Shown here piece by piece: positions 1-64,000 of a DNA stretch of 64,000 nt (position 1 is the stretch's first letter; each line of letters starts with the position of its first letter). Under the pieces are notes generated by a model, which saw only the letters and a program-made list of their open reading frames with translations, ran no database searches and had not been told where the DNA came from. Source of the DNA: Bradyrhizobium sp. WSM1417 (GTDB lineage: Bacteria; Pseudomonadota; Alphaproteobacteria; Rhizobiales; Xanthobacteraceae); the NCBI RefSeq assembly GCF_000515415.1, contig NZ_KI911783.1:1974392-2038391 (forward strand), in the 5' to 3' direction. The translations under genes were made by a program, and so were the position numbers.

Positions 1-1
1 G

Positions 2-283
<282 letters not shown>

Positions 284-290
284 CTCATGT

Positions 291-320
291 TGTCGGCCTT
301 CTCGACCGGGAAGGCCGACA
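291..320 (+). promoter_or_regulatory. Strong RNA hairpin between nifH and nifQ
   Basis: A perfect 11-bp inverted repeat (291-301 with 310-320) encloses an 8-base loop. It starts 8 bases after the nifH stop codon. No T-run follows, so it is not a classical terminator. The likely role (inference) is protection of the 3' end of the abundant nifH message, or partial termination before nifQ. Confidence 0.6.
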
Positions 321-379
321 TCGTCCACTCAGAAGCAAGCGGACCTTCATGATCGGCACACAAGAGGATTGGTGATACG

Positions 380-1093
380 ATGTCGCCTCTTGTATCGGCA
401 GTTCACGTCGCCGACCAGCGCGATGCGAGCGAACTCTACGGCCTTCTGACGGGGCGCCATCCAACAGAAGTCGACATCGACGACATTGACGGTTTCGATC
501 GCCATGTACTCGCTTGCGGTCTCGCCGCAGCCGCTATGGATGGCGGCGAACTTCCCGAACGGGCTGGCTTGACCAACCAGGAGCTCAATTCGCTCTTGGT
601 GCAATACTTCCCATCCACCCCGGTCAGGAGCTGGACCTGGGGCGAACAGTCCGCATTACCGGTTCCTGACGAGAGGATTATGGTGCGCGACCTCCTGCTT
701 GCGCAACGTTCCACCCATGGCGAGGTCGGCGGCTGGCTGGCAGCGATGATCGCGCGGCGCGCTATGGAGCCTAATCACTTGTGGGAAGATCTCGGTCTGC
801 GGACGCGGGACGAATTGTCCTGCCTCCTGGCGCGCCATTTCGGGCCGCTGGCGGCTCGCAACACCAAGAACATGCGCTGGAAGCGCTTCTTCTATCGCAT
901 GCTATGCGAAGATGACGGCTTGGTGATGTGTACCACGCCGGTTTGTACGGAATGCAATGATTTTGATATTTGCTTCGGCGAGGAGAGCGAGGAGAGCGAG
1001 GAGAGCGGGGAGAGCCGGATGGCCGGACGCCGGCGGGATCATCTGCGTCGTCTCGATAACTCCGTCCAAGCCATCCCAGGTTCTCAAGACTGA
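380..1093 (+). CDS. nifQ: Molybdenum-donor protein NifQ
   Basis: NifQ is an Fe-S protein that delivers molybdenum for FeMo-cofactor assembly on NifEN/NifH. The 237-residue product has the family signature near its C-terminus: MRWKRFFYRMLCEDDG followed by the C-x4-C-x2-C-x5-C cluster motif (Cys184, 189, 192, 198). The ATG at 380 follows a GAGG-like ribosome site and lies 96 bases after nifH. After the last cysteine the protein continues for ~37 residues. This begins with an acidic repeat (EESEESEESGES) encoded by 9-bp tandem DNA repeats at 978-1016 and runs into an arginine-rich end. NifQ proteins normally stop near the cysteine motif, so this tail looks like a repeat-driven extension. Function is well supported; the tail is odd. 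Confidence 0.93.
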   Translation: MSPLVSAVHVADQRDASELYGLLTGRHPTEVDIDDIDGFDRHVLACGLAAAAMDGGELPERAGLTNQELNSLLVQYFPSTPVRSWTWGEQSALPVPDERIMVRDLLLAQRSTHGEVGGWLAAMIARRAMEPNHLWEDLGLRTRDELSCLLARHFGPLAARNTKNMRWKRFFYRMLCEDDGLVMCTTPVCTECNDFDICFGEESEESEESGESRMAGRRRDHLRRLDNSVQAIPGSQD

Positions 1094-1621
1094 GCTCATA
1101 ATGATGCACCCTCCTCGGCGCCATTTCCGGTATATCGGCGAGTTTCGGCCAGCTCTCACGCGAGAACACTGAGGGTTTGAAAGGACACCGGGGGCAAACG
1201 ATTGCGCGCAGCGAGCCTACGGCCGCCGCGGCTGTACCTGACGGTCGCGGGTTGATGTTTGGCGGGGGTGACGGTCACATTTGCCGCCCAAATGCTCCTT
1301 CTTGACGTGCGAGCGAGGCCAACATGCGCCTGATGATCGCGCCGACTGAACTTGCTACGAACGCGGAGCTGTGATTGGACAAACCGGCGGTTCAAACTAC
1401 TTCTTCACGCATCCAGAGTGCACCCACCTTCCACGAAGTGCTGCAGCTTGAGCTGATGCTCGAACCGGCGCCTGGCTAGGAAGCTTGCAGCCTCGGCGCC
1501 TGCCGTCAACTCGGTCGCGAGCACACCGAACCTGACGCTCCGCCGTTTTTAACCGTCGGGTTTGCGACACACTCGGGTAAGCTAAAATACTCATTCAGAG
1601 GTTCTTGGGAATCGGACAAGT
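1094..1621. other. Intergenic stretch, no gene seen
   Basis: Between nifQ and the sigma54 promoter at 1622 no frame gives a recognisable protein on either strand. I found no TGT-N10-ACA NifA site in the 200 bases before the promoter. Confidence 0.5.
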
Positions 1622-1637
1622 TGGCACGGCAGTTGCT
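1622..1637 (+). promoter_or_regulatory. Sigma54 (-24/-12) promoter of the nifV'-nifW gene
   Basis: TGGCAC, five bases, TTGCT: an exact match to the sigma54 consensus, with the GG and GC dinucleotides 10 bases apart (1623-1624 and 1635-1636). Transcription should start near 1648, about 20 bases before the ATG at 1669. Any start codon upstream of that (such as TTG at 1621) is therefore excluded. No canonical NifA upstream site was found at the usual distance. Confidence 0.85.
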
Positions 1638-1668
1638 GAAGCTCCCGGAACAACATACGGAGCCGCTG

Positions 1669-2172
1669 ATGGCGTTCGTTGCCGCCACGACCATTGCCGA
1701 CGAACATCGATTCAGATCCATAGTTCTCAACGACACGACCTTGCGCGACGGCGAACAGGCACCCGGCATGACCTTCACGACCACGGAAAAGGTCTCGATC
1801 GCGCGTGCGCTGGCGGGGGCCGGGATCACGGAGATGACAATGACGACGGACGGGATTCTTGCGCGATTGAATAAGGCCTCGGCGGCAGAGGAGTTTTTTG
1901 AGCTGCTCGGCGTCGAGTACGAGGCGAAAATCGTCAACGTGGCGCGGCTGCACATTCTGCGTCGCATGGGTCAATACCTCGCGTGCGAGACGTTGAGCGG
2001 TGCATCCGATCCCGACATCGCCTTGCGCTGCAAAGCCACGCTTGAGCGCGCCTATGCCGACTTCGTCACGTCTTCCCCCATCGAACAACGCGTATTCAAG
2101 GTCCTGAAGGATGCGGCCGCACAACGACCCAACAAGCATCGAGCATTGGTTCAGCTCGGTTCCTTGGAATGA
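1669..2172 (+). CDS. nifW: Chimera: homocitrate synthase N-terminus (NifV') joined to complete NifW
   Basis: Residues 1-~55 (from ATG 1669) are the start of a homocitrate synthase, with the catalytic-strand motif [16 protein letters not shown] and then [15 protein letters not shown]. The rest of the ~380-residue TIM-barrel enzyme is missing. From about 1834 onward the frame encodes NifW, the nitrogenase protective/stabilising protein: [20 protein letters not shown], then [14 protein letters not shown], then [15 protein letters not shown] deletion has therefore joined the nifV promoter and first codons in frame to nifW. NifW may also be made alone from ATG 1834 or 1840, since a GGAG lies at 1830-1833; from 1840 it is 110 residues, the normal NifW size. 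The NifV part cannot be an active enzyme. NifW identity is good; the product made in vivo is unknown. Confidence 0.85.
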
Positions 2173-3305
2173 ATTGAGCTTACCGGTCGTGCTCTCGCCC
2201 GTGTAAGTTCACGGAGCCTGCCGCCACGCAGGCCATCGATTCAAGCCGAAGTTGAAGCTACGGCCGGCGGATCCGCAGATGTTACTCTCGGCTCCTTAAC
2301 GGCCAATCACGGCTTAGCCCGCTTATTTCCAGCGTTTGAAGCTGGTGGCCAGGGTGCACCTATCTCCTGTGACCGTACGCCGGCGGGGGGCACACATTGG
2401 GCAAGGAAAGCGCATCAACGTTCGGATGACCGCCTTCTGTCGCCTTCCGGACATGCGTCAGCACCGTTATCGAATGTTCCCATCCTCGCCAGAGGCTGCC
2501 AAGCCGATTTCCTTCAGCAAGATTCTGTACTGGCGGCCAATTTTCATCGCATGCGCATTTGGTACGACATTTGCTGACATAAGCTCCGCTAGTCTGGAGA
2601 AGCGCATGCACATCTTGATCCGCATCGAGCTCGTTTTTGACGCCGCGCAGGTTTGCGCGCGATGATGCGTCGCCATGCCAAAGTGATTGTCGCATGTCCG
2701 GCTGAGCTGAAAGCTGCGCTTGATCCGCGCCAAAGGTTCGTCGACGAAATCACCGCCGTTCGCCGATCCCTGGCCGAAGTGTGGCGGCGGCAGCCCTTGC
2801 TGCCCAGCGCCACCCGTGTGGCACCGTTGACGGGCGGCTTGACCGCCGGCGCTCGTGCCCTCGGCAAGAGTTGTTGGCCTCTCGCTGCAATCGGCAGGAT
2901 CTCGAGGCCATTCGGAGCAGTGGATCGCGTTTTCACCAGCAAGCACGCGTCCCACAACGATACCAGCCGAGCTTCTGGCAGGGTCCTCGATCCGTTCCAG
3001 CTCGGTTGCATCTCGACGATGAGGGGGACCCATCCATCGGATCACGGGACCGCGCGCTTAGATGCCGCTCCAGCGCCTATTGCCAAATGGTGCCCCAGAA
3101 TGCCGAACCCCGGAAAGAACCCGAAACGCGCTTCCGGGGTCATCCACACATTGACCGATGTCTGTCTTGGCCCGCGCTGCTGCCAGGCGGTGCTGGCACA
3201 ATGACGGCGGGCATCCGGTTGAAAATTTAACTGAGATCTTCAAGCGCGAAGTCGAAGCTCAAAGGCGGAGCACGCTTCGCTGGCGAGCCGCTACTGAACA
3301 CGGAT
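2173..3305. other. 1.1-kb intergenic stretch, no supportable gene
   Basis: Several frames stay open on both strands, but none shows a family motif, signal peptide or convincing ribosome site. The composition suggests decayed sequence. A weak sigma54-like element (TGGCAC, then CGGC instead of TTGC, GG-N10-GC) lies at 3194-3208, about 110 bases before fixB. It may be what remains of, or substitutes for, the fixBCX promoter. Confidence 0.4.
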
Positions 3306-3315
3306 GGGAGTACAC

Positions 3316-4431
3316 ATGATGAGCACCGCACCCAAAAGCGCAGCTCCGGCCGCGGGTGGTGGTCGCGCGGCGACCAAGAGGGAGCTGCCCGAACGATTTA
3401 AGGCCTATAGGCACGTCTGGGTCTTCATCGAGCAGGAACGCGGGGTTGTGCACCCCGTCTCCTGGGAGCTGATGGGAGCCGGCCGCCGACTCGCCGATAA
3501 GCTCAACGTCGATCTCGCCGCGGTCGTCATTGGCCCGGTCGGGGAGACAACGCAGCAGGCTGTCGCCGAATCCTTCTGCTACGGCGGCGACCTCGCCTAT
3601 ATCGTCGCGGACAATCTCTTGGCCGATTATCGCAACGAGCCCTATACCAAGGCCCTGTCTGAGCTGGTCAACATTTACAAGCCGGAAATCCTACTCCTAG
3701 GGGCAACTACACTCGGCCGCGACCTCGCCGGCTCAGTGGCCACCACACTGCTCACCGGGCTTACCGCCGACTGCACCGAGCTCGATGTCGATGCCGACGG
3801 CTCGCTTGCAGCGACCCGGCCGACGTTTGGCGGCTCACTGTTGTGCACGATCTATACACTCAATTATCGTCCACAGATGGCAACCGTCCGCCCGCGGGTG
3901 ATGCCAATGCCCGCGCGCGTGACGGGCGCCGTCTCGCGCGTGATCTCGCATCCGCTCGGGCTCGTAGAAGAGGATATCGTCACAAAAGTCCTGTCGTTCC
4001 TGCCCGACCGCGATTCTACGAAGTCCAACCTTGCCTATGCCGACGTGGTCGTCGCTGGAGGGCTTGGTCTGGGATCGCCCGAGAACTTCCAACTCGTACA
4101 GCAGCTTGCAGACGTGCTTGGCGCCGAATATGGCTGCTCGCGGCCGCTGGTCCAGAAGGGCTGGGTCACCTCGGACCGGCAAATCGGCCAGACCGGGAAA
4201 ACCATTCGGCCAAAGCTTTATATCGCGGCCGGTATTTCCGGGGCGATCCAGCATCGCGTCGGCGTAGAGGGGGGCGACCTCATCGTTGCGATCAATACCG
4301 ACAAGAACGCCCCGATCTTCGACTTCGCCCATATCGGCATCGTCACCGACGCCATTCGACTGTTGCCGGCATTGACCTCTGCATTCCGCGCGCGGCTCTC
4401 GCCGCACTCGCACGACCGCATCGCCGGCTAG
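3316..4431 (+). CDS. fixB: Electron-transfer flavoprotein alpha subunit FixB
   Basis: FixB is the FAD-binding subunit of the FixAB flavoprotein, which with FixC and FixX bifurcates electrons from NADH to quinone and to ferredoxin/flavodoxin for nitrogenase. The ~371-residue product has the ETF-alpha N-terminal domain ([24 protein letters not shown]) and the FAD-binding C-terminal domain ([39 protein letters not shown]). I place the start at ATG 3316 because GGGAG at 3306-3310 is 5 bases upstream; ATG 3304 lies within that site's context and 3319 is also possible. fixC follows after 10 bases. No fixA is in the window; in Bradyrhizobium it is typically elsewhere. Confidence 0.95.
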
Positions 4432-4441
4432 GGAGCTTGTT

Positions 4442-5749
4442 ATGATCGAGGAAAAATTCGACGCGATCGTCGTCGGTGCTGGCATGGGCGGGAATGCGGC
4501 GGCGCTTACCATGGCCGAGCGGGGCCTCAAAGTGCTGCAGCTGGAGCGCGGCGAGTATTCGGGGTCCAAGAACGTGCAGGGCGCCATCCTTTATGCCGAC
4601 ATGCTGGAGAAGCTGATCCCGAATTTCCGAGAAGATGCGCCGCTTGAGCGGCATCTGGTCGAGCAACGCTTCTGGATCGTGGACGAGCGTTCGCACACGG
4701 GGCTTCACTATCGCTCCGATGATTTCAATGAGGAGAAGCCGAACCGCTACACCATCATCCGGGCCCAATTCGATAAATGGTTCTCGCAGAAGGTTCGCGA
4801 GGCCGGCGCCACGGTGCTCTGCGAGACCACGGTGACCGAGCTCCTCCGGGATTCCCATGGGAGGGTCGTCGGGGTGCGCACAGACCGCGAGGGGGGAGAA
4901 ATCCATGCAGATGTCGTCGTGCTGGCGGAGGGGGTGAACGGGGTGCTCGGGACGCGTGCAGGCTTAAGAGGGCGGCCGAAAGCGGATAAGGTGGCACTCG
5001 CGGTCAAGGAAATGCACTTCCTGTCGCGCGAGACAATCGATGCTCGCTTCAATCTCAAGGGCGACGAGGGGCTCGTCATCGAAGCCGCCGGAACCATCTC
5101 CCGCGGCATGACCGGTATGGGTTTCATCTATGCCAACAAGGAATGCATCTCGCTGGGTATTGGGTGTCTCGTTGCCGACTTCCAGCGTACCGGCGAGACG
5201 CCCTACGGCCTGCTGGAGAACTTCAAGCGTCACCCCTCGGTCGCGCCGCTGATCGAGGGTTCGGAAGTAAAGGAATATTCCGCGCATTTGATCCCCGAAG
5301 GTGGGTACAAGGCCATCCCGCAGCTTTGTGGGGAGGGCTGGCTCGTCGTTGGAGACGCCGCCCAGCTCAACAACGCCATCCATCGCGAGGGGTCCAACCT
5401 GGCGATGACCTCCGGCCGTATCGCGGCGGAAGCGATATGTCTCATCAAATCGCGAAAAGCTCCAATGACGGCCAAAAACCTTTCACTTTACAACAAAATG
5501 CTGAACGATTCCTTCGTGATCAAGGACCTGAAGAAGTACAAGGATATGCCGGCACTGTTGCATACCCACTCCCAGAACTTCTTTCTCACATATCCGCAAC
5601 TCTTCTCGAAGGCGATGCAGGACTACGTGCGCGTCGACGGCACACCAAAGCTCGAGAAGGAGAAGCTAATGCTGAAGTCGTTCATCAAGGCGCGGTCATG
5701 GAGTGGACTGTTCAGCGATGCCCTGCGCATTGCGCGCGCCTGGCGCTGA
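4442..5749 (+). CDS. fixC: FAD-dependent oxidoreductase FixC (ETF-quinone oxidoreductase type)
   Basis: 435 residues, the usual FixC length. The N-terminus carries the Rossmann FAD-binding signature ([21 protein letters not shown]), and later blocks match the ETF-QO family ([28 protein letters not shown] near residue 300). It receives electrons from FixAB at the membrane and, with FixX, passes them toward quinone. A GGAG-type ribosome site precedes ATG 4442. Its TGA overlaps an upstream ATG of the fixX frame (ATGA at 5746-5749 region), which points to cotranslation. Confidence 0.95.
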
Positions 5750-5787
5750 TGACAAAGCAGATGACGATGAACGAAGGAGCCAAAAAC

Positions 5788-6084
5788 GTGCCGAGCGAGC
5801 CATCCGGACGTGTCGAGGACAAACTATTCTACAACCGTTATCTCGTTGATTCCGGCCCCGCCCATATCAAGGTGCGGCCGCACACCACGCCATCGCCGCG
5901 GCTCCTATCGATGCTGAAGGCCTGCCCTGCGCGGTGCTACGAGCTCAACGATAAAGGCCATGTTGAGGTTACAGTCGACGGGTGTATCGAGTGCGGCACC
6001 TGCCGGGTAATCTGCGAAGAAGGCGGTGATATCGAGTGGAGCTACCCACGCGGTGGTTACGGTGTTCTATTCAAATTTGGCTGA
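5788..6084 (+). CDS. fixX: Ferredoxin-like protein FixX
   Basis: A 98-residue ferredoxin-like partner of FixC. Cluster ligands are seen at Cys66, 69, 72, 76 (C-x2-C-x2-C-x3-C), with Cys46/Cys50 upstream and the family C-terminus [15 protein letters not shown] choose GTG 5788 because AAGGAG at 5774-5779 is 8 bases away and the length is then exactly typical. ATG 5749 (overlapping the fixC stop), 5761 and 5767 are in-frame alternatives. It is the last gene of the fixBCX operon. Confidence 0.92.
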
Positions 6085-6102
6085 AGGTCCAGGGAAGGAC
6101 CT
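6085..6102 (+). terminator. Possible terminator hairpin after fixX
   Basis: A 6-bp stem (6085-6090 with 6097-6102) and 6-base loop start directly at the fixX stop. There is no T-run, so at best a weak or factor-assisted terminator. Confidence 0.3.
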
Positions 6103-6640
6103 GACGTTGGCCCGATCCAGCGTTCTCGATGCAAGAGATCAGCGCGACATCGAGATTTCACCCGGGCACATTTACGGGTCGTAATCTTTCCATCTACCGG
6201 GCGGGCCCTTGCGTGCTGGACAACCGCAGCTTGTCACGTTTCGCGATAGTATGCCCGAAGATAACCAAAGCGAGCGGATCAAAAAGGGGGCCGCGCATTT
6301 GTAAGATTCGATCGTCCATCTCGTATCTGGTCGACGGATCTTGTTTCTCTTGCCAAACTCTCTGGTCGGTTTGGTCCTCTTTGGAAGGGCTGGCGGCGAT
6401 CCGCCTGCTGCGACCGCCTCGCGGCGCTGCCCAACACCTGCGTACGAAATGCTCGAAGCTTGACTTCGCTCGCCCACAGCCGCCGTCCGACAGCTGAGAA
6501 AAGCAAGAGCAGATCACGGAATTTGCGCCATCCAGAGTCCTTTGCGCGACCGCAGGCTCCGCGATCGTCAGGCGGGCTGCGCACATGCGGCACACAATTT
6601 TGCACTTTCATTCGGCTGTATCGGCGGGATATATCGTCGG
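6103..6640. other. Intergenic stretch, nothing recognisable
   Basis: No frame on either strand gives a family match or a good start. A sigma54-like string at 6588-6604 has 11 rather than 10 bases between GG and GC and is not called. Confidence 0.4.
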
Positions 6641-6655
6641 CCGGAGAGCATAGCC

Positions 6656-7180
6656 ATGGTTCGAGTACAAAAGAGCAGGGCAGCCGCTAACGCGCGGCGA
6701 GCAGAGGCACGTCGTCAGAGTTCGGCTGGTGACATCCAGGCGCGCATAGCCGAACTGAGAGGTTTGCCGCGCGAGGAGCTCGCGGATGCGGTGTTCATGC
6801 TCTCGATGAATGCAAGACGGCAGGGCGAGTTGACACGGCAGGCGATGGACAAGCGCGCCGAGTTCGACCTCGACTTTGACCCGCCGGCGAATGCCGATTT
6901 GGCGACCTATCTCGCGAATGATATGGTCTCGATTCTACGCCGCCACGCTGCCAAGCTTCCGAGCTTGCTGGATGTCTTGGTTCAGCGAGCGCCTGACGTC
7001 TGCTTCACCGTCCATCGGGAGGAGGCTGTTTCGCTGCTTGCCGCAACCCTTCGCGAACAGCGGCTCGAAGGAGTCCTTGAAGGTCTCAGGCTCGCCGGGC
7101 TCTTGAGTACGCCAGCGAAGGATCGCCATGCCGGGATCGGTTCGGCAGCGGATTTGGGTGGAGCTGCCGACCGCGCGTGA
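6656..7180 (+). CDS. Uncharacterised protein downstream of fixX
   Basis: A 174-residue product with a basic, Ala/Arg-rich N-terminus (KSRAAANARRAEARRQSS), followed by a probably helical body (LPREELADAVFMLSMNARRQGELTRQAMDKRAEFDLDFDPP, then DMVSILRRHAAKLPSLLDVLVQRAPDVCFTVHREEAVSLLAATLREQRLEGVLEGLRLAGLL as seen). No signal peptide or membrane segment. ATG 6656 is preceded by GGAG at about 9 bases, better than the upstream ATG at 6542. I do not recognise the family. Its position after fixBCX suggests, but does not show, a link with symbiosis. Confidence 0.6.
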   Translation: MVRVQKSRAAANARRAEARRQSSAGDIQARIAELRGLPREELADAVFMLSMNARRQGELTRQAMDKRAEFDLDFDPPANADLATYLANDMVSILRRHAAKLPSLLDVLVQRAPDVCFTVHREEAVSLLAATLREQRLEGVLEGLRLAGLLSTPAKDRHAGIGSAADLGGAADRA

Positions 7181-7774
7181 ATGTCCAGGGCGCTCGCGGG
7201 GACACTCCCTGCAGTCGGAATGTCCACTGGGAACGGGATCTCAGAAATCTCGGCGCCTGCTTGCGAGGCCAAGACCGCGTCGAAAGTCGCGGCGCAGTTC
7301 CTTTGTTGCGCCAGAGCGGCGAAACGCGCCGCTCAACTCGGCGAGGCGCTCTGGTTGAAATCGGCCGTTCCGCGAGTCGCTGGGTGCACGCTGGTGGAGG
7401 ACCCAGGAAGGTCAAGCAAATGTTCCCCGACCCAGTCGATAATAGCAGACAAGCTCAGTGGCGGTCCGCTGCAAACCGGGCAAAGGACCATCTCGCGTAG
7501 CGCTGGATCGCCGAGATGAACGCTCCGCCACGCGTCTGCCATACACCCATTATTTTTATACCGAGAAAATGCGCCGAACTCGCCTCGGCTATTCGCTGGA
7601 TTCGCGAGCCGCACAGACATCGCCGAACCTCGCGACACGACACGGCGAAGACCTGGCCGAAACTTGCGGCTGAGTGCGGCGGAGCGGCGCGTCGCGCGCC
7701 AATGCCGGCCAGGTCGGTCAACAAGCCCGCTCAAAGCTCACGCAAGCGCCTTGCATGCTACGAGTAGCGGCACT
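7181..7774. other. Decayed sequence, no supportable gene
   Basis: Overlapping open frames on both strands lack motifs. A minus-strand frame around 7430-7560 reads as a short stretch with CPVC, but has no start or partner that would support a call. Confidence 0.35.
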
Positions 7775-8134
7775 TCAGTGAGCTGCTGTAATAAGTTGAA
7801 AGCATCCGATCCCAACTTCCATCACGATCAGCACGACTATAACCCACTCAAGACGCAACGAGCGCCGTGTGTCGACGATGTCCGTCAGTGCGTTAGCCGT
7901 TCCGGAGATGGCCGACAGCTTGCGGTCAAGCATCTCAAGACGCTCCTTCAGTTCGTATTCGTCTTTCAGACGCGAATTGAGCCGCTCGAGCTCCGGCTTC
8001 TCTCAGAGTGCGTCGGGCTTTTCGGCAATTGCGACGCGGCCCGCGACGCGCTGCTGAACCAGGAGCGCATTGCCGATCACTTGGAGAATGCCCGTGCGCC
8101 CCCGCGGCGTCCGGCCGCCTTCGGCTAGTTCACC
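7775..8134 (-). pseudogene. Remnant of an RMD1/DUF155 (YagE-type) protein, C-terminal part
   Basis: Read on the minus strand, 8134-7775 encodes about 119 residues with the typical C-terminal half of the RMD1/DUF155 family: GRTP..., LQVIGNALLVQQRVAGRVAIAEKPDAL, then EKPELERL and YELKERLEMLDRKL, a DIVDTRRSLRLEW segment and a final hydrophobic membrane helix (VIVVLIVMEVGIGCFQLI). A TGA interrupts the frame where the family has Trp (TGG) between DAL and EKP, near 8002-8004. The N-terminal half is not recognisable upstream. It is therefore a truncated gene with a nonsense mutation. The function of intact family members in bacteria is not well established. Confidence 0.75.
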
Positions 8135-8729
8135 GTCCCCGCCGTCGGTCCACTGGTAGATTCCCTTTTTTGCCAGAGCGGACCGGTGTGCACTCAGCCT
8201 TCGCTCCGTCTGCGACATTTCGACAGCAAGAGCTATGCCAGAAGAACGCCGTGCCTGGATATGATCGTCGTGTTGGCCATGCTTGCACTGTGCACCATCG
8301 TCTGACTCCGGCAAGCGAGCTTTCGTGGCCGCCGGGAGCATCAGCCGCACAGCTGGCGGCGCATTGCTGTTCCGTTCGCACGGCGATCTCGGCAGCGAAT
8401 TGTTCGTGCCATTCCGGGTGTGCTATCGTGCCAGACGCGATGGCCGGGCAAGCCGATTGGCGACTGGCGTATCGTCCGCACCCTGGGCTTCCGCATTGCG
8501 ACACTGAGGGTCGCGGCCAGCAGGTCTCGGCCCAGAGGGCTTGCATCGGCACCTGGTTCACGGCGACTTTTCTGGCCACACCATCACCCCGCCATTCTCG
8601 GCGCCGTATCCTCGGCGGTGCGCTGGGAACGCGGCCAGCTCAATTGTCTATGCCTGGACAATCACGGTGCCGGCCTCGGCGATTGTTGCGGCGCTGACCT
8701 GGTGGGCGTCAATGCTTTCCATGTTCTCG
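8135..8729. other. Degenerate sequence between two pseudogenes
   Basis: No protein family recognised in any frame. It may hold the unrecognisable 5' half of the RMD1 remnant. Confidence 0.35.
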
Positions 8730-9045
8730 TCAGGACACGAACTTCAGCCCGACAATGCCGGCGACAATCAGTCCCATGCTGGCAACGCGAAAACGCTGCG
8801 GCTGGCTTCCCGAAGAGGATAATGCCGAGCGCTGCGGGCCCGACCGCACCAATGCCGGTCCAGACCGCATAGGCAGTTCCAATGGGCAGCGTCTTCAGGG
8901 CAACGCCGAGCAGGATCACGCCGCCGGCCATTGCCGCGAGCGTGAGCACGGACGGAAAGAGCTTGCTGAAGCCGTCGGTGTATTTGAGGCCGATTGCGCA
9001 GCCGACCTCCAGCAGGCCCGCGACCAACAAAATGCTCCAGGCCAT
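8730..9045 (-). pseudogene. Frameshifted SMR-family exporter (SugE/Gdx type)
   Basis: The minus-strand frame from ATG 9045 (ribosome site GGGAGG just upstream) reads [23 protein letters not shown]..., then [26 protein letters not shown] blocks, the hallmark of SugE/Gdx small multidrug-resistance (guanidinium or quaternary ammonium) exporters with the essential membrane Glu in GLLEVG. After GKPAAAF the frame breaks at an AAAA run (8790-8793, TTTT on the coding strand). Removing one base restores the normal end [19 protein letters not shown] and a TGA at 8730-8732, giving 104 residues, the family length. This is a one-base insertion in an otherwise intact gene, so either a recent pseudogene or a sequence error. 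Confidence 0.8.
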
Positions 9046-9154
9046 GGCGACCCTCCCTTCATGGCAGGGTCGTCCCCGCGGCTGATGATGAGCTGGCCGT
9101 CCTCGCCAAAGCTTGCGAACGCTTCGATCGGGCAGGGTCAACTTCTCTCAAACA

Positions 9155-10018
9155 TCAGCATTGCGACGTTATGGCCTCGGCGAATTCACACGATCGACAA
9201 AGCAGAAAGCCGTCCGCTCCGTTCATGCGATCGGAAATCTCGCAAAAACTCGCCCCTTCGAAGAGATCCTTGTACGTGTCGCGGAGGAGGTTGCCCAAAA
9301 CATGTCGTCGCTCAAAGTCCATGCAGCAGAAAGTAACGTCGCCGTTTGGGAGAAGAACATTGCGATACTGCCGTTCGTCAGGACACGCCAGTGCTCCGAC
9401 GAGTGGCTGTCGTGCTCCAACCACCTTGAGCTCGCCGCTGCCAGCGCTGCTGTGGGGCGGACGCGAGCGGACCAGCACTTCCTCAGGAATGATGTCGACA
9501 AGTTCTGGATGAACCTCGCCCCTAACTATGAAGAGCAATGATGAAATGTCGGAATCGACAAGTTGGCGCATCAAATCAACATAGTTGCGCCTGACGAGAC
9601 TACTATCCATGTGTGTGCCGTCATCAAAAACATGCACCAGGAAAACGCGGAACTGCAGCGCACGCAAGCGTCGTAGATCCTGGCCGTTCATTCCTACCAG
9701 GCTTGTTAAAATCCGGATGCCATGGCCACACGCGTAGGCGTGCTCAACCATTTCGGTGCAAGCCGGATTGAGCCAAGGCTCGGAGTAGCCGGAAAAGCTG
9801 ATGTCGACAGCGGCTGGTACGCGCGCTAGGCACCGCTTGAAATCTTGGAGAGAGAGATCCTTCACCTCGGATATTTCTCTCTGGCGTTCGGCAAACTTGT
9901 CCTGCGGGCAATAAGAACATCCGACGACACAGCCCGTTGTCGTAGTTATCTCCAAAATCCTGCCGCCAGTGATTGCAGAACGCAGTTCCTGTCGAGCCAT
10001 CGCGTCTATATTGTCCAC
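9155..10018 (-). CDS. Radical SAM protein with SPASM-type C-terminal domain
   Basis: 287 residues. The radical SAM [4Fe-4S] motif C-x3-C-x2-C is at Cys30, Cys34, Cys37 (TTTTGCVVGCSYCPQDKF). A GYSEP motif follows the first half of the barrel. The C-terminal third has paired cysteines in the SPASM/twitch pattern (CPDERQYRN..., LPNGDVTFCCMDF, LLCRSCEF), expected to hold one or two auxiliary clusters. Such enzymes modify peptides, sugars or other metabolites; the substrate cannot be told here. The nearest genes on both sides are debris, and no precursor peptide was recognised. Start GTG 10018 follows a GGAG-like site; ATG 10000 is an alternative. Confidence 0.85.
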   Translation of the reverse strand: MDNIDAMARQELRSAITGGRILEITTTTGCVVGCSYCPQDKFAERQREISEVKDLSLQDFKRCLARVPAAVDISFSGYSEPWLNPACTEMVEHAYACGHGIRILTSLVGMNGQDLRRLRALQFRVFLVHVFDDGTHMDSSLVRRNYVDLMRQLVDSDISSLLFIVRGEVHPELVDIIPEEVLVRSRPPHSSAGSGELKVVGARQPLVGALACPDERQYRNVLLPNGDVTFCCMDFERRHVLGNLLRDTYKDLFEGASFCEISDRMNGADGFLLCRSCEFAEAITSQC

Positions 10019-10655
10019 TTTCCGCGCTCCACTGTTTGGAAGAAAGAGATCTTGAGGGGAGGTCGATTTGAATCCCTCATGCCGGATTGCTCACGCATCA
10101 TTCTCGATGCGCCGCTGATCGTCGCTATGCGGCACGGTCACAAACTCGGCCGCGACAGATAAAGACAGCACCGCGGCTCTCCCCCGTTACCGCCGTCGAC
10201 CAGCAGGGTCGGGCGGCTGCCGAGTGCACATGCATGGGTGGGTTGATCTAACGTCTCGTTTATTCCAACAAGCATCACTCATGCCATTGGCGCTATTGTG
10301 TCCACAAGTCGAACGTCCGTGAAAATGTCGTCACAACTGCGCGATAGGAGGCGTAACTCTACCCGACCGATATCGTACAATGTGACGCTACGTGCGATTC
10401 AAGCTCTCTGGAAATGAGTGAAGGCAGCCTTATGAAATCTAAGGTACTGCCGCCACCTCAAGCACGTCGGGATGTAATGGCATCACAGGGTCGGAGACGG
10501 CGGGAGGCGGTGCATTGACACCTCTGGTACGTGGTTTGTTTCTCGAGGCGAGTGGTATCGTGCGTCGGGCTCACCTCGAGCGCCGCGTGTTTCTCTTGCG
10601 TCCGTGTTCTTGATTCGGGGGCAAGAGAATGCTCGCAGGTTTGTTTTGGCTGAAT
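10019..10655. other. Intergenic stretch, nothing recognisable
   Basis: No supportable gene on either strand; probably decayed mobile DNA. Confidence 0.35.
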
Positions 10656-11393
10656 GACAGGTAATGGGGTCGTATCCAACCTCATCTGTCGACGGGAACG
10701 ACGGGGCCGGATCGGGACGACGATCGGCGCATCATCAGCGGTATTGTTCACCTGCTGCAATCGGGGGCGGCATGGCGTGATTGTCCGCGCCAATACGGTC
10801 CTTACACGACGACCTACAATCGCTTCAATCGCTGGGCCAAGCGCGAACGATGGTGCCCAATCTTTCAAGCACCGGCCAAACCGGGCAAAGATGCCGTCGT
10901 GCTGTCGCTCGACTCGACTTCGATCAAAGCTCATCGGTGTGCCTCCGGCGGAAAAGGGGGGAGCACAATCAGGCAATCGGCCGCTCGCGGGGAGGCCGTA
11001 CGACAAAAATCCATGCGCTGAGCGATCAGCATCGCCGACCGATCGTCCTGCTGACCCAGGTCAGGATGCCGACATCGCTGCCGCGCCCGATGTTCTGGCG
11101 CTCGCACCACCCTGAGCGCGCTTCTCGCAGACTAAAGGGTAGCACGGGGACAACCTTCGCGCCGAAATCGCTGGTCGCGGCGCCAGGCCCGTCATCCCAA
11201 TAAATCCAACCGTGTCGTCATTCATCGCTTCAACAAATGCGTCTACAGAGGCCGAAATGTCATCGGACGCTGCTTTTGCCGGCTCAATGACTTGCGCCGC
11301 ATCGCCACACGATATGACAAGCTCGGCCGGAATTTCTTGGCCGCTGTTCAGCTCGCCGCGCTCGTCACACATTGGCTCAATTGAGTCTGGACC
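10656..11393 (+). pseudogene. Degenerate IS5-family (IS427-like) transposase
   Basis: Pieces of an IS5/IS427-type transposase occur in order but in different frames. First DDRRIISGIVHLLQSG with DCPRQYGPYTTTYNRFNRWAKR (about 10716-10870), then LSLDSTSIKAHR (about 10900), then QAIGRSRGGRTTKIHALSDQH (about 10965-11040) in another frame, then the C-terminal CFCRLNDLRRIATRYDKLGRNFLAAVQLAALV (about 11260-11380). The part between the second catalytic region and the C-terminus is shortened. At least two frame changes make it non-functional. The IS701 element sits just downstream. Confidence 0.75.
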
Positions 11394-12846
11394 CTAGCAC
11401 TACTTTGGCAGATTCCCAGTTTTGCCTGCTTTATAGGATTCCCGAATCAATTTTTCAATGATTCATGGGTGGTCGGCTCTTGGAGGGCTGACCATGCCGG
11501 GATGGGAAGACGAACTCGAACGATGGCTGATGCCGTTCTTGGACCGACTGGGTCATAAGACCCGGCAGCGGATGTGTCCCCTGTATGTTGCGGGGTTGAT
11601 CGGTCCGGGCGATCGCAAGCGCGTTCAGCCGATGGCGGAACGCCTTGCCACGAGCAACTACGACCAGTTGCACCATTTCATTGCGGACGGTGTCTGGGAC
11701 GCGACGCCGCTGGAAACAGAGCTTCTCAACCAGGCAGACCGACTTGTCGGCGGCCGCGATGCGGTGCTGGTTATTGATGATACCTCACTGCCGAAGAAGG
11801 GTGAGCGCTCGGTCGGTGTTGCGGCACAATACGCGTCGGCTCTCGGTAAAACGGCAAATTGCCAAACGCTGGTGTCTTTAACGCTTGCGCGCGGTGAAGT
11901 GCCAGTGATGGTCGCGTTACGTCTCTTTCTGCCTGACAGTTGGACAAGCGACGTGTCTCGTTTGAAGCGCGCTCGCGTGCCCCTCGAACACCGAACGCCA
12001 CGGTCCAAGCCGGAGATTGCTTTGGCCGAGATTGACCGGGTGATGGCAGCCAACGTGCGCTTTGGATGTGTGCTGGCGGATGCAGGATACGGCCTCAGCG
12101 CACCGTTTCGACAAGGACTAACAGAGCGCGGGCTGGCCTGGGCCGTCGGCATCCCTCGGCACCTGAAGGTGTATCCGGTCGATGTGAAGCTCATTTGGCC
12201 GATCACCAAAGTCCGTGGGAAACCACGAAAGCACCACGTGCCCGATATCTTATCAATTGCGGCAGAACAAATGCTGGCCAGCGCCAAATGGAAAACCGTG
12301 AGTTGGCGCAGCGGGACCAAAGGTCGGCTGAAAGCCCGATTTGCTGCTGTCCGTGTCCGCACCGCCGACGGACCTCCGCAGCGGATATGGGATAAGGGTC
12401 AGCAGCATCTCCCGGGCGACGAAGCCTGGCTCATTGGCGAGCAACGTGCCTCAGGGGAGAAGAAATACTATCTCGCCAACCTGCCTGCGGCGACCGATCT
12501 GCGCACACTCGCCGCCACCATCAAGGCACGCTGGATTTGCGAGCAGGCGCATCAGCAGCTGAAAGAGGAGCTTGGACTTGATCACTTCGAAGGGCGATCA
12601 TGGCAAGGTCTTCATCGCCACGCTCTAATGACCATGATCGCCTATACCTTCTTGCAACACCGTCGCCTCGCATCCGCGGGGCGGAAAAAAAAGAATCAAC
12701 GGGCCTCCGCCTCAGCCAACCATGCCCGCGGTACGTCACGCTATCGTCGATCTCATCCTTCGGCCGCCGTCTCAGCAGTGCCCCTACTGCCGAAAACAAA
12801 TCCCTGAAAAACACTGCGCAAATAGATTCTGCCAAAGTAGTGCTAG
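11394..12846. mobile_element. IS701-family insertion sequence with CTAG target duplication
   Basis: The element proper is 11398-12842 (1445 bp). Its ends are perfect 15-bp inverted repeats (CACTACTTTGGCAGA at 11398-11412 and its complement at 12828-12842). Both sides are flanked by CTAG (11394-11397 and 12843-12846), the 4-bp YTAR-type target duplication known for the IS701 family. The intact ends and duplication indicate a relatively recent insertion. It lies against the end of the IS5-like remnant. Confidence 0.9.
11494..12807 (+). CDS. IS701-family transposase
   Basis: A DDE transposase of the IS701 family. The N-terminal part reads WEDELERWLMPFLDRLGHKTRQRMCPLYVAGLIGPGDRKRVQPMAERL. The catalytic region has VLVIDDTSLPKKGERSVGVAAQY (first Asp), CVLADAGYG (second Asp) and ARWICEQAHQQLKEELGLDHFEGRSW (Glu region). 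ATG 11494 follows a GGAGGG site. Near the C-terminus an A8 run (12685-12692) shifts the frame: with seven A the product would end in KKRINGPPPQPT... and a CPYC pair, the usual IS701 end. As written it ends in an unrelated Ser/Arg-rich tail. The catalytic core is complete, so activity is possible. Confidence 0.9.
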   Translation: MPGWEDELERWLMPFLDRLGHKTRQRMCPLYVAGLIGPGDRKRVQPMAERLATSNYDQLHHFIADGVWDATPLETELLNQADRLVGGRDAVLVIDDTSLPKKGERSVGVAAQYASALGKTANCQTLVSLTLARGEVPVMVALRLFLPDSWTSDVSRLKRARVPLEHRTPRSKPEIALAEIDRVMAANVRFGCVLADAGYGLSAPFRQGLTERGLAWAVGIPRHLKVYPVDVKLIWPITKVRGKPRKHHVPDILSIAAEQMLASAKWKTVSWRSGTKGRLKARFAAVRVRTADGPPQRIWDKGQQHLPGDEAWLIGEQRASGEKKYYLANLPAATDLRTLAATIKARWICEQAHQQLKEELGLDHFEGRSWQGLHRHALMTMIAYTFLQHRRLASAGRKKKNQRASASANHARGTSRYRRSHPSAAVSAVPLLPKTNP

Positions 12847-13006
12847 TTTGCTGTAACGCGGCTTGGACCGTGAAATCCTCTCGCAGGAGTTGGCGGTAGC
12901 GCACCGCAAGTTTCCCAGGGCGCCGCGCGCATTGCCAAAAAGGAATTGCCTTCAACCCAGATCAAGTCCGTGGGCAAGGTCCGGATGCGTCAGACCCCTC
13001 GATCCT

Positions 13007-13022
13007 TGTCCGCTTTCTGACA
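13007..13022 (+). promoter_or_regulatory. NifA upstream activator site (distal)
   Basis: TGT-N10-ACA, the exact NifA consensus. Its centre is about 133 bases upstream of the predicted start of transcription near 13148, inside the normal window for NifA sites. Confidence 0.75.
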
Positions 13023-13036
13023 GCGGTGCACAAAGC

Positions 13037-13052
13037 TGTCAGATTCAAAACA
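13037..13052 (+). promoter_or_regulatory. NifA upstream activator site (proximal)
   Basis: A second exact TGT-N10-ACA, 30 bases after the first (about three helical turns, same DNA face) and about 103 bases upstream of the predicted transcription start. Confidence 0.75.
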
Positions 13053-13121
13053 CGGTGCGCCGTTTGCGCATCGCGAACTGTTTCAAAGCACAATCAGGCG
13101 CTTAATGCGCGCCAGGAGCGC

Positions 13122-13137
13122 TGGCACGGCCCTTGCT
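13122..13137 (+). promoter_or_regulatory. Sigma54 (-24/-12) promoter of the DUF4189 gene
   Basis: TGGCAC, five bases, TTGCT, with GG (13123-13124) and GC (13135-13136) separated by 10 bases: a full match to the sigma54 consensus. It lies 58 bases before the ATG at 13195. With the two NifA sites upstream it forms a complete nif-type promoter. Confidence 0.88.
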
Positions 13138-13194
13138 CTATTCCGCCGTAGGGCAATAGCGGTGCGATGCTCAAATCCAAATGGAGGAAAGTGA

Positions 13195-13569
13195 ATGCGT
13201 AAACTAATAATCGGCGCCCTCGCGCTGTTCATTTCAAACACTACCGCGTTCGCCGGCTCCGGGGCCATCGCATACTCCAAACCAGATGACGTGGTCGGTT
13301 TCTCGTACGGATCTGGATCACAACGGCACGCTAGATGGTGGGCCCTGCTTAACTGTCGCGGCAACGGCGGCTCGGATTGCCGAATCGCAGCTTACGAAAA
13401 TAACGCTTGCGCCGCCGTTGCCATAGGCAGGGGACGCGGGGTGGGACGTGCGTGGTCGTCCCACCCAATTGGTGAATTGGAAGAGGAGCGATCGCAACAA
13501 GGCGCGCTGATCAGATGCGATGAGACCGGCGACGAGGACTGCAAAGTCCGGGCCTTGGTTTGCCACTAA
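13195..13569 (+). CDS. Secreted DUF4189-family protein, NifA/sigma54-controlled
   Basis: 124 residues. The N-terminus is a clear signal peptide (MRKLIIGALALFISNTTAFA, cleavage after AFA). The mature part begins GSGAIAYSKPDDVVGFSYG and has the DUF4189 pattern: a repeat of basic/Ala-rich helix and paired cysteines (LLNCRGNGGSDCRIAAYENNACAAVAIG, and ALIRCDETGDEDCKVRALVC as seen). Some DUF4189 proteins are periplasmic; their function is not known. A strong GGAGGAAA ribosome site precedes the ATG. The promoter architecture upstream indicates expression together with nitrogenase in low-oxygen nodule cells (inference). It stands alone as a one-gene unit with its own terminator-like hairpin. Confidence 0.85.
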   Translation: MRKLIIGALALFISNTTAFAGSGAIAYSKPDDVVGFSYGSGSQRHARWWALLNCRGNGGSDCRIAAYENNACAAVAIGRGRGVGRAWSSHPIGELEEERSQQGALIRCDETGDEDCKVRALVCH

Positions 13570-13632
13570 CTCGCCGCGAATGAATCCCGGACGTAGTTGC
13601 CATAGTTTCGGTCAACGGCTCTAGGGCGGCGC

Positions 13633-13656
13633 GTCCGGCGAACCGGACCGGCTTTT
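13633..13656 (+). terminator. Rho-independent-type terminator of the DUF4189 gene
   Basis: A perfect 6-bp GC stem (13633-13638 with 13643-13648), CGAA tetraloop, then CGGC and TTTT (13653-13656). It lies about 64 bases past the stop codon. Confidence 0.5.
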
Positions 13657-14400
13657 GTGAACCGAGCCCGGACGGTCTCGGCCTTTCGTCTTCAATCCTC
13701 GCGCTCATTTAAGCGTTCCTTGCCGGAGGCACTCGCGCGAAGGGCTCGTCGTTTCGCGGCGATGGCTAGCACTGCCTGTCGCGCGGGTGCCTTGTTAACC
13801 GGTCTCGCAACTGCACGCGCTGTCAAGGGCCGCCGTTCCGGCGTCGCTATCACTGCCCCTAAAGCGGGGTGCCATCCTTTCCGCCTCCATTGCGCTTCGG
13901 CCGTCATTTAATTACGCCGGATGGACGTGTACCAAGGCCGCCTATGCCGCCGCCTTGTCTTCGGGCCCGCGCATGACGATCTTCACCGGGCCAGGTACTC
14001 GGCAAAGCGATTCGCCAGCACGAGGCAATGGTTCTCTGGCTTTAGCCTGCCGCGCCAAGCTCTGGACCTTGCGAAGGTGATCGTGTCGCGAAGACTGGAC
14101 GAGGTCTATGGCAGCCTTCACTCATCCCAATCCAGCTCGGCGCCCAATCAAGGGTCGGGCACACGAATTCCAATCCCCGACGGCCCGAGCTGACGATCGC
14201 TTGTTCCTGTGTTGTTCGCAATTGGCGCGGACTCGCTGTATACATCTGTACTTGCCGCGCCAGGGCCGGATCGCCGGGCCTCGCTAAGGCCGCCCGGCCG
14301 AACCGCCGCCGTTAGCCTGCATCTGGCTGTGGTTGACGTGGCTTTGACGGCTGAAAGGCATGGTGGGGACCGACGATCCAAACTATGTTTGTCGCCAGAA
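13657..14400. other. Intergenic stretch, nothing recognisable
   Basis: Open frames on both strands (for example 13657-13911) are Ala/Arg-rich and match no family I know; treated as non-coding. Confidence 0.35.
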
Positions 14401-14418
14401 TAAATGAGTGGACCGCTA

Positions 14419-15299
14419 ATGGCTCGCGGCGAGTTGATGAAAAAGCTGTTGGCGAGTTACGGCCGGGACGACGAGTTCCGGGCTGTCGCCGAACAGATCA
14501 TTCTGGAGGAGGAGCAGAAGAACAACCGCGTTCTGGCGCGGTCGCTCCGCCAGACCCTCGACCATGCCTCGAATCGCGCGCCACCCCCGCGGGCGCTGGC
14601 GCCACTCATTCCGTTCCCGGATGCGGCCAACGACTTCGTCGAGCGCGTCGAGCCGGAGCATACCAAGAGCGACATCGTTCTCAGCAAGGCCAACATCCGG
14701 ATTTTTCCGGACTGATCCAGGAATTCCGCCGCGCCGATGACATCCGCCGCAGCGGACTGCCGGTACGATCGAAGCTCCTGTTCTGTGGACCTCCGGGCTG
14801 CGGAAAGACTCTTTGTACCGAGATCTTCGCAGGTGAGCTCGGGCTTCCGTTGTTCGTGGTCAAGATCGACCGCCTGATCTCGTCTTATCTCGGCGAAACC
14901 GCGACCAACGTTCGCAAGATTTTCGAGTTCGCGCGCAAGCAGCCCTGCGTCCTTTTTCTCGACGAATTCGATGCCCTGGCGCGCTCGCGTGACGATACGA
15001 GCGAGCACAACGAGCTGCGGCGCGTGGTCAACAGCCTTTTGATCTTCATCGACCGGATCAAGCCGAAGGGCTTTTTGGTCGCGGCGACCAATCTCGACCA
15101 GTCTCTCGACGCTGCGGTCTGGCGTCGCTTCGACGAGGTCATCTGGTTCGAAAAGCCTGACCGGGAGATGACCGAGCATTTCTTGGCGCTGAAATTCAAG
15201 AATATCAAAACAGCTTTCGATCCGACGTCCCAGGTCGGTTCGCTGGAAGGCTATTCTTTCGCCGAGATTGAACGCATTTGTGTGCAGGCGATCAAGTGA
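14419..15299 (+). pseudogene. Frameshifted AAA-family ATPase
   Basis: From ATG 14419 the first frame reads MARGELMKKLLASYGRDDEFRAVAEQIILEEEQ, the usual N-terminal helical region. It breaks at a T5 run (14702-14706); adding one T rejoins it to the frame that continues GLIQEFRRADD and the AAA core. That core has Walker A GPPGCGKT, Walker B CVLFLDEFDAL, sensor 1 VAATNLD and the arginine region WRRFDEV. The C-terminal helical end appears cut at 15299. Proteins of this type are often encoded next to a subtilisin-like (S8) protease; no such partner is here. A one-base deletion plus a missing partner point to decay, though sequence error at the T run cannot be excluded. Confidence 0.8.
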
Positions 15300-15362
15300 G
15301 CCAGCCAAGGGCAGCGCCAATGGCGGCGCCCGGCAGGTTCGTCTGATAGCTATCATGAGGTG

Positions 15363-15634
15363 TTTCCAGCCGTCGAATTCATAGCTCCCCGGACTGGCGA
15401 GTCTGCGAGGGGATTGACGGCGCGATTGCCGGTTCGATCAGATGTGATGGAGATATTCGGATTGACGCCCGCTCAGACTCGGCTCGCTTATGGTAGAAGG
15501 AAGAGCGCTGCAGGAAATTGCCTTCGATATGAAGATTTCGTCGGGGACGGCACGGAACCATTTCGAGGCCTCTTTGGCGAGCCGGGACTAGGCGGCAAGC
15601 GGGGTTGGTATCTCTATTGTCCCGTTTCCGATAA
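15363..15634 (+). pseudogene. Remnant of a LuxR-type helix-turn-helix regulator
   Basis: Three pieces in three frames together give the end of a LuxR-type DNA-binding domain: MEIFGLTPAQTRLA (about 15450-15488), LMVEGRALQEIAFDMKISSGTARNHFEASL (about 15488-15580) and AGTRRQAGLVSLLSRFR with TAA at 15632-15634. At least two small indels separate them. Only the C-terminal ~85 residues remain recognisable. Confidence 0.6.
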
Positions 15635-15940
15635 GTCTCGGTCGAGGCTCCGGATGCATTCGTCGGCTGTTGCAGTCTAACTATGCTCTGCGCCGTAATC
15701 GACTCAATCGGCAATAGTTGTCCTGTACGCTTTTCCTGCGAATGTCCGGTGTCCGATCAACCAGAGGAGCCGAGCCATCTGAACCCTCAAAAGGGTTTCG
15801 CCTAGAAAATAGGAGCCCCACCCTATGGAGATAAGGGGGGCTGCTCCCTGACCCCCGGCGGGAGCCACGGTGCCAAACAGCGCGCTACGAGGCAACGTTC
15901 GTTTCCCTCCGGGCCGGTCGTTCGGTGGCCCGCCAGAGAT

Positions 15941-16120
15941 TCACGCGCGCTCCGATCTTCGATCCTCGGCCTCTCTTACGACGTTGCGCAACGCAATTTC
16001 AGAAAGGCGCACAACCAGCTGTTTGAGGCGAGCAATCTGTTGCTTGCAGTGCGCCAGCTCGAGCTGTTCGTCCGTCATCAGCGATACTTCATGGCGATTT
16101 CCGTTGTCGTCGTAATTCAT
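15941..16120 (-). CDS. Small uncharacterised helical protein
   Basis: A 59-residue product, too short for most gene lists. It starts at ATG 16120 with a GGAAAGG ribosome site upstream and ends in TGA at 15941-15943. The sequence is hydrophilic and strongly helical, with a probable coiled coil (TDEQLELAHCKQQIARLKQL, then IALRNVVREAEDRRSERA). No membrane or signal segment. I do not know a family. It is the only frame in this debris region that has both a good start and sensible composition. Confidence 0.5.
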   Translation of the reverse strand: MNYDDNGNRHEVSLMTDEQLELAHCKQQIARLKQLVVRLSEIALRNVVREAEDRRSERA

Positions 16121-16802
16121 ATCGAACCTTTCCGAGCATGTGAGTGCGAAGGAAGAGTTTTGCTTTGCTCGCTAACTATTAATAGCGAAATCTGGGCGGA
16201 GCGCCGACAATACAGCACCGGACGTACGAACGGTGCCTTTACTCGCCCGAGCGTGTTGCTCCGGCCACAGATTGGAACGTTACGTACAAAAATCCTCCGC
16301 TCGGTTATGACCCTAATGCTTTGCGCAGCGATCACATCGCGTGCTTCCCATTAGAAGCTCGGGATCGTGCCCTGCCCCTTGTCAGGTTATTGCAGGACTA
16401 TCTCCTATTACAAAATGCATCGACATCAAACCCGGGGGGCCCAGCCCAGCACTTAACATTGGCCTCCGATCGATCGCCTCCGCCCTCTCTCAACGGGTCG
16501 GATCACTCCATCGGCTAGTCGGGGCTGCGGACGGGATGATCGCGGGTGATGAGGGAGGGTAAGACCCTCTGTCCGCATCTGCCAGTGAGGTGGCTTGCCC
16601 TACACTGAGCCTCCGAGGGTTGCTCGGGCGGTCCGAGCCAATCCTGGCGAGAAGTTCACCGCGACCTTGCAGAGTGTGCGCGCATTTGTACGTTCCGTAC
16701 AAAGTTTTGGCGCCACACCAAGCGGAATCTCGAATGAGATTCTGCCGGCTTTAACAAATTGCCGGTAAATCCCGAGCGTTAAATCTTGGAAAGGCACGCA
16801 CC
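16121..16802. other. Intergenic stretch with an inverted-repeat site
   Basis: No gene recognised. A 7-bp inverted repeat with 5-base spacer (TTTGTAC at 16685-16691, GTACAAA at 16697-16703) about 100 bases before the pilin remnant resembles an operator. Another inverted repeat (GCACCG/CGGTGC) is at 16215-16236. Confidence 0.35.
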
Positions 16803-16962
16803 GTGAAAGCGCTAGTTCACTTTTCACGCGAAGAGTGGGGCTACCGCCACAGAATATGGGCTGATAGCGGCGGGTATCTCGCTTGCAATCATCGCAGTCG
16901 TGAATGGGCTAGGCACTAAACTCAATACGAAATTCGCCTCGATCAGCAGCTCTCTGAAATAA
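16803..16962 (+). pseudogene. Frameshifted Flp/Fap type IVb pilin
   Basis: GTG 16803 opens a frame reading KALVHFSREE, the start of a Flp pilin. It shifts near 16831-16836 (apparently a lost AG) into a second frame with the diagnostic pilin segment SGATATEYGLIAAGISLAIIAVVNGLGTKLNTKF and ends at TAA 16960-16962. In an intact gene the GATA-IEYG part directly follows the prepilin cleavage site. About 53 residues in all, the family size. A terminator hairpin follows. It is a lone pilin; no tad/cpa assembly genes are in the window. Confidence 0.75.
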
Positions 16963-16966
16963 TCAA

Positions 16967-16998
16967 AGGCCGCCCGCCTCTCTTGGCGGCCTCGTTTT
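16967..16998 (+). terminator. Rho-independent terminator after the pilin remnant
   Basis: A perfect 8-bp GC-rich stem (16967-16974 with 16985-16992), 10-base loop and TTTT at 16995-16998, directly after the pilin stop codon. Confidence 0.75.
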
Positions 16999-17103
16999 CT
17001 CCACCGCATGTGCAAGAACGGCTCCAGTCCGAGGCGAGCTACGCCGCTTGGATTCGACGGAACTTGACAAGTGTTGCAGCGAGGGGGTGAACGGATCGTC
17101 TCA

Positions 17104-20094
17104 ATGCGGCTGCTCGGAAATTCTTGTTTAGCGAAAGACACCTGGATGAGTCTTTTCGTCGTCGGCAGATTTGCCAATCAATCGAAAGTGGTCCTTGAAG
17201 CCTTTCAGTCCGTGACAGCCTGTTTCTCGCGCTTTGTCTCGGCTCGAGGGTCGATCCGAATCGCGATCTCGTGCTTTTGTCTTGCGATGAGCGCGATTGC
17301 GGTGGGCCTCGGAGGGTATTCCGTCCTTGGTATCCGGCACGCAGGCGACTTGGTTGCGCGGACCTTCGATGAGTCCTTGATGTCGATCAATTACGCACGT
17401 GCGGCTGGTGCCGATTTTGCCGCGATGCGCGTCGCGTCTTCACACGTCACAAGGCATCCGTCTGCCCGTGTTCGACTGGATGATGAAATCGACCAGCTGG
17501 CGAAGACGCTTTCGGAAGATGTGACCATAGCGGCTGAACGGTCGCAATCAGCGAGAGCTGCGAAGGCAGCCGCCAAAGTTAAAGAAGCGGCAAACGCCTG
17601 GGTCGCGATTCATCGCCGTCCCCTTCAAGCGTCTACTGATGGCACTGGGAGCGATGAAGCGAGCGCTCGGGAAATCGACGATGTTGACCAGCTTTCCAAC
17701 ATCGTAAATCAGCAGATTGAATTGCTGGTGAACTATACGGCCGGGGATGGTTTTCTATTCCGTCAGCGAGCGCTTGCTGCGATCAAACGGGATCTGCAAC
17801 TGAATGTGGTGGCGCTGACCGTTGCGCTCCTTCTGTCCGGGTTCTTTTCGTGGTTGTTGGCACGGCGGATTATCGGACCTGTCGCCATTGCGTCGAAAGC
17901 GGCAAGGAGTATTGCGGATGGCGACTTGAACGCAGACATTCCAAGAGGCAGCAGTGACGAGCTAGGCTCGCTACTCGCAGCCATGAGGAAGATGCGGGAC
18001 AACATCAGGGAGATGGTCGATCGAGAGGTGGCGCAACGTCGCTCCGCGCAGGCGCGGCTTTCCGATGCGCTTGAAAATTCTCGAGAAGGCATCGTGCTCC
18101 TGGACGCGAACGGGCACATAGCATTGGTCAATTCCAGAGCCACCGAATTCATCGGCTGCTCCTCGCAGCTTGTTCATCCGGATCTTTTTCGAGGCGAGCG
18201 GGTGCCGAGCGATGAATCAACCGGAGCGGAAATCACGCAACGAGAGGTCTCTCACGACGTCGAAGGATTGGCGAGCGAAGCCCGCCTCCCAGATGGACGG
18301 TGGCTGCGAGTTAGCCGCAGCCCGACCCAAGAGGGGGGTGTTATCCTCGTTTATAGCGATATCACCGGGTTGAAGCGTCAGAAAGCCGAGTTGCATGCGA
18401 CGAATCTGAGACTGGATGCGGCGCTGACACACATGTCTCAGGGCCTCTGCCTCTACGATAGTGAGGCACGGCTGCAAGTCGTAAACCGACGCTTCTGTGA
18501 GATCTTTGATCTTTCGCCTGAACTCGTCGCTCCGGGCATGACTTTCGAGGAAGTACTCGGTTTGAGTGTTGCCGCTGGAAATCATGGGCGCCAGACGGTG
18601 GCCGATCTGCTGGCGGAGCGGGAGAAATGCTTGGCTCACCACGAGAGCGGCAACTACCTCCAGCGCCTTAACGACGGACGCGTCGTCTGTATTGGGCATC
18701 GCTCCACTTCTGATGGCGGCTGGCTCATCAGTTGCGAAGATGTGACCGACCAACAGAGAGCCCAATCTCAAATTACCTTCATGGCGCGGCATGATGATCT
18801 GACCCGACTACCTAATCGCTCATTGTTCGCCGAGCGCATTGAACACGCCGTCGCCGAGGCCGGCCGGGGTTCTGGCTTTGCGGTGTTCTGCCTGGATCTG
18901 GACAATTTCAAACAGATCAATGACACCTTGGGCCATCCGGTGGGTGATGGGCTGCTTTGCGCGGTCGCCGACCGATTGAGCGCGTGCGTCCGCGAGATTG
19001 ATACCGTCGCCCGGTTGGGTGGCGACGAGTTTGCGATCATACAATCTGATGTCCAAAACGCTGAAGATGCCGAACGTCTCGCCCGCCGCGTGGTGGAATG
19101 TATCGGAGCGCCTTATGAGCTAAATGGGCATCGCGTCATCGTCGGGTGCAGCGTCGGAATTGCACTCGCGCCCGGTGACGGCACGACACGTGAAATGCTC
19201 CTGAAAAATGCGGACATGGCGTTATACCGGTCCAAGGCGGGCGGCAGGGGAACATGGCGGTTTTTCGAACCGGCGATGGACGCAAGTTTGCAGAGCCGCC
19301 GCGCGCTCGAACTCGATCTTCGCGAGGCCATGGACAAGGACGAATTCACTCTGTTCTATCAACCCATTTATGACTTGTGGATGGACCGGATCAGCGGCTT
19401 CGAAGCACTATTGCGCTGGCCTCATCCGAAGCGTGGGCTGGTGCCACCTGACCAATTCATTCCCATTGCAGAAGACATTGGTCTCATCACTCCGCTGGGT
19501 GAATGGGTTCTCAACCGCGCCTGCGAGCAGGCGGCCGGTTGGCCGAGCGAGCTCAAGATTGCGGTCAATGTCTCGGCGACTCAGATTCGCGATCCAAGAT
19601 TTGCGGAGGTTATCGCAAACGCGCTTGATGCTTCAACGCTGGCCCCGCAACGGCTCGAATTGGAAATCACGGAGTCTGGTCTCCTTGGAAACAGCGCCGA
19701 GACGATTGCAACACTGCACAAGTTGAAGGCGCAGGGGCTGAGCATCGCTTTAGATGATTTTGGTACTGGATACTCCTCGCTAAGCTATCTGCGCAGCTTC
19801 CCCTTTGACAAGCTCAAAATCGATCAGTCATTCGTCCGTGACGCAACAGCGACAAATGGATCTAAATTAATCGTAAGAGCCATCACCAGTCTCGGAAAAG
19901 GTCTCGGCATAACAACAACGGCGGAGGGGGTCGAGACGATTGAACAGTTGAATCAGATAAAAGCGGAAGGGTGCAACGAGGCGCAGGGATTCCTATTCAG
20001 CCGCCCGGTCCCTGCTACCGAAATAGCATCAACGATCCTGAATCTGAGAGGCGGCCTCGCAAAGCGTCAGTTGAGCAGTGCGATGACCGGCTAA
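17104..20094 (+). CDS. Membrane-bound GGDEF-EAL (c-di-GMP) signalling protein with HAMP and PAS domains
   Basis: About 996 residues. Order: an N-terminal membrane helix (SIRIAISCFCLAMSAIAVGLGGYSVLGI), a ~170-residue helical sensor region, a second membrane helix (VVALTVALLLSGFFSWLLARRIIGP), a HAMP linker, two PAS-like domains, a GGDEF domain with an intact RLGGDEF (19018-19032) and an EAL domain with intact GFEALLRW (19402-19410), DDFGTGYSS and the QGFLFSRP end. Both catalytic signatures look complete, so it could make and degrade c-di-GMP. The start is uncertain: GTG 17071, ATG 17104 and ATG 17146 are all in frame and none has a strong ribosome site. It stands alone. The input signal is unknown. 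Confidence 0.92.
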   Translation: MRLLGNSCLAKDTWMSLFVVGRFANQSKVVLEAFQSVTACFSRFVSARGSIRIAISCFCLAMSAIAVGLGGYSVLGIRHAGDLVARTFDESLMSINYARAAGADFAAMRVASSHVTRHPSARVRLDDEIDQLAKTLSEDVTIAAERSQSARAAKAAAKVKEAANAWVAIHRRPLQASTDGTGSDEASAREIDDVDQLSNIVNQQIELLVNYTAGDGFLFRQRALAAIKRDLQLNVVALTVALLLSGFFSWLLARRIIGPVAIASKAARSIADGDLNADIPRGSSDELGSLLAAMRKMRDNIREMVDREVAQRRSAQARLSDALENSREGIVLLDANGHIALVNSRATEFIGCSSQLVHPDLFRGERVPSDESTGAEITQREVSHDVEGLASEARLPDGRWLRVSRSPTQEGGVILVYSDITGLKRQKAELHATNLRLDAALTHMSQGLCLYDSEARLQVVNRRFCEIFDLSPELVAPGMTFEEVLGLSVAAGNHGRQTVADLLAEREKCLAHHESGNYLQRLNDGRVVCIGHRSTSDGGWLISCEDVTDQQRAQSQITFMARHDDLTRLPNRSLFAERIEHAVAEAGRGSGFAVFCLDLDNFKQINDTLGHPVGDGLLCAVADRLSACVREIDTVARLGGDEFAIIQSDVQNAEDAERLARRVVECIGAPYELNGHRVIVGCSVGIALAPGDGTTREMLLKNADMALYRSKAGGRGTWRFFEPAMDASLQSRRALELDLREAMDKDEFTLFYQPIYDLWMDRISGFEALLRWPHPKRGLVPPDQFIPIAEDIGLITPLGEWVLNRACEQAAGWPSELKIAVNVSATQIRDPRFAEVIANALDASTLAPQRLELEITESGLLGNSAETIATLHKLKAQGLSIALDDFGTGYSSLSYLRSFPFDKLKIDQSFVRDATATNGSKLIVRAITSLGKGLGITTTAEGVETIEQLNQIKAEGCNEAQGFLFSRPVPATEIASTILNLRGGLAKRQLSSAMTG

Positions 20095-20473
20095 GACGAA
20101 CCAAGACTTTTTGTTCAGTCCTGAGTGCGCTCTCGCCGTTGCGTTTCAATGCGTTCCGGATCCGCATCGTGCGTAGCATGTTAGCGACCGGGGCTACAAA
20201 GACTCCGATCGTCGGGCGCGATCACAATCAGCGGCGCTATCAGCGCGCTGCAGCTCCAGCCTGCGGTTTTGTTGAGCGCTGTGAAATGAAACTCATCGAG
20301 GCTTCCATTATAATTTCACACGGATCCGCTGCACCAATTGTTGGCGCGCCCTAATCGTGGAGGGCAAAGGTTTTATGAAGGAGATTTCGCTTAATCGGCA
20401 GCACCCGATACTTGCTATTAAGGCTTTGTTTCCAGGGGGGCCATATAGAAGGCGATGTATCGTCGAGGAGCCG
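20095..20473. other. Intergenic stretch, nothing recognisable
   Basis: No gene seen; presumably holds the promoter of the di-haem peroxidase gene. Confidence 0.4.
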
Positions 20474-21496
20474 ATGAGGGTCTGGGTCAGCTTAGCTTTG
20501 CTCGCGGCCTTTTTTCCGCCGGGCCAGCCGTTTGCCTCGGTAGCGGCGGAGACATCAGCCGATACCACTGCGCGCGCCAGCTATCGTCGGCCGGCGGCGA
20601 TCCCTTTTCCCGATCGTAATCCCTACACGGTGCCGAAAGCTGCTCTCGGGGAAAGACTCTTCTTCGATGCGCTGCTCTCGAAGTCCCGCACCCGTTCCTG
20701 CGCGACATGCCACAATCCGTCGCTTTCCTGGGGGGATGGCCTTGCGCGTGCGATCGGCGAGGATCCCAGGGGCCTGCCATTGCGTGCGCCGACCCTGATC
20801 GATGTGGCGTTCACCGAACCGTTGGGGTGGGACGGCAAATTCAAGACTCTCGAAGCCGTCACGTTCGGGCCGATCACAGGCCGGGCCAACATGAATTTGA
20901 CGGAATCAGAATTGATCGCGCGTCTCTCCGCTATCCCGGCCTATACTGACGCATTCGCAGCCGCATTCGGGGATGATGCGATCACGCGACCCAGGATCGA
21001 AGCCGCCTTGGCTACTTTTGAACGAACCATCGTTGCTGGCGAATCTCCATTCGACCTATGGATCATGGGAGACGAAACAGCGATCAGCGCGGCGGCAAAA
21101 CGCGGCTTTGAGAGTTTCAACGGCAAAGCCCATTGCTCAAACTGCCACGGTGGAGCATCTTTTACTGACGGATCGTTTCACGATATTGGCGTCGCAAAGA
21201 ACGACGACGTTGGACGCGGCCGGCTGTTTCCGACGTCGCAAAAGCTGCGGTACGCATTCAAAACGCCGACATTGCGCGATGTCGCGCGGCGTGCTCCCTA
21301 CATGCATGATGGATCGGTCGCAACCCTCGAAGGGGTCATCGAACTCTATGACAAGGGTGGGAGTGACCGTCCGAGTCGCTCGCCTTCAATAAGGCCTCTA
21401 TCTCTTACGGAAAGCGAAAAGGCGGATTTGATCGCTTTTCTTCAGACGCTCACCGCATCCTCGAAGGATACGCCTTTTCCCAAGTTAGCGCGGTGA
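20474..21496 (+). CDS. Periplasmic di-haem cytochrome c peroxidase (CcpA/MauG family)
   Basis: 340 residues from ATG 20474, which has GAGGAG at 20463-20468; the longer frame from 20357 lacks support. The N-terminus is a signal peptide (MRVWVSLALLAAFFPPGQPFASVAA). Two haem-binding motifs are present: CATCH (residues 76-80) and CSNCH (221-225). The KTPTLRDVARRAPYMHDG block near the C-terminus is typical of the family and supplies the distal ligand region. It is a periplasmic peroxidase or a MauG-like protein oxidase; sequence alone does not decide. A membrane protein and a cupredoxin, a possible electron partner, follow. Confidence 0.88.
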   Translation: MRVWVSLALLAAFFPPGQPFASVAAETSADTTARASYRRPAAIPFPDRNPYTVPKAALGERLFFDALLSKSRTRSCATCHNPSLSWGDGLARAIGEDPRGLPLRAPTLIDVAFTEPLGWDGKFKTLEAVTFGPITGRANMNLTESELIARLSAIPAYTDAFAAAFGDDAITRPRIEAALATFERTIVAGESPFDLWIMGDETAISAAAKRGFESFNGKAHCSNCHGGASFTDGSFHDIGVAKNDDVGRGRLFPTSQKLRYAFKTPTLRDVARRAPYMHDGSVATLEGVIELYDKGGSDRPSRSPSIRPLSLTESEKADLIAFLQTLTASSKDTPFPKLAR

Positions 21497-21528
21497 CCGG
21501 CGCCCCGATCGCGCGGCCGGGGAGGCTC

Positions 21529-21690
21529 TTAGGGAAAGTGCGGCAATGCCGCTCCCAGCAAGCCAAACACGAGGATGAGGAAACCGCCCGCCCACGTCTC
21601 CAGGGTTTCACTGCATGCTGTGAGCCGCTTTGCGGTGCGGGCCAGCGCCGAGCCCACGGGCACTCTCTTCGTACGAAACGCACCGAACAT
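21529..21690 (-). CDS. Possible small single-span membrane protein
   Basis: A 53-residue minus-strand frame from ATG 21690 with GGAG 6-7 bases upstream. A basic N-terminal half (FRTKRVPVGSALARTAKRL) precedes one hydrophobic segment (WAGGFLILVFGLLGAALPHF) and a stop at 21529-21531. Size, charge pattern and ribosome site fit a small inner-membrane protein. No family known; coding status is uncertain. Confidence 0.4.
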   Translation of the reverse strand: MFGAFRTKRVPVGSALARTAKRLTACSETLETWAGGFLILVFGLLGAALPHFP

Positions 21691-21931
21691 GGACTACTCC
21701 AGACATCCGTTTTTGTCTTACATTCAGTACGACACTTGCATTGAAGGCCCGTCGTCAAAATCGGTAAAGTTGAAGGGACTTGCGATAGTCTCGCCGCACA
21801 AATCCTTGTCGGCGTGTCCCCATTTACCCAGCGAACAACCTTCGGATGCAGGCTCCGTCACATCCTTAAGAGTTATGCTAAGTTGAATACATCGTCAGAG
21901 GCGGGCGCTTTTCCAGAGGGGTAGTTTTTTT

Positions 21932-22993
21932 ATGTTCAGGTCTCTGACGCGGGATGCCATTGCGGCATTCCGGGGAAGCCCCCTTTTTGCAAAGTCCATC
22001 GCGGGACTTTCTTTCTGGTTCTTGGGGACACAAGGTGCCAGTGCCCATGTCAAGTGGTTCTGTGCCTATGACGCTGCCGGCCAGCCCCGAAGCCTCGAAA
22101 ACGTGCTGTGCCAGGATTTTGAACTGCTGTTGGCTCTTGCCCTGCTCTGGTTTTTTTCCGGCTGCATGGTTGAGCGGACGTCTTTGGGTGAGCTGACGGC
22201 CCGCTCCCTCAACCGCTTCACGGACCGATTGCGGCTACACACCGAGGAAATGATCCGTGCTGTCTGCGGATTTTTCTTCATCTCGCTTTGGGCGGTGGGC
22301 GGTATCTTGCTGACTCCGGAATTGAAAACGACTTCGCCAATGGTTGGGCCTTTGCAGCTCGCCATCGCCACAGGCCTGCTATCGCGCCGCACTATGCCCT
22401 TTTCCGCGGCGGGGATCGCGGTGCTGTTCGCGCTCGCCGTTCGAGACTACGGAACGTTTCATCTGGCTGATTATCCGATCTTTCTGGGCCTTGCGGCCTA
22501 CCTCGCGCTCACTGGCTTGCAAAAAGATCTGTTCGGCGTTCCGCCGCTCGATGTCGTTCGCTACGCAACCGCCGTCACGTTGATGTGGGCCTCGGTGGAA
22601 AAGTGGGCCTACCCGGAATGGAGCTTCCCACTTCTGATCGAGCACCCCGGCATGACGCTTGGGTTCGACAGTGAGTTCTATATGCGTGCCGCTGGTATGG
22701 TCGAATTCACGCTCGCGTTTGCCCTAGCTTGGACGCCACTGGTCCGGCGCGTTGCAGCTGCCATACTGCTTGGAATGTTCATCAGCGCGTGCTTCGAATT
22801 CGGCAAGGTTGATTTGATCGGGCACTCGGCGATCATCGTCGTCCTGGTCGCGATACTTTCCGATAACCAGCCGAGGGAGGCCGACTATCGCGCTCCCTGG
22901 CTCGCTCCGGCCGGCCTATGTGCGGCGCTGACGGGTACGCTCTGCGCCTACTATGTCGCTCATGCAGTGATCTTCAATACCTCAATTCTGTAG
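21932..22993 (+). CDS. Polytopic membrane protein of unknown function
   Basis: 353 residues with about eight to nine hydrophobic segments (for example LLLALALLWFFSGCMV, AVCGFFFISLWAVGGILL, MVEFTLAFALAWTPLV, VAAAILLGMFISACFEF, SAIIVVLVAILS). Charged loops include EKWAYPEWSFPLLIEHPGMTLGF, a pattern reminiscent of DoxX/HTTM-like membrane proteins, but I cannot assign a family. ATG 21932 follows GAGGGG about 10 bases upstream. It lies between a di-haem peroxidase and a convergent cupredoxin gene, which suggests a periplasmic copper/redox context. Confidence 0.8.
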   Translation: MFRSLTRDAIAAFRGSPLFAKSIAGLSFWFLGTQGASAHVKWFCAYDAAGQPRSLENVLCQDFELLLALALLWFFSGCMVERTSLGELTARSLNRFTDRLRLHTEEMIRAVCGFFFISLWAVGGILLTPELKTTSPMVGPLQLAIATGLLSRRTMPFSAAGIAVLFALAVRDYGTFHLADYPIFLGLAAYLALTGLQKDLFGVPPLDVVRYATAVTLMWASVEKWAYPEWSFPLLIEHPGMTLGFDSEFYMRAAGMVEFTLAFALAWTPLVRRVAAAILLGMFISACFEFGKVDLIGHSAIIVVLVAILSDNQPREADYRAPWLAPAGLCAALTGTLCAYYVAHAVIFNTSIL

Positions 22994-22998
22994 GCGCG

Positions 22999-23358
22999 CT
23001 ACTTTTTGACATGCACGCCAAGCTTCATCTTGGGATGAATGCCGCACAACACAGCGTAATCACCAGCCACAGAAAAGAGGACGTCGAATTGGCTGCCCGG
23101 CTGTTGATCGCCGGAATCGAATTCGAAGGTGTCTGAGCTCAAATAGGCGTGATGCAAGAGCTCGCCATCGTCGTTGATGAACCGTAGAGTCTCGCCGCGC
23201 TTTATTATGATTTCCTTGGGTCTGAATTCTCGATCTTTTTGCGAGATTACATAGGGGTTGGCGCCTAGAGCGGCTCCAGCGAGGAGCCCTCCCACTATTG
23301 CGGCGGTGATCTGGAAACCGAACTTGCTTGTGCGCGAAGGTATCAACTTTGTCCTCAT
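22999..23358 (-). CDS. Cupredoxin (plastocyanin-like blue copper protein)
   Basis: 119 residues. An N-terminal membrane/signal segment (FQITAAIVGGLLAGAALGA) is followed by a single cupredoxin fold: FRPKEIIIKRGETLRFINDD and a His in ELLHHAY (residues 69/70), then the copper-ligand loop C-G-I-H-x2-M (Cys105, His108, Met111), ending in GVHVKK. All four type 1 copper ligands are visible. It is probably a periplasmic electron carrier and a plausible donor to the di-haem peroxidase encoded nearby. It runs convergently to the membrane protein gene with 5 bases between stops. Confidence 0.88.
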   Translation of the reverse strand: MRTKLIPSRTSKFGFQITAAIVGGLLAGAALGANPYVISQKDREFRPKEIIIKRGETLRFINDDGELLHHAYLSSDTFEFDSGDQQPGSQFDVLFSVAGDYAVLCGIHPKMKLGVHVKK

Positions 23359-23440
23359 TCCAACCTCATTGAAAGCTAAATCCTATAAAAAATGCGACCT
23401 TACCGCGGACCGCCGCACCCCGGGACTACTGCGACACTTA

Positions 23441-23472
23441 TCAGAGATTGATTTTAATTTTTCAGAGATTGA
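23441..23472 (+). repeat. Direct repeat upstream of the cupredoxin gene
   Basis: TCAGAGATTGA occurs at 23441-23451 and again at 23462-23472, a period of 21 bases (two helical turns) in an AT-rich stretch about 85-115 bases upstream of the cupredoxin start. It looks like a tandem activator-binding site. Confidence 0.45.
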
Positions 23473-24037
23473 CTAATGTTGCGCGTCGGTTCCAGTCATT
23501 ATTAGAGAAAAAGGTGGGGCGTGGATAGGCAGCCGGCTGTGTCCGCGCAGCATGTTTGCGTTTTGGCGATGCGAGGATATAGCCGGTCGTCGCCACGTCC
23601 CTGCGGGGAGACAAACAGTGGAGCCTCATGGCATCAGCTGCTGAGTAAAGATTGTTTGATTGCCCGCAGGGCATCAGAACAAATCCGCGTAGCAAATAAT
23701 GAACTTCGGCACATAGGGAGCATGATTGAACGCTCGCCTGGCGTCAGCATGTTCTCTGCGAAGCCTTAATGGCGCTGTGTTCGGCTCACGCAGTGGAATG
23801 CGCAACCCTGGCCAGGCGCAAACGGCGTCTCGCGCGTCTGACGGCGTTCCGCGCGAAGGCGCTGACGAATCCAAGGCGAGTGCTCCGCACCACCATCGGC
23901 CCGGTCAATCGTTGAAAATCATCAAAGAAGTCCTCCAAGCGCCGGATTTGTGCTCATCGCGCTTCTCATTGCAGGAATCCAGATCGGTATTGGGCTACGT
24001 TTCCAGCAGATATCCACGCTATGAGACGGACCGCACT
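23473..24037. other. Intergenic stretch, nothing recognisable
   Basis: No gene supported. The frame of the next regulator stays open back to 23726, but its conserved part begins only after 24038. Confidence 0.4.
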
Positions 24038-24874
24038 ATGACCAATCAGGTGCCAGCCGTCCTTGAACCGCTGGAAAGCTCGGGAGACCCCGCTCTCGCA
24101 GGAGTTACTGGCACACAGCCGACGCTTTGTCGGCTCGATAGCTTGCGTCCTAATACGCGGCCCCCTGTGAGAAATGCTATCCTGTCCAAAATTTCTCTGG
24201 AAGGCCTCGCGGCACTAGGAGATTGCCTTGAGCCGATCGTCCTAAAAGAACGTATGGTTCTGCAAGAGCCGAAAAGGCATGTAGAGCACGTTTACTTCGT
24301 GGAGTCGGGCCTGGTCTCGCTAAGAGTTGTCGCGGCGGGGAGCATGCTTGAAACGGCCGTCATAGGATATCGAGGTGTGGTCGGTGCTTCGTTCTTGTGG
24401 GGAGGACATCTTTCGACGCATCAATCTGTGGTGTTCTTTCCCGGAAGCGCGCACAGGATCCGTGTTGAGGAATTGCGCCGGCTAGTAAAGGAGCGTCCTG
24501 AGATCCGAGAACATCTCTTTGAGTACGTTCAAGCGCTGGCATTTCAGTGCGTTCAGACAGGATTGTGCGGGGTTCGGCACGATCGTGAACAGAGGCTCGC
24601 GAGCTGGCTTTGTTTGGCGAGTGATGCTGCTGACGTTCGTGTGCTGCCAGTTACCCATGACTACCTTTCGTCTGTCTTGGGACTTCGTCGCGCTGGAGTA
24701 ACGCAGACTCTAAGCCGATTCGAAGAACGAGGGCTGATCCGCAAGATGCGCGGTGTCTTGCAGATTGATGAACCCAAGTGCCTTGAGCAAAGGGCATGTT
24801 GTTGTTACAAGCTCATTTCAGGCGCCTATGCCTCGTCTCAGTCCGCGATTCCAGCAAAAGAGCTGATGGGGTAG
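24038..24874 (+). CDS. Crp/Fnr-family transcriptional regulator
   Basis: 278 residues from ATG 24038; the upstream in-frame extension to 23726 is low-complexity and unlikely to be translated. A cyclic-nucleotide-binding-like beta-roll (LKERMVLQEPKRHVEHVYFVESGLVSLRVV, VIGYRGVVGASFLWGG) is followed by a dimer helix and a winged HTH (THDYLSSVLGLRRAGVTQTLSRFEERGLIRKMRGVLQI). No N-terminal Fnr cysteine cluster is visible, so it is not an Fnr-type oxygen sensor. A cysteine-rich end (QRACCCYKL) is unusual. The target is unknown; the direct repeats 600 bases upstream do not resemble the usual TTGAT-N4-ATCAA Crp/Fnr box. Confidence 0.85.
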   Translation: MTNQVPAVLEPLESSGDPALAGVTGTQPTLCRLDSLRPNTRPPVRNAILSKISLEGLAALGDCLEPIVLKERMVLQEPKRHVEHVYFVESGLVSLRVVAAGSMLETAVIGYRGVVGASFLWGGHLSTHQSVVFFPGSAHRIRVEELRRLVKERPEIREHLFEYVQALAFQCVQTGLCGVRHDREQRLASWLCLASDAADVRVLPVTHDYLSSVLGLRRAGVTQTLSRFEERGLIRKMRGVLQIDEPKCLEQRACCCYKLISGAYASSQSAIPAKELMG

Positions 24875-25163
24875 CCGACATCTTCCGTAAGTCTCGTTTC
24901 CGTTACGGTCGGCTCGCGACCGAGCTGTAAGGACCGAAGACTCGATCCGAGCTCCGGGTTATCAAGGCAGGCAACCGTATCGGGTGCATGAGCCGATCGA
25001 GTGAAGTCAACGACCTCCGGCCCGACAGCCGCGTAAGATCAGGTCGAAGTTTACAGAGGCTGCTCGCGTACGCGCAAACAAGCGACACCTGGCGTTCGCG
25101 TCATGATCGGTCTAGCCACGCGATATCGAAAGCACAGGGGCTCTCACTCCTGATAGTGCCCCG

Positions 25164-25478
25164 ATGATCACGGTTGTGGTGCTTCATGCCGCCGAGATTT
25201 GCAACGATACTGAGCTAAGAGGGGCGTACGTTGCTAAACCTCGAGCACACCAGGTGAAGAAGAGCGAATGCGAGCCAGTCATTCGTCATTTGCTTCACAA
25301 GTGCCGCACCGACAGCGGGCTCGACGATGTTCCCGAAGCCGACTTGAGCTTTTCACAATTCTATTCGTGGATGGAGCAGAACGACTCGAGTTTTCTGGCG
25401 TTCAGAACCGCGACGTCCGTGAGATTCGTTGTTGAAATGTGGTTCGACCAGGAGTTCAAGCTGACCTGGCGTCGGTAG
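25164..25478 (+). CDS. Uncharacterised small protein
   Basis: 104 residues. The well-formed part starts at an internal GTG (25254): KKSECEPVIRHLLHKCRTDSGL, then SFSQFYSWMEQNDSSFLAFR, then VEMWFDQEFKLTWRR. This looks like a conserved globular domain of rhizobial hypothetical proteins. The first 30 residues look less convincing, so the true start may be at 25254. No function known. It converges on the RES toxin gene. Confidence 0.5.
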   Translation: MITVVVLHAAEICNDTELRGAYVAKPRAHQVKKSECEPVIRHLLHKCRTDSGLDDVPEADLSFSQFYSWMEQNDSSFLAFRTATSVRFVVEMWFDQEFKLTWRR

Positions 25479-25489
25479 CGCTATCCGAC

Positions 25490-25951
25490 TCAAAACAGGC
25501 GCGGATCAAGGACGAATGGCTCGACGGAGACAACGGAGACGCGGGCCGCGTCCTTGTGAGCGTGGTTGATTAAGATGTTGACGTCGGGAGACTGATCTAG
25601 AGGGACGATGGCAGAGGGAACGCGGAGCAGGGGTGTCGCGAGCGAGGCGTGCCATTGATCGCCCCGTTGCTGGGTCCAAACTTCCTGGCGTCGCCAATCG
25701 GCGGGCAGATCGTTTAAGCCCAGCGTCTCGACGCCAAGGTCATCTGGCACATCGTAGCGCACCATCATAAGTGCGGGCATAAGGGTCGGATCCTCGATGT
25801 GGACCAGCTTTTCCAGCACGCACAGCGCAGGGGACGTGCTGCAGTAGGTGACAGGCCGCCCGACCGTATTCCAGCGTCCATCAAAGAGCAGGCCATAGCC
25901 ACCATCGAATGCCTTGGCATGCTGCACACCTGACAAACGCCAAAGCAGCAT
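25490..25951 (-). CDS. RES-domain toxin of a type II toxin-antitoxin pair
   Basis: 153 residues. RES-domain toxins (ParT/MbcT type) act on NAD or ADP-ribosylate targets. The sequence shows the RES motif set: LWRLSGVQHAKAFDGGYGLLFDGRWNTVGRPVTYCSTSPALCVLEKLVH (with the conserved Arg, Gly-rich GRWN and Tyr-Ser blocks), and the late SAIVPLDQSPDVNILINHAHKDA where the family has its final Asn/Pro segment. The ATG at 25951 shares one base with the TAA of the antitoxin (TAATG), so translation is coupled. The antitoxin is encoded first, as usual for RES-Xre pairs. Confidence 0.88.
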   Translation of the reverse strand: MLLWRLSGVQHAKAFDGGYGLLFDGRWNTVGRPVTYCSTSPALCVLEKLVHIEDPTLMPALMMVRYDVPDDLGVETLGLNDLPADWRRQEVWTQQRGDQWHASLATPLLRVPSAIVPLDQSPDVNILINHAHKDAARVSVVSVEPFVLDPRLF

Positions 25952-26382
25952 TAGGCGGCGGCGCCCCACGCGATCTTGCCCAGTATGGTCTCGACGACGC
26001 GTGCGCCAGTTTCGGTCTGCGCTACCGCCAACGGCGTCTCGCCATGAAGTTCTGCTAGCGAACGGCGGAGCCAAATATTCGCCTTTTCGACATCGCCGAA
26101 GGTGTCCTCGGCAAGTGTCTGCACGCGCAGCAATCGCACTGCTCGATCGGATTCTTCCACGGTGAGCGGTTGCTTTTTCTCTGCTCGATGCCGGCGCGTA
26201 CGTTGCGGGATGACGAACAACTCGATTTCCTGATCACTAAGTCCGGCCTTTGCCAACCCATGCAGCGCGGTCAGGGGAAGCCGCTTTCGCACCGCCAGGG
26301 CTAGGTCCGCCTGAGAGCGGATGACCCCGCCAAGGACCGAGCGTCCGCCTAGCTTCCTAGCTACGATTTCGACAATGGACAC
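25951..26382 (-). CDS. Xre/MbcA/ParS-type antitoxin (DUF2384)
   Basis: 143 residues. The start is GTG 26382 with an ideal ribosome site (AAGGAGG, 5 bases upstream). An N-terminal HTH region (RSQADLALAVRKRLPLTALHGLAKAGLSDQEIELFVIPQRTRRHRAEKK) is followed by the toxin-binding DUF2384 domain (TVEESDRAVRLLRVQTLAEDTFGDVEKANIWLRRSLAELHGETPLAVAQTETGARVVETILGKIAWG). It neutralises the RES toxin and probably represses its own promoter at the inverted repeat just upstream. Confidence 0.9.
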   Translation of the reverse strand: MSIVEIVARKLGGRSVLGGVIRSQADLALAVRKRLPLTALHGLAKAGLSDQEIELFVIPQRTRRHRAEKKQPLTVEESDRAVRLLRVQTLAEDTFGDVEKANIWLRRSLAELHGETPLAVAQTETGARVVETILGKIAWGAAA

Positions 26383-26402
26383 GGAGGCCTCCTTGATTGG
26401 GG

Positions 26403-26437
26403 CGGCAATGTGCCGTATACATAGCGGCATATTGCCG
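26403..26437. promoter_or_regulatory. Palindromic operator of the RES-Xre operon
   Basis: Nested inverted repeats: outer arms CGGCAAT (26403-26409) and ATTGCCG (26431-26437), inner arms TGCCG and CGGCA, around an AT-rich centre. It lies 21 bases upstream of the antitoxin start, the expected site for autorepression. Confidence 0.65.
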
Positions 26438-26580
26438 AATTTGCAAGAGGTTCGCACAGGCGCCGCCTGCGACGAGCCAGACTGGGGGACCGTCGTGGGG
26501 CAGGGACTTTCGATCCAGGGCCGTGTTGGCACCGCTGGGAACCGCATGTCCACGCGCCAGGAACTGTCCTGAACGACCAG

Positions 26581-26800
26581 TTCAGGGGCGCAGATCGCTG
26601 GAACGACTATCTCACCGCGCTTGAGAGCCGAACTCCGGTCATTCGAGCGCTCGGGATCACGGACTATTACAACCTCACGACCTATCGGCGCGTTATCGAA
26701 GAGAAAGGCAAAGGCCGTCTTCCGCAATGCGATCTGATTTTCCCCAACTAGAGCTGAGGCTGAAGCTTGGCACCGTAAATTGTCGGGCCGAGGCGCGCGG
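26581..26800 (+). pseudogene. N-terminal fragment of a TrlF-family (PHP/AAA-like) ATPase
   Basis: The plus-strand frame from 26581 reads RGADRWNDYLTALESRTPVIRALGITDYYNLTTYRRVIEEKGKGRLPQCDLIFPN and stops at TAG 26749-26751. One frame over, the expected next piece LELRLKLGTV follows. This matches the part of TrlF-like proteins where the PHP-type domain GITDY...YR and the ELRL strand occur. Everything before and after is missing, so it is a short relic of a once ~1000-residue defence-associated ATPase. Homology is from memory; moderate confidence. Confidence 0.55.
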
Positions 26801-26845
26801 TATGCTTGCGATCTTGGGAGCAAGGCCCGCGCCCTTTTTGATGTC

Positions 26846-27055
26846 ATGACTGATCCCAACTGTCCCATCTGCTTCGGCTTGGGGTTTGTCAGCGAGAACC
26901 ACCCGAACCGAGCCTGGAGCGCAGAGCTCGGCTGCCAATGTGGTGCCGGTGATCCGTGCGTCTGCAACAGGTCGCTTGACATAGACGCAGGAATTGAAAA
27001 GCCGGATGCCAGCCATATCATTGAAGACGCAGGCGTGAAGAAGCGCCGCCATTGA
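26846..27055 (+). CDS. Small cysteine-rich protein
   Basis: 69 residues from ATG 26846: MTDPNCPICFGLGFVSENHPNRAWSAELGCQCGAGDPCVCNRS, with CPIC, CQC and CVC pairs typical of a small zinc ribbon, then IEKPDASHIIEDA. Similar short proteins are common on rhizobial mobile DNA; function unknown. Overlaps no other gene. Confidence 0.55.
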   Translation: MTDPNCPICFGLGFVSENHPNRAWSAELGCQCGAGDPCVCNRSLDIDAGIEKPDASHIIEDAGVKKRRH

Positions 27056-27489
27056 CGGTCAAACAGCGAGCGAAGTGGATCACTTAGCGGCTTGCACCCG
27101 AACACAAGCCAGCCTGTCGACACGTTCGATTGCTCGGACCGTTGACTTCATGCGCTTCTGATCGCGGACACGCAGCAGTCTCGCCAGATTGGTGCGGCCG
27201 TTGAGAGTCTTCGGAACGTGGTCGCGGATGTGAAAGGCTAGATGCCCGTGGGAGGGAATGAGCAGGCCTGAAGGTAATCGGAGGGTGAGTGTCTACCATC
27301 GGGTTGGTTCTCCCCACTTTCCGGCCGATTGCTGCCTGCAGCCTATTGCGCTCAGCCTGCGGTTGTCGAACATACGAGTCGCGCGCGACCCATGACGGCA
27401 TTCGCCGGTGAAAAGCTCGCATATTGGCTGGCAAGGAGAAATACTAGTCGCGAAGGGCACGTAAACGCGATCGATCAAAGGAATTGAGA
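27056..27489. other. Intergenic stretch with a possible minus-strand gene relic
   Basis: The minus strand from about 27265 to the stop at 27080-27082 keeps open a protein-like stretch (HIRDHVPKTLNGRTNLARLL, then KSTVRAIERVDRLACVRV) but has no start codon with support. It may be the 3' end of a lost gene. Nothing else is seen. Confidence 0.35.
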
Positions 27490-28221
27490 GTGGGCTTTTC
27501 TGATAAAAATTCGATCCCTGACCTAGTTGAACTCATTGTTCGCTGTACCCCCAGCGCTGCCGTTGAGGGGCAAAACGAAATTCGCTCGGAGCTTAGGGTG
27601 CAGCCGGCAATGTTGGAGGCTTCTAGTAAGTTGCGCTTCTCCGTCGGTCTGAAGAGATTGATGCTCAGCCTTGATCTAAGCGGGCTTCACGCCGTTCCGG
27701 GATCGCGTCACGGCGAGCCTATAAAGGAGAGTCAAGAGACGCGAGAGCGTACGGTTTCAACCGAGATTTCGGTGGAGAGAAAAAGGACGGGCGGACTCGG
27801 CCTTAAGTTGGCATTGAATTCGGAGCTTTCGGCGAAGACAGACGATTCTCAAGCGATAGCCGAGAAGGGCACCGTGTCGACCACAGAAAAGCAGACCCAC
27901 TATCGTGTAAGAGCGCGTGGAAATTTGACGTGGGAGATTTCAGAACCGCCATGGGAGATGCCGATCCTCGACGGGACCTATCTTAATGATGCTCTCCTGT
28001 TGCGTACATCTTGCCAAGATCGAGCAAATACAAAACGGATCGACTTAACGGCCTACGCCAAGCAAAAGGACATTGTGTTCACGCCGGAGAAGGTGGGCGT
28101 TTTTAGAGGTACCAACGAAAGAAAGCTCCTGCAGGTCCTGCTTTCCAAAGCGTTGGCCGGAAGCGATTCGTTTGCCGGACTGGTGGCTTTCTCTAGATCG
28201 GAAATCGACGTTGAAGACTGA
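27490..28221 (+). CDS. Uncharacterised protein, first gene of an AT-rich pair
   Basis: 243 residues from GTG 27490 (GGAATTGAG upstream; TTG 27484 is an alternative). N-terminal half with alternating strands (FSVGLKRLMLSLDLSG), then a polar, Lys/Glu-rich central part (ESQETRERTVSTEISVERKRTGG, STTEKQTHYRVRARGNLTWEI) and a C-terminal mixed region. No signal peptide, membrane helix or catalytic motif is evident. GC is lower than in the flanking symbiosis genes. Its end overlaps the start of the next gene by about 11 bases, so the two are translated as a unit. No family recognised. Confidence 0.7.
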   Translation: MGFSDKNSIPDLVELIVRCTPSAAVEGQNEIRSELRVQPAMLEASSKLRFSVGLKRLMLSLDLSGLHAVPGSRHGEPIKESQETRERTVSTEISVERKRTGGLGLKLALNSELSAKTDDSQAIAEKGTVSTTEKQTHYRVRARGNLTWEISEPPWEMPILDGTYLNDALLLRTSCQDRANTKRIDLTAYAKQKDIVFTPEKVGVFRGTNERKLLQVLLSKALAGSDSFAGLVAFSRSEIDVED

Positions 28222-29341
28222 AGACACGCTTCAAGCAAGTATCCCCGTTGACGTTCTGCAGTTGGCGGAACGGTTTCTTGATTCTGATCTTGGAAACTTT
28301 GCGGATCAAGTGCGGTTCTTGAATCTCAACCCCGCCCGCGACCTTAGGCATGCTGACCTCGCTGATGTCGACTTGTCAAACTCAGATCTCCGTGGGTTTG
28401 ACTTCACAGATGCAGACTTGCGCGGCGCATTTGGAGTCAATGTGGTGTGGGACGCGAGTACATGCTTCGAGGGCGCACACACAGAAAATTCAGTGTTTAG
28501 CTACCTTCTATCCAAAAAAGAGTTCCTTGAAGCAAATCCCGACTACGCTGATCGAGTAGAACGGCTGCGGAACGAGCACTGGGCGAACGTGATTTTGGCT
28601 GTGGAGGGAATGCTTCGCGCCGATAGAGAATCCGGCAATGCGCTCAAAATTGCAAAAGCCGTCTTTGATGACAGTACAAATCTCACGGTAAAGGCTGAAA
28701 TACTACTCTATTTAGGCCTCGCTGTAGACACTAAGGAGGAACACAAGGCGTTTATCTACCATACGCTGGCACAATTTGAGCAGAAGCCCAGCGTGTTACG
28801 CTCATGCATACGAACGCTTCGTTCTCTCTACGTGCATGATCTCGATGCATTCAATGTTATGACGCGTTTCATCGGCCATTCGGACGAAAAGATAAGCCGG
28901 GAGGCCGCGACTGGTGTGCTTTCCTCAAAACACCTGCTTGACGCTCCGGAGCGCGTTCGGAAAGCTCTGCTGTCGTCTGAGTTTTCCCTAACGCGCCGTG
29001 CTTACGTTGAGAGAGTAGCAAAAATCGAACTCCGCCAGAGCTGCGAGTTGTTGCTAGACACTACCGTCAACGGGTATTTGGACTTCGTCAAACCGATCTC
29101 GAACGATACGATATTGCGGATGTCTCGCCGTTCGCTGATGAATCCATCTTTGGATGGGCTGGAGGCACGGCGTACAATTGCTTCAATGGTGGATCCCAGA
29201 CCGCAAGGGTTTTTAAGCGTGGCGCATGATAGCGTTCTTCTCAGGGCACGCTTGATAAAGAAAGTGTTGGGGACCATTCGAGGCAAATACGGCGTTCCGT
29301 TTCAAACGGAGCAGGCGGCGTTGCCGGATGAGATAATCTAG
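28211..29341 (+). CDS. Pentapeptide-repeat/helical-repeat protein, second gene of the pair
   Basis: 376 residues from TTG 28211, inside the end of the previous gene. Near residues 35-80 it has a short pentapeptide-repeat stretch (RDLRHADLADVDLSNSDLRG, then FDFTDADLRGAF). The remainder is alpha-helical, with blocks resembling HEAT-like repeats (DSTNLTVKAEILLYLGLAVDT, SVLRSCIRTLRSLYVHDLDAFNVM, HSDEKISREAATGVLSSKHLLDAPERVRKALLSSEF). That combination suggests a scaffold or sensor protein rather than an enzyme (inference). AT-rich codon use matches its partner and differs from the nif genes. Function unknown. Confidence 0.75.
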   Translation: MKTEDTLQASIPVDVLQLAERFLDSDLGNFADQVRFLNLNPARDLRHADLADVDLSNSDLRGFDFTDADLRGAFGVNVVWDASTCFEGAHTENSVFSYLLSKKEFLEANPDYADRVERLRNEHWANVILAVEGMLRADRESGNALKIAKAVFDDSTNLTVKAEILLYLGLAVDTKEEHKAFIYHTLAQFEQKPSVLRSCIRTLRSLYVHDLDAFNVMTRFIGHSDEKISREAATGVLSSKHLLDAPERVRKALLSSEFSLTRRAYVERVAKIELRQSCELLLDTTVNGYLDFVKPISNDTILRMSRRSLMNPSLDGLEARRTIASMVDPRPQGFLSVAHDSVLLRARLIKKVLGTIRGKYGVPFQTEQAALPDEII

Positions 29342-29497
29342 AAAGGCGCTCCGCTCGAACTCGGCAGACGTTTCGATACTGGCGACATAAGCGGTCAGAA
29401 GATTAGCTATTTGAGCGACATCTCTGATGTTGTTTGGCGACTTTTCTTCGATCAATCTGTTTCATGCCGATTCCGGCAGGCATAGGGGCAACCGACA

Positions 29498-29728
29498 ATG
29501 CAAAGCATCACCACGCAACTAGCTGCGAAGGAAGATCTGCTCTCTGGTCTAATACAGGAAGGACGGATCAACGTGCCGACTGCCGCCGCCCACATGATGG
29601 ATGCGGAGAGATTGGGAGCAAGCGGAATAGTTCTGGAGCTGCAAGTTCTGGAGCTGCAAGCCAAGCCGCAGCCTCTTCTTGAATTCAAGATTGAGCTGAG
29701 CGGGATTCTGAGCCTTGAGCCTGCATAA
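29498..29728 (+). CDS. Small uncharacterised protein with an internal tandem repeat
   Basis: 76 residues: LAAKEDLLSGLIQEGRINVPTAAAHMMDAERLG, then VLELQVLELQ encoded by two copies of a 15-bp unit (29630-29644 and 29645-29659). It ends one base before the ATG of the next gene, which supports an operon. No family known; coding status moderate. Confidence 0.4.
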   Translation: MQSITTQLAAKEDLLSGLIQEGRINVPTAAAHMMDAERLGASGIVLELQVLELQAKPQPLLEFKIELSGILSLEPA

Positions 29729-29729
29729 C

Positions 29730-30191
29730 ATGGATGATCGCGATCATTGGGAGGAACCACATACAAATTATCCGAAGGACGAACTCAAGGATGGCTGCGT
29801 CGCGCTGTATCAGTCAGAAAAGGCATGCGGTACTGAGATGCGCGCAATCATTGGAGCGCTGCAGGAGCACATCGAGCGCGAGGAAGAGAGGCTTAGACAC
29901 GAGCAGGAGCAAAACTATCGGCGCTGGAGAGAGGAGGAACGGGTCAAACTGGAACTGCGGTTTCTCTCGGGTGCGGATTGTAGTTGGACCCAAATCGATA
30001 AATCCGAAGCGTTCTATTGTCGCCGCAATGGCCGTACGTTCCGCATCGCACAGGGCAAAGACAAGCGCTGGACGCTGTATCGTGTTGAAGAGATCGGCGA
30101 CAAGGGTGAGTTGCTCGGCACTTATCAAGGTCGCGGTGATGCGAACAAGGCACTGAAGACGATTGCTTACGCTCCCGAGCCACAACGTTGA
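29730..30191 (+). CDS. Uncharacterised coiled-coil protein
   Basis: 153 residues from ATG 29730. A Glu/Arg-rich probable coiled coil (EHIEREEERLRHEQEQNYRRWREEERVKLEL) is followed by a compact basic/aromatic domain (CSWTQIDKSEAFYCRRNGRTFRIAQGKDKRWTLYRVEEIGDKG, TYQGRGDANKALKTIAY). The latter looks like a small DNA-binding or phage-type domain, but I cannot name it. Follows the previous small gene directly. Confidence 0.6.
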   Translation: MDDRDHWEEPHTNYPKDELKDGCVALYQSEKACGTEMRAIIGALQEHIEREEERLRHEQEQNYRRWREEERVKLELRFLSGADCSWTQIDKSEAFYCRRNGRTFRIAQGKDKRWTLYRVEEIGDKGELLGTYQGRGDANKALKTIAYAPEPQR

Positions 30192-30204
30192 CCAGCGAGG
30201 CGGC

Positions 30205-32455
30205 TCAACACCATGGTAGGCAGATTCGAGCGCCGTTTATCGATCCAACCTGGATAGAAGGGGGAGCGTTGTTAGCCAGGAACTTAACCACTTCGAGGGG
30301 CACATTTATCACTTGGCCGACCACCGTGTCGGAGTGAATGTCCTGTCCGAGGACATTACGAAAGAACTTACGTATCTCGTTGTTCTCCCCAAAACAGCGA
30401 CCGGATCCGAATTTGTCAGATTGGCACTGCTGGAACTCCTTGAACACCAGCAATCCGCCCGTGCATACTGCATAAGAGGACAAGTCAACGCTCCGTGTTG
30501 CACACTGAACCGCAATCCGCTGTTCAGGGGTCAATCCATCTCCGGCCATGCATGTCGCGGTGCCGAGATTGAATCCACCATTTGCAGCAGCACAGGTTGC
30601 CAGCTTGCCTGCGTCCCCAGGAAGGTTCACGGCGCTTTTACCAGCGACGCAAGCTCCGAACGATTGCCAACTATCGCTAGCGTTCGCGGCGCAAGAAATT
30701 CCATTCTTGAGAGCGGGAGGGATGGCCTTCTTTCCATCGGCGAAGCACAAAAAAGAGTCCGCCCAGTTGCCTCGATTTTGCTGGACACAGGCGAGGGCGG
30801 CAGCCTGGTCAGCGTTACCAGATGGAAAGCACTTAGCAAGCGACGCGTTCTGTGGATCTGTTCTCAATCGGTAAAAACATTGGAAGGTGCTCGACACCCC
30901 TCGGTGGCAGGACGTTCACCGAAGTGCACGCGACAATTTCTTTCGGGGTCTTTCCAGCATTTAACACGCACTCGGTTTGTTGTTTGACGCGGCTGTCTGA
31001 AATTCCATCGAGAAGGCACTTTTTCATCTCGACTTCGAGAATTCCCTGATGCCTTCGCGGCCCTTAGGCAATCAATCATCTTCGCATTTGCGGGATTGGC
31101 ATTCGCTCTCACAACGCAAAGCGACGCCTCGCTTGGGTCATTCCGATTTTGGCTGAGGCAAGTACCTGCGATCTGCTCAAAATCACCCATTGTGGTGGTG
31201 ACCGCAACCGCAAATTTTGGCAGCGCAAGTGCACGCTGTTCGACCTCTTCGGCATTATACCTGATCATGCTCGCAATCGAAGCAAACGCCTTTTCCGATG
31301 GGTCGGCTAGACATCGTTTACCCATCAAGCAATCTTGAACAACCTGCGCGGACGAAGCATCAAGCTTGTACCCAGCGCAACCACCGATGAGAGTTGGATC
31401 TCCGGTTCCTCGAAACCGAGCGCATTCGGTTATACGTGCGCGCGCGATATCGTCCGACCATTGCTTGAAGCTCGCTAGCGGTCTTTTGATGGTTTGGACT
31501 GTGGACCGGACCGCCCCAGACGCATCTGTCGTGAAGCTCGCAAATTCAAGCTGGTCTGTATTACGAAGTTGAGCTAGCGCTCGACCGGGCGCAGCGGTGG
31601 CCGCGAGTACCTGCCGCCCTTGAGCCATGGATAGCCTCATCATGGAGGGGGCAACGTAAGTTATGTTCGGTTTCTTGCGATTGGCTAAGGCTAACGATTC
31701 AAATTGAGTCAGCAAAACGTCTGCTGTCGGCTCATTAGGCCACAACTGTTTACCACTGTAGGCTTCGAGCAGATTTGCATCAGCGGGTATGGCCTGCCCG
31801 GTATCGTCAAGCGCCTCCCAACGATTGACAATTGCAGGGTTAGTTCGAGACAGCCATTCAAACAATTTTTCGAATCGAGTTGTATCGCCTGCGCTGTCTG
31901 TTTCGCACCCGTGCTGATTTCCGTTACAAACTCGCAACGTAAAGACGATGCTGAAGCCCGGCGCGGGAGGCTGGTACTCTCGCAAGCAAATCCTCATTCG
32001 AAACTTGAATTGGTCCTGCGCGAATTTGATAGTGGCAGAAAGACGGTCATTCAAATATTTGACGCGTTGCTCGATGGTTGAGCGATTCACTTCTCGGTTC
32101 TGGCCGATAGGAAGTAGTCGAATCTGATCCTCAATGGTGGAAAAAGGTTGGATATCGTCGTCAAATGTTTCGGTGATTACCTTTGCTGCTTCATTAAGTG
32201 ACGCTGAGACGCACGACGTTACGCTTTCGGCAATCGAAACGGGAAGCACGGGCCCTACGCCTGCAATTACCCCACTCTGTAAGCGGGTGATCGCGTTTCT
32301 GTCAGACCGACGACGGCCCGGGTCAGCGTCTTTTCTTGCCATACTTGAACAGCAGCATAAACGTCACTTGATGAGAGAAAAAATGCGCTGACAAGAACGA
32401 TAAATAAAACCAGGGAAACCGTAGGGTTCCGGCGTCCGAATAAAAGACGTTTCAT
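30205..32455 (-). pseudogene. Frameshifted secreted cysteine-repeat protein
   Basis: Four minus-strand frames join into one ~745-residue protein. It starts at ATG 32455 with a signal peptide (TVSLVLFIVLVSAFFLSSSDVYA). It shifts at an A3 run near 32296-32298 into a long frame (helical, then CARFRGTGDPTLIGGCAGYKLDA, VVQDCLMGKRCLAD). It shifts again at GGG near 31044-31046 to EMKKCLLDGISDSRVKQQTECVLNAGKTPKEIVAC, and at GGGG near 30897-30900 to the C-terminal part (ALACVQQNRGNWADSFLCFADGKK, FGACVAGKSAVN, CMAGDGLTPEQRIAVQCA). Correcting one base at each of the three runs gives an unbroken reading frame. The C-terminal half is an array of paired-Cys repeats. Family unknown. Confidence 0.7.
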
Positions 32456-32921
32456 TGAAATGCGCCCCTGCCTTCCGTCTACCTTAGGTTGGCGAAAAAA
32501 TTGATGTCAAGAGACTCCCTCGAAATACGGTCATTTCGCTGGGGCGAAACTTTCGGCTTGGGAGACCAGCCCACTCTCATTTCTCGCGGCAAAAGAAGAG
32601 ATGCGGGGTGAACGGCGAGAGTTGCTGCCTGCCAAGTCAGTGCCCGATATGCGATGCCATCTCCATAGCTCATTGCGCCCACCCGAGCCGCCCAGGGCTG
32701 GTGAGGCTCAACGTTTTTCGCAACGTCTATTGACGGGAGAAAAATGGCTCGCTTACAATGAAAGGTAGTTTATCTTGGACGGCATCGATTGGTGCGCCTC
32801 GCGCTGCTGCTGAAGGACTGTTCAGCCGCAGAGATCGGATCGTGCGGTTGTCCGCCAACTCCGTAGCTTGGAGTGATGTTATCAAGTAGGTTTTTGTTCA
32901 GAACGTTGTGAGGGGGAGAAT
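32456..32921. other. Intergenic region between divergent genes
   Basis: No gene recognised; probably holds the promoters for the Cys-repeat gene (minus) and the lysozyme gene (plus). Confidence 0.4.
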
Positions 32922-33851
32922 ATGAAAACGCAGCTCACAATTTGTTTGGCTTGGGTTGCAGCGTGCACGGCTGCCAGCACTCCGTGTTCTGCGGAGGAAG
33001 AGTTTTCCAGACAACAACTCTTCTCTGTAATTAGGAACGTGGAAGCGAACATCGACCCCTTCAGCTTGCCGTCCAAATTCAAATTTCCTGACAATGCCAG
33101 GGCAAGCTCAACATTTGGAGTGGATTTCTCACATCACCAAGAAGACGCCTGCAAATGCGAGTACGACTGGGGTGGCATTTACGATCAAAAGGTGCAGTTT
33201 GTGTATTTAAAAGCGACACAGGGTCTTTCATATGTTGATCCTTCGCTGAAGACAAATCTTCCCAGGGTACAGAAAACACGTATAGAAGCTGGCGCTTATC
33301 ACTTCCTCTCGTCGGCGGACGATGCGACGGCGCAAGCAGACTTCTTCTTGAAAACCGTTCAACCATTTGGGGCGTTAAAGCTTCCGTCGAGCTTGGATCT
33401 CGAATGGGATGCCGGTCCGATGCGAGACGATTGCCCTAATGACGCTGTGATCAAGATTCGAAAAGCCGCGGACGAGGTCGTGCTTAGGTGCGATAAATGG
33501 AGCTTCTTGTCGGCAGACGAGATTATTGAGCGGGTCAACCGGTGGCTAGATAAAGTTAAGTTAAGTGAAAAGCGCGATCCGGTGCTCTACACTTCGGCCG
33601 CATGGTGGCGCGCGCGAATAGGGAAGCGAGACCGAGCGAAAGAAATTAGTACGCCGATCTTTTGGGTTGCCGACTATTCAGGTAACGGTTTGGCGACCGA
33701 GAAACCAGGAACGCCGCCTGGTGCTGAATGGACCTTATGGCAATTTACGGATGCCGCCGCTTTGCCTCAAGTAAGATCGACAATTCACATAGATGCATCG
33801 ATCTTTGATGGTTCAATCGACAAATTGCATTCAGTGCTTCACGTAAATTGA
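32922..33851 (+). CDS. Secreted GH25-type lysozyme (muramidase)
   Basis: 309 residues with a signal peptide (TQLTICLAWVAACTAASTPCSA). GH25 blocks follow in order: FGVDFSHHQ with the first catalytic-side Asp, VQFVYLKATQGLSYVDP, EAGAYHFLSSADDATAQADFF, LDLEWD (the catalytic acid pair region), PVLYTSAAWW, FWVADYSGNG, WTLWQFTD and the final Asp in IDASIFDG. A longer insertion follows LDLEWD (RDDCPNDAVIKIRKAADE). It would cleave peptidoglycan beta-1,4 links outside the cytoplasm. A GGGGGAG ribosome site precedes ATG 32922. The protease gene follows after 10 bases, so the two form a secreted pair. Confidence 0.85.
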   Translation: MKTQLTICLAWVAACTAASTPCSAEEEFSRQQLFSVIRNVEANIDPFSLPSKFKFPDNARASSTFGVDFSHHQEDACKCEYDWGGIYDQKVQFVYLKATQGLSYVDPSLKTNLPRVQKTRIEAGAYHFLSSADDATAQADFFLKTVQPFGALKLPSSLDLEWDAGPMRDDCPNDAVIKIRKAADEVVLRCDKWSFLSADEIIERVNRWLDKVKLSEKRDPVLYTSAAWWRARIGKRDRAKEISTPIFWVADYSGNGLATEKPGTPPGAEWTLWQFTDAAALPQVRSTIHIDASIFDGSIDKLHSVLHVN

Positions 33852-33861
33852 CGGACGGCAA

Positions 33862-34872
33862 ATGCGCAAAAGACCTTTCTTTTCGTGCGAGTGTGTCAGG
33901 CGTTTGATCGCATTGATAGTCTTGGCTTGGTCCGGTGCTATCCCCGGCAGCGCAAAAGCTGACCTCACAGACCTGTCTGCTAAAGCAGCCAGGACTACGG
34001 TCTACATCTCCACCACCTTTGTTGATCAAAAGACAGGGGACACCAAAACAGAAATCGGTAGTGGGTTTTTAGTTTCTGCCGAAGGAGACATTCTGACCGA
34101 CTATCATGTCATTGCGGATTGGCTGGCGGGAACTGATGCGCAAAAGGAGAAGTATCCACTGAAGATCCGGATCGGCAGCAAATTCAGCGCTGAGATCCCT
34201 GCGGTATTTGAAACGGGTGACCCGCGCGACGATTTCGCGCTTTTACGTGCTCTTGGTCTAAGTGAACCACCGTTCGCACCGATATGCTTCAACCCAAATG
34301 TGCAGTCAGGTTCATTCATCTTTGCCTTTGGTTATCCCAATGACCGCGAGCTCGCGCCGATTCCTGGCACTTTTAACAACCTCAACGGCGACAAGAACCG
34401 GTGGTTAGCAACTATCCCGGTGGCGAGAGGAATGAGCGGTGGTCCAGTTTACAACGAAAAAGGGTTCGTGATCGGGCTGATAAACGGAGGAGCCGATCCG
34501 ACGACGAGCTTGATAACACCTATTCGTTGGGCAAAGTCGGCAATCGAAAACAGAACGACTGCTCGCCCTGCGTGCTATCGCTTCTGTAGAACTCCCGAGA
34601 ATGGAGTGGAAGGGTGGGGAAACACAAGCCCCTGGTCTGGTACCACCGAATGGCTTTCGGGCGGGCATAATCAAACTGAAGCGTGCGGCAGGCTACAGCA
34701 ACAATACATCGCATCGCATCCTGGCCAGGCGCTGGATATCGTTCAAACCTCTGAGACTAGCCAGAAAGACTTTCTCGGCCATGTGACCTATCAATATATT
34801 TGCAATGGAGTGGTGAAATTGAATCCGGTCTATGCGCTAAAGGATTCGCCAGCGTGTGGACTGGAGCAATAG
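33862..34872 (+). CDS. Secreted trypsin-like serine protease
   Basis: 336 residues. Signal peptide (LIALIVLAWSGAIPGSAKA). The S1-type triad is visible: His in ILTDYHVIADW, Asp in DPRDDFALLRA and Ser in ARGMSGGPVYNEKG. The C-terminal ~110 residues after the protease fold carry cysteines and aromatics (CYRFCRTPENGVEGWGNTSPW, ACGRLQQQYIASHPGQ, YICNGV), probably a small disulfide-bonded domain. Cotranscribed with the lysozyme gene. Possible roles: wall remodelling or attack on competitors (inference). Confidence 0.85.
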   Translation: MRKRPFFSCECVRRLIALIVLAWSGAIPGSAKADLTDLSAKAARTTVYISTTFVDQKTGDTKTEIGSGFLVSAEGDILTDYHVIADWLAGTDAQKEKYPLKIRIGSKFSAEIPAVFETGDPRDDFALLRALGLSEPPFAPICFNPNVQSGSFIFAFGYPNDRELAPIPGTFNNLNGDKNRWLATIPVARGMSGGPVYNEKGFVIGLINGGADPTTSLITPIRWAKSAIENRTTARPACYRFCRTPENGVEGWGNTSPWSGTTEWLSGGHNQTEACGRLQQQYIASHPGQALDIVQTSETSQKDFLGHVTYQYICNGVVKLNPVYALKDSPACGLEQ

Positions 34873-35242
34873 ACGGGAGGATCGACATCCAGTCGACTGC
34901 AACCAGTTTAGTGTATTTGTAGCGAGTTGGCACGTGCACATAACCCCAAGAATTAATTGCCCGGCTTGCCCTCTCCTTTTATCTCGACCGCAACCCTCCT
35001 GTTACGCCGATGTGTGAGCGCTTGGGTTGTTTCTAACTACCGTGTTGGGACCAGCGACGGCTCCCATTTCGCACTGCCTTGCTCGCCTGCGATTGCATGA
35101 AACGTGATGCTGATTTGTACATCTACCGATCTCGCCCTTTCCTCATTACGCTAATATTAACCACGTCGAGTTCGCCTCAAGCCACCCCTCGCTCGTCGGC
35201 CTAGGAGAACAGAATTGCGAACGAAGTTAAAGATGTATTGGT
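34873..35242. other. Intergenic stretch before IS3, nothing recognisable
   Basis: No gene or RNA recognised. Confidence 0.4.
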
Positions 35243-36514
35243 TGACCTTGCCCCCAGGTTTTATCCAGTCCTGAGTTCGCCCGTGCCGTTGGATTTGCCC
35301 GGTTGGGCGGTGGCAGCGACGGGAGCTGGCGCGGAGCCTTCGGCATAGCGCAGCGCCAGATCCCGGCGCGGGTGGCAGGTCATCGCGAACTCGGACGGGG
35401 TTCTCCATCCGAGCTGCGAGTGTGGTCTTGTGTCGTTGTAATCGGCCCGCCAGCATCCAAGTATGACGCGGGCTTGTGCCAGTGACGTGAACAACGTCTC
35501 GTTCAACAGCTCATCCCGCAGCCGGCCGTTGAAGCTCTCGATGAAGGCGTTCTGCATGGGTTTGCCCGGCGCGATGTAGTGCCATTCGACACGGCTTTGG
35601 TCGGCCCACACCAGGATGGCGTTGCTTGTGAGTTCGCTGCCGTTATCGCTGACCACCATCCTGGGCTTGCCGCGCTCGATCATCAGCCGGTCCAGTTCCC
35701 GCGCCACGCGGATGCCGGAGAGCGAGGTATCGGCCACCAGCGCCAGGCACTCACGGGTACAATCATCGACGACGGTCAGGATGCGGAAGCGGCGGCCGCA
35801 GGTCAGTTGGTCCGACACAAAGTCGAGCGACCACCGGTCGTTCGGCGTCATCGGAACCAGCATCGGCGCCCTGGTCCCGATCGCCCGCTTGCGGCCACCA
35901 CGGCGGCGCACCGTTAGCTTCTCTTCCTGATAGAGCCGGAACAGCTTTTTATGATTGATCAAATACCCCTCCCGCCTGAGCAGAACATGCAGCCGCCGAT
36001 AGCCGAAGCGGCGGCGCTCCTGGGCGATCGCCCTCATGCGTTGGCGAAGGCTGGTATCGTCAGCCTGGGTCGTCCGGTATCTCATGGTCATACGGCAGCA
36101 GCCGATGGCTTTACACGCCCGCCGTTCGCTCATCCCATGGGCATCCACCAGATGAGCGACAGCTTTCCGCTTCCCCGCGGGCGTCACCACTTCTTTCCCA
36201 CGAGATCCTTCAGCGCCGCATTGTCCAACATGGCGTCTGCCAGAAGCCGCTTCAGCTTCGTGTTCTCGTCTTCCAGCGACCGCAGTCGCTTGGCCTCCGA
36301 GACGTCCATCCCGCCGAACCTGGCCTTCCATTTGTAGATGCTGGCATCGCTGACACCATGCTTTCGGCAGAGATCGGCGACCGGAACCCCCGCTTCGTGC
36401 TCCTTCAAAATCCCGATGATCTGTTCTTCCGTAAACCGCTTGCGCTTCATGCTCTGGTCCTCGGCTTGGGCCAGAACGAACTTCAAACTGGATTAAGCCC
36501 AAGGGGCAAGGTCA
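35243..36514. mobile_element. IS3-family insertion sequence (IS407-like)
   Basis: A 1272-bp element bounded by related ends, TGACCTTGCCCC at 35243-35254 and its complement at 36503-36514, with further matching bases inward. It encodes OrfA and OrfB on the minus strand. I see no matching 4-bp target duplication, so a flank may have been deleted or rearranged after insertion. The right end abuts a gene of unknown function. Confidence 0.88.
35261..36450 (-). CDS. IS3-family transposase OrfA-OrfB (programmed frameshift)
   Basis: OrfA (36450-36184) starts [48 protein letters not shown], a leucine-zipper/HTH protein of ~88 residues. OrfB continues in the -1 frame from about 36196. A slippery GGGAAAG lies at 36193-36199 on the coding strand, fitting the usual -1 fusion. 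OrfB has the DDE integrase core: LDFVSD (Asp), VSDNGSEL (Asp) and [10 protein letters not shown] (Glu), with HTH_21 and rve domains. The fused product is the active transposase. The stop at 35261-35263 falls in the terminal repeat. Appears intact. Confidence 0.9.
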
Positions 36515-36522
36515 GAGGTTGC

Positions 36523-37833
36523 GTGGCCCCGCTTCTACCGCAACGCCATCGAAGGTGCGGTCACCCAGATCAACGGGCCAACAACTGGATTACCCGATAC
36601 TCGGGGCGGATATTCCTCGACCCGGCCTGCACGCAGAAACTGCCCATCGATTTGCCGCCCGCAGCGACCAGACGGGTGCATGGGGTCGTTGTGGCGACCG
36701 GTGCTCACAAGGCGATCCAGAAGATACTCGACGATCGAAGCGGCTCATTCGTCATCATGCCCGCGCTCAAAGGCCGCGACGCCATCGATTTCAGCCGGCG
36801 GGATTTCATGCCGTTCGCCGTCGGCGACGTGAACCCCGGTCGATTGTTCGTCCACGTCTTCGACGATGTCGGCATCAAACGCGTCCTTGAGCACTTGAAT
36901 ACGATTTCCGACTTCGTCGGCTATCTGAACAAGCGCGCCGAATATATCCGCTCGAGCAGATTTTGGATGGCTCACGGAGAGGAAGAGCTTCTTGCCGGCT
37001 ACCTTAGGGTGGGCATCGTCACCAACGGATATTACGACTTCGAGTTGCCGGGTGCCGAGGCGCCGAAGAAAGGTCAGCTCAAGATGACCAAGCAGGGCCT
37101 TTCGAGCGATTACATATTGTCAGAGACGCATTTCCAGAAGGCGCTCGCCGACGATAAATCGCGGGTGTGGGACGATCTCATCACGCGGTTCAGCGACAAC
37201 CTGCTCGCCGGTGCCACGGGCGCCTTCTTGGGTCGGAAAACCACCATCGCTGGCGCCGAGCCCGCCTTGCGTCTCATGGCGATGGAGAACAGGTTTAGCC
37301 GCCGAGTCTACGGCGAGGCGGTCCAGGGCGCGATATTGAAAGCCATGGACTCGAAGGAAGACTGGTCCGCGCGCGTGATATTGCCGAACCAGCCGAGCGA
37401 AAACCCGAAGGTGGCGTACGTCGTCATGATCATGTCCTATCCGGCATTCGCTCGCGAACGCGGCGACACGGATAACGGATACGACCAGTACCGCGAGTAT
37501 CGTATGAGGGTAATGGAAGCATATTGCCTGGCAGTCCTGTTAGACAACCGTAAGCTCGACACCGTTGTCGCGATTGGAATGGACGCGGACTCGTCCGTAA
37601 CCGGGCAAGAGGGCGGATCGGAGGACTTGTTCTCCATAAGGGTCGATGAATGGACGCCCTCACTCGAATCTTCTGCTTTGAAACTCAGGGAACACTACGA
37701 TGTTTTGCGCCACGAACGCGTAGCGCGGCAGGATATCTCTCGCGAAGAGTACCCGCCGACCGAAAGCTTGACGGGCGCGCGTCGTCAACGCAAGAACAAG
37801 CCTTCTCGTCTCAGATTCAAGAAGAAAAGGTAA
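36523..37833 (+). CDS. Uncharacterised protein abutting the IS3 element
   Basis: About 436 residues from GTG 36523, the first plausible start after the IS end at 36514; the native start may have been lost to the insertion. Conserved-looking parts begin at TRYSGRIFLDPACTQKLPID, then HGVVVATGAHKAIQKILDD, GSFVIMPALKGRDAIDFSRR and PGRLFVHVFDDVGIKRVLEHL. The C-terminal end is strongly basic (RRQRKNKPSRLRFKKKR). No motif I recognise. It precedes a DUF3800 gene and an 84-residue mobile-type gene. It may be truncated at the 5' end. Confidence 0.6.
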   Translation: MAPLLPQRHRRCGHPDQRANNWITRYSGRIFLDPACTQKLPIDLPPAATRRVHGVVVATGAHKAIQKILDDRSGSFVIMPALKGRDAIDFSRRDFMPFAVGDVNPGRLFVHVFDDVGIKRVLEHLNTISDFVGYLNKRAEYIRSSRFWMAHGEEELLAGYLRVGIVTNGYYDFELPGAEAPKKGQLKMTKQGLSSDYILSETHFQKALADDKSRVWDDLITRFSDNLLAGATGAFLGRKTTIAGAEPALRLMAMENRFSRRVYGEAVQGAILKAMDSKEDWSARVILPNQPSENPKVAYVVMIMSYPAFARERGDTDNGYDQYREYRMRVMEAYCLAVLLDNRKLDTVVAIGMDADSSVTGQEGGSEDLFSIRVDEWTPSLESSALKLREHYDVLRHERVARQDISREEYPPTESLTGARRQRKNKPSRLRFKKKR

Positions 37834-37911
37834 GCGCCTCGAACGCGACGATGGCTGCGGGCAGCTCAAAAGATTCGCGGAGCTCGGGGCCAAGGCAATG
37901 GCGGGTCACGC

Positions 37912-38166
37912 CTAGCACTCCGGACAGGTGTCGCCGATCCCGTCCAGGACATCGCGAACTTCCGATATGGCCGCTTGGGGCGATACGTCGGCCGGCGGAT
38001 CCTGACGTGCGATGTCGAAGGCCCGTTCGCGGGCATGTGGGTCGGCTCGATCCTGCATCCACCCGTGCTTCTCGCACTGGCGGATGACGCCGGCGTCCTG
38101 CAGTGCCGAGATCGCCCAGCCGCGCAGCGTTCGGATCGCCGGTCGTCTCTCCTTCGTCATCAACAT
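37912..38166 (-). CDS. Small uncharacterised protein
   Basis: 84 residues from ATG 38166 (AGGAGCG ribosome site): RRPAIRTLRGWAISALQDAGVIRQCEKHGWMQDRADPHARERAFDIARQDPPADVSPQAAISEVRDVLDGIGDTCPEC. Hydrophilic, ending in CPEC. Short proteins of this kind are common on rhizobial mobile DNA; function unknown. ATG 38160 is an alternative start. Confidence 0.6.
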   Translation of the reverse strand: MLMTKERRPAIRTLRGWAISALQDAGVIRQCEKHGWMQDRADPHARERAFDIARQDPPADVSPQAAISEVRDVLDGIGDTCPEC

Positions 38167-38524
38167 CGAGATCGCTCCTGCCGGACGAATCCTTGACGTC
38201 CGCCCGCAGTTCCGGCCGGTTAACACAGGCCAGGGATTCGAAATCGCCGAGGCTCGCGCTTTTCCACCTGTACTCGGCTGTGCAGCAACTCGATGGGCCG
38301 TCCTAGCGCCCTCGTTCGGCTGCATCGGTTCGTCCTTGGGGCCCGTCCGCTCGGCGAACTCGCCGTTCCGCGATGGGGCAAGGCATCGACGGGAACTGGT
38401 TCCCGGGTGGTGGTGCACCTATATGCAATGGATTGAGCGGGCCCGTGAATGCTGTTTTCCGGCGGACACGAAGACACGCCGGCGCACCGACGCGGAAAGC
38501 GTCAAAACATCGACGGGTGGATTC
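38167..38524. other. Intergenic stretch before the DUF3800 gene
   Basis: The DUF3800 frame stays open back to 38012, but the family sequence starts only at 38525. No other gene recognised. Confidence 0.4.
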
Positions 38525-39679
38525 ATGTCCGAATTGCTATCGCCGCGCTTAATTTCCTGCGACGAAGCCGGGTTTACCGGCAACAACCTGCTGAATCCCG
38601 ACCAGCCGCTGTTCAGCTACGCATCGCACGATCTCACCCTCGCTGAAGCGGATTCCTTGATACAACGTGTCCGGGCGAAGCATCCGGTTCAGATGCCGGA
38701 ATTGAAGGCGGCAAAGCTGTTGAAGACGCCTCGCGGGAGGGCTTTGATCGGAGATGTACTTCGCGAGCTCGACGGGCGCTACATCGTCACGCTTTACGAC
38801 AAGCGCTACAGTCTGGCCGCGAAGCTGTTCGAGTATCTTTTCGAGCCGGTTCTGCAGTCGAATAACGCGCTGTTCTATCGACATAATTTTCATCGTTTCG
38901 TCGCCATGTTCTTCTTCATGCTGATGCGCGACAAGTCGATCGAGGGGCTCGCCCACGAATTCGAGGCGTTCATGCGGTCCCTCGATCCGGCTGACGCACC
39001 GAGCCTGTTCGGCTCGCGCGGCTCCAATCCCATGATCGAGCAGATCCTGCGCTTCGTTCGCGGCTACAACGTGATCATCGCGCGGGAAACCCGCGATCTG
39101 CGAGGGTTGAGCAGCGGCAAGTGGATCTTGGACCTGACGGGGTCCGCAATACCCAGTCACTTGGCCGCTTGGGGCGAGCGTCATCCGTTGCTCGAAGTTG
39201 TTTGCGACGACTCCAAGCCGCTGCGAGCTCTGGCTGACGGTTTCGATGTAATGATCAACCGTCCCGATACGGTCCGCATCGAGATGATCGGCAAGCAGCG
39301 CACTCTGACCTGGAACATGTCCAAGCCGATCGCCTTCGCTTCGTCCGCCGGCCATGCCGGTGTGCAGGTCGCCGACCTTCTCGCAGGAGTGACCGCGGCC
39401 ATTCCCGGCGGTGGTTCAGAAATGACCGCTTTCGGCGAGATGGTGCAGGGGCATCTTCATGAGGATTGTGTTCTGCCAGACTTCAACATCCTAAAGCTGG
39501 ATCAGCAGGAGGCTGCGGTGAATTGGCTCGTCCTTGAGGACTTGGCTTACCGGGCCGACAACGGGCTTGATCCGCTCGACGGTGTGGAGATCGTCTTCGA
39601 ATACGGCAAGCAGTCGTTCCCTGAATTTAATGCGGGCCGGATTGGCAGGGCGAAGCGTTCCTCTCGTCCTCGCCGTTGA
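38525..39679 (+). CDS. DUF3800-family protein (RNase H-like fold)
   Basis: 384 residues from ATG 38525. DUF3800 proteins have an RNase H-like fold and are often found in phage-defence islands. Visible family features are the N-terminal strand with acidic residue (LISCDEAGFTGNNLL), the central acidic/aromatic blocks, and the C-terminal AGHAGVQVADLLAGVTAA with its conserved Asp. The catalytic acids suggest a nuclease, but activity is not established for the family. Lies between unknown genes and the three-paralogue operon. Confidence 0.8.
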   Translation: MSELLSPRLISCDEAGFTGNNLLNPDQPLFSYASHDLTLAEADSLIQRVRAKHPVQMPELKAAKLLKTPRGRALIGDVLRELDGRYIVTLYDKRYSLAAKLFEYLFEPVLQSNNALFYRHNFHRFVAMFFFMLMRDKSIEGLAHEFEAFMRSLDPADAPSLFGSRGSNPMIEQILRFVRGYNVIIARETRDLRGLSSGKWILDLTGSAIPSHLAAWGERHPLLEVVCDDSKPLRALADGFDVMINRPDTVRIEMIGKQRTLTWNMSKPIAFASSAGHAGVQVADLLAGVTAAIPGGGSEMTAFGEMVQGHLHEDCVLPDFNILKLDQQEAAVNWLVLEDLAYRADNGLDPLDGVEIVFEYGKQSFPEFNAGRIGRAKRSSRPRR

Positions 39680-39961
39680 GCGAGGATGATCTGCTAGTGC
39701 GCAAGGTGTGCCGGCCGACCGGCCGACCGGGCTTGCGGTCGGCGGAATCGCGCCTCTGGGCGGCGAAGTCTTGGAAGTGCGACATCCGGGGCGCCCCCGC
39801 GGTTTGCTCGCCCCTGAAGGGTGGCCTGCCGGCGATCCCAGCAAGCCGACAACGAGCAGGCAAAGCAGGAGTCATGCGGATGACGGTGCCGGAGGGCCGG
39901 CGGCCGGTGGGCTTTTTCATGTGCGGGATCTCACCAGGGTGGATGGACCGAGACGGCCATG

Positions 39962-40492
39962 TCAGTCCTCCTTCCGTGAGGGCGGCGGCACCTCGCTCAG
40001 GGTGTCGGTGGTGCGGTCGTAGCGCGCGAAGTACATCTCGGCCTGGCCGCGCCACCGCCTGAACCGGCGCACGTTCTCGAACCCAACCCCGAAACGGGGC
40101 GGGACTGGCTCGCCGGCGGCGTCTTCGGTGCAGCGGGTTTCGAGCCAACCCTTGTTGTTGTGCAGGCGGCCGTCGCGGCCGCAGATCTCGCAGGTGCAGG
40201 CGGACCGGGCCACGGCGAGATCGACGGCATGGTCGATCCTTGACTCGGTGTCTTCGGAAGCCTCGCCGTCCCAGGCGATCCTCAGGATGCCCATCTTCTG
40301 CTTGATGAGGGCGAATTCGAAGGTCTCGCCATCGCGCAGCGCGACTTCGATCCGGTCGCAGAGCCGCACCAGGATGTCCTGCCATCCGTGTCCGCAGAGG
40401 GGATAGCCGAACGAGAGGATGGGCTCGTCGGCCATCATCACGAAGAGGCGCCGGTACCGCAGCATAAGGTCATGACCCCAATCCATGGTCAT
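39962..40492 (-). CDS. Tandem paralogue A, uncharacterised Cys-motif protein
   Basis: 176 residues from ATG 40492; ATG 40486 is also possible. Third and last gene of an operon of three related genes. Shared pattern with B and C: CGHGWQDILVRLCDRIEVAL (aromatic-Asp-Leu-Cys helix), then MGILRIAWDG, AVARSACTCEICGRDGR and a WLETRC zinc-binding-like block. The C-terminal tail is YDRTTDTLSEV, also conserved. Cytosolic, no signal peptide. The C-x2-C plus later C/H probably bind zinc. Function unknown. It starts one base after the stop of B, and its ribosome site GAGGAG lies inside the end of B. Confidence 0.8.
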   Translation of the reverse strand: MTMDWGHDLMLRYRRLFVMMADEPILSFGYPLCGHGWQDILVRLCDRIEVALRDGETFEFALIKQKMGILRIAWDGEASEDTESRIDHAVDLAVARSACTCEICGRDGRLHNNKGWLETRCTEDAAGEPVPPRFGVGFENVRRFRRWRGQAEMYFARYDRTTDTLSEVPPPSRKED

Positions 40493-40493
40493 C

Positions 40494-41024
40494 TCAGTTC
40501 TCCTCGATGGGCAGCGTGGAGGAACCGGCGTCGATAAAGACGTCGTTCTCGCGATCGTAGCGGCACACCGCACGGATCGGTGGATTCGGCGGCTGCACGA
40601 CACGCACCAGATGAAGGCGATTGTTGGCGCGCGCCTCGATCAGGGGGCGTCCCTCGGCATGCGCCTCGCAGCGGACCATCACGTTTTTGGATTCGTGATA
40701 CTTTTCGCCTTCGGCGCCGCAGACCTCGCACGTGCAGCTGCTGCGCGCCTCGGCGAGCGCCTCGGCCTCCTCGATCCGTGCCCTGGTACTTGCCGAGACT
40801 TCGCCCGCCCAATCGATACGCAGCAGACCGAATTTCTGGAGCATGCCGACGAACCGGAAGGTCTCGCCGTCCTGCAGCGCCATCTCGATCCGGACGCACA
40901 GCCGCTCGACGAGGTCGCACCAGCCCTCGCGAACGTCGAGATGTCCGAAGGAGAGCTTCGGCTCGTCTTGCGGGAAGAGGCGCGGATGCCGCTGCAGGAG
41001 GTCGTAACCCAAATTCGTCGCCAT
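40494..41024 (-). CDS. Tandem paralogue B, uncharacterised Cys-motif protein
   Basis: 176 residues from ATG 41024; an open frame extends upstream but overlaps C. Same layout as A and C: EGWCDLVERLCVRIEMAL, FGLLRIDWAG, EARSSCTCEVCGAEGE, VMVRCEAHAEGRPL, then YDRENDVFIDAG. The middle gene of the operon, spaced one base from both neighbours. The three differ enough to be old duplicates, not recent copies. No known function. Confidence 0.8.
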   Translation of the reverse strand: MATNLGYDLLQRHPRLFPQDEPKLSFGHLDVREGWCDLVERLCVRIEMALQDGETFRFVGMLQKFGLLRIDWAGEVSASTRARIEEAEALAEARSSCTCEVCGAEGEKYHESKNVMVRCEAHAEGRPLIEARANNRLHLVRVVQPPNPPIRAVCRYDRENDVFIDAGSSTLPIEEN

Positions 41025-41025
41025 C

Positions 41026-41568
41026 TCACTCTTCCTCTGGGCGTGCAGCGAATGGATCGACATCGACGAAGCTGTCGCTCGCGCGGTCGTAGCGGCGACG
41101 GAGCGTCTGCCGGCGGCGTCCGACAATGCGCTGCATGACGTGGATGTCATCGCCCGGCTGGGCTTCCATTGCCCGGTGCCCCTCGGCGTGCAGCTCGCAA
41201 CGCGTGGTCAGCCAGGCTCCGCCCCGGAGGCGACCTTCCTCGCCGCAGACCTCGCAGGTCACCGCGCTGCGCGCCTCGGCGAGCGAGATGGCGTCTTCGA
41301 CCCGGGCGGCCGCCTCCGGAGAGAGCTTGCCGTCCCAGTAGACCCGCAGCGTCCCGTACTTTTCCTTGATCTGGCTAAGCGTGAGGGTGCCGCCGGCGGC
41401 CTGGACCGCGGTCCGGATCCGGACGCACATCCGGTCGAGCAGGTCGCACCAGCCGGCACCGCACTCGGGCGAGCCCTGGGCAGCGCCCGGGAAGTCGGCG
41501 GGCGGTTGGAACAGGTCGCGGTGGCGCTCGATGAGCTCGACCCTCCAATTTCCGACGACGCCCGACAT
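41026..41568 (-). CDS. Tandem paralogue C, uncharacterised Cys-motif protein
   Basis: 180 residues from ATG 41568, the first gene of the operon. Contains AGWCDLLDRMCVRIRTAV, YGTLRVYWDGKLSPEAAARVEDAISLAEARSAVTCEVCGEEGRLRGGAWLTTRCELHAEGHRAM and YDRASDSFVDVD. The C-x2-C-G, then W-x-T-R-C-x2-H set looks like a small zinc site. Homologous single-copy proteins occur widely in bacteria as hypothetical proteins (memory, not searched). Two palindromes lie 80-120 bases upstream. Confidence 0.82.
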   Translation of the reverse strand: MSGVVGNWRVELIERHRDLFQPPADFPGAAQGSPECGAGWCDLLDRMCVRIRTAVQAAGGTLTLSQIKEKYGTLRVYWDGKLSPEAAARVEDAISLAEARSAVTCEVCGEEGRLRGGAWLTTRCELHAEGHRAMEAQPGDDIHVMQRIVGRRRQTLRRRYDRASDSFVDVDPFAARPEEE

Positions 41569-41647
41569 GACTCACCTCAACGCCTGCAGTGAACAAAACA
41601 AGAACATTCAAAGCAGGAAGATTGGCCCGAGTCAAGCGCTTAGCCTC

Positions 41648-41687
41648 CGCTTCTTATATAAGAAGCGATCTAGTTCTTATATAAGAA
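41648..41687. promoter_or_regulatory. Pair of perfect palindromes (operators) between divergent operons
   Basis: TTCTTATATAAGAA occurs twice (41651-41664 and 41674-41687), each a perfect palindrome; the first extends to 20 bp (41648-41667). Centres are 23 bases apart, about two helical turns, as expected for two cooperating dimers. They lie between the paralogue operon (start 41568, minus) and the small gene at 41727 (plus), and their AT-rich cores resemble -10 elements. Likely a repressor-binding region for both directions (inference). Confidence 0.75.
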
Positions 41688-41726
41688 GAAATCGACCCGG
41701 GCTGGTGCGGGCCGAGCCGCCGCATT

Positions 41727-41963
41727 ATGGTTAAGCGAATCTTATCGCGCGGCGGACGGGTGATGATCGGGAAGAAGAAGGCGGCGAAAAAGGGAAAGCG
41801 AACCCCGATCGGGGAGAGGGTTCAATTCCTGATGATGATGCATCCGGACGTGATCGCAGACATCAAGCAGGTGGGGATCGATGAGCACCGGGCCGCCTGG
41901 GACGTCATGGAGCAGGCGGCGAGGGAATTCTTGAGGCGGAGAAAAGCGAAGAGAACGCCCTGA
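41727..41963 (+). CDS. Small basic protein with ribbon-helix-helix-like layout
   Basis: 78 residues; ATG 41763 is an alternative start. A Lys-rich N-terminus (GKKKAAKKGKRTPIGE) is followed by a short strand and two helices (RVQFLMMMHPDVIADIKQVGIDEHRAAWDVMEQAAREFLRRRK), the arrangement of ribbon-helix-helix regulators. Its promoter region holds the paired palindromes, so it may be the repressor that binds them (inference). The Wadjet genes start 68 bases downstream on the same strand. Confidence 0.65.
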   Translation: MVKRILSRGGRVMIGKKKAAKKGKRTPIGERVQFLMMMHPDVIADIKQVGIDEHRAAWDVMEQAAREFLRRRKAKRTP

Positions 41964-42031
41964 AACTCCTCTATTTTTCCTTGCGGTTGCGCAGTCGCCG
42001 CGGTTCAATTCGCCGGCTGAGGGGCCGATAG

Positions 42032-43447
42032 ATGAAGCTGTTTGGTTACCTTCCAGAGACCGTTTTCAAGCCCTTGTCAGGGCCGAAGAAGCACGTCTAT
42101 GCCCGGCTTCTGATGCGGCTGTACGAGCGCGTCTACTCGGCTCGCATCCTCGAAACCCCGCTCAAGGAAGAGGTCGTCAGGCAGATCGAGATCGGGCTTT
42201 CGGAGTTCGGCATCGGATCGATGGGCGACCTTTCCGAGGGCGATCCGGACGAAGATCAGACCACGAGCCAGGCTCACTACCTCGCCTACTATCGATTGCG
42301 CGATACCGGTTGGCTTACGGACGAGACCGAGAAGTGGCGCACCTACGTCGACATGAACCCGGACGCGTTCATGGTCCTGGGTGCGATCACCGACTTCGGC
42401 AATAGCCGGGTGCGGGTCGCCAGCGCCGTGGTCGACGTCAAGAACAACCTTGAGGCCGCGAACCGCGAGCCGGAGACGATGGCCCAGGGGCTGGCCAACG
42501 CGCACGACACCGCGTCGCGGTTCGCCCGCAGCATGCGCCGCATCCTGGCCGGCATGCGCGAGATCGAGGACCGAATTCTGGGCAATCCGAACGCGGCGGC
42601 CATCCTCCGTACGTTCTTCCAGGACTTCGTCGACGGGCTGCTGATCGCCGACTACAAGCAGCTCAAGACGTCCAACAACCCCTACCGTCATCGCCGCACC
42701 ATCGCATCGCTCGCGGGCGACATGCTCGCCGACCCCCAGTGTCTCGGAAAGATCGCGCGCGCCTACATCGAGCAGGGCGTCATGGCCCCCGGCGCGTCCG
42801 TCGCGACGGCCGAGGAACGCGTCGTCGCGGAGCTCGAGAAGATCAAGAGCGTGTTCGAAGACGTGGGCCCCTTCATGGACAAGATCGAGGATTTCAGGGA
42901 CCGCCTCGAACGCCGCATCCGCACGACCGTCCACTACATGGACGTCATGGGAGAGGGGGCGGCCGAGCGGATCGTCCGGTTGGTCGAGCAGATCTCGAAG
43001 GTCCGCAGCGACGATGTCGAGATCCGCCTGAGGTCGCCGGACGTCGGTCTGCCGATCACATCGCTCGCGCTGTACACTCCCGCACCCCCGAAGGCTCCGC
43101 CCCAGCGGACGCGCTTCAAGCTGCCGAAAGAGGATCCCTATTTGCGCGCCTATGTCCAGGCCACGACGGAATTCGACCGGATGGTCCGCGTGACGGACCA
43201 GAAGCTGCTCGAGTTCGCGCGGCGGCAGATGCAGGGGCGCGACCGGGTCTCGTCCGAGGAGATCGAGATCGGAAGCATTCCGGACCTCTTCGCCTACAGG
43301 GCCATCCCGAGCTTGGCGGCGATTGGCCGCTCCGTGCGGTTGGGGGAATTTACGATCACGCTCGAGGAGGGGCGCAGCGCAAACGATTGGATCGACGTGA
43401 CCGCCTTCCGGATCGAAAGAACGAGGACCACGGCCGATGCTGCGTGA
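42032..43447 (+). CDS. jetA: Wadjet anti-plasmid system protein JetA
   Basis: 471 residues. JetA is the kleisin-like subunit of the JetABCD complex, an SMC-type machine that recognises and cuts small circular plasmids. The sequence starts KLFGYLPETVFKPLSGPKKHVYARLLMRLYERV, typical of the JetA form related to DUF5716 rather than the DUF3375 form of type I. It is helical throughout, with a probable coiled coil around residues 270-320. A GAGGGG site precedes the ATG. The jetB start lies inside the jetA end (11-base overlap). Context with B, C and D makes the call firm; the subtype is less sure. Confidence 0.88.
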   Translation: MKLFGYLPETVFKPLSGPKKHVYARLLMRLYERVYSARILETPLKEEVVRQIEIGLSEFGIGSMGDLSEGDPDEDQTTSQAHYLAYYRLRDTGWLTDETEKWRTYVDMNPDAFMVLGAITDFGNSRVRVASAVVDVKNNLEAANREPETMAQGLANAHDTASRFARSMRRILAGMREIEDRILGNPNAAAILRTFFQDFVDGLLIADYKQLKTSNNPYRHRRTIASLAGDMLADPQCLGKIARAYIEQGVMAPGASVATAEERVVAELEKIKSVFEDVGPFMDKIEDFRDRLERRIRTTVHYMDVMGEGAAERIVRLVEQISKVRSDDVEIRLRSPDVGLPITSLALYTPAPPKAPPQRTRFKLPKEDPYLRAYVQATTEFDRMVRVTDQKLLEFARRQMQGRDRVSSEEIEIGSIPDLFAYRAIPSLAAIGRSVRLGEFTITLEEGRSANDWIDVTAFRIERTRTTADAA

Positions 43448-44078
43448 TCTTTCCAAATTGATCGATGACGAGGATTCCGAAGGTGGTGACGGCGACCGGC
43501 TGCAGAAGGAGCTGCGTCAGGCCGCGCAATCGCTCTGGCGCGCTCAGTTCATCTACGAGAACGACTGGGGCATGAAGACCTCTTACGAGGTGCTCCGCCG
43601 GTACATGGGATACTTCGAGAATCTGTTCGATGCGCTCGGTTATCGGGTCGTGGGGAGGCCGAACGACGGCTACGTGGGGTTGGTGGCGAACGAACTACCT
43701 CCCCGTCAGAGCATGAAACTCGACGAGAGTCTGCTGCTGCTGGTGTTGCGGCTCCACTACGAGGAGGCGTTTACGCGGTTCGAGGCCAAGGAATTCGGCG
43801 AGGTGGAGGTCGAGAGCGAGCAGATCCTGCAGATCTACGAGGACAGGACCCATCGCGAGCGACCGAATTTCGGGCGGGTCAAGGAAATCCTGGCCGGCTT
43901 TAGGCAGCGCGGTCTCGTCAGGATCGAGGATCGGGACGACAGGAACTTCACCCTGTTCCTGCGCCCCGCGTTGCCGATCGTGGTCTCCAAGGACACGCTC
44001 GGCTCCCTCGAGGAGTTCGTGTCGCGCTCGACCGCTGCAGCCGCAAAGACCGATGCGGCGAGCGAGGTGCAGCCGTGA
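43437..44078 (+). CDS. jetB: Wadjet protein JetB (DUF4194)
   Basis: 213 residues. JetB is the KITE-like winged-helix subunit that binds JetA and JetC. It shows the DUF4194 pattern: AQSLWRAQFIYENDWGMKTSYEVLRRYMGYFENLFDALGYRVV, LLLLVLRLHYEEAF and IYEDRTHRERPNFGRVKEILAGFRQRGLVRIED, the winged-helix core, ending in LRPALPIVV. Starts within jetA, and its stop shares four bases with the GTG of jetC (GTGA at 44075-44078). Complete. Confidence 0.9.
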   Translation: MLRDLSKLIDDEDSEGGDGDRLQKELRQAAQSLWRAQFIYENDWGMKTSYEVLRRYMGYFENLFDALGYRVVGRPNDGYVGLVANELPPRQSMKLDESLLLLVLRLHYEEAFTRFEAKEFGEVEVESEQILQIYEDRTHRERPNFGRVKEILAGFRQRGLVRIEDRDDRNFTLFLRPALPIVVSKDTLGSLEEFVSRSTAAAAKTDAASEVQP

Positions 44079-47000
44079 TCGAGCTCCGCCGTATCATCAT
44101 GGTCGATTGGTACCTGTTCCGGGCGCAGCAGGTCGACATGCTCGGCATGACGGCGATCATCGGTCCGAATGGAGCGGGGAAATCGGCGATCATCGACGCC
44201 GTGCAGACCGTATTGTCCGGTGCGAGCATGGCCAGCATCCGCTTCAACCCGAGCGCCCAAAGCAACGTCAGGAGCAAGCGGACCCTGCGCGACTATTGCC
44301 TCGGCGTGGTCTCGCTCGACGAGAAGGGCGAGCGGTCGGAGCCGACGCGCCAGCACGCCTACACGTACATAATCCTGGTCTTCGAGGATCTGGACGACGG
44401 CTCGGCGGTGAGCCTGGGCGTCGCGTTTTCCGCCTCGGCATCGCGAAGCGAGGAGGTCTGCGAAGCGCGGTTCATCGCCAAGGGGGCGCTGACGAAGGGC
44501 GACATCCTCGCGGCCGTCGGCGAGGACGAGGTCGAGACGCTGCAGTGGCACGCGGTGCGCAACGCATTGCGTGCCCGGAATATCGAAGTCGACGACGCCT
44601 TCTCAAGCGCGACCGACTTCGTGGCGGAATCGCTCAGGGCCCTATCGCCGGCGGGATTCCCGCTCGACCCGAGGCGCTTCCAGAAGGCGTTCCGGAACGC
44701 CCTGCTGCTGAAGCCCGTGGATAATCCCACGGACTTCGTACGGAACTACGTTCTCGATGTTCAGCCGCTCCAGGTCGACAGGCTTCGGCGCGGCATCGAA
44801 CACTGGCGTTCGCTGACCCGTCGCATTGAGGAATTGAGGGCACAGAGCGCGAGCCTCGCCGGGATCCTCCGCATCGTCGGTCGCGCCGTCGAAAACGAGC
44901 GGGTTATCGCAACGACCGGCTGGCAGATCGCTCGCTTGGAATGGGAGAAGTTTCGACGGGAGGCTAGGAGGCAGGAAGAGGTCATCGCGCAACTCCGGAA
45001 GGCCGCGAGCAGAGTCGAGGTCGACGCGGTAGCGGCCGCAGCCAGACACGCCACCCTTGACGTTGAACACAAGACCGTCGAACTCTCGATCAGGACCAGC
45101 GACGGTGAGCAGCTTGCCCAGATGTACGAGTCGGACAAGACCGCAACCCTGAGCCAGCGCGCCAACTCGATGGCTCCCGTCAAGGAGATCGAGGGTCTCA
45201 TCGCTTCGATCAGGAAGGCCGTCGATCTCAATCTGTTGGTTCGCCGCGACGATTTCTTGCACGCGCTGCTGAGTGCAGTGGCCGTTGCGAGGGGAAGGGC
45301 TCCGTTATCCGAGTGGGACAAGCCGCTTCCGGAGAACTGGAAGGATAGTGCTTCCCATCTGGACGCGGCTCTTGCGGCTGTCGACCAGGCGCGCCTCGAG
45401 GCGGCGCGAAAGACGTTTTCCGACGCGCATTTTCACGCGCGAGTGGCGACCAAGGCTCTGCAGGATCGCATCGAACTGATCGATAGTAACCTGAAGCGGA
45501 TGGATCAAGGGTTAAGCCCGATCGAAGGCGGAACTCGGGACCTCATCAGGCAACTCGGCTCACACGGTATCGAGGCAACACCGCTGTGCGAGTTGGTCGA
45601 GATTCGCGACGACAAATGGCGGATGGCAGCTGAGGCCTTTCTCGGTCGCTCCCGGGAAGCATTGATCGTCGAGCCCACAAGGGCGGTGCGTGCGTTAGAG
45701 ATATTCCGAGAGGGTGGAGAGCATTCCTTCAGGGATGCAGAGGTTATCAACACGACCAAGACCGACAACACCAGGCCGGCTGAAAAGGGCTCGCTCGCAC
45801 AGATCATCAGTACGGAAAACCGTCACGCCAGAGCCTTCCTCAACTATCGGATTGGCCGTCTGATGATGGTCGAAACCATGGATAGGATGGCCGCCGCCGA
45901 GAACGCCATCACGCCAGATCTCATGGTACAGGGAGGTCGGACGGTCCGGCGCTTGCAGAAGCCTCAGTACCTCAAGCTCGGGCGCGCAACGCAGGAGCAG
46001 ATGCGTCAACAGCTTCAGGCCGAACGGCAGCAGTTGCTCCAGCAGCTTGCGGAATCGGCGGGAGATGTCCGACGCTCGGAGGACGAAGCGCGCTTGTTCG
46101 AGGCCATGTTCGGGCAGTTTCAGGCGATCCGCGGCGCCGGCCTGACCTGCTCCGGATGCGGCGAGGAGCTGGCTGCTTTCGATCGCAAACTGGCGGAGAT
46201 CGGGAAAAATATCGAAGACGCCAAGCGGAATCGCGATCCCAAGCTCGTCGCCGATCTGGAGCGCCTCGCCGCCGAGGTTAAGACGGCAAACCGGCTCAAG
46301 ACCGAGACACAGGATGCGTCGACCCGAGCCCACAGCGCGAGAGATCGGGCCGAAGGCGCGTATGAAGACTACATGAGGAAGAATCGTGAAGTCCTGGCAG
46401 GGGCACGTCGCGCCCGCGCGCGCCAGTTGCTGGACGAATTCCCGCAATCGAGGGACATGGGCGACTATCGGTCGAAGGTGGCCGAAATGGCCACTGAGTC
46501 CGTGTCGGACCGCATCGCCGGGCTGACGGCGGACCGGGAAAACCGTTCTACCAACCGGCGCTCCACTCTGATGCGCGAAATGACCGGTGCGATGAACAAG
46601 CACGGTCAGGAATTCCATGTCGTGCCGCCGTTCACCGCCGAGGAGGCAACGCCGTCGGCTGTCGAGCACTGGGCGACCGCGGAAAAGGAGCGCCTCGATG
46701 CGCACGAGCTGGTTCAGTACGAGGAGCAGTGCCGGAACGCCGCGACCGAGATGACCTCGGCCTTCCGGGACGATCTATTGCATCGGCTGGATGACGCCTT
46801 CATGGGCATCAAGAACACCCTGAACGAACTCAACCGCCACCTGAAGGATCGTCAGTTTCACGGGCGAGACTACTACTCGTTCAAGGCGCTCGAGGCCCCG
46901 ACCCATGTCGACATGATCGAGCTGGTCGAGGAGTCCAGAAAGCCCGAGTTCAATCTGCCTCTCTTCGGTGATCGCAGCGGCGACGCGAACTCTCCCATGA

Positions 47001-47575
47001 TGCGAGCGGTCCGCCAGATCGAGGAGATCTTATCCAATCCGGAGGCGCGGACCGAGGACATCGAGGACCCGCGCAAGTATTTCAATTTCGAGCTCTACAT
47101 TCAGGACGCCCAGGGCAAAATCCGCTCGTCGCTGACGAGCCGCGCGGGAACGGGGTCCGGCGGTGAAGGGCAGCTACCCTTCTACATCGCGATCGGGGCG
47201 TCGCTGGCCGCCACCTACCAGAACCGGCGCACGGGCGAGAGCGGACTTTCGCTCGCCATCTTCGACGAGGCCTTCAACCGTCTGGACACCAGGGCCATCG
47301 GTCAGTGCTCGCAATTCATGCGGGATCTCGGACTCCAGGTCATGCTGGCCACCCCCGACGAAAAGCGGCACGTCTTCATGGAAGTGGTCGATACGGTGGT
47401 GAACGTGAACCGCCTGGGCAACCAGGTGATGATCGATACCGAATTGCTCACCGAGAAGGCTCGAGACGCCATCGTCGCTGCCGACCCGTATCGCAAGGGC
47501 TTCGACGTATTCAAATCCGAGCTGATTGCTGCCGGAACGGCTCCCGCCATGCCGCAGGACCAGGCGGCTGAATGA
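44075..47575 (+). CDS. jetC: Wadjet SMC-like ATPase JetC
   Basis: 1166 residues, GTG start. Walker A is IIGPNGAGKSAIIDAVQ (about residues 27-43). Long heptad-rich coiled coils fill the middle, with a CSGCGEEL pair near residue 691, reminiscent of a small zinc hook but single. The ABC signature GSGGEGQLPFYIAIG is near 1027 and Walker B LAIFDEAFNRLD near 1061. This is the motor that extrudes plasmid DNA in Wadjet. Overlaps jetB (GTGA) and jetD (ATGA) by four bases each. Intact. Confidence 0.93.
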   Translation: MIELRRIIMVDWYLFRAQQVDMLGMTAIIGPNGAGKSAIIDAVQTVLSGASMASIRFNPSAQSNVRSKRTLRDYCLGVVSLDEKGERSEPTRQHAYTYIILVFEDLDDGSAVSLGVAFSASASRSEEVCEARFIAKGALTKGDILAAVGEDEVETLQWHAVRNALRARNIEVDDAFSSATDFVAESLRALSPAGFPLDPRRFQKAFRNALLLKPVDNPTDFVRNYVLDVQPLQVDRLRRGIEHWRSLTRRIEELRAQSASLAGILRIVGRAVENERVIATTGWQIARLEWEKFRREARRQEEVIAQLRKAASRVEVDAVAAAARHATLDVEHKTVELSIRTSDGEQLAQMYESDKTATLSQRANSMAPVKEIEGLIASIRKAVDLNLLVRRDDFLHALLSAVAVARGRAPLSEWDKPLPENWKDSASHLDAALAAVDQARLEAARKTFSDAHFHARVATKALQDRIELIDSNLKRMDQGLSPIEGGTRDLIRQLGSHGIEATPLCELVEIRDDKWRMAAEAFLGRSREALIVEPTRAVRALEIFREGGEHSFRDAEVINTTKTDNTRPAEKGSLAQIISTENRHARAFLNYRIGRLMMVETMDRMAAAENAITPDLMVQGGRTVRRLQKPQYLKLGRATQEQMRQQLQAERQQLLQQLAESAGDVRRSEDEARLFEAMFGQFQAIRGAGLTCSGCGEELAAFDRKLAEIGKNIEDAKRNRDPKLVADLERLAAEVKTANRLKTETQDASTRAHSARDRAEGAYEDYMRKNREVLAGARRARARQLLDEFPQSRDMGDYRSKVAEMATESVSDRIAGLTADRENRSTNRRSTLMREMTGAMNKHGQEFHVVPPFTAEEATPSAVEHWATAEKERLDAHELVQYEEQCRNAATEMTSAFRDDLLHRLDDAFMGIKNTLNELNRHLKDRQFHGRDYYSFKALEAPTHVDMIELVEESRKPEFNLPLFGDRSGDANSPMMRAVRQIEEILSNPEARTEDIEDPRKYFNFELYIQDAQGKIRSSLTSRAGTGSGGEGQLPFYIAIGASLAATYQNRRTGESGLSLAIFDEAFNRLDTRAIGQCSQFMRDLGLQVMLATPDEKRHVFMEVVDTVVNVNRLGNQVMIDTELLTEKARDAIVAADPYRKGFDVFKSELIAAGTAPAMPQDQAAE

Positions 47576-48771
47576 CCGAGGTTCGGACAGCGGATGCCGG
47601 GGTCGAATTTCTCGAACGCCTGCTGGAGCGGAGCGAGCGCAACCCCGACCGTTCGCGGCCGGCTTCCGCGGCTCCGGATTACGACCGGCTATCGACCGCA
47701 CAGCAGGTGAGCCGGTTTCACGAGCTGATGGCTGCCGCGGAGAGGTTCGGTGCCGTCGAGGTGCAGCGGGGCAGGAGGGACCGCGGCCACCTGATCGAGC
47801 GGGTCCGCGTCCGCGACCTTGAGCTTCTTGCCAGACACCTCGGACGTCCGACTGCGGCGGCCACAGCGCAGCGCGTCAGGCAGGAGTTGCTACCGGTGGC
47901 GACCGCCGGAGAGCCGTGGGTCGCCACCGTGTTGGACGAGATGGCGGCAAGATGGGCGCGGGGCGAGGCCGTCCATCGCCTGACGGCCGGCCAAGCCGAC
48001 GCCGCCAAGGAGTTCCTGACACTCTTGGCGTCCCTCTCTCGGCAGGAGGCCAGAGGACTGGACGCGCGAACTTTCAGTAAAAAGGCGACGAACGACACGA
48101 AGGCCTTCGATCGGCACGCTTCGCGGCTCGCGGCCGTTCTCGGTGTCCGGATCGGACAGCCTGGCGCTGGGGCCGACGTGGTCTGGACGCACATCGGGTT
48201 GGAGCGATTCAGCCATCCTGTTCATCTGAAGGGGCCCGTAGCGGTAGACGGAAGCGGCGGCCGCCTGGTCGATGGCCGGGCCAAGCCGTTCGCCTCTATC
48301 CACCCGGAGATGCTCCCGCAGCTGTCGCTGTTGGACCGTCCGACGGCGATCCTGACGATCGAGAACTATGCCAGCTTCAACCGCCAAGTCCGCGAGATCA
48401 AGGACGGGAGCCTCGTCGTCTACACCGGCGGTTTCCCTGCAGCAGGGGTCGTGGAGCTTCTGGCGAAGGTTCTAGTCACCGCTCCGGCCGAGGTGCCCTT
48501 CTTGCACTGGGGCGACGTGGACGCCGGCGGCGTGCGAATCTTCAGGTATCTGGAGGAAAACCTCCCGCGCGGGCCGCGACCGCACCTGATGACTAAGGAT
48601 TTGGCTGAAGAATCCGGGCAGCCGGCCGAAGCGGATCCGAGCTTGAGTTCGATTGCTAGGTCGGACAGCGCGGTTCGAGAGCTGGCGGACTGGTTGGCTT
48701 TCGGATCGGAGGTGCGCCACCTGGAGCAGGAGGCGCTCGAGCCTCGATCCGCCGTGCCCGCCACGATCTAG
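47572..48771 (+). CDS. jetD: Wadjet nuclease JetD (DUF3322/DUF2220)
   Basis: 399 residues. JetD is a Toprim-type nuclease that cleaves the plasmid held by JetABC. The N-terminal half matches the DUF3322 arm, and the C-terminal half the topoisomerase VI-like Toprim part: LTIENYASFNRQ (acidic residue), VPFLHWGDVDAGGVRIFRYLE (the D-x-D pair) and the end WLAFGSEVRHLEQEALEP. Its start overlaps the jetC stop. Last gene of the operon; about 240 bases follow before the next operon. Confidence 0.9.
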   Translation: MTEVRTADAGVEFLERLLERSERNPDRSRPASAAPDYDRLSTAQQVSRFHELMAAAERFGAVEVQRGRRDRGHLIERVRVRDLELLARHLGRPTAAATAQRVRQELLPVATAGEPWVATVLDEMAARWARGEAVHRLTAGQADAAKEFLTLLASLSRQEARGLDARTFSKKATNDTKAFDRHASRLAAVLGVRIGQPGAGADVVWTHIGLERFSHPVHLKGPVAVDGSGGRLVDGRAKPFASIHPEMLPQLSLLDRPTAILTIENYASFNRQVREIKDGSLVVYTGGFPAAGVVELLAKVLVTAPAEVPFLHWGDVDAGGVRIFRYLEENLPRGPRPHLMTKDLAEESGQPAEADPSLSSIARSDSAVRELADWLAFGSEVRHLEQEALEPRSAVPATI

Positions 48772-49011
48772 ACCTAGGTCGAGCTTGAGCAAACCTAGGT
48801 GATATGGTTCGGGGACAGGAATGATAAGAACACGTAGACCGTCCGAGCCTAAATCTCCACGAAGTCAAAGCCATACTAGCTTTCGGCATCGCGAAATACG
48901 TGGAAACGATAAGGGATATTCTCGATTGAGCTTGCGAGGATCGGCAACTCCGTGGGACGGTCTTATTGTATCGGCGGCCATTGCCGCATGCATTGATTAC
49001 GAAACGAAGCG

Positions 49012-51399
49012 ATGGGGCGACGTAGCAATAATTCGGCAGGGATGGGCATACTCATCGTTCTGGGCCTCGCCTTTTGGGCCCTGAGCGCCGCGTACCATTT
49101 CATTCAACAAAATGCGGCCGCCATCGCCGTCGGCGCCATCGTATTCGGGCTCGTGCTGCTGATCTGGTCGATCTTTTCGCGCGCAGGATCGAAAGGCGCG
49201 GCCCCGCCCTCGCTTCCCCGAAACATGTCGGTCACCGCCGCCGTTGCGCAAGGAAACCAGTCTAAGCGAGTCCTTGCCCGGTGGATCGCGCCTTCAGAAG
49301 CCGTGGCCGTGCAGGGGGCGCAGATCTCGGGAGGCTTGTTCTACCTGGGAGACTTCTTGCGACTGCCGGACGGTCGCTCGACTGACCAGTGCGTCATCAA
49401 TCCGAAGCTCTCGGCGAGTGCGGTTCGGCCGGACGTCGAGGGCGCCTCGATGCCATACTGGCCGTCCTATGCCGGCATCACTCCCGCTGCACGCCGCGCC
49501 TTTCTGAACTGGATGGCCGAAGGACGCAGCGGCCGTGCCTATGGCGTCGGGCACGTGTTCCTTTTCTTCTATGCTCTGGAGCACCGCGCCTTCGTCGACA
49601 CGGATCCTACGTCATTGCCTGCTCTGATCCAGGAAGTGGAGCGGCTGCTGACGGTCTATGGAGATAACAACTCGTTCCGCGGCTACGCCAGCCGGTTTTT
49701 GAGTTGCGCCAGGATAGCGGCGGGCATCCCGGTCTTGCCGCCTAAACCTTCACCCGAACGAACATTTTCCTCCGAACCGGATGTCGCGATCCGACTTTGC
49801 CTCGGATTGGCGCTGCAGCGGGACGGGGCACTCGGTCCTGATGATGCCTTGCTGTGGGTGCTCGCACTTCCGGACGTCTATCTCCGAACGCCCGCAGTCC
49901 GGTGTTTCGAGGAATTCGAACGGCTCTTTCGCCATCGGTTCAGCGAGCGCTACCCTAACGGCCTGGCGCTTCGAGCGACCGGCAACATCCGCCTCAACTA
50001 CAAGTCCGCAAGCGGCGCCTTCGAGGTGTCGATACCTGGTGGCCACGAACGATATCCGGACATCTGCCAAGCCTCAGGAAGGGCACCGGCCGATCTCAAA
50101 ACGATCGTGCAGGAGTGCACGGACGAACTCGACAGTTTCAGTCGTTTCGTGGGCCGCCGTCCGGAAGCTCGGGAGTCCATGCAGGCCGCGCTCTTGCTTC
50201 CGGAGCCACTACAACGAGATCCCGCCGACGGCCGCATTCATCTCTTCGGCCAGAAGATGCATCGCGCGATGGGCGAGCACAAACGCGCCAGCACGAAGAT
50301 GCGCAACATGCTGGAGGCCGCGGGCTTAGACATGCCGGCGAACGGCAAAGTCACGCCAGCTCTTGCTGATCAACTCGGCTCGGTTCTGGACTGCATCGAC
50401 ATCGCAATCGAACCGGATCGCCGCTATGGGAGCGGCGTCCCTCAACTCGACGACCAGGTCATCATCTTCAAGGCGGATGGCGGGGGGAAGGTCGATCCCG
50501 ATCGATCGAGCTACAGAGCGGTCAAGGTTCAGGTCGAGGTGGCCGTGTTGGCTGCGGCGGCCGACGGCGACGCCTCTAGCGACGAGATGAAGCGTGTGAT
50601 CGCGGGTGTCCGAGAGGCCGCTGACCTCACTCCGATCGAGCAGGCCCGGCTGATCGCCTACGCCGTGACCGTGTTCAACAGTCCGCCCAAGCAGGACCGG
50701 GTGATGCGCAAGCTGGGGGAACGAAGCCCAGAGGAACGCACGATCATCGCGGAGGCCGCGCTCGCTATCATCGCCGGCAACGACAGCGTCGATCCGAGCG
50801 AAGTGCGCTTTCTGGAGCGCCTTCACAAGGCGCTCGGGCTTCCGAAGGAGCGGGTCTATTCCGCCCTGCATCGGGCAAGTCCGCCTCAGGCAGCCGACGA
50901 ACCCGTCGCCATCTCCCAAGAGGTCCGCACCGCGGGTATCCCCATCCCGGACTCGGAGAAGGCGCCTACTCCAGTTGCGGCGGTCAAGCCGGTGGCGGAG
51001 ACGGCACCGGCTTCGACTATCCGCATAGATGCTGTCCGTCTTGCGCGTACCCAACGCGAGACTCAAACCGTCGCCGCGCTCTTGGCCAACATCTTCGAGG
51101 AAGACGCCCCGTCTCCGGCCGAACCCGCGCCCGTGGCCCCAGAGACGATCGGCTCGTTTGCCGGGCTCGACGCCGGGCATGCCGAGCTGCTCGAACTCCT
51201 CGAGATCAAGGGATCCTTGCCGCGAGCGGAATTCGACCAGCGCGCGAAGGACCTCAAACTGTTGCCGGACGGCGCCCTCGAACGGATCAACGACTGGGCC
51301 TTCGATCGGTTCGAGGAGGCGATCATCGAGGACGGCGAGGACGTCGTCATGGTAGAGCATCTGCGCGAAAGGCTCGCTCAATTGAGAGAAGCGGCATGA
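49012..51399 (+). CDS. Shango system TerB-domain protein SngA-like
   Basis: 795 residues with two N-terminal membrane helices (MGILIVLGLAFWALSAAYHFI and AIAVGAIVFGLVLLIWSIF). A TerB-N-type domain follows (about 80-260: WIAPSEAVAVQGAQISGGLFYLG, then PAARRAFLNWMAEGR). A TerB domain (about 505-640) has VEVAVLAAAADGDASSDEMKRVIAGVREA and a matching second acidic loop IIAGNDSVDPSEVRFLERLHKALGL. A TerB-C-like end is at about 710-795. In the Shango anti-phage system a TerB protein is encoded with an ATPase and a helicase, as here. Shares ATGA with the next gene. Membrane anchoring suggests the complex sits at the inner membrane. Confidence 0.82.
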   Translation: MGRRSNNSAGMGILIVLGLAFWALSAAYHFIQQNAAAIAVGAIVFGLVLLIWSIFSRAGSKGAAPPSLPRNMSVTAAVAQGNQSKRVLARWIAPSEAVAVQGAQISGGLFYLGDFLRLPDGRSTDQCVINPKLSASAVRPDVEGASMPYWPSYAGITPAARRAFLNWMAEGRSGRAYGVGHVFLFFYALEHRAFVDTDPTSLPALIQEVERLLTVYGDNNSFRGYASRFLSCARIAAGIPVLPPKPSPERTFSSEPDVAIRLCLGLALQRDGALGPDDALLWVLALPDVYLRTPAVRCFEEFERLFRHRFSERYPNGLALRATGNIRLNYKSASGAFEVSIPGGHERYPDICQASGRAPADLKTIVQECTDELDSFSRFVGRRPEARESMQAALLLPEPLQRDPADGRIHLFGQKMHRAMGEHKRASTKMRNMLEAAGLDMPANGKVTPALADQLGSVLDCIDIAIEPDRRYGSGVPQLDDQVIIFKADGGGKVDPDRSSYRAVKVQVEVAVLAAAADGDASSDEMKRVIAGVREAADLTPIEQARLIAYAVTVFNSPPKQDRVMRKLGERSPEERTIIAEAALAIIAGNDSVDPSEVRFLERLHKALGLPKERVYSALHRASPPQAADEPVAISQEVRTAGIPIPDSEKAPTPVAAVKPVAETAPASTIRIDAVRLARTQRETQTVAALLANIFEEDAPSPAEPAPVAPETIGSFAGLDAGHAELLELLEIKGSLPRAEFDQRAKDLKLLPDGALERINDWAFDRFEEAIIEDGEDVVMVEHLRERLAQLREAA

Positions 51400-52730
51400 A
51401 TCCTTCTACTCCACGGCCCGTCAGAGCCAAGGACCGAGACACTATCATCCAGGCGCTCGCCGCAGGCGTGGTGCCGCGCATGGGCCTGTCACACATTCAG
51501 GTCGGCCGAGCGGCCGAGATCACGGCCCTGGTCCGCGACATCGATCGGATCTCGGATGGCGGTGCCGGCGTTCGATTCGTCATTGGAGAATACGGTGCCG
51601 GCAAGACGTTCTTCGCCAACCTGATCCGGCTCATAGCCTTGGAGCGGAAGTGCGTCACGGTCCACGCCGATCTCGCGCCGGACCGACGCATCCACGCGAG
51701 CGGCGGCCAGGCCCGGGCCTTGTACTCGGAAGCCATCCGCAACATGGCCACTCGTACGAAGCCTGACGGCGGTGCGTTGGCCGCCGTGATTGAGCGGTTG
51801 GTGACGGACTCCGTCAAGGAAGCCGCCGATCGGAAGCTTCCCGTCGAGAACGTCATCGAGCAGAAGCTTGCCCCCATTCAGGAGTTCGTCGGCGGGTACG
51901 ATTTCGCGGTCGTGCTGAAGGCTTACTGGCGCGGCAGCGAGAATTCGGACGAGATGCTGAAGACGTCTGCCCTGAGGTGGCTACGCGGCGAATTCTCGAC
52001 GAAAACGGAAGCCCGCCAGGCGCTTGGGGTCCGGTCGATCATCGACGACGATAACGTCTACGACTCGCTGAAGTCGCTGGCCTGTCTGACGCGGTTGGCC
52101 GGTTACGCCGGCTTGGTCGTGATGTTCGACGAGATGGTCAACATCTACAAACTGCAGAACTCCCAGGCTCGCAATCAGAACTTCGAGGAGATACTTCGCA
52201 TCGTCAACGACGCCCTGCAGGGCAACACGACCGGGATCGGCTTCGTGATGTGCGGGACGCCGGAATTCCTCCTCGACACGCGGCGCGGCCTGTACAGCTA
52301 CGAAGCGCTGCAATCGCGCCTGTCCGAGAACCGTTTCGCGGCCAACGGCCTCGTTGACTACAGCGGTCCGGTCATCCGGCTTCAGAGCCTCACGCCGGAG
52401 GATCTTGTCGTTCTCCTGTCCAACATCCGGAATGTCTTTGCTGGCGGAGATCCTACGAAGTTCCTGGTGCCCGACGATGCCCTGACGGCGTTCATGGATC
52501 ACTGCAATCGCCGCATCGGGGAGGCGTACTTCAGGACGCCGCGCACAACGGTCCGCGCATTCGTCCAGATGCTCGCCGTTCTCGAGCAGAACCCGGGCGC
52601 CCGCTGGCAGGACCTGATCGGGGGCATTCAGATCGTCCCCGACGCGCCAGATATGGCGGCTCCGGACGAGACGACCCAGTCCGCGGGAGGGGAGGGCGAT
52701 GAGCTCACCAGTCTCCGCATCGGCAGCTGA
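51396..52730 (+). CDS. Shango ATPase SngB-like (BrxD/DUF2791 family)
   Basis: 444 residues. P-loop ATPase of the BrxD-like family: Walker A FVIGEYGAGKTFF (Gly64-Lys70-Thr71), Walker B GLVVMFDEMVNIYK near residue 240, sensor region IGFVMCGTPEFLLD, and the start PRPVRAKDRDTIIQALAAGVVPRMGL typical of BREX BrxD. With the TerB protein before it and a helicase after it, it forms the Shango core. The next gene starts 32 bases before its end with a strong GGAGGGG ribosome site, so translation is coupled. Confidence 0.85.
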   Translation: MNPSTPRPVRAKDRDTIIQALAAGVVPRMGLSHIQVGRAAEITALVRDIDRISDGGAGVRFVIGEYGAGKTFFANLIRLIALERKCVTVHADLAPDRRIHASGGQARALYSEAIRNMATRTKPDGGALAAVIERLVTDSVKEAADRKLPVENVIEQKLAPIQEFVGGYDFAVVLKAYWRGSENSDEMLKTSALRWLRGEFSTKTEARQALGVRSIIDDDNVYDSLKSLACLTRLAGYAGLVVMFDEMVNIYKLQNSQARNQNFEEILRIVNDALQGNTTGIGFVMCGTPEFLLDTRRGLYSYEALQSRLSENRFAANGLVDYSGPVIRLQSLTPEDLVVLLSNIRNVFAGGDPTKFLVPDDALTAFMDHCNRRIGEAYFRTPRTTVRAFVQMLAVLEQNPGARWQDLIGGIQIVPDAPDMAAPDETTQSAGGEGDELTSLRIGS

Positions 52731-54936
52731 CGGCGCGTACGATCGGCTCCATCCGAAGATCCGGCGCTGGATACGCGACCAGGGCTGGGATGAGCTTCGC
52801 GAGATCCAGGCGCGCGCAATCGGCGCCATTCTCGACGGCACCGGCGATGTCGTGATCGCTGCAGCGACCGCCGCCGGCAAAACCGAGGCGGCGATCCTGC
52901 CCATCCTGACGCTGACCGCCGACAGAAAGGCTGCCGGATTCTCCGCAATCTACGTCAGTCCACTGAAGGCATTGATCAACGATCAATTTCGGCGGTTGGA
53001 CGAACTCTGCGAGGCGATGGAGATTCCTGTCGTCAAGTGGCATGGGGACGCGCCCCAGGCCGAGAAGAGGAAGGCTATCGCGAAGCCTTCCGGCGTCGCG
53101 CTGATAACTCCCGAGTCGATCGAAGCCATGCTGACGCGACGCCCTGGCGACGCGGTGCGCCTCTTCGGATCGGCCGAGTTCATTGTGGTGGACGAAGTGC
53201 ACGCCTTTTTGCAGGGCCCTCGCGGGCTCCACGTGGCCAGTCTCTTGAAGCGCATCGACGCGATGGCTCGGAAGCCGGCGCGCAGGGTCGGACTGTCGGC
53301 TACGATCGGCGATATGAGCCAAGCGATGGCCTGGCTCCGGCCGTCTGACCCCGGCAACGTCGACCTTTTGGTGGCGAAGACCGATGCGCCGGAGTTGAGG
53401 CTCCAGATACGCGGCTACATAGAGCCGCCCGATCTGGACGACCCGGATCATGCCGAAGGGGCCAGCCATGACGCTGAAGCCCCCAAGCGGATCGCACTGG
53501 ACGCGATTTGCGACCACCTGTTCGAGAACTTGCGCGGTACGAACAATCTCGTTTTTGGCGGCTCCCGCCGGACGGTGGAGTCGGCCGCTGACCGCCTTCG
53601 GCGTCGATGCGAAAAGGCGGGGGTCCCGAACGAGTTCTATCCCCATCACGGCAGTCTCTCGAAGGTTCTCCGAGAGGATCTGGAAATTCGGCTGAAGGAC
53701 GGCGGCCTGCCGACGACGGCGGTCTGCACGTCGACGCTTGAACTCGGCGTGGATATCGGCTCCGTCAAGTCTGTCGCCCAGATCGGCGCGCCCCGATCCC
53801 TCTCGTCTCTTCGGCAACGTCTGGGGCGGACGGGGCGGCGGCGCGGAACCCCATCGATTCTCCGCGTCTATGTCCGCGAGCCCTACGTCGACACCAAGTC
53901 CGGGACCCTCGACCAGTTGCGGCCGAATACCATCCGGTCGGTGGCGGTCGTGCGCTTGCTGCTGGCCGGGTTCGTGGAGCCTGCCGGGCCAAGCCCAGAA
54001 ACGGCTTCCACACTGATCCATCAGATGCTGTCCGTGATCGCCGAACGCGGCGGCATCCGCCCGAAGCCGCTGTTCGACCTTCTATGCGGACCGGGGCCGT
54101 TCGGGTCGATCGATACGGCTGACTTCGCGCAATTGCTGCGTCATCTTGGGTCGTCGGAAGTTCGACTGATCGAGCAGGCACCGGACGGCATCCTCATGCT
54201 CGGACCTGAGGGAGAGAAGATCGTGCAATCGCGCGATTTCTTCGCCGTATTCGAGAGCTCGGACGAGTGGCGCCTCACGGCGAGCGGCCGTACGCTCGGA
54301 ACTCTCCCCATATCCTTCCCGGTTCACAAGGACAGCCTGGTCGTCTTCGCCGGCCAACGATGGGTCGTCCTGGACGTCGACGAGGCCGGGAAGGTCCTAT
54401 CGGTGGCCCCGCATCCCGGAGGCATGGTGCCGAGGTTCGAGCCTTCCAGCGGCGAGCCCGCCCACGACCGGCTGCTGGCCGAGATGAGGGCGGTCTACCT
54501 CGACAACGACATTCCGGAATACCTGGACAAGGCAGCCCAGGTGCTGCTGGCCGAAGGCCGCGACACCTTCAGGGGGCTCGATCTCGAGAGGCGAGCCATC
54601 GTCCAGGAACAGCGCGATCTTCACATGTTCGTCTGGAGGGGGTCGCAGACGACCGCCGTCTTCAGCGCGGTGTTGGGGATGGCAGGCTTGGAATGTGGTG
54701 TCCACGATCTGGGGGTGACCGTGCCCAAGACGACGGCAGCACAGATGATGCCGATCCTGGAAAAGCTCGGCTCGATCTCGGCGCTCGAACCTCTGGACGT
54801 CGCGGCATTCGTGAAGAACGTGCGCGCGGGAAAGTTTCAGGATTTCGTCCCGGAGGCGCTCGCGCAGAAGCAATGGGCCCTTCAGAACGGACAGTTCGTC
54901 GGTACGGCTACCGCCATTGCCAAATCCTTGCGCTGA
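52699..54936 (+). CDS. Shango DEAD/DEAH helicase SngC-like (BrxHI/Lhr-like)
   Basis: 745 residues. Superfamily 2 helicase motifs: I AATAAGKTEAAILP (about 53-66), II VVDEVHAF (about 163), III SATIGD, VI QRLGRTGRRRG (about 373-383), with the Lhr-type SLSSLRQRLGRTGRR order. A C-terminal region (Lhr-core-like) of about 300 residues follows. It is the third Shango gene. About 250 bases separate it from the AddB-like gene, so the next genes may have their own promoter or be read through. Confidence 0.86.
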   Translation: MSSPVSASAADGAYDRLHPKIRRWIRDQGWDELREIQARAIGAILDGTGDVVIAAATAAGKTEAAILPILTLTADRKAAGFSAIYVSPLKALINDQFRRLDELCEAMEIPVVKWHGDAPQAEKRKAIAKPSGVALITPESIEAMLTRRPGDAVRLFGSAEFIVVDEVHAFLQGPRGLHVASLLKRIDAMARKPARRVGLSATIGDMSQAMAWLRPSDPGNVDLLVAKTDAPELRLQIRGYIEPPDLDDPDHAEGASHDAEAPKRIALDAICDHLFENLRGTNNLVFGGSRRTVESAADRLRRRCEKAGVPNEFYPHHGSLSKVLREDLEIRLKDGGLPTTAVCTSTLELGVDIGSVKSVAQIGAPRSLSSLRQRLGRTGRRRGTPSILRVYVREPYVDTKSGTLDQLRPNTIRSVAVVRLLLAGFVEPAGPSPETASTLIHQMLSVIAERGGIRPKPLFDLLCGPGPFGSIDTADFAQLLRHLGSSEVRLIEQAPDGILMLGPEGEKIVQSRDFFAVFESSDEWRLTASGRTLGTLPISFPVHKDSLVVFAGQRWVVLDVDEAGKVLSVAPHPGGMVPRFEPSSGEPAHDRLLAEMRAVYLDNDIPEYLDKAAQVLLAEGRDTFRGLDLERRAIVQEQRDLHMFVWRGSQTTAVFSAVLGMAGLECGVHDLGVTVPKTTAAQMMPILEKLGSISALEPLDVAAFVKNVRAGKFQDFVPEALAQKQWALQNGQFVGTATAIAKSLR

Positions 54937-55183
54937 CCAGTCGCGCACCTGGATTCGAATTCGACGCTGACCCGAAATATCCCCTGCAGAATCGAAGTCG
55001 GATCTCGATCGGCACGGTTGTACCTGCCTGTCGTCGAAACTCGTGGAGACGAACGCCTTTTGAGGCGAATGAAGTTGCCGCGCGAGTTCACCCGTGAAAC
55101 TATCCCGCGCTTTTCAAGGATTCAGCTGCGCAAGTTAACGGTCAACCCGAGGCGCACAAACGGCGGGGGCTTTTCGTCGGCAG

Positions 55184-57838
55184 ATGCAAGTGCGCAGAAC
55201 GGTGGTCGTTCATACGATTCTCGCGGGTCACATGATCCGGGTACATGCGGCCCGCCGCAACGAAGTCGGCGTGCAGGTGATGACCATGGGCCAGCTTGCC
55301 GCGAGACTCGCCGGCGGCCTTCTTCAACCTGTCGATCTCAACGTCCTCACGGGAGCAATCAGCGACGCGCTTCCGGAAGTCGAGATGGGCGAACTCGAGC
55401 CGATTAAGGGCCTGCCAGGAATGCCGGCGGCCGTCAGCGCCACGTTCGACAAGGCATGGCGCGCCGGAATTGATCTATCGAAGGTCGGCCATCCGCGGAC
55501 CGACGCATTGGCCTCGCTGGAGCAGGCGGTGGTCCAGCGCCTGCCGGCATCGATGAAGCGTCCGCGCGATCTGGTGGAGATGGCCCTGCTGCGGATCGGG
55601 CATGCGCCGTCCGTGATCGGTCCTCTGGAAATCCAGGGCCACAGCGAGATGTCGCCGTGCTGGCGGCCGCTTCTGATCGCGCTCGCAGAGACCATTCCGG
55701 TTTCGTGGAATGCCGGCCCGAGGCATGTTCCGGACTGGCTGAAGGGCACGAAAGTCGAGGTGGTGAGGGCGCCGGCGACCGAGCCGCAGCCGCAGGTGTT
55801 CTCATGCGCAAATCAGCTTCATGAGGTCGGTGAGGCTTTCCGCTGGACGAGGGCGCTGCTGGCCAAGGGTGTACCGGCATCCGATATCGCCATCGTGGCG
55901 GCCAGCCCGGGCGACTACGACGATCACGTGTTCTCAACCGCGCGCGACGCCAATTCTCCTATCCATTTCGTGCATGGCGTGAAGGCTCTCACTACCGCTG
56001 ATGGCCAGGCTGCCGCAGCTCTTGCCGAGGTGCTGACGAAGGGGCTGTCTCAGGAACGGGTGCGCCGCCTGCTGTCTCTGCTGCAGAGAGGGCCGTTGCG
56101 CGATTTGTCGGTGCGGTGGATGCGACTTCTTCCCGCCGACGCTCCGCTGACCTCGGCCGAGCGGTGGGAGAGAGTGTTGAGCCAGGCGGACGACGCCGAC
56201 TGGCCGGATGGCAAGAACCGGACTGCTGACGTGATGGAGGTGATCCGCTTGCTGGACCGGAGCCTCGAGGCGGCGGAGCTGGCGGGCGAAACCTTGCTGG
56301 GCGGGGTTCAACGGTCCCTTTGGCGCCGGGCCCTACGGGACGGGCCGGCGCAGGCCTTACCGGTCACCTTGACCGGGTTGCGCATCGAAGACGGCATCGA
56401 GCCCGCCGCGAACGTGATCTGGACGTCGGCCATCGCGCTTGCCTCTTCGCCACGACCGCACGTCTGGCTGCTGGGGCTGAATGCCGGCCGATGGCCCCGG
56501 CGTATCTCCGAGGACCGACTCATTCCGGATCACGTGCTTCCGATCGAGCAGCTCGATCCTCTGCCGGTTGCGGACGGCGACAAGCGGGATATCACGACCA
56601 TCGTGAGCACGGCGCAAAGCGTCGCGATTTCATTCAGCCGGCGGGATGCGGAAGGCCGCATGCTCGGGCGCTCACCGCTGATCTCCGATATTCCTAATCC
56701 GGAAATCTACCTCGACCGTGCCGGCACGCCCCAGCATGCCTTTAGCGAATCCGACCGTCTTCTGGCCCGTCCCTCCGAGTTCTCGAGCCTGCCGATCGCG
56801 GTCTCCGGACTGGCATGCTGGCGCGACTGGCACCGCAACGAGATCACGACGCACGACGGCTTGATCGCGCCGGCGCATGCGCGGCTGATCAAATTGCTCG
56901 AGCGGCCCCTGTCGGCGACCTCGCTGAAGATCCTTCTGCGGGATCCGATCCGCTTCGTCTGGCGCTATGGTCTGGGGTGGAAGGCTCCCGAGGACGCGGA
57001 CGAGCCTCTGACCTTGGATCCGAGCGCGTTCGGGACGTTCGTCCATGCTGTGCTCCGCGATGCCGTGGAGCAGTTGGAGGGCGACGGAGGGCTCGCCGGC
57101 GCCGACCATGGACGGATCGAAGCCGCGCTTGCCGATGCACGCGAGCGCGCTGTCGCCCTGTGGGAGAATGTCCAACCGGTGCCGCCGGACGTGATCTGGC
57201 GCAGCACCACAGCGCGCGGGCATGCGCTTGCGGCCGCCGTGCTGGCATGCGGCCTGGAACCGCTGCGCGAGCAGAAGACCTGGTGCGAAATACCATTCGG
57301 TAAGGCCGACCCGAAGGACAATGGTCGCGATCTGCCCTGGTCGCTGGGCGCGTCGGTCGAGATTCCCGGGACCGGTCTGTTGATCGAAGGACAGATCGAC
57401 CGGCTCGATCTTGCAGGGGACAGGTCAGGGGCACGCGTCATCGACTACAAGACCGGGAAGATCGGCAAGAAGATGGACGAGGTGGTGATCAAGGGCGGCG
57501 CTGAGCTGCAGCGGTGCCTCTATGCGTTCGCCGTCAAGACGCTGCTCGGCGGCGGCATCGCGATCGAAGCTTCGCTTCTCTATCCGAACGCACCCGAGGG
57601 CGATCAGGCGCTGTTTCCGCTCGCGGACCTTGACGGGGCGCTGGCAAAAGTGTCGTCGGCGGCGGTTGCCTCGCGTAACGCGCTGCTCGCCGGCATGGCG
57701 CCTCCGGGCGAAGACGCCGAAAGCGACTACAACGATCACGCCTTCGCGCTACCGGCCAGCGCCGGATATCTGCCGCGCAAGCTGCCTGTCGCGCTGACCG
57801 CGCTAGGTCCGGCCGCTGCGGTGTGGGAGCAGCCATGA
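55184..57838 (+). CDS. AddB/RecB-like nuclease with PD-(D/E)XK domain
   Basis: 884 residues. The C-terminal quarter is a RecB-type nuclease: FGTFVHAVLRDAVEQLE, LLIEGQIDRLDLAG (Asp), VIDYKTGKIGKKMD (Asp-Tyr-Lys). Upstream parts resemble the inactivated UvrD-like core of AddB (GDYDDHVFSTARDANSPIHFVHG, WLLGLNAGRWPRRI, DPIRFVWRYGLGW). No complete Walker A and no clear iron-sulfur cysteine set was seen. Starts ATG 55184 or GTG 55190. Its stop overlaps the start of the next gene (ATGA), so the two form an AddAB-like complex (inference). Confidence 0.8.
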   Translation: MQVRRTVVVHTILAGHMIRVHAARRNEVGVQVMTMGQLAARLAGGLLQPVDLNVLTGAISDALPEVEMGELEPIKGLPGMPAAVSATFDKAWRAGIDLSKVGHPRTDALASLEQAVVQRLPASMKRPRDLVEMALLRIGHAPSVIGPLEIQGHSEMSPCWRPLLIALAETIPVSWNAGPRHVPDWLKGTKVEVVRAPATEPQPQVFSCANQLHEVGEAFRWTRALLAKGVPASDIAIVAASPGDYDDHVFSTARDANSPIHFVHGVKALTTADGQAAAALAEVLTKGLSQERVRRLLSLLQRGPLRDLSVRWMRLLPADAPLTSAERWERVLSQADDADWPDGKNRTADVMEVIRLLDRSLEAAELAGETLLGGVQRSLWRRALRDGPAQALPVTLTGLRIEDGIEPAANVIWTSAIALASSPRPHVWLLGLNAGRWPRRISEDRLIPDHVLPIEQLDPLPVADGDKRDITTIVSTAQSVAISFSRRDAEGRMLGRSPLISDIPNPEIYLDRAGTPQHAFSESDRLLARPSEFSSLPIAVSGLACWRDWHRNEITTHDGLIAPAHARLIKLLERPLSATSLKILLRDPIRFVWRYGLGWKAPEDADEPLTLDPSAFGTFVHAVLRDAVEQLEGDGGLAGADHGRIEAALADARERAVALWENVQPVPPDVIWRSTTARGHALAAAVLACGLEPLREQKTWCEIPFGKADPKDNGRDLPWSLGASVEIPGTGLLIEGQIDRLDLAGDRSGARVIDYKTGKIGKKMDEVVIKGGAELQRCLYAFAVKTLLGGGIAIEASLLYPNAPEGDQALFPLADLDGALAKVSSAAVASRNALLAGMAPPGEDAESDYNDHAFALPASAGYLPRKLPVALTALGPAAAVWEQP

Positions 57839-60800
57839 AGATCCCGGATCTCGCGGCACGGCTGACTGCGCTGACGGCCATCGACCGAACGCTCCTGGTC
57901 GAGGCAGGTGCCGGATCCGGCAAGACGTCGGTGATGGCCGGCCGTGTCGCCGTGCTGTTCGCAAGCGGCGTCGCCCCGAAGCACGTCGCGGCGATCACGT
58001 TCACCGAATTCGCCGCGAGCGAACTCCGCCTTCGGATCGAGAAGTTCACGATGGAGCTGTCCAGGGGCGAGGTGCCCCGCGATCTGGCCCAAGCGTTTCC
58101 GAAGGGGGTTCCGGAGAAGGAGAAGGCAAATGTTTATCGCGCCTACCAGTCCTTCGACCAACTCACCTGCAGCACCATCCATGGGTTTGCGCAGGCGCTG
58201 ATAAAGCCCTATCCGGCCGAGGCGGGAATCGATCCCGGGGCCGACATCGTCGATCCCTCCGAGGCGGACCTGGCCTTCAAGGAACGGTACGATTCCTGGC
58301 TGAAGGAGCGGCTTTCGGGCGATGTCGCCGACGGCTTGGTCGCTCAGATCATCCTCGCAAGCGAGTCCGCCGGACTGGGGCTCGTTGAGGAGGTCGCCCA
58401 ATTCCTGCGCAAGAACCGTGACGCCCGCTGTGTGCCGGCCGCATGGTCCCCTCGTACCATGGCGGACTTCGCAGAGGCGGTGGAGCAATTCGAAGCTGAG
58501 CTTGGTGGTTATGCCTACCGCGAAGAGAACACGGCGCTCAGATGTCGGGCGATGCGGGTTCTCGCCGATATTCTCAGCGGCCATGGTCTGGCTGAGTCCG
58601 CGCCGAGCAACGCCGCCTTGATCGCTGCGCTCGACGTTGAACGCGACGAGAGCTGCTTTACCCAGGCGGGCGGGCGAAGAGCGCTGCAGACCAAGACGAA
58701 GTGGCAAGACGCCGCAGCCAAGGCGGGCCAGTCGAAGCCCGCGGGAGTGGCGGCATTCGACGCGATCCAGCCGCGGTATCAGGCTTGTCACGACGCCTTG
58801 GAGGCGTTGCTCGGCGCCGTCGCCGGCGAACTGCTGTCGCGGCTGTGCGAAGAGGCACGGAGCCTTCTGGAGGAATGGCGCGACTACAAGAGGGGTGCGG
58901 CGCTCCTGGATTTCGACGATCTGCTGCACAACGCGCGCGACCTGCTGCGCGACCATGGCGCAGTGAGGCAGGCGCTGTCGCAGCGTTTCCGGCACGTCAT
59001 GGTCGACGAATTCCAGGACACCGATCCGCTGCAGACGGAGATCCTGTGGCTGATCTGCGGAGATGATTGCGTGGGAGGCGGTGCCTTGGCACGTCCGCTT
59101 CGCCCCGGCAGCCTCTTCATGGTTGGTGATCCCAAACAGGCGATCTATCGTTTCCGTGGCGCCGACGTAAACGCCTACATCGCTGCACGGTCGGCCGTTG
59201 ATGCTCGCTCGCAGATCAAGATCACCGCAAACTTCCGCTCGGTCGAGCCGATCCTCGCCTTCGTCAATGCGCGATTCGAGGCGGTGCTATCGGCGGCCGG
59301 GCAGCCCGGGTTCTCCGAATTATCCCCGATCCATTCCGCGATCGCAGACAAACCCGGCGTGCGCGCACTCGACGTCGTGGTCGAAGGCGAAAAACCCAAG
59401 GCCGCCGCGATCCGCGACGCCGAGGCGGGCGTGGTCGCCGACTTGTGCGACAGGTTGGTCGGCAATCTGGAGGTCCGCGATCAACACACGGGAGAGATGA
59501 GGCCGTGTCGGTTCGGCGACATTGCCCTGTTGGCGCCCGTCGGCACCGAGCTCTGGCGCTTCGAGGAGGCGCTGGAAGATCTCGCAATCCCGGTCTCGAC
59601 CCAGGCAGGCAAGGGTTTCTTTCGGCGGCAGGAGATCCAGGATCTGATCGGGCTGACCCGCACTCTCGCCGATCCCCGCGACACGCTCGCCTTCGGCGCG
59701 GTGCTGCGTGGACCGCTGGTCGGGCTCTCCGAAACCGAACTGCTTGACATCTCGGAAGCGCTACCGGCCGACCCGGCACGGCAAGGGCTGCCGATGCTCA
59801 CGATCCGGACCGATCCGGCGAGCGTGGCCCACGTCCTCGCCAAGGACGTTCTGACGAAGCTATCGTCGCTGCGCAAGCGGGTGCGTACCACGACGCCCTA
59901 CGCGCTCCTCGCCGACGCGGTCGCGGCCCTCCATGTCCGCGCGCAGATACGGCAGCGGTTCAAGGCCGGTGCCGAACGGGCAGTCGCCAACGTCGATCTC
60001 TTCCTCGACATGGCGCGGGCCTATGACGTCCGCGGTCTGCGGGCCTTTGCGAGCGACATGCGCGCGAACTGGGAGGAGGCGGTCCGCCAGGTCGAGGGCC
60101 GGCCCGACGCCGAGCAGGAAGCGGTCTCGCTGATCACCGTTCATGCGGCCAAAGGCCTCGAATGGCCGGTCGTCATCCCGATCAACATGACCGGCGCGCC
60201 TAAGGCCGACTCGGGCCTGGTGCAGGATCGCTCGAAACATCTGTTTTCGATTCCGATCTTCGGCGCCTGCCCGACCGGCCATGCCGATATCGAGGCTCGC
60301 GCGGAAGAGGAGCAGCGGCGCGAGCGCGTACGCCTGTGGTACGTGGCCGCGACCCGGGCCCGCGACCTGCTGATCCTGCCCAGGCACTCCGCCGACCTGT
60401 CGGACAAGTGCTGGGCGAAGCTCGTCGATTTGGGCCTCGCTGGTCTTCCGGCGATGAACCCGAAGGATGTCGGCACCGCGAAGGACAGGAACGTCGCGCC
60501 GCGAGAGAACGGGCAGACCCGCGAGACCTTCGCTGCCGAGGCGACCGCTATCTTCGACGCGCGGAAGACCGTAGTCTGGCGTCGCCCAAGCCGGAGCGAA
60601 CTCGATCAGGTGGACGAGCCGGAAGCGAAGATCGAAACTGGCGACATTCCAGAAACCGGCACTATGGAGCCTGCTGCCGTTCTCGGCAGTTCGACCCGCG
60701 GCACCATCCTCCACAAGCTGATGGAGCAGGTGCTGACCGGAGAAGCCTCCGACGCGAGGACGGACCTTGAAACGCGGGCTGCGGAATTGATCAGGCAGAT

Positions 60801-61167
60801 GGGGCAGGAACCGGCGGCGGATCCGAAGTTCGGCATCAGCGCCGTCGAACTCGCCGCCACGGTGCTGCGGACGCTCGCTCTTCCAGACGTTCTGACGTTG
60901 CGACCGCGACTCGTCCCCGAGCTCCCGCTGTTCGGAAGCCAGACCCACGAAGGCAGCGAGGTCCTGCTCTCCGGACAGGTTGACGCCATCGCGTTCGACG
61001 ACGCCGGCGCCATCGACGCCGTCGTCGATTGGAAGAGCGACGTGGATCCGGACGCCTCGAGCATTGGTCACTACAGGCAGCAGATCGCGGACTATCGGAA
61101 GCAGACCAAGGCCAAGCGGGCACTGCTGGTCTTCATGACCACCGGGCAGGTCGTCGAACCCGATTAA
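57835..61167 (+). CDS. AddA/UvrD-like helicase-nuclease
   Basis: 1110 residues. Superfamily 1 motifs: I LLVEAGAGSGKTSVMAGR (Walker A), II VMVDEFQDTDPLQTEIL, III GDPKQAIYRFRGADV, V ITVHAAKGLEWPVV, VI LWYVAATRARDLLIL. A C-terminal RecB-type nuclease follows (LLSGQVDAIAFDDAGAIDAVVDWKSDVDP, HYRQQIADYRKQ). Helicase and nuclease parts both look intact. The ATG at 57835 overlaps the stop of the AddB-like gene. It probably acts as a DNA end-processing partner; its place behind Shango suggests a defence role rather than the housekeeping AddAB. Confidence 0.86.
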   Translation: MKIPDLAARLTALTAIDRTLLVEAGAGSGKTSVMAGRVAVLFASGVAPKHVAAITFTEFAASELRLRIEKFTMELSRGEVPRDLAQAFPKGVPEKEKANVYRAYQSFDQLTCSTIHGFAQALIKPYPAEAGIDPGADIVDPSEADLAFKERYDSWLKERLSGDVADGLVAQIILASESAGLGLVEEVAQFLRKNRDARCVPAAWSPRTMADFAEAVEQFEAELGGYAYREENTALRCRAMRVLADILSGHGLAESAPSNAALIAALDVERDESCFTQAGGRRALQTKTKWQDAAAKAGQSKPAGVAAFDAIQPRYQACHDALEALLGAVAGELLSRLCEEARSLLEEWRDYKRGAALLDFDDLLHNARDLLRDHGAVRQALSQRFRHVMVDEFQDTDPLQTEILWLICGDDCVGGGALARPLRPGSLFMVGDPKQAIYRFRGADVNAYIAARSAVDARSQIKITANFRSVEPILAFVNARFEAVLSAAGQPGFSELSPIHSAIADKPGVRALDVVVEGEKPKAAAIRDAEAGVVADLCDRLVGNLEVRDQHTGEMRPCRFGDIALLAPVGTELWRFEEALEDLAIPVSTQAGKGFFRRQEIQDLIGLTRTLADPRDTLAFGAVLRGPLVGLSETELLDISEALPADPARQGLPMLTIRTDPASVAHVLAKDVLTKLSSLRKRVRTTTPYALLADAVAALHVRAQIRQRFKAGAERAVANVDLFLDMARAYDVRGLRAFASDMRANWEEAVRQVEGRPDAEQEAVSLITVHAAKGLEWPVVIPINMTGAPKADSGLVQDRSKHLFSIPIFGACPTGHADIEARAEEEQRRERVRLWYVAATRARDLLILPRHSADLSDKCWAKLVDLGLAGLPAMNPKDVGTAKDRNVAPRENGQTRETFAAEATAIFDARKTVVWRRPSRSELDQVDEPEAKIETGDIPETGTMEPAAVLGSSTRGTILHKLMEQVLTGEASDARTDLETRAAELIRQMGQEPAADPKFGISAVELAATVLRTLALPDVLTLRPRLVPELPLFGSQTHEGSEVLLSGQVDAIAFDDAGAIDAVVDWKSDVDPDASSIGHYRQQIADYRKQTKAKRALLVFMTTGQVVEPD

Positions 61168-61209
61168 GCAACCAGGGTTGCTGAAGCTGAGGCGCTTCGA
61201 AGCGACGCC
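61167..61209. terminator. Hairpins between convergent operons
   Basis: A 7-bp inverted repeat (61167-61173 with 61176-61182) begins at the AddA-like stop, followed by a 12-bp perfect palindrome CGCTTCGAAGCG (61193-61204). The two convergent operons end here, so a bidirectional terminator is plausible, but no T-run is present. Confidence 0.35.
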
Positions 61210-61249
61210 AGAGATTAGTCGCGGCTGAGAACTGATCTCGAAGGCAGGC

Positions 61250-62677
61250 TTAGCCGGGCGGTTGGTCCCCGACGTAAAATTGCTTCGTTTTTAGGTGCGA
61301 AGCCAAATTCTTCGGCCTATAGGCACCCCGTTCGTAGTAATGCTGCACGCCGTCCTTCGCGGCGAAGCGCTCAAGCACCGTCGGATGAAGGACGGCTTCG
61401 CTCTGCACTTCACGTAAACCTTCGGTCCACTTGATGCGCCCCCGCAAGTGACCAGGTTCGCGCTCGTCGTGCTGCGGACCAAGGGGGTCCGGATTCAGGT
61501 TCAGGTATCTATCATCTACCTTGATCCCGAAGCCGTTCGGGGTTGTCCCGTCCGGAAGGTTCTTGGCCGCATGCGCCATCCAACCCAGCGAGATGTCGGA
61601 GAGGCGGGCTTCGTTTTCCGGATAGCTACCTCCGACATCGGAATGGTTGCCGGCAAACCAGACCTGCTGCAGCCAATCCGGATATTCCTCGGGACGCTCC
61701 GGACCCTTGTTGTGCGAACCGCCCCAAGGAACCCGCGCGAAGTCAGCCCGGTTTTCGTCGATGGACATGGCGTGGCGCGCGTACCACACAGCATTGTTCA
61801 GGTGCAGGTCATAGAATTTCATCTTCGGCGAGGCGAGGTGCAATGTCTGCCAAAACGTATAGCCGGGGAGGTCTACGGCGGACTTCACGTGCGTGGCGAC
61901 GTAGCCTATTCCCGCGGCAACTGCCGCGAGCCCGGCCGCCCATAGGAAGGTCGGCAGGAACGGGAACAGGAAAAATGACTGTGCAAAGCTTAAGGCGGCG
62001 ATGACGCCGGCGGCGCCAGCTACCAGAGCGGCGGAGAGGACGTAGCTGCCGAGCGATGCGACCGTGTCGAACACCCCGACGAAGAACGGAACGGCATTGG
62101 CAGCGCCGGCGGCGTCGCTGCCATATTGCTGGCGAAAGTGCGTTGCCAGCGCCTCGCGTTGAGGCAGGTACTCAGCGTCTTTCGGCGAACTGACGTGCTG
62201 GTACACCTTCTTTACGGCCTCGCGTGCGATGCGGGTGGTCGTGCCGACATCGCGCCGCAACGGTGAGCCGTCGGACATCGTCGTCGGTACGCCGCACTGG
62301 CCAAGCACGGCGGCAAGACAGCGGACTGTGTAGGCGCCTCGGCTGAACCCGAAGAGAAAGATCCGGTCGCCCGGCTCCCACATCCGGATGATGGCGGCAT
62401 AGCAGTCGATGATGTTGGTGGTGATGCCGAGGCCGGTCGCCTGGCTGGCCACATTGTGCAGCCAGCGGTAGGCGCGCGTGACGAATAGCGCGCCGCCCGG
62501 CGGTTGGGAGCCGAGGCCGGCGTCGTAAAAGGCGAGCTGTTCCCGCGGGTCGATCGCTGTGTCGGGGCCACAGCGCGTCGCCCGATACAGCTTGTAGACA
62601 TTGGAGCGGTTCTCGTCCGGACGCAGGCCGCCGGCCTGGCCGGTGCCGTCGGAGAAGATCAGGATGTTCTTGGGCAT
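61250..62677 (-). CDS. DUF2235-family alpha/beta hydrolase (Tle1-like phospholipase domain) in CBASS operon
   Basis: 475 residues. N-terminal NILIFSDGTGQAGG and the nucleophile elbow GFSRGAYTVRCLA (Ser112), with FFVGVFDTVASLG carrying a conserved Asp and a late WFAGNHSDVGGSYPE (His/Asp) complete the DUF2235 set. Two hydrophobic segments (about residues 215-260) are inserted, so it may be membrane-associated. DUF2235 domains are best known as phospholipase effectors of type VI secretion. Here it starts 14 bases after the patatin gene of the CBASS operon, so it may be a second lipase effector or an accessory (inference). Complete. Confidence 0.82.
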   Translation of the reverse strand: MPKNILIFSDGTGQAGGLRPDENRSNVYKLYRATRCGPDTAIDPREQLAFYDAGLGSQPPGGALFVTRAYRWLHNVASQATGLGITTNIIDCYAAIIRMWEPGDRIFLFGFSRGAYTVRCLAAVLGQCGVPTTMSDGSPLRRDVGTTTRIAREAVKKVYQHVSSPKDAEYLPQREALATHFRQQYGSDAAGAANAVPFFVGVFDTVASLGSYVLSAALVAGAAGVIAALSFAQSFFLFPFLPTFLWAAGLAAVAAGIGYVATHVKSAVDLPGYTFWQTLHLASPKMKFYDLHLNNAVWYARHAMSIDENRADFARVPWGGSHNKGPERPEEYPDWLQQVWFAGNHSDVGGSYPENEARLSDISLGWMAHAAKNLPDGTTPNGFGIKVDDRYLNLNPDPLGPQHDEREPGHLRGRIKWTEGLREVQSEAVLHPTVLERFAAKDGVQHYYERGAYRPKNLASHLKTKQFYVGDQPPG

Positions 62678-62691
62678 GGCGTCCTCGCCGG

Positions 62692-63684
62692 TCAGAGTGA
62701 ATGGAAGGGAACGAAGGGCTCGGCCTCCCGGTCGAAGAAGTGGCGCCGGAGCTCGGGCAGTTGTTCGCGGGCCTCGGTGAACCCGCGGTTCTTCATCTCG
62801 GCGATGCGTTCTGCGTCATCCATCGTGTAGCGGCCGGCGGGCGCGGTTTGGTCGATGCGCCAGATCGCGCGGTGGTCATGGCCGTCGCCGGTAACGATCT
62901 TGGCCGTCCCGAGCGCGCTATGCGACTGGCCCGCCATGAACAGGCGCGCGATCGAGGATGCCATCGGAAGCTTGCCCTTCCACCGCGGCGGTGCCTTCAC
63001 GTCGTTGATGGTGCCGATGCTGAGGATCTTCAGCCTGTCCGCCGGCCAGTTCAGCATCCCGACGGCCTCGATCGTCGCGACGCCGATCGGGTTGTTCGCC
63101 CAGACGCCGCCATCGACGAGTTCGATCGCGTCGTCCGTCATGTGGGGCTTGAGGAATGTAGGCGCAGCCGCCGTCGCCATCGCCGCATCCAATGCGCGGG
63201 CGCGGTAGTCGGTCTCGAGTCGCCGGTGATGGGCCGTCTTGTAGATGTACACCCGCTCGAGCATCGGATGCCAAGCCGGGATCACCAGACGGGTGCGGCT
63301 TTCGCCGAGCCGGCGCTCGCCGAGGATGTCGGCCATGGCGTCGTGCAGTGCCTGCGACGAGTATTTGGTCCCAAACCAGTGCATGGCTCCGCGCAGCCGC
63401 TGCCGAACGAAGTTGCCGACCACCCCGTGCTGTTGATCGAAGATCGCCGGTCCCCGCTCCTCATAGAGCTTCAGGATGTCCTTGGCCGACAGCTCGAGGC
63501 CCAAGGCAATCGCGATGATGCCACCGGTCGATGTGCCGGCGATCAGGTCGAAGTACGACCCGATCGGCGAGCTCAGATGATCTTCCAGCTTGGCCAGGAG
63601 GGCCGCGGGAAACACCCCGCGGATGCCGCCGCCATCGATGGACAAGATCTTGTAGCTGGTCGGTTCTTTGCGGGTCTCAGTCAT
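62692..63684 (-). CDS. capV: CBASS patatin-like phospholipase effector (CapV type)
   Basis: 330 residues. Patatin motifs: oxyanion DGGGIRG (residues 17-23), nucleophile GTSTG (Ser52) and catalytic Asp in VDGGVWANNP (Asp191). In CBASS, CapV is activated by a cyclic nucleotide and degrades membrane phospholipids. The overall order IGSYFDLIAGTSTGGIIAIAL, YSSQALHDAMADILG matches bacterial CapV. ATG 63684 lies inside the end of the E2-like gene (8-base overlap). The CD-NTase that would make the signal is expected further upstream, outside the window. Confidence 0.88.
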   Translation of the reverse strand: MTETRKEPTSYKILSIDGGGIRGVFPAALLAKLEDHLSSPIGSYFDLIAGTSTGGIIAIALGLELSAKDILKLYEERGPAIFDQQHGVVGNFVRQRLRGAMHWFGTKYSSQALHDAMADILGERRLGESRTRLVIPAWHPMLERVYIYKTAHHRRLETDYRARALDAAMATAAAPTFLKPHMTDDAIELVDGGVWANNPIGVATIEAVGMLNWPADRLKILSIGTINDVKAPPRWKGKLPMASSIARLFMAGQSHSALGTAKIVTGDGHDHRAIWRIDQTAPAGRYTMDDAERIAEMKNRGFTEAREQLPELRRHFFDREAEPFVPFHSL

Positions 63685-64000
63685 TGTTCACCTCATCAGA
63701 TTCGGAAGCCTCAGACGGGTGCATGCCGCCGCCTTTCCATTCACCGGAGCCGAGCCAATCCTCGAAGTAGTGCAGCCACAGCACGGTCCATGGCACGATG
63801 GTCTGGTCGATCCGCTTCCAGCGACGCCATTCGGACGTTCCGGGCAGGTAGAGGCAGAGTCGTGTCGGATTCTTGTAGACGTGGGGCAGATCTCGGCCCT
63901 CGGCGAGTTGGTGGAGATCCGGATCGTCGATGAACGTGTACGGCGAAGTGGCTTTCGTCATCTCGATCCGGACGCGGTAAACGCGACTTAGGGGCGATGG
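63677..64000 (-). CDS. CBASS E2-like protein, C-terminal part (5' end outside window)
   Basis: The minus-strand frame is open to the window edge, giving at least 107 residues: RVYRVRIEM, ATSPYTFIDDPDLHQLAEGRDLPHVYKNPTRLCLYLP, then TIVPWTVLWLHYFEDWLGSGEWKGGG. This is the C-terminal half of the E2-like ubiquitin-transfer protein of type II (short) CBASS, which primes the CD-NTase by conjugation. The active-site cysteine is in CLYLP or further upstream; I cannot be sure which. It overlaps capV. ATG 63961 is internal, not the true start. Confidence 0.75.
   Translation of the reverse strand, partial: PSPLSRVYRVRIEMTKATSPYTFIDDPDLHQLAEGRDLPHVYKNPTRLCLYLPGTSEWRRWKRIDQTIVPWTVLWLHYFEDWLGSGEWKGGGMHPSEASESDEVNND

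Follow-up and report, generated by a model that had tools for sequence, protein, structure and literature searches.

The stretch analysed here, called the window (64,000 nucleotides; G000:C1:1974392-2038391), is part of the symbiosis region of Bradyrhizobium sp. WSM1417. It carries a small gene of the DUF4189 family behind a promoter of the NifA/sigma54 type. The relevant features, in window coordinates, are:

380-1093: NifQ
1621-2172: ORF bearing NifW
3304-4431: ETF alpha
4442-5749: FixC-like flavoprotein (the FixC name is our own reading)
11458..12807, + strand: DDE_5 transposase ORF, within a 1.4 kb stretch missing from relatives
12843..13158, + strand: promoter module common to other Bradyrhizobium genomes
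13007..13022, + strand: NifA UAS 1, TGT-N10-ACA, exact, TGTCCGCTTTCTGACA
13037..13052, + strand: NifA UAS 2, TGT-N10-ACA, exact, TGTCAGATTCAAAACA
13122..13136, + strand: sigma54 -24/-12 promoter, TGGCACG-N4-TTGCT, exact, TGGCACGGCCCTTGC(T)
13159..13160, + strand: junction of the promoter module and the DUF4189 leader
13183..13187, + strand: ribosome binding site GGAGG, 7 nt ahead of the ATG at 13195
13195..13569, + strand: DUF4189 gene, ORF of 124 aa
13195..13254, + strand: signal-peptide-like start, residues ~1-20, ending in AFA before GS, recognised by eye
13255..13569, + strand: mature two-lobed domain, beta-beta-alpha-beta twice, predicted
13633..13648, + strand: terminator-like hairpin, weak, 6 pairs, 64 nt past the stop

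The promoter, the gene and their surroundings

An earlier note had placed the gene under a perfect NifA/sigma54 promoter, and each upstream element it named, the two exact UASs, the -24/-12 element and the ribosome site, was confirmed; the consensus forms TGGCACG-N4-TTGCW and TGT-N10-ACA are quoted in PMC4999443. The locus resembles the NifA/sigma54 regulon in its consensus -24/-12 element, in the distance of the UASs from it, which is usual for NifA/sigma54-dependent genes, and in the FixC-like, NifW and NifQ genes 7-12 kb away. A site at 13092..13104 (+) differs by one mismatch from what we take to be the IHF consensus.

By itself, TGT-N10-ACA is common, with 12 occurrences in the window against 5.55 expected from shuffles. 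The perfect element TGGCACG-N4-TTGC occurs at 24 sites in the 8.05 Mb genome; four of these are accompanied by an exact UAS no more than 250 bp away, and the DUF4189 promoter alone has two, where about 0.0003 such sites would be expected by chance at the density of the window's shuffles. A composite pattern (UAS, 50-110 nt, TGGCA-N6-TTGC) matched 10 times across the 8.05 Mb genome, at 9 separate places; 7 of these places lie in the interval 1.89-2.35 Mb. The reversed pattern, used as a control, gave no match. Judged by eye, nifD, nifB and the DUF4189 gene stand behind the pattern, together with genes resembling those for a thioredoxin, a condensation-domain protein and an acyl-CoA synthetase; at three of the nine places no gene was recognised. 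The composite pattern misses some NifA promoters, since nifH is not among its matches in this genome. Near 1895943 (L046) a NifA-type promoter precedes a gene whose product, by eye, looks like a thioredoxin with a long extension at its C-terminus.

Residues 23-123 match PF13827 (DUF4189) at E 9e-15 and 55.5 bits, above the curated cut-off of 25. The sole NCBIfam match is far under its cut-off, and Rfam finds nothing at gathering thresholds on 12800-14400. The earlier note had also announced a single small exported protein followed by a terminator-like hairpin. The ORF stands; export is predicted from the signal-peptide-like start. The hairpin is weak and does not rise clearly over chance: three terminator-like sites were found in 12900-14000 against 1.2 +/- 1.2 in shuffles, the fold of 13570-13700 has a z of -0.74, and DNA similarity to seven of the eight compared relatives stops at the stop codon at 13569, before the hairpin. 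The earlier note also stated that no DUF4189 protein is among the known nif/fix genes; literature searches for DUF4189, alone and together with Bradyrhizobium, brought up none described in a nif/fix context.

Transposon remnants surround the gene; in relatives 11397 is joined to 12843, so that the block is contiguous without the transposase stretch. The window is separated from NodA and NifA of the same genome by 0.4 Mb. Several neighbouring features were recorded alongside. The ORF at 1621-2172 starts like an HMGL protein and ends as NifW, and may represent a truncated nifV that continues into nifW; an exact -24/-12-like site (1622-1636) lies at its start, and a further one with a mismatch (2560-2574) lies behind a UAS at 2438. 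The interval from the fix genes to the DUF4189 gene contains an ORF for a Radical SAM/SPASM protein of 287 aa (9155-10018, minus strand). At 32922-34872 a GH25 lysozyme-like ORF adjoins a trypsin-like ORF, both with export-like starts by eye.

Distribution of the gene and reuse of its promoter

Matches to this gene at E 1e-6 occur in 10 of 265 Bradyrhizobium genomes, and orthologs (>=75% identity) in 9, own genome included; named carriers are B. retamae Ro19, B. sp. CSA207, B. hipponense, B. canariense BTA-1 and B. sp. CSS354. One locus (G002/L021), which matches at 49% over 82 residues and has neither NodA nor an exact promoter, was left out of the ortholog counts and codon tests. A tblastn search of a plasmid collection gave no match, and an order-level profile search, covering a sample of 397 genomes out of a larger group, returned the own genome alone at E 1e-15. 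All nine carriers encode NodA, which is found in 139 of the 265 genomes overall, and in all nine TIGR01817 (NifA) scores above its cut-off. The -24/-12 element is exact and identical in all nine loci; at least one exact UAS is present in eight and two in six, with one each in canariense and G255 and none in CSS354. As far as sequence goes, NifA/sigma54 control is well founded, and a stronger case for the promoter could not be made from the DNA alone.

All nine ORFs are open, with one in-frame gap, and the upstream DNA contains indels. Two strains (P0009, P0010) have short versions of 78 aa. Because the gene is rare and occurs in such short versions, it is dispensable; present in only 9 of the 139 genomes with NodA, it is accessory and outside the core nitrogenase programme. 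Two paralogs in the own genome score above the DUF4189 cut-off (L009, L010), and upstream of neither was a UAS, or a -24/-12 element with fewer than two mismatches, found. In L009 the domain ends a caspase-like protein, and in L012 a sub-threshold DUF4189 match ends an alpha/beta-hydrolase-like protein, both named by eye. In B. hipponense (L006:5830-8198) conjugation/type IV secretion-like ORFs, again by eye, adjoin the DUF4189 gene.

The promoter is more widespread than the gene, DNA of 12843-13194 having matches in 39 of 265 genomes at E 1e-10. In six genomes (L077-L082) a similarity of 88-92% ends at 13158-13159, the DUF4189 gene is missing and other sequence follows: a short ORF starting MNGTTGSW or nearly so, and after it an ORF resembling a FAD oxidoreductase. 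Five loci that are more distant (L086, L088, L089, L091, L092) have a PLP-dependent decarboxylase of the Orn/Arg type after the module. Both enzyme names come from Pfam on one 110-residue piece per type; Pfam gave no match for the one tested relative of the short ORF. B. retamae has a stretch of ~560 nt at the junction, and its gene lies 618 nt, not 58, behind the -12 element; at L013:530-1090 a short-ORF piece (MNGTTGSW...MPSKEQTNAK) is found between promoter and gene. ORFs of 67 aa related to this piece occur in L093 and L095, and in strain S3.12.5 (P0006) the piece is fused to the DUF4189 N-terminus. We infer that the retamae and S3.12.5 arrangements may be steps, in this direction, of a gene moving up to a pre-existing NifA promoter. 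The two-UAS module would be a reusable symbiosis promoter, also standing before FAD oxidoreductase-like or PLP decarboxylase genes, and the promoter looks captured from other genes.

The promoter footprint covers 13 of the 30 loci L068-L097; the remaining DUF4189 loci, near-identical copies and loci in which the pattern had no exact match were set aside. Between the window and the 12 distant copies, 136 of 144 cells agree in the UAS half-sites and 125 of 132 in the -24/-12 element, against 910 of 1236 in the N10, inter-UAS and spacer positions. Two exact UASs are kept in six of these copies, one in four and none in two. This UAS conservation is absent from the comparison of close orthologs, in which each UAS has 13 of 16 columns conserved versus 133 of 164 further upstream (8 sequences; retamae omitted for its insert).

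Codon evolution and predicted fold

Between the window and retamae, dS is 0.033 for the DUF4189 gene versus 1.28 for fixC, and the gene has therefore moved between islands recently. G216 has a neighbourhood syntenic with the window, with fixC ~6-7 kb upstream on the same contig. Here the dS values of the two genes agree (0.050 for the DUF4189 gene, 0.057 for fixC), whereas dN is 0.110 versus 0.006, and the coding sequences differ by 0.094 versus 0.035 for the upstream DNA.

Codon models, in our own implementation, were run on 8 distinct sequences; CSA207, whose coding sequence equals that of hipponense, was omitted. M0 gave an omega of 1.85 (p 0.024 against 1), and M2a improved on M1a by a 2dlnL of 30.2, placing 24% of codons near omega 8. 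The omega of fixC is 0.051, indicating strong purifying selection. Of the 325 informative site pairs, 113 are incompatible, so that the site test might be inflated by recombination. The test was still significant when each gene half was given its own tree, two further topologies kept the signal, and none of 200 null data sets, simulated without recombination, reached it. Pairwise omega is 0.48-0.63 within the group of hipponense, CSA207, G255 and G094 and 0.95 between canariense and CSS354; in the hipponense-like group many pairs have coding sequences that differ less than their upstream DNA, and the excess arises mainly between the window, retamae, G216 and this group.

Posterior values above 0.8 were obtained for codons 36, 40, 45, 48, 56, 63, 65, 66, 69, 79, 86, 88, 92, 105, 106, 117 and 121. 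Ten of these fall in predicted strands, nine on alternate strand positions, the exception being 66, a pattern that in the predicted model fits one exposed face. The predicted model has the two-lobe beta-beta-alpha-beta fold of Mycobacterium tuberculosis Rv1813c (structure 7nhz), although the window protein is only 19-20% identical to it; Foldseek with this model gave no match at E 0.001, and a PDB sequence search no credible relative (best E 0.1). The structure alignment held 48 proteins. Stand-alone Bradyrhizobium relatives within DUF4189 (PF13827), the P0012 group, are 21-32% identical to the window protein. Rv1813c-type proteins have a conserved C-terminal WACN motif (PMC10269737), whereas the window protein reads LVCH at this place and its orthologs AWVCH (6/9), AVVCH (1) or ARVCH (1). 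The WACN tryptophan is reported to be solvent-exposed in Rv1813c (PMC10269737), and selected position 121 aligns with it by eye. Rv1813c-type proteins are secreted into the medium and target mitochondria when expressed in host cells, whereas the DUF4189 protein is known here through its sequence. It is an accessory, fast-changing and probably exported domain. Because it has changed faster than expected under neutral drift, it may be in contact with something that varies, which could be the host plant.

Proposed role and alternatives

We lean, with some reserve, towards an exported binding or decoy domain behind a captured NifA/sigma54 promoter. While nitrogen is fixed, this domain would meet, beyond the inner membrane, a partner that itself changes; a molecule of plant origin in the symbiosome is the likeliest candidate. 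For this explanation the promoter, its reuse, the ORF, the family and the codon statistics are read from the DNA and the fold is predicted; promoter activity, export, partner and function are what we infer. A DUF4189 gene of the symbiosis island would have come to sit behind a pre-existing two-UAS promoter. At low oxygen, for instance in nodules, UAS-bound NifA would contact sigma54-RNA polymerase through an IHF-assisted loop and switch the gene on. Sec would carry the protein across the inner membrane; once oxidised in the periplasm, it would fold into a two-lobed domain held by disulfides, putatively C54-C62, C108-C116 and C72-C123. A binding or decoy function is suggested because a conserved core would carry variable positions under diversifying selection. 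The variable partner need not be the plant.

Conflict between microbes would also suit a small disulfide domain that has predicted export and an omega above 1. The protein would then be an inhibitor or immunity-like domain, its targets would be the lytic enzymes, proteases or bacteriocins with which rival bacteria or phage compete in the crowded nodule, and these rivals would drive its change. DUF4189 can accompany hydrolases, because it ends the caspase-like and, below threshold, the alpha/beta-hydrolase-like protein of the same genome (names by eye). However, no toxin or immunity partner was recognised among the scanned neighbours, NifA control would confine the protein to the fixing stage, and all nine carriers have NodA; we think this reading rather improbable. 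It is unlikely, too, that the gene is a passenger on mobile island DNA which landed by chance behind a good promoter and is expressed and drifting with no selected role. Its rarity, the transposon remnants, the recent transfer indicated by dS, the short versions in two strains and the UAS decay in CSS354 would all agree with this. Drift, however, leaves omega near 1, and here omega exceeds 1 and M2a fits far better than M1a; moreover, all nine frames are open while the upstream DNA has indels.

The sigma54 promoter might also be real and serve another activator, or be silent at this genomic place, with an ordinary periplasmic stress protein as its product. Loss or reduction of UASs in three of nine orthologs speaks for this, but the UAS half-sites are conserved in the distant promoter copies and the composite pattern also picks up nifD and nifB (by eye), and we regard it as very unlikely. 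A more specific reading is a nodule-stage effector: the NifA-driven protein would pass out of the bacteroid, either into the symbiosome space or on into infected plant cells, and act on a host factor, which by analogy with Rv1813c might belong to mitochondrial energy metabolism, in an evolutionary race with its plant target. We hold this to be quite improbable; if true, low-oxygen regulators would control one and the same exported fold in two unrelated intracellular bacteria.

The usual account of NifA targets is that they build, supply or protect nitrogenase. PMC10454721 names fixBCX among them, and the Bradyrhizobium NifA/sigma54 (RpoN) regulon also includes genes of unknown function, for example nrgA and nrgBC (PMC10454721). 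Unlike that regulon, the gene described here encodes a protein with predicted export, occurs in 9 of 265 genomes, has a promoter apparently taken from other genes and carries a signal of diversifying selection. If the preferred reading of an exported binding or decoy domain is true, an omega above 1 in a NifA-type target would suggest that the bacterium is still negotiating with its host, or with rivals, while it fixes nitrogen. The locus also illustrates how a symbiosis island can bring a new gene under the nitrogen-fixation programme through what looks like the reuse of a ready-made promoter.
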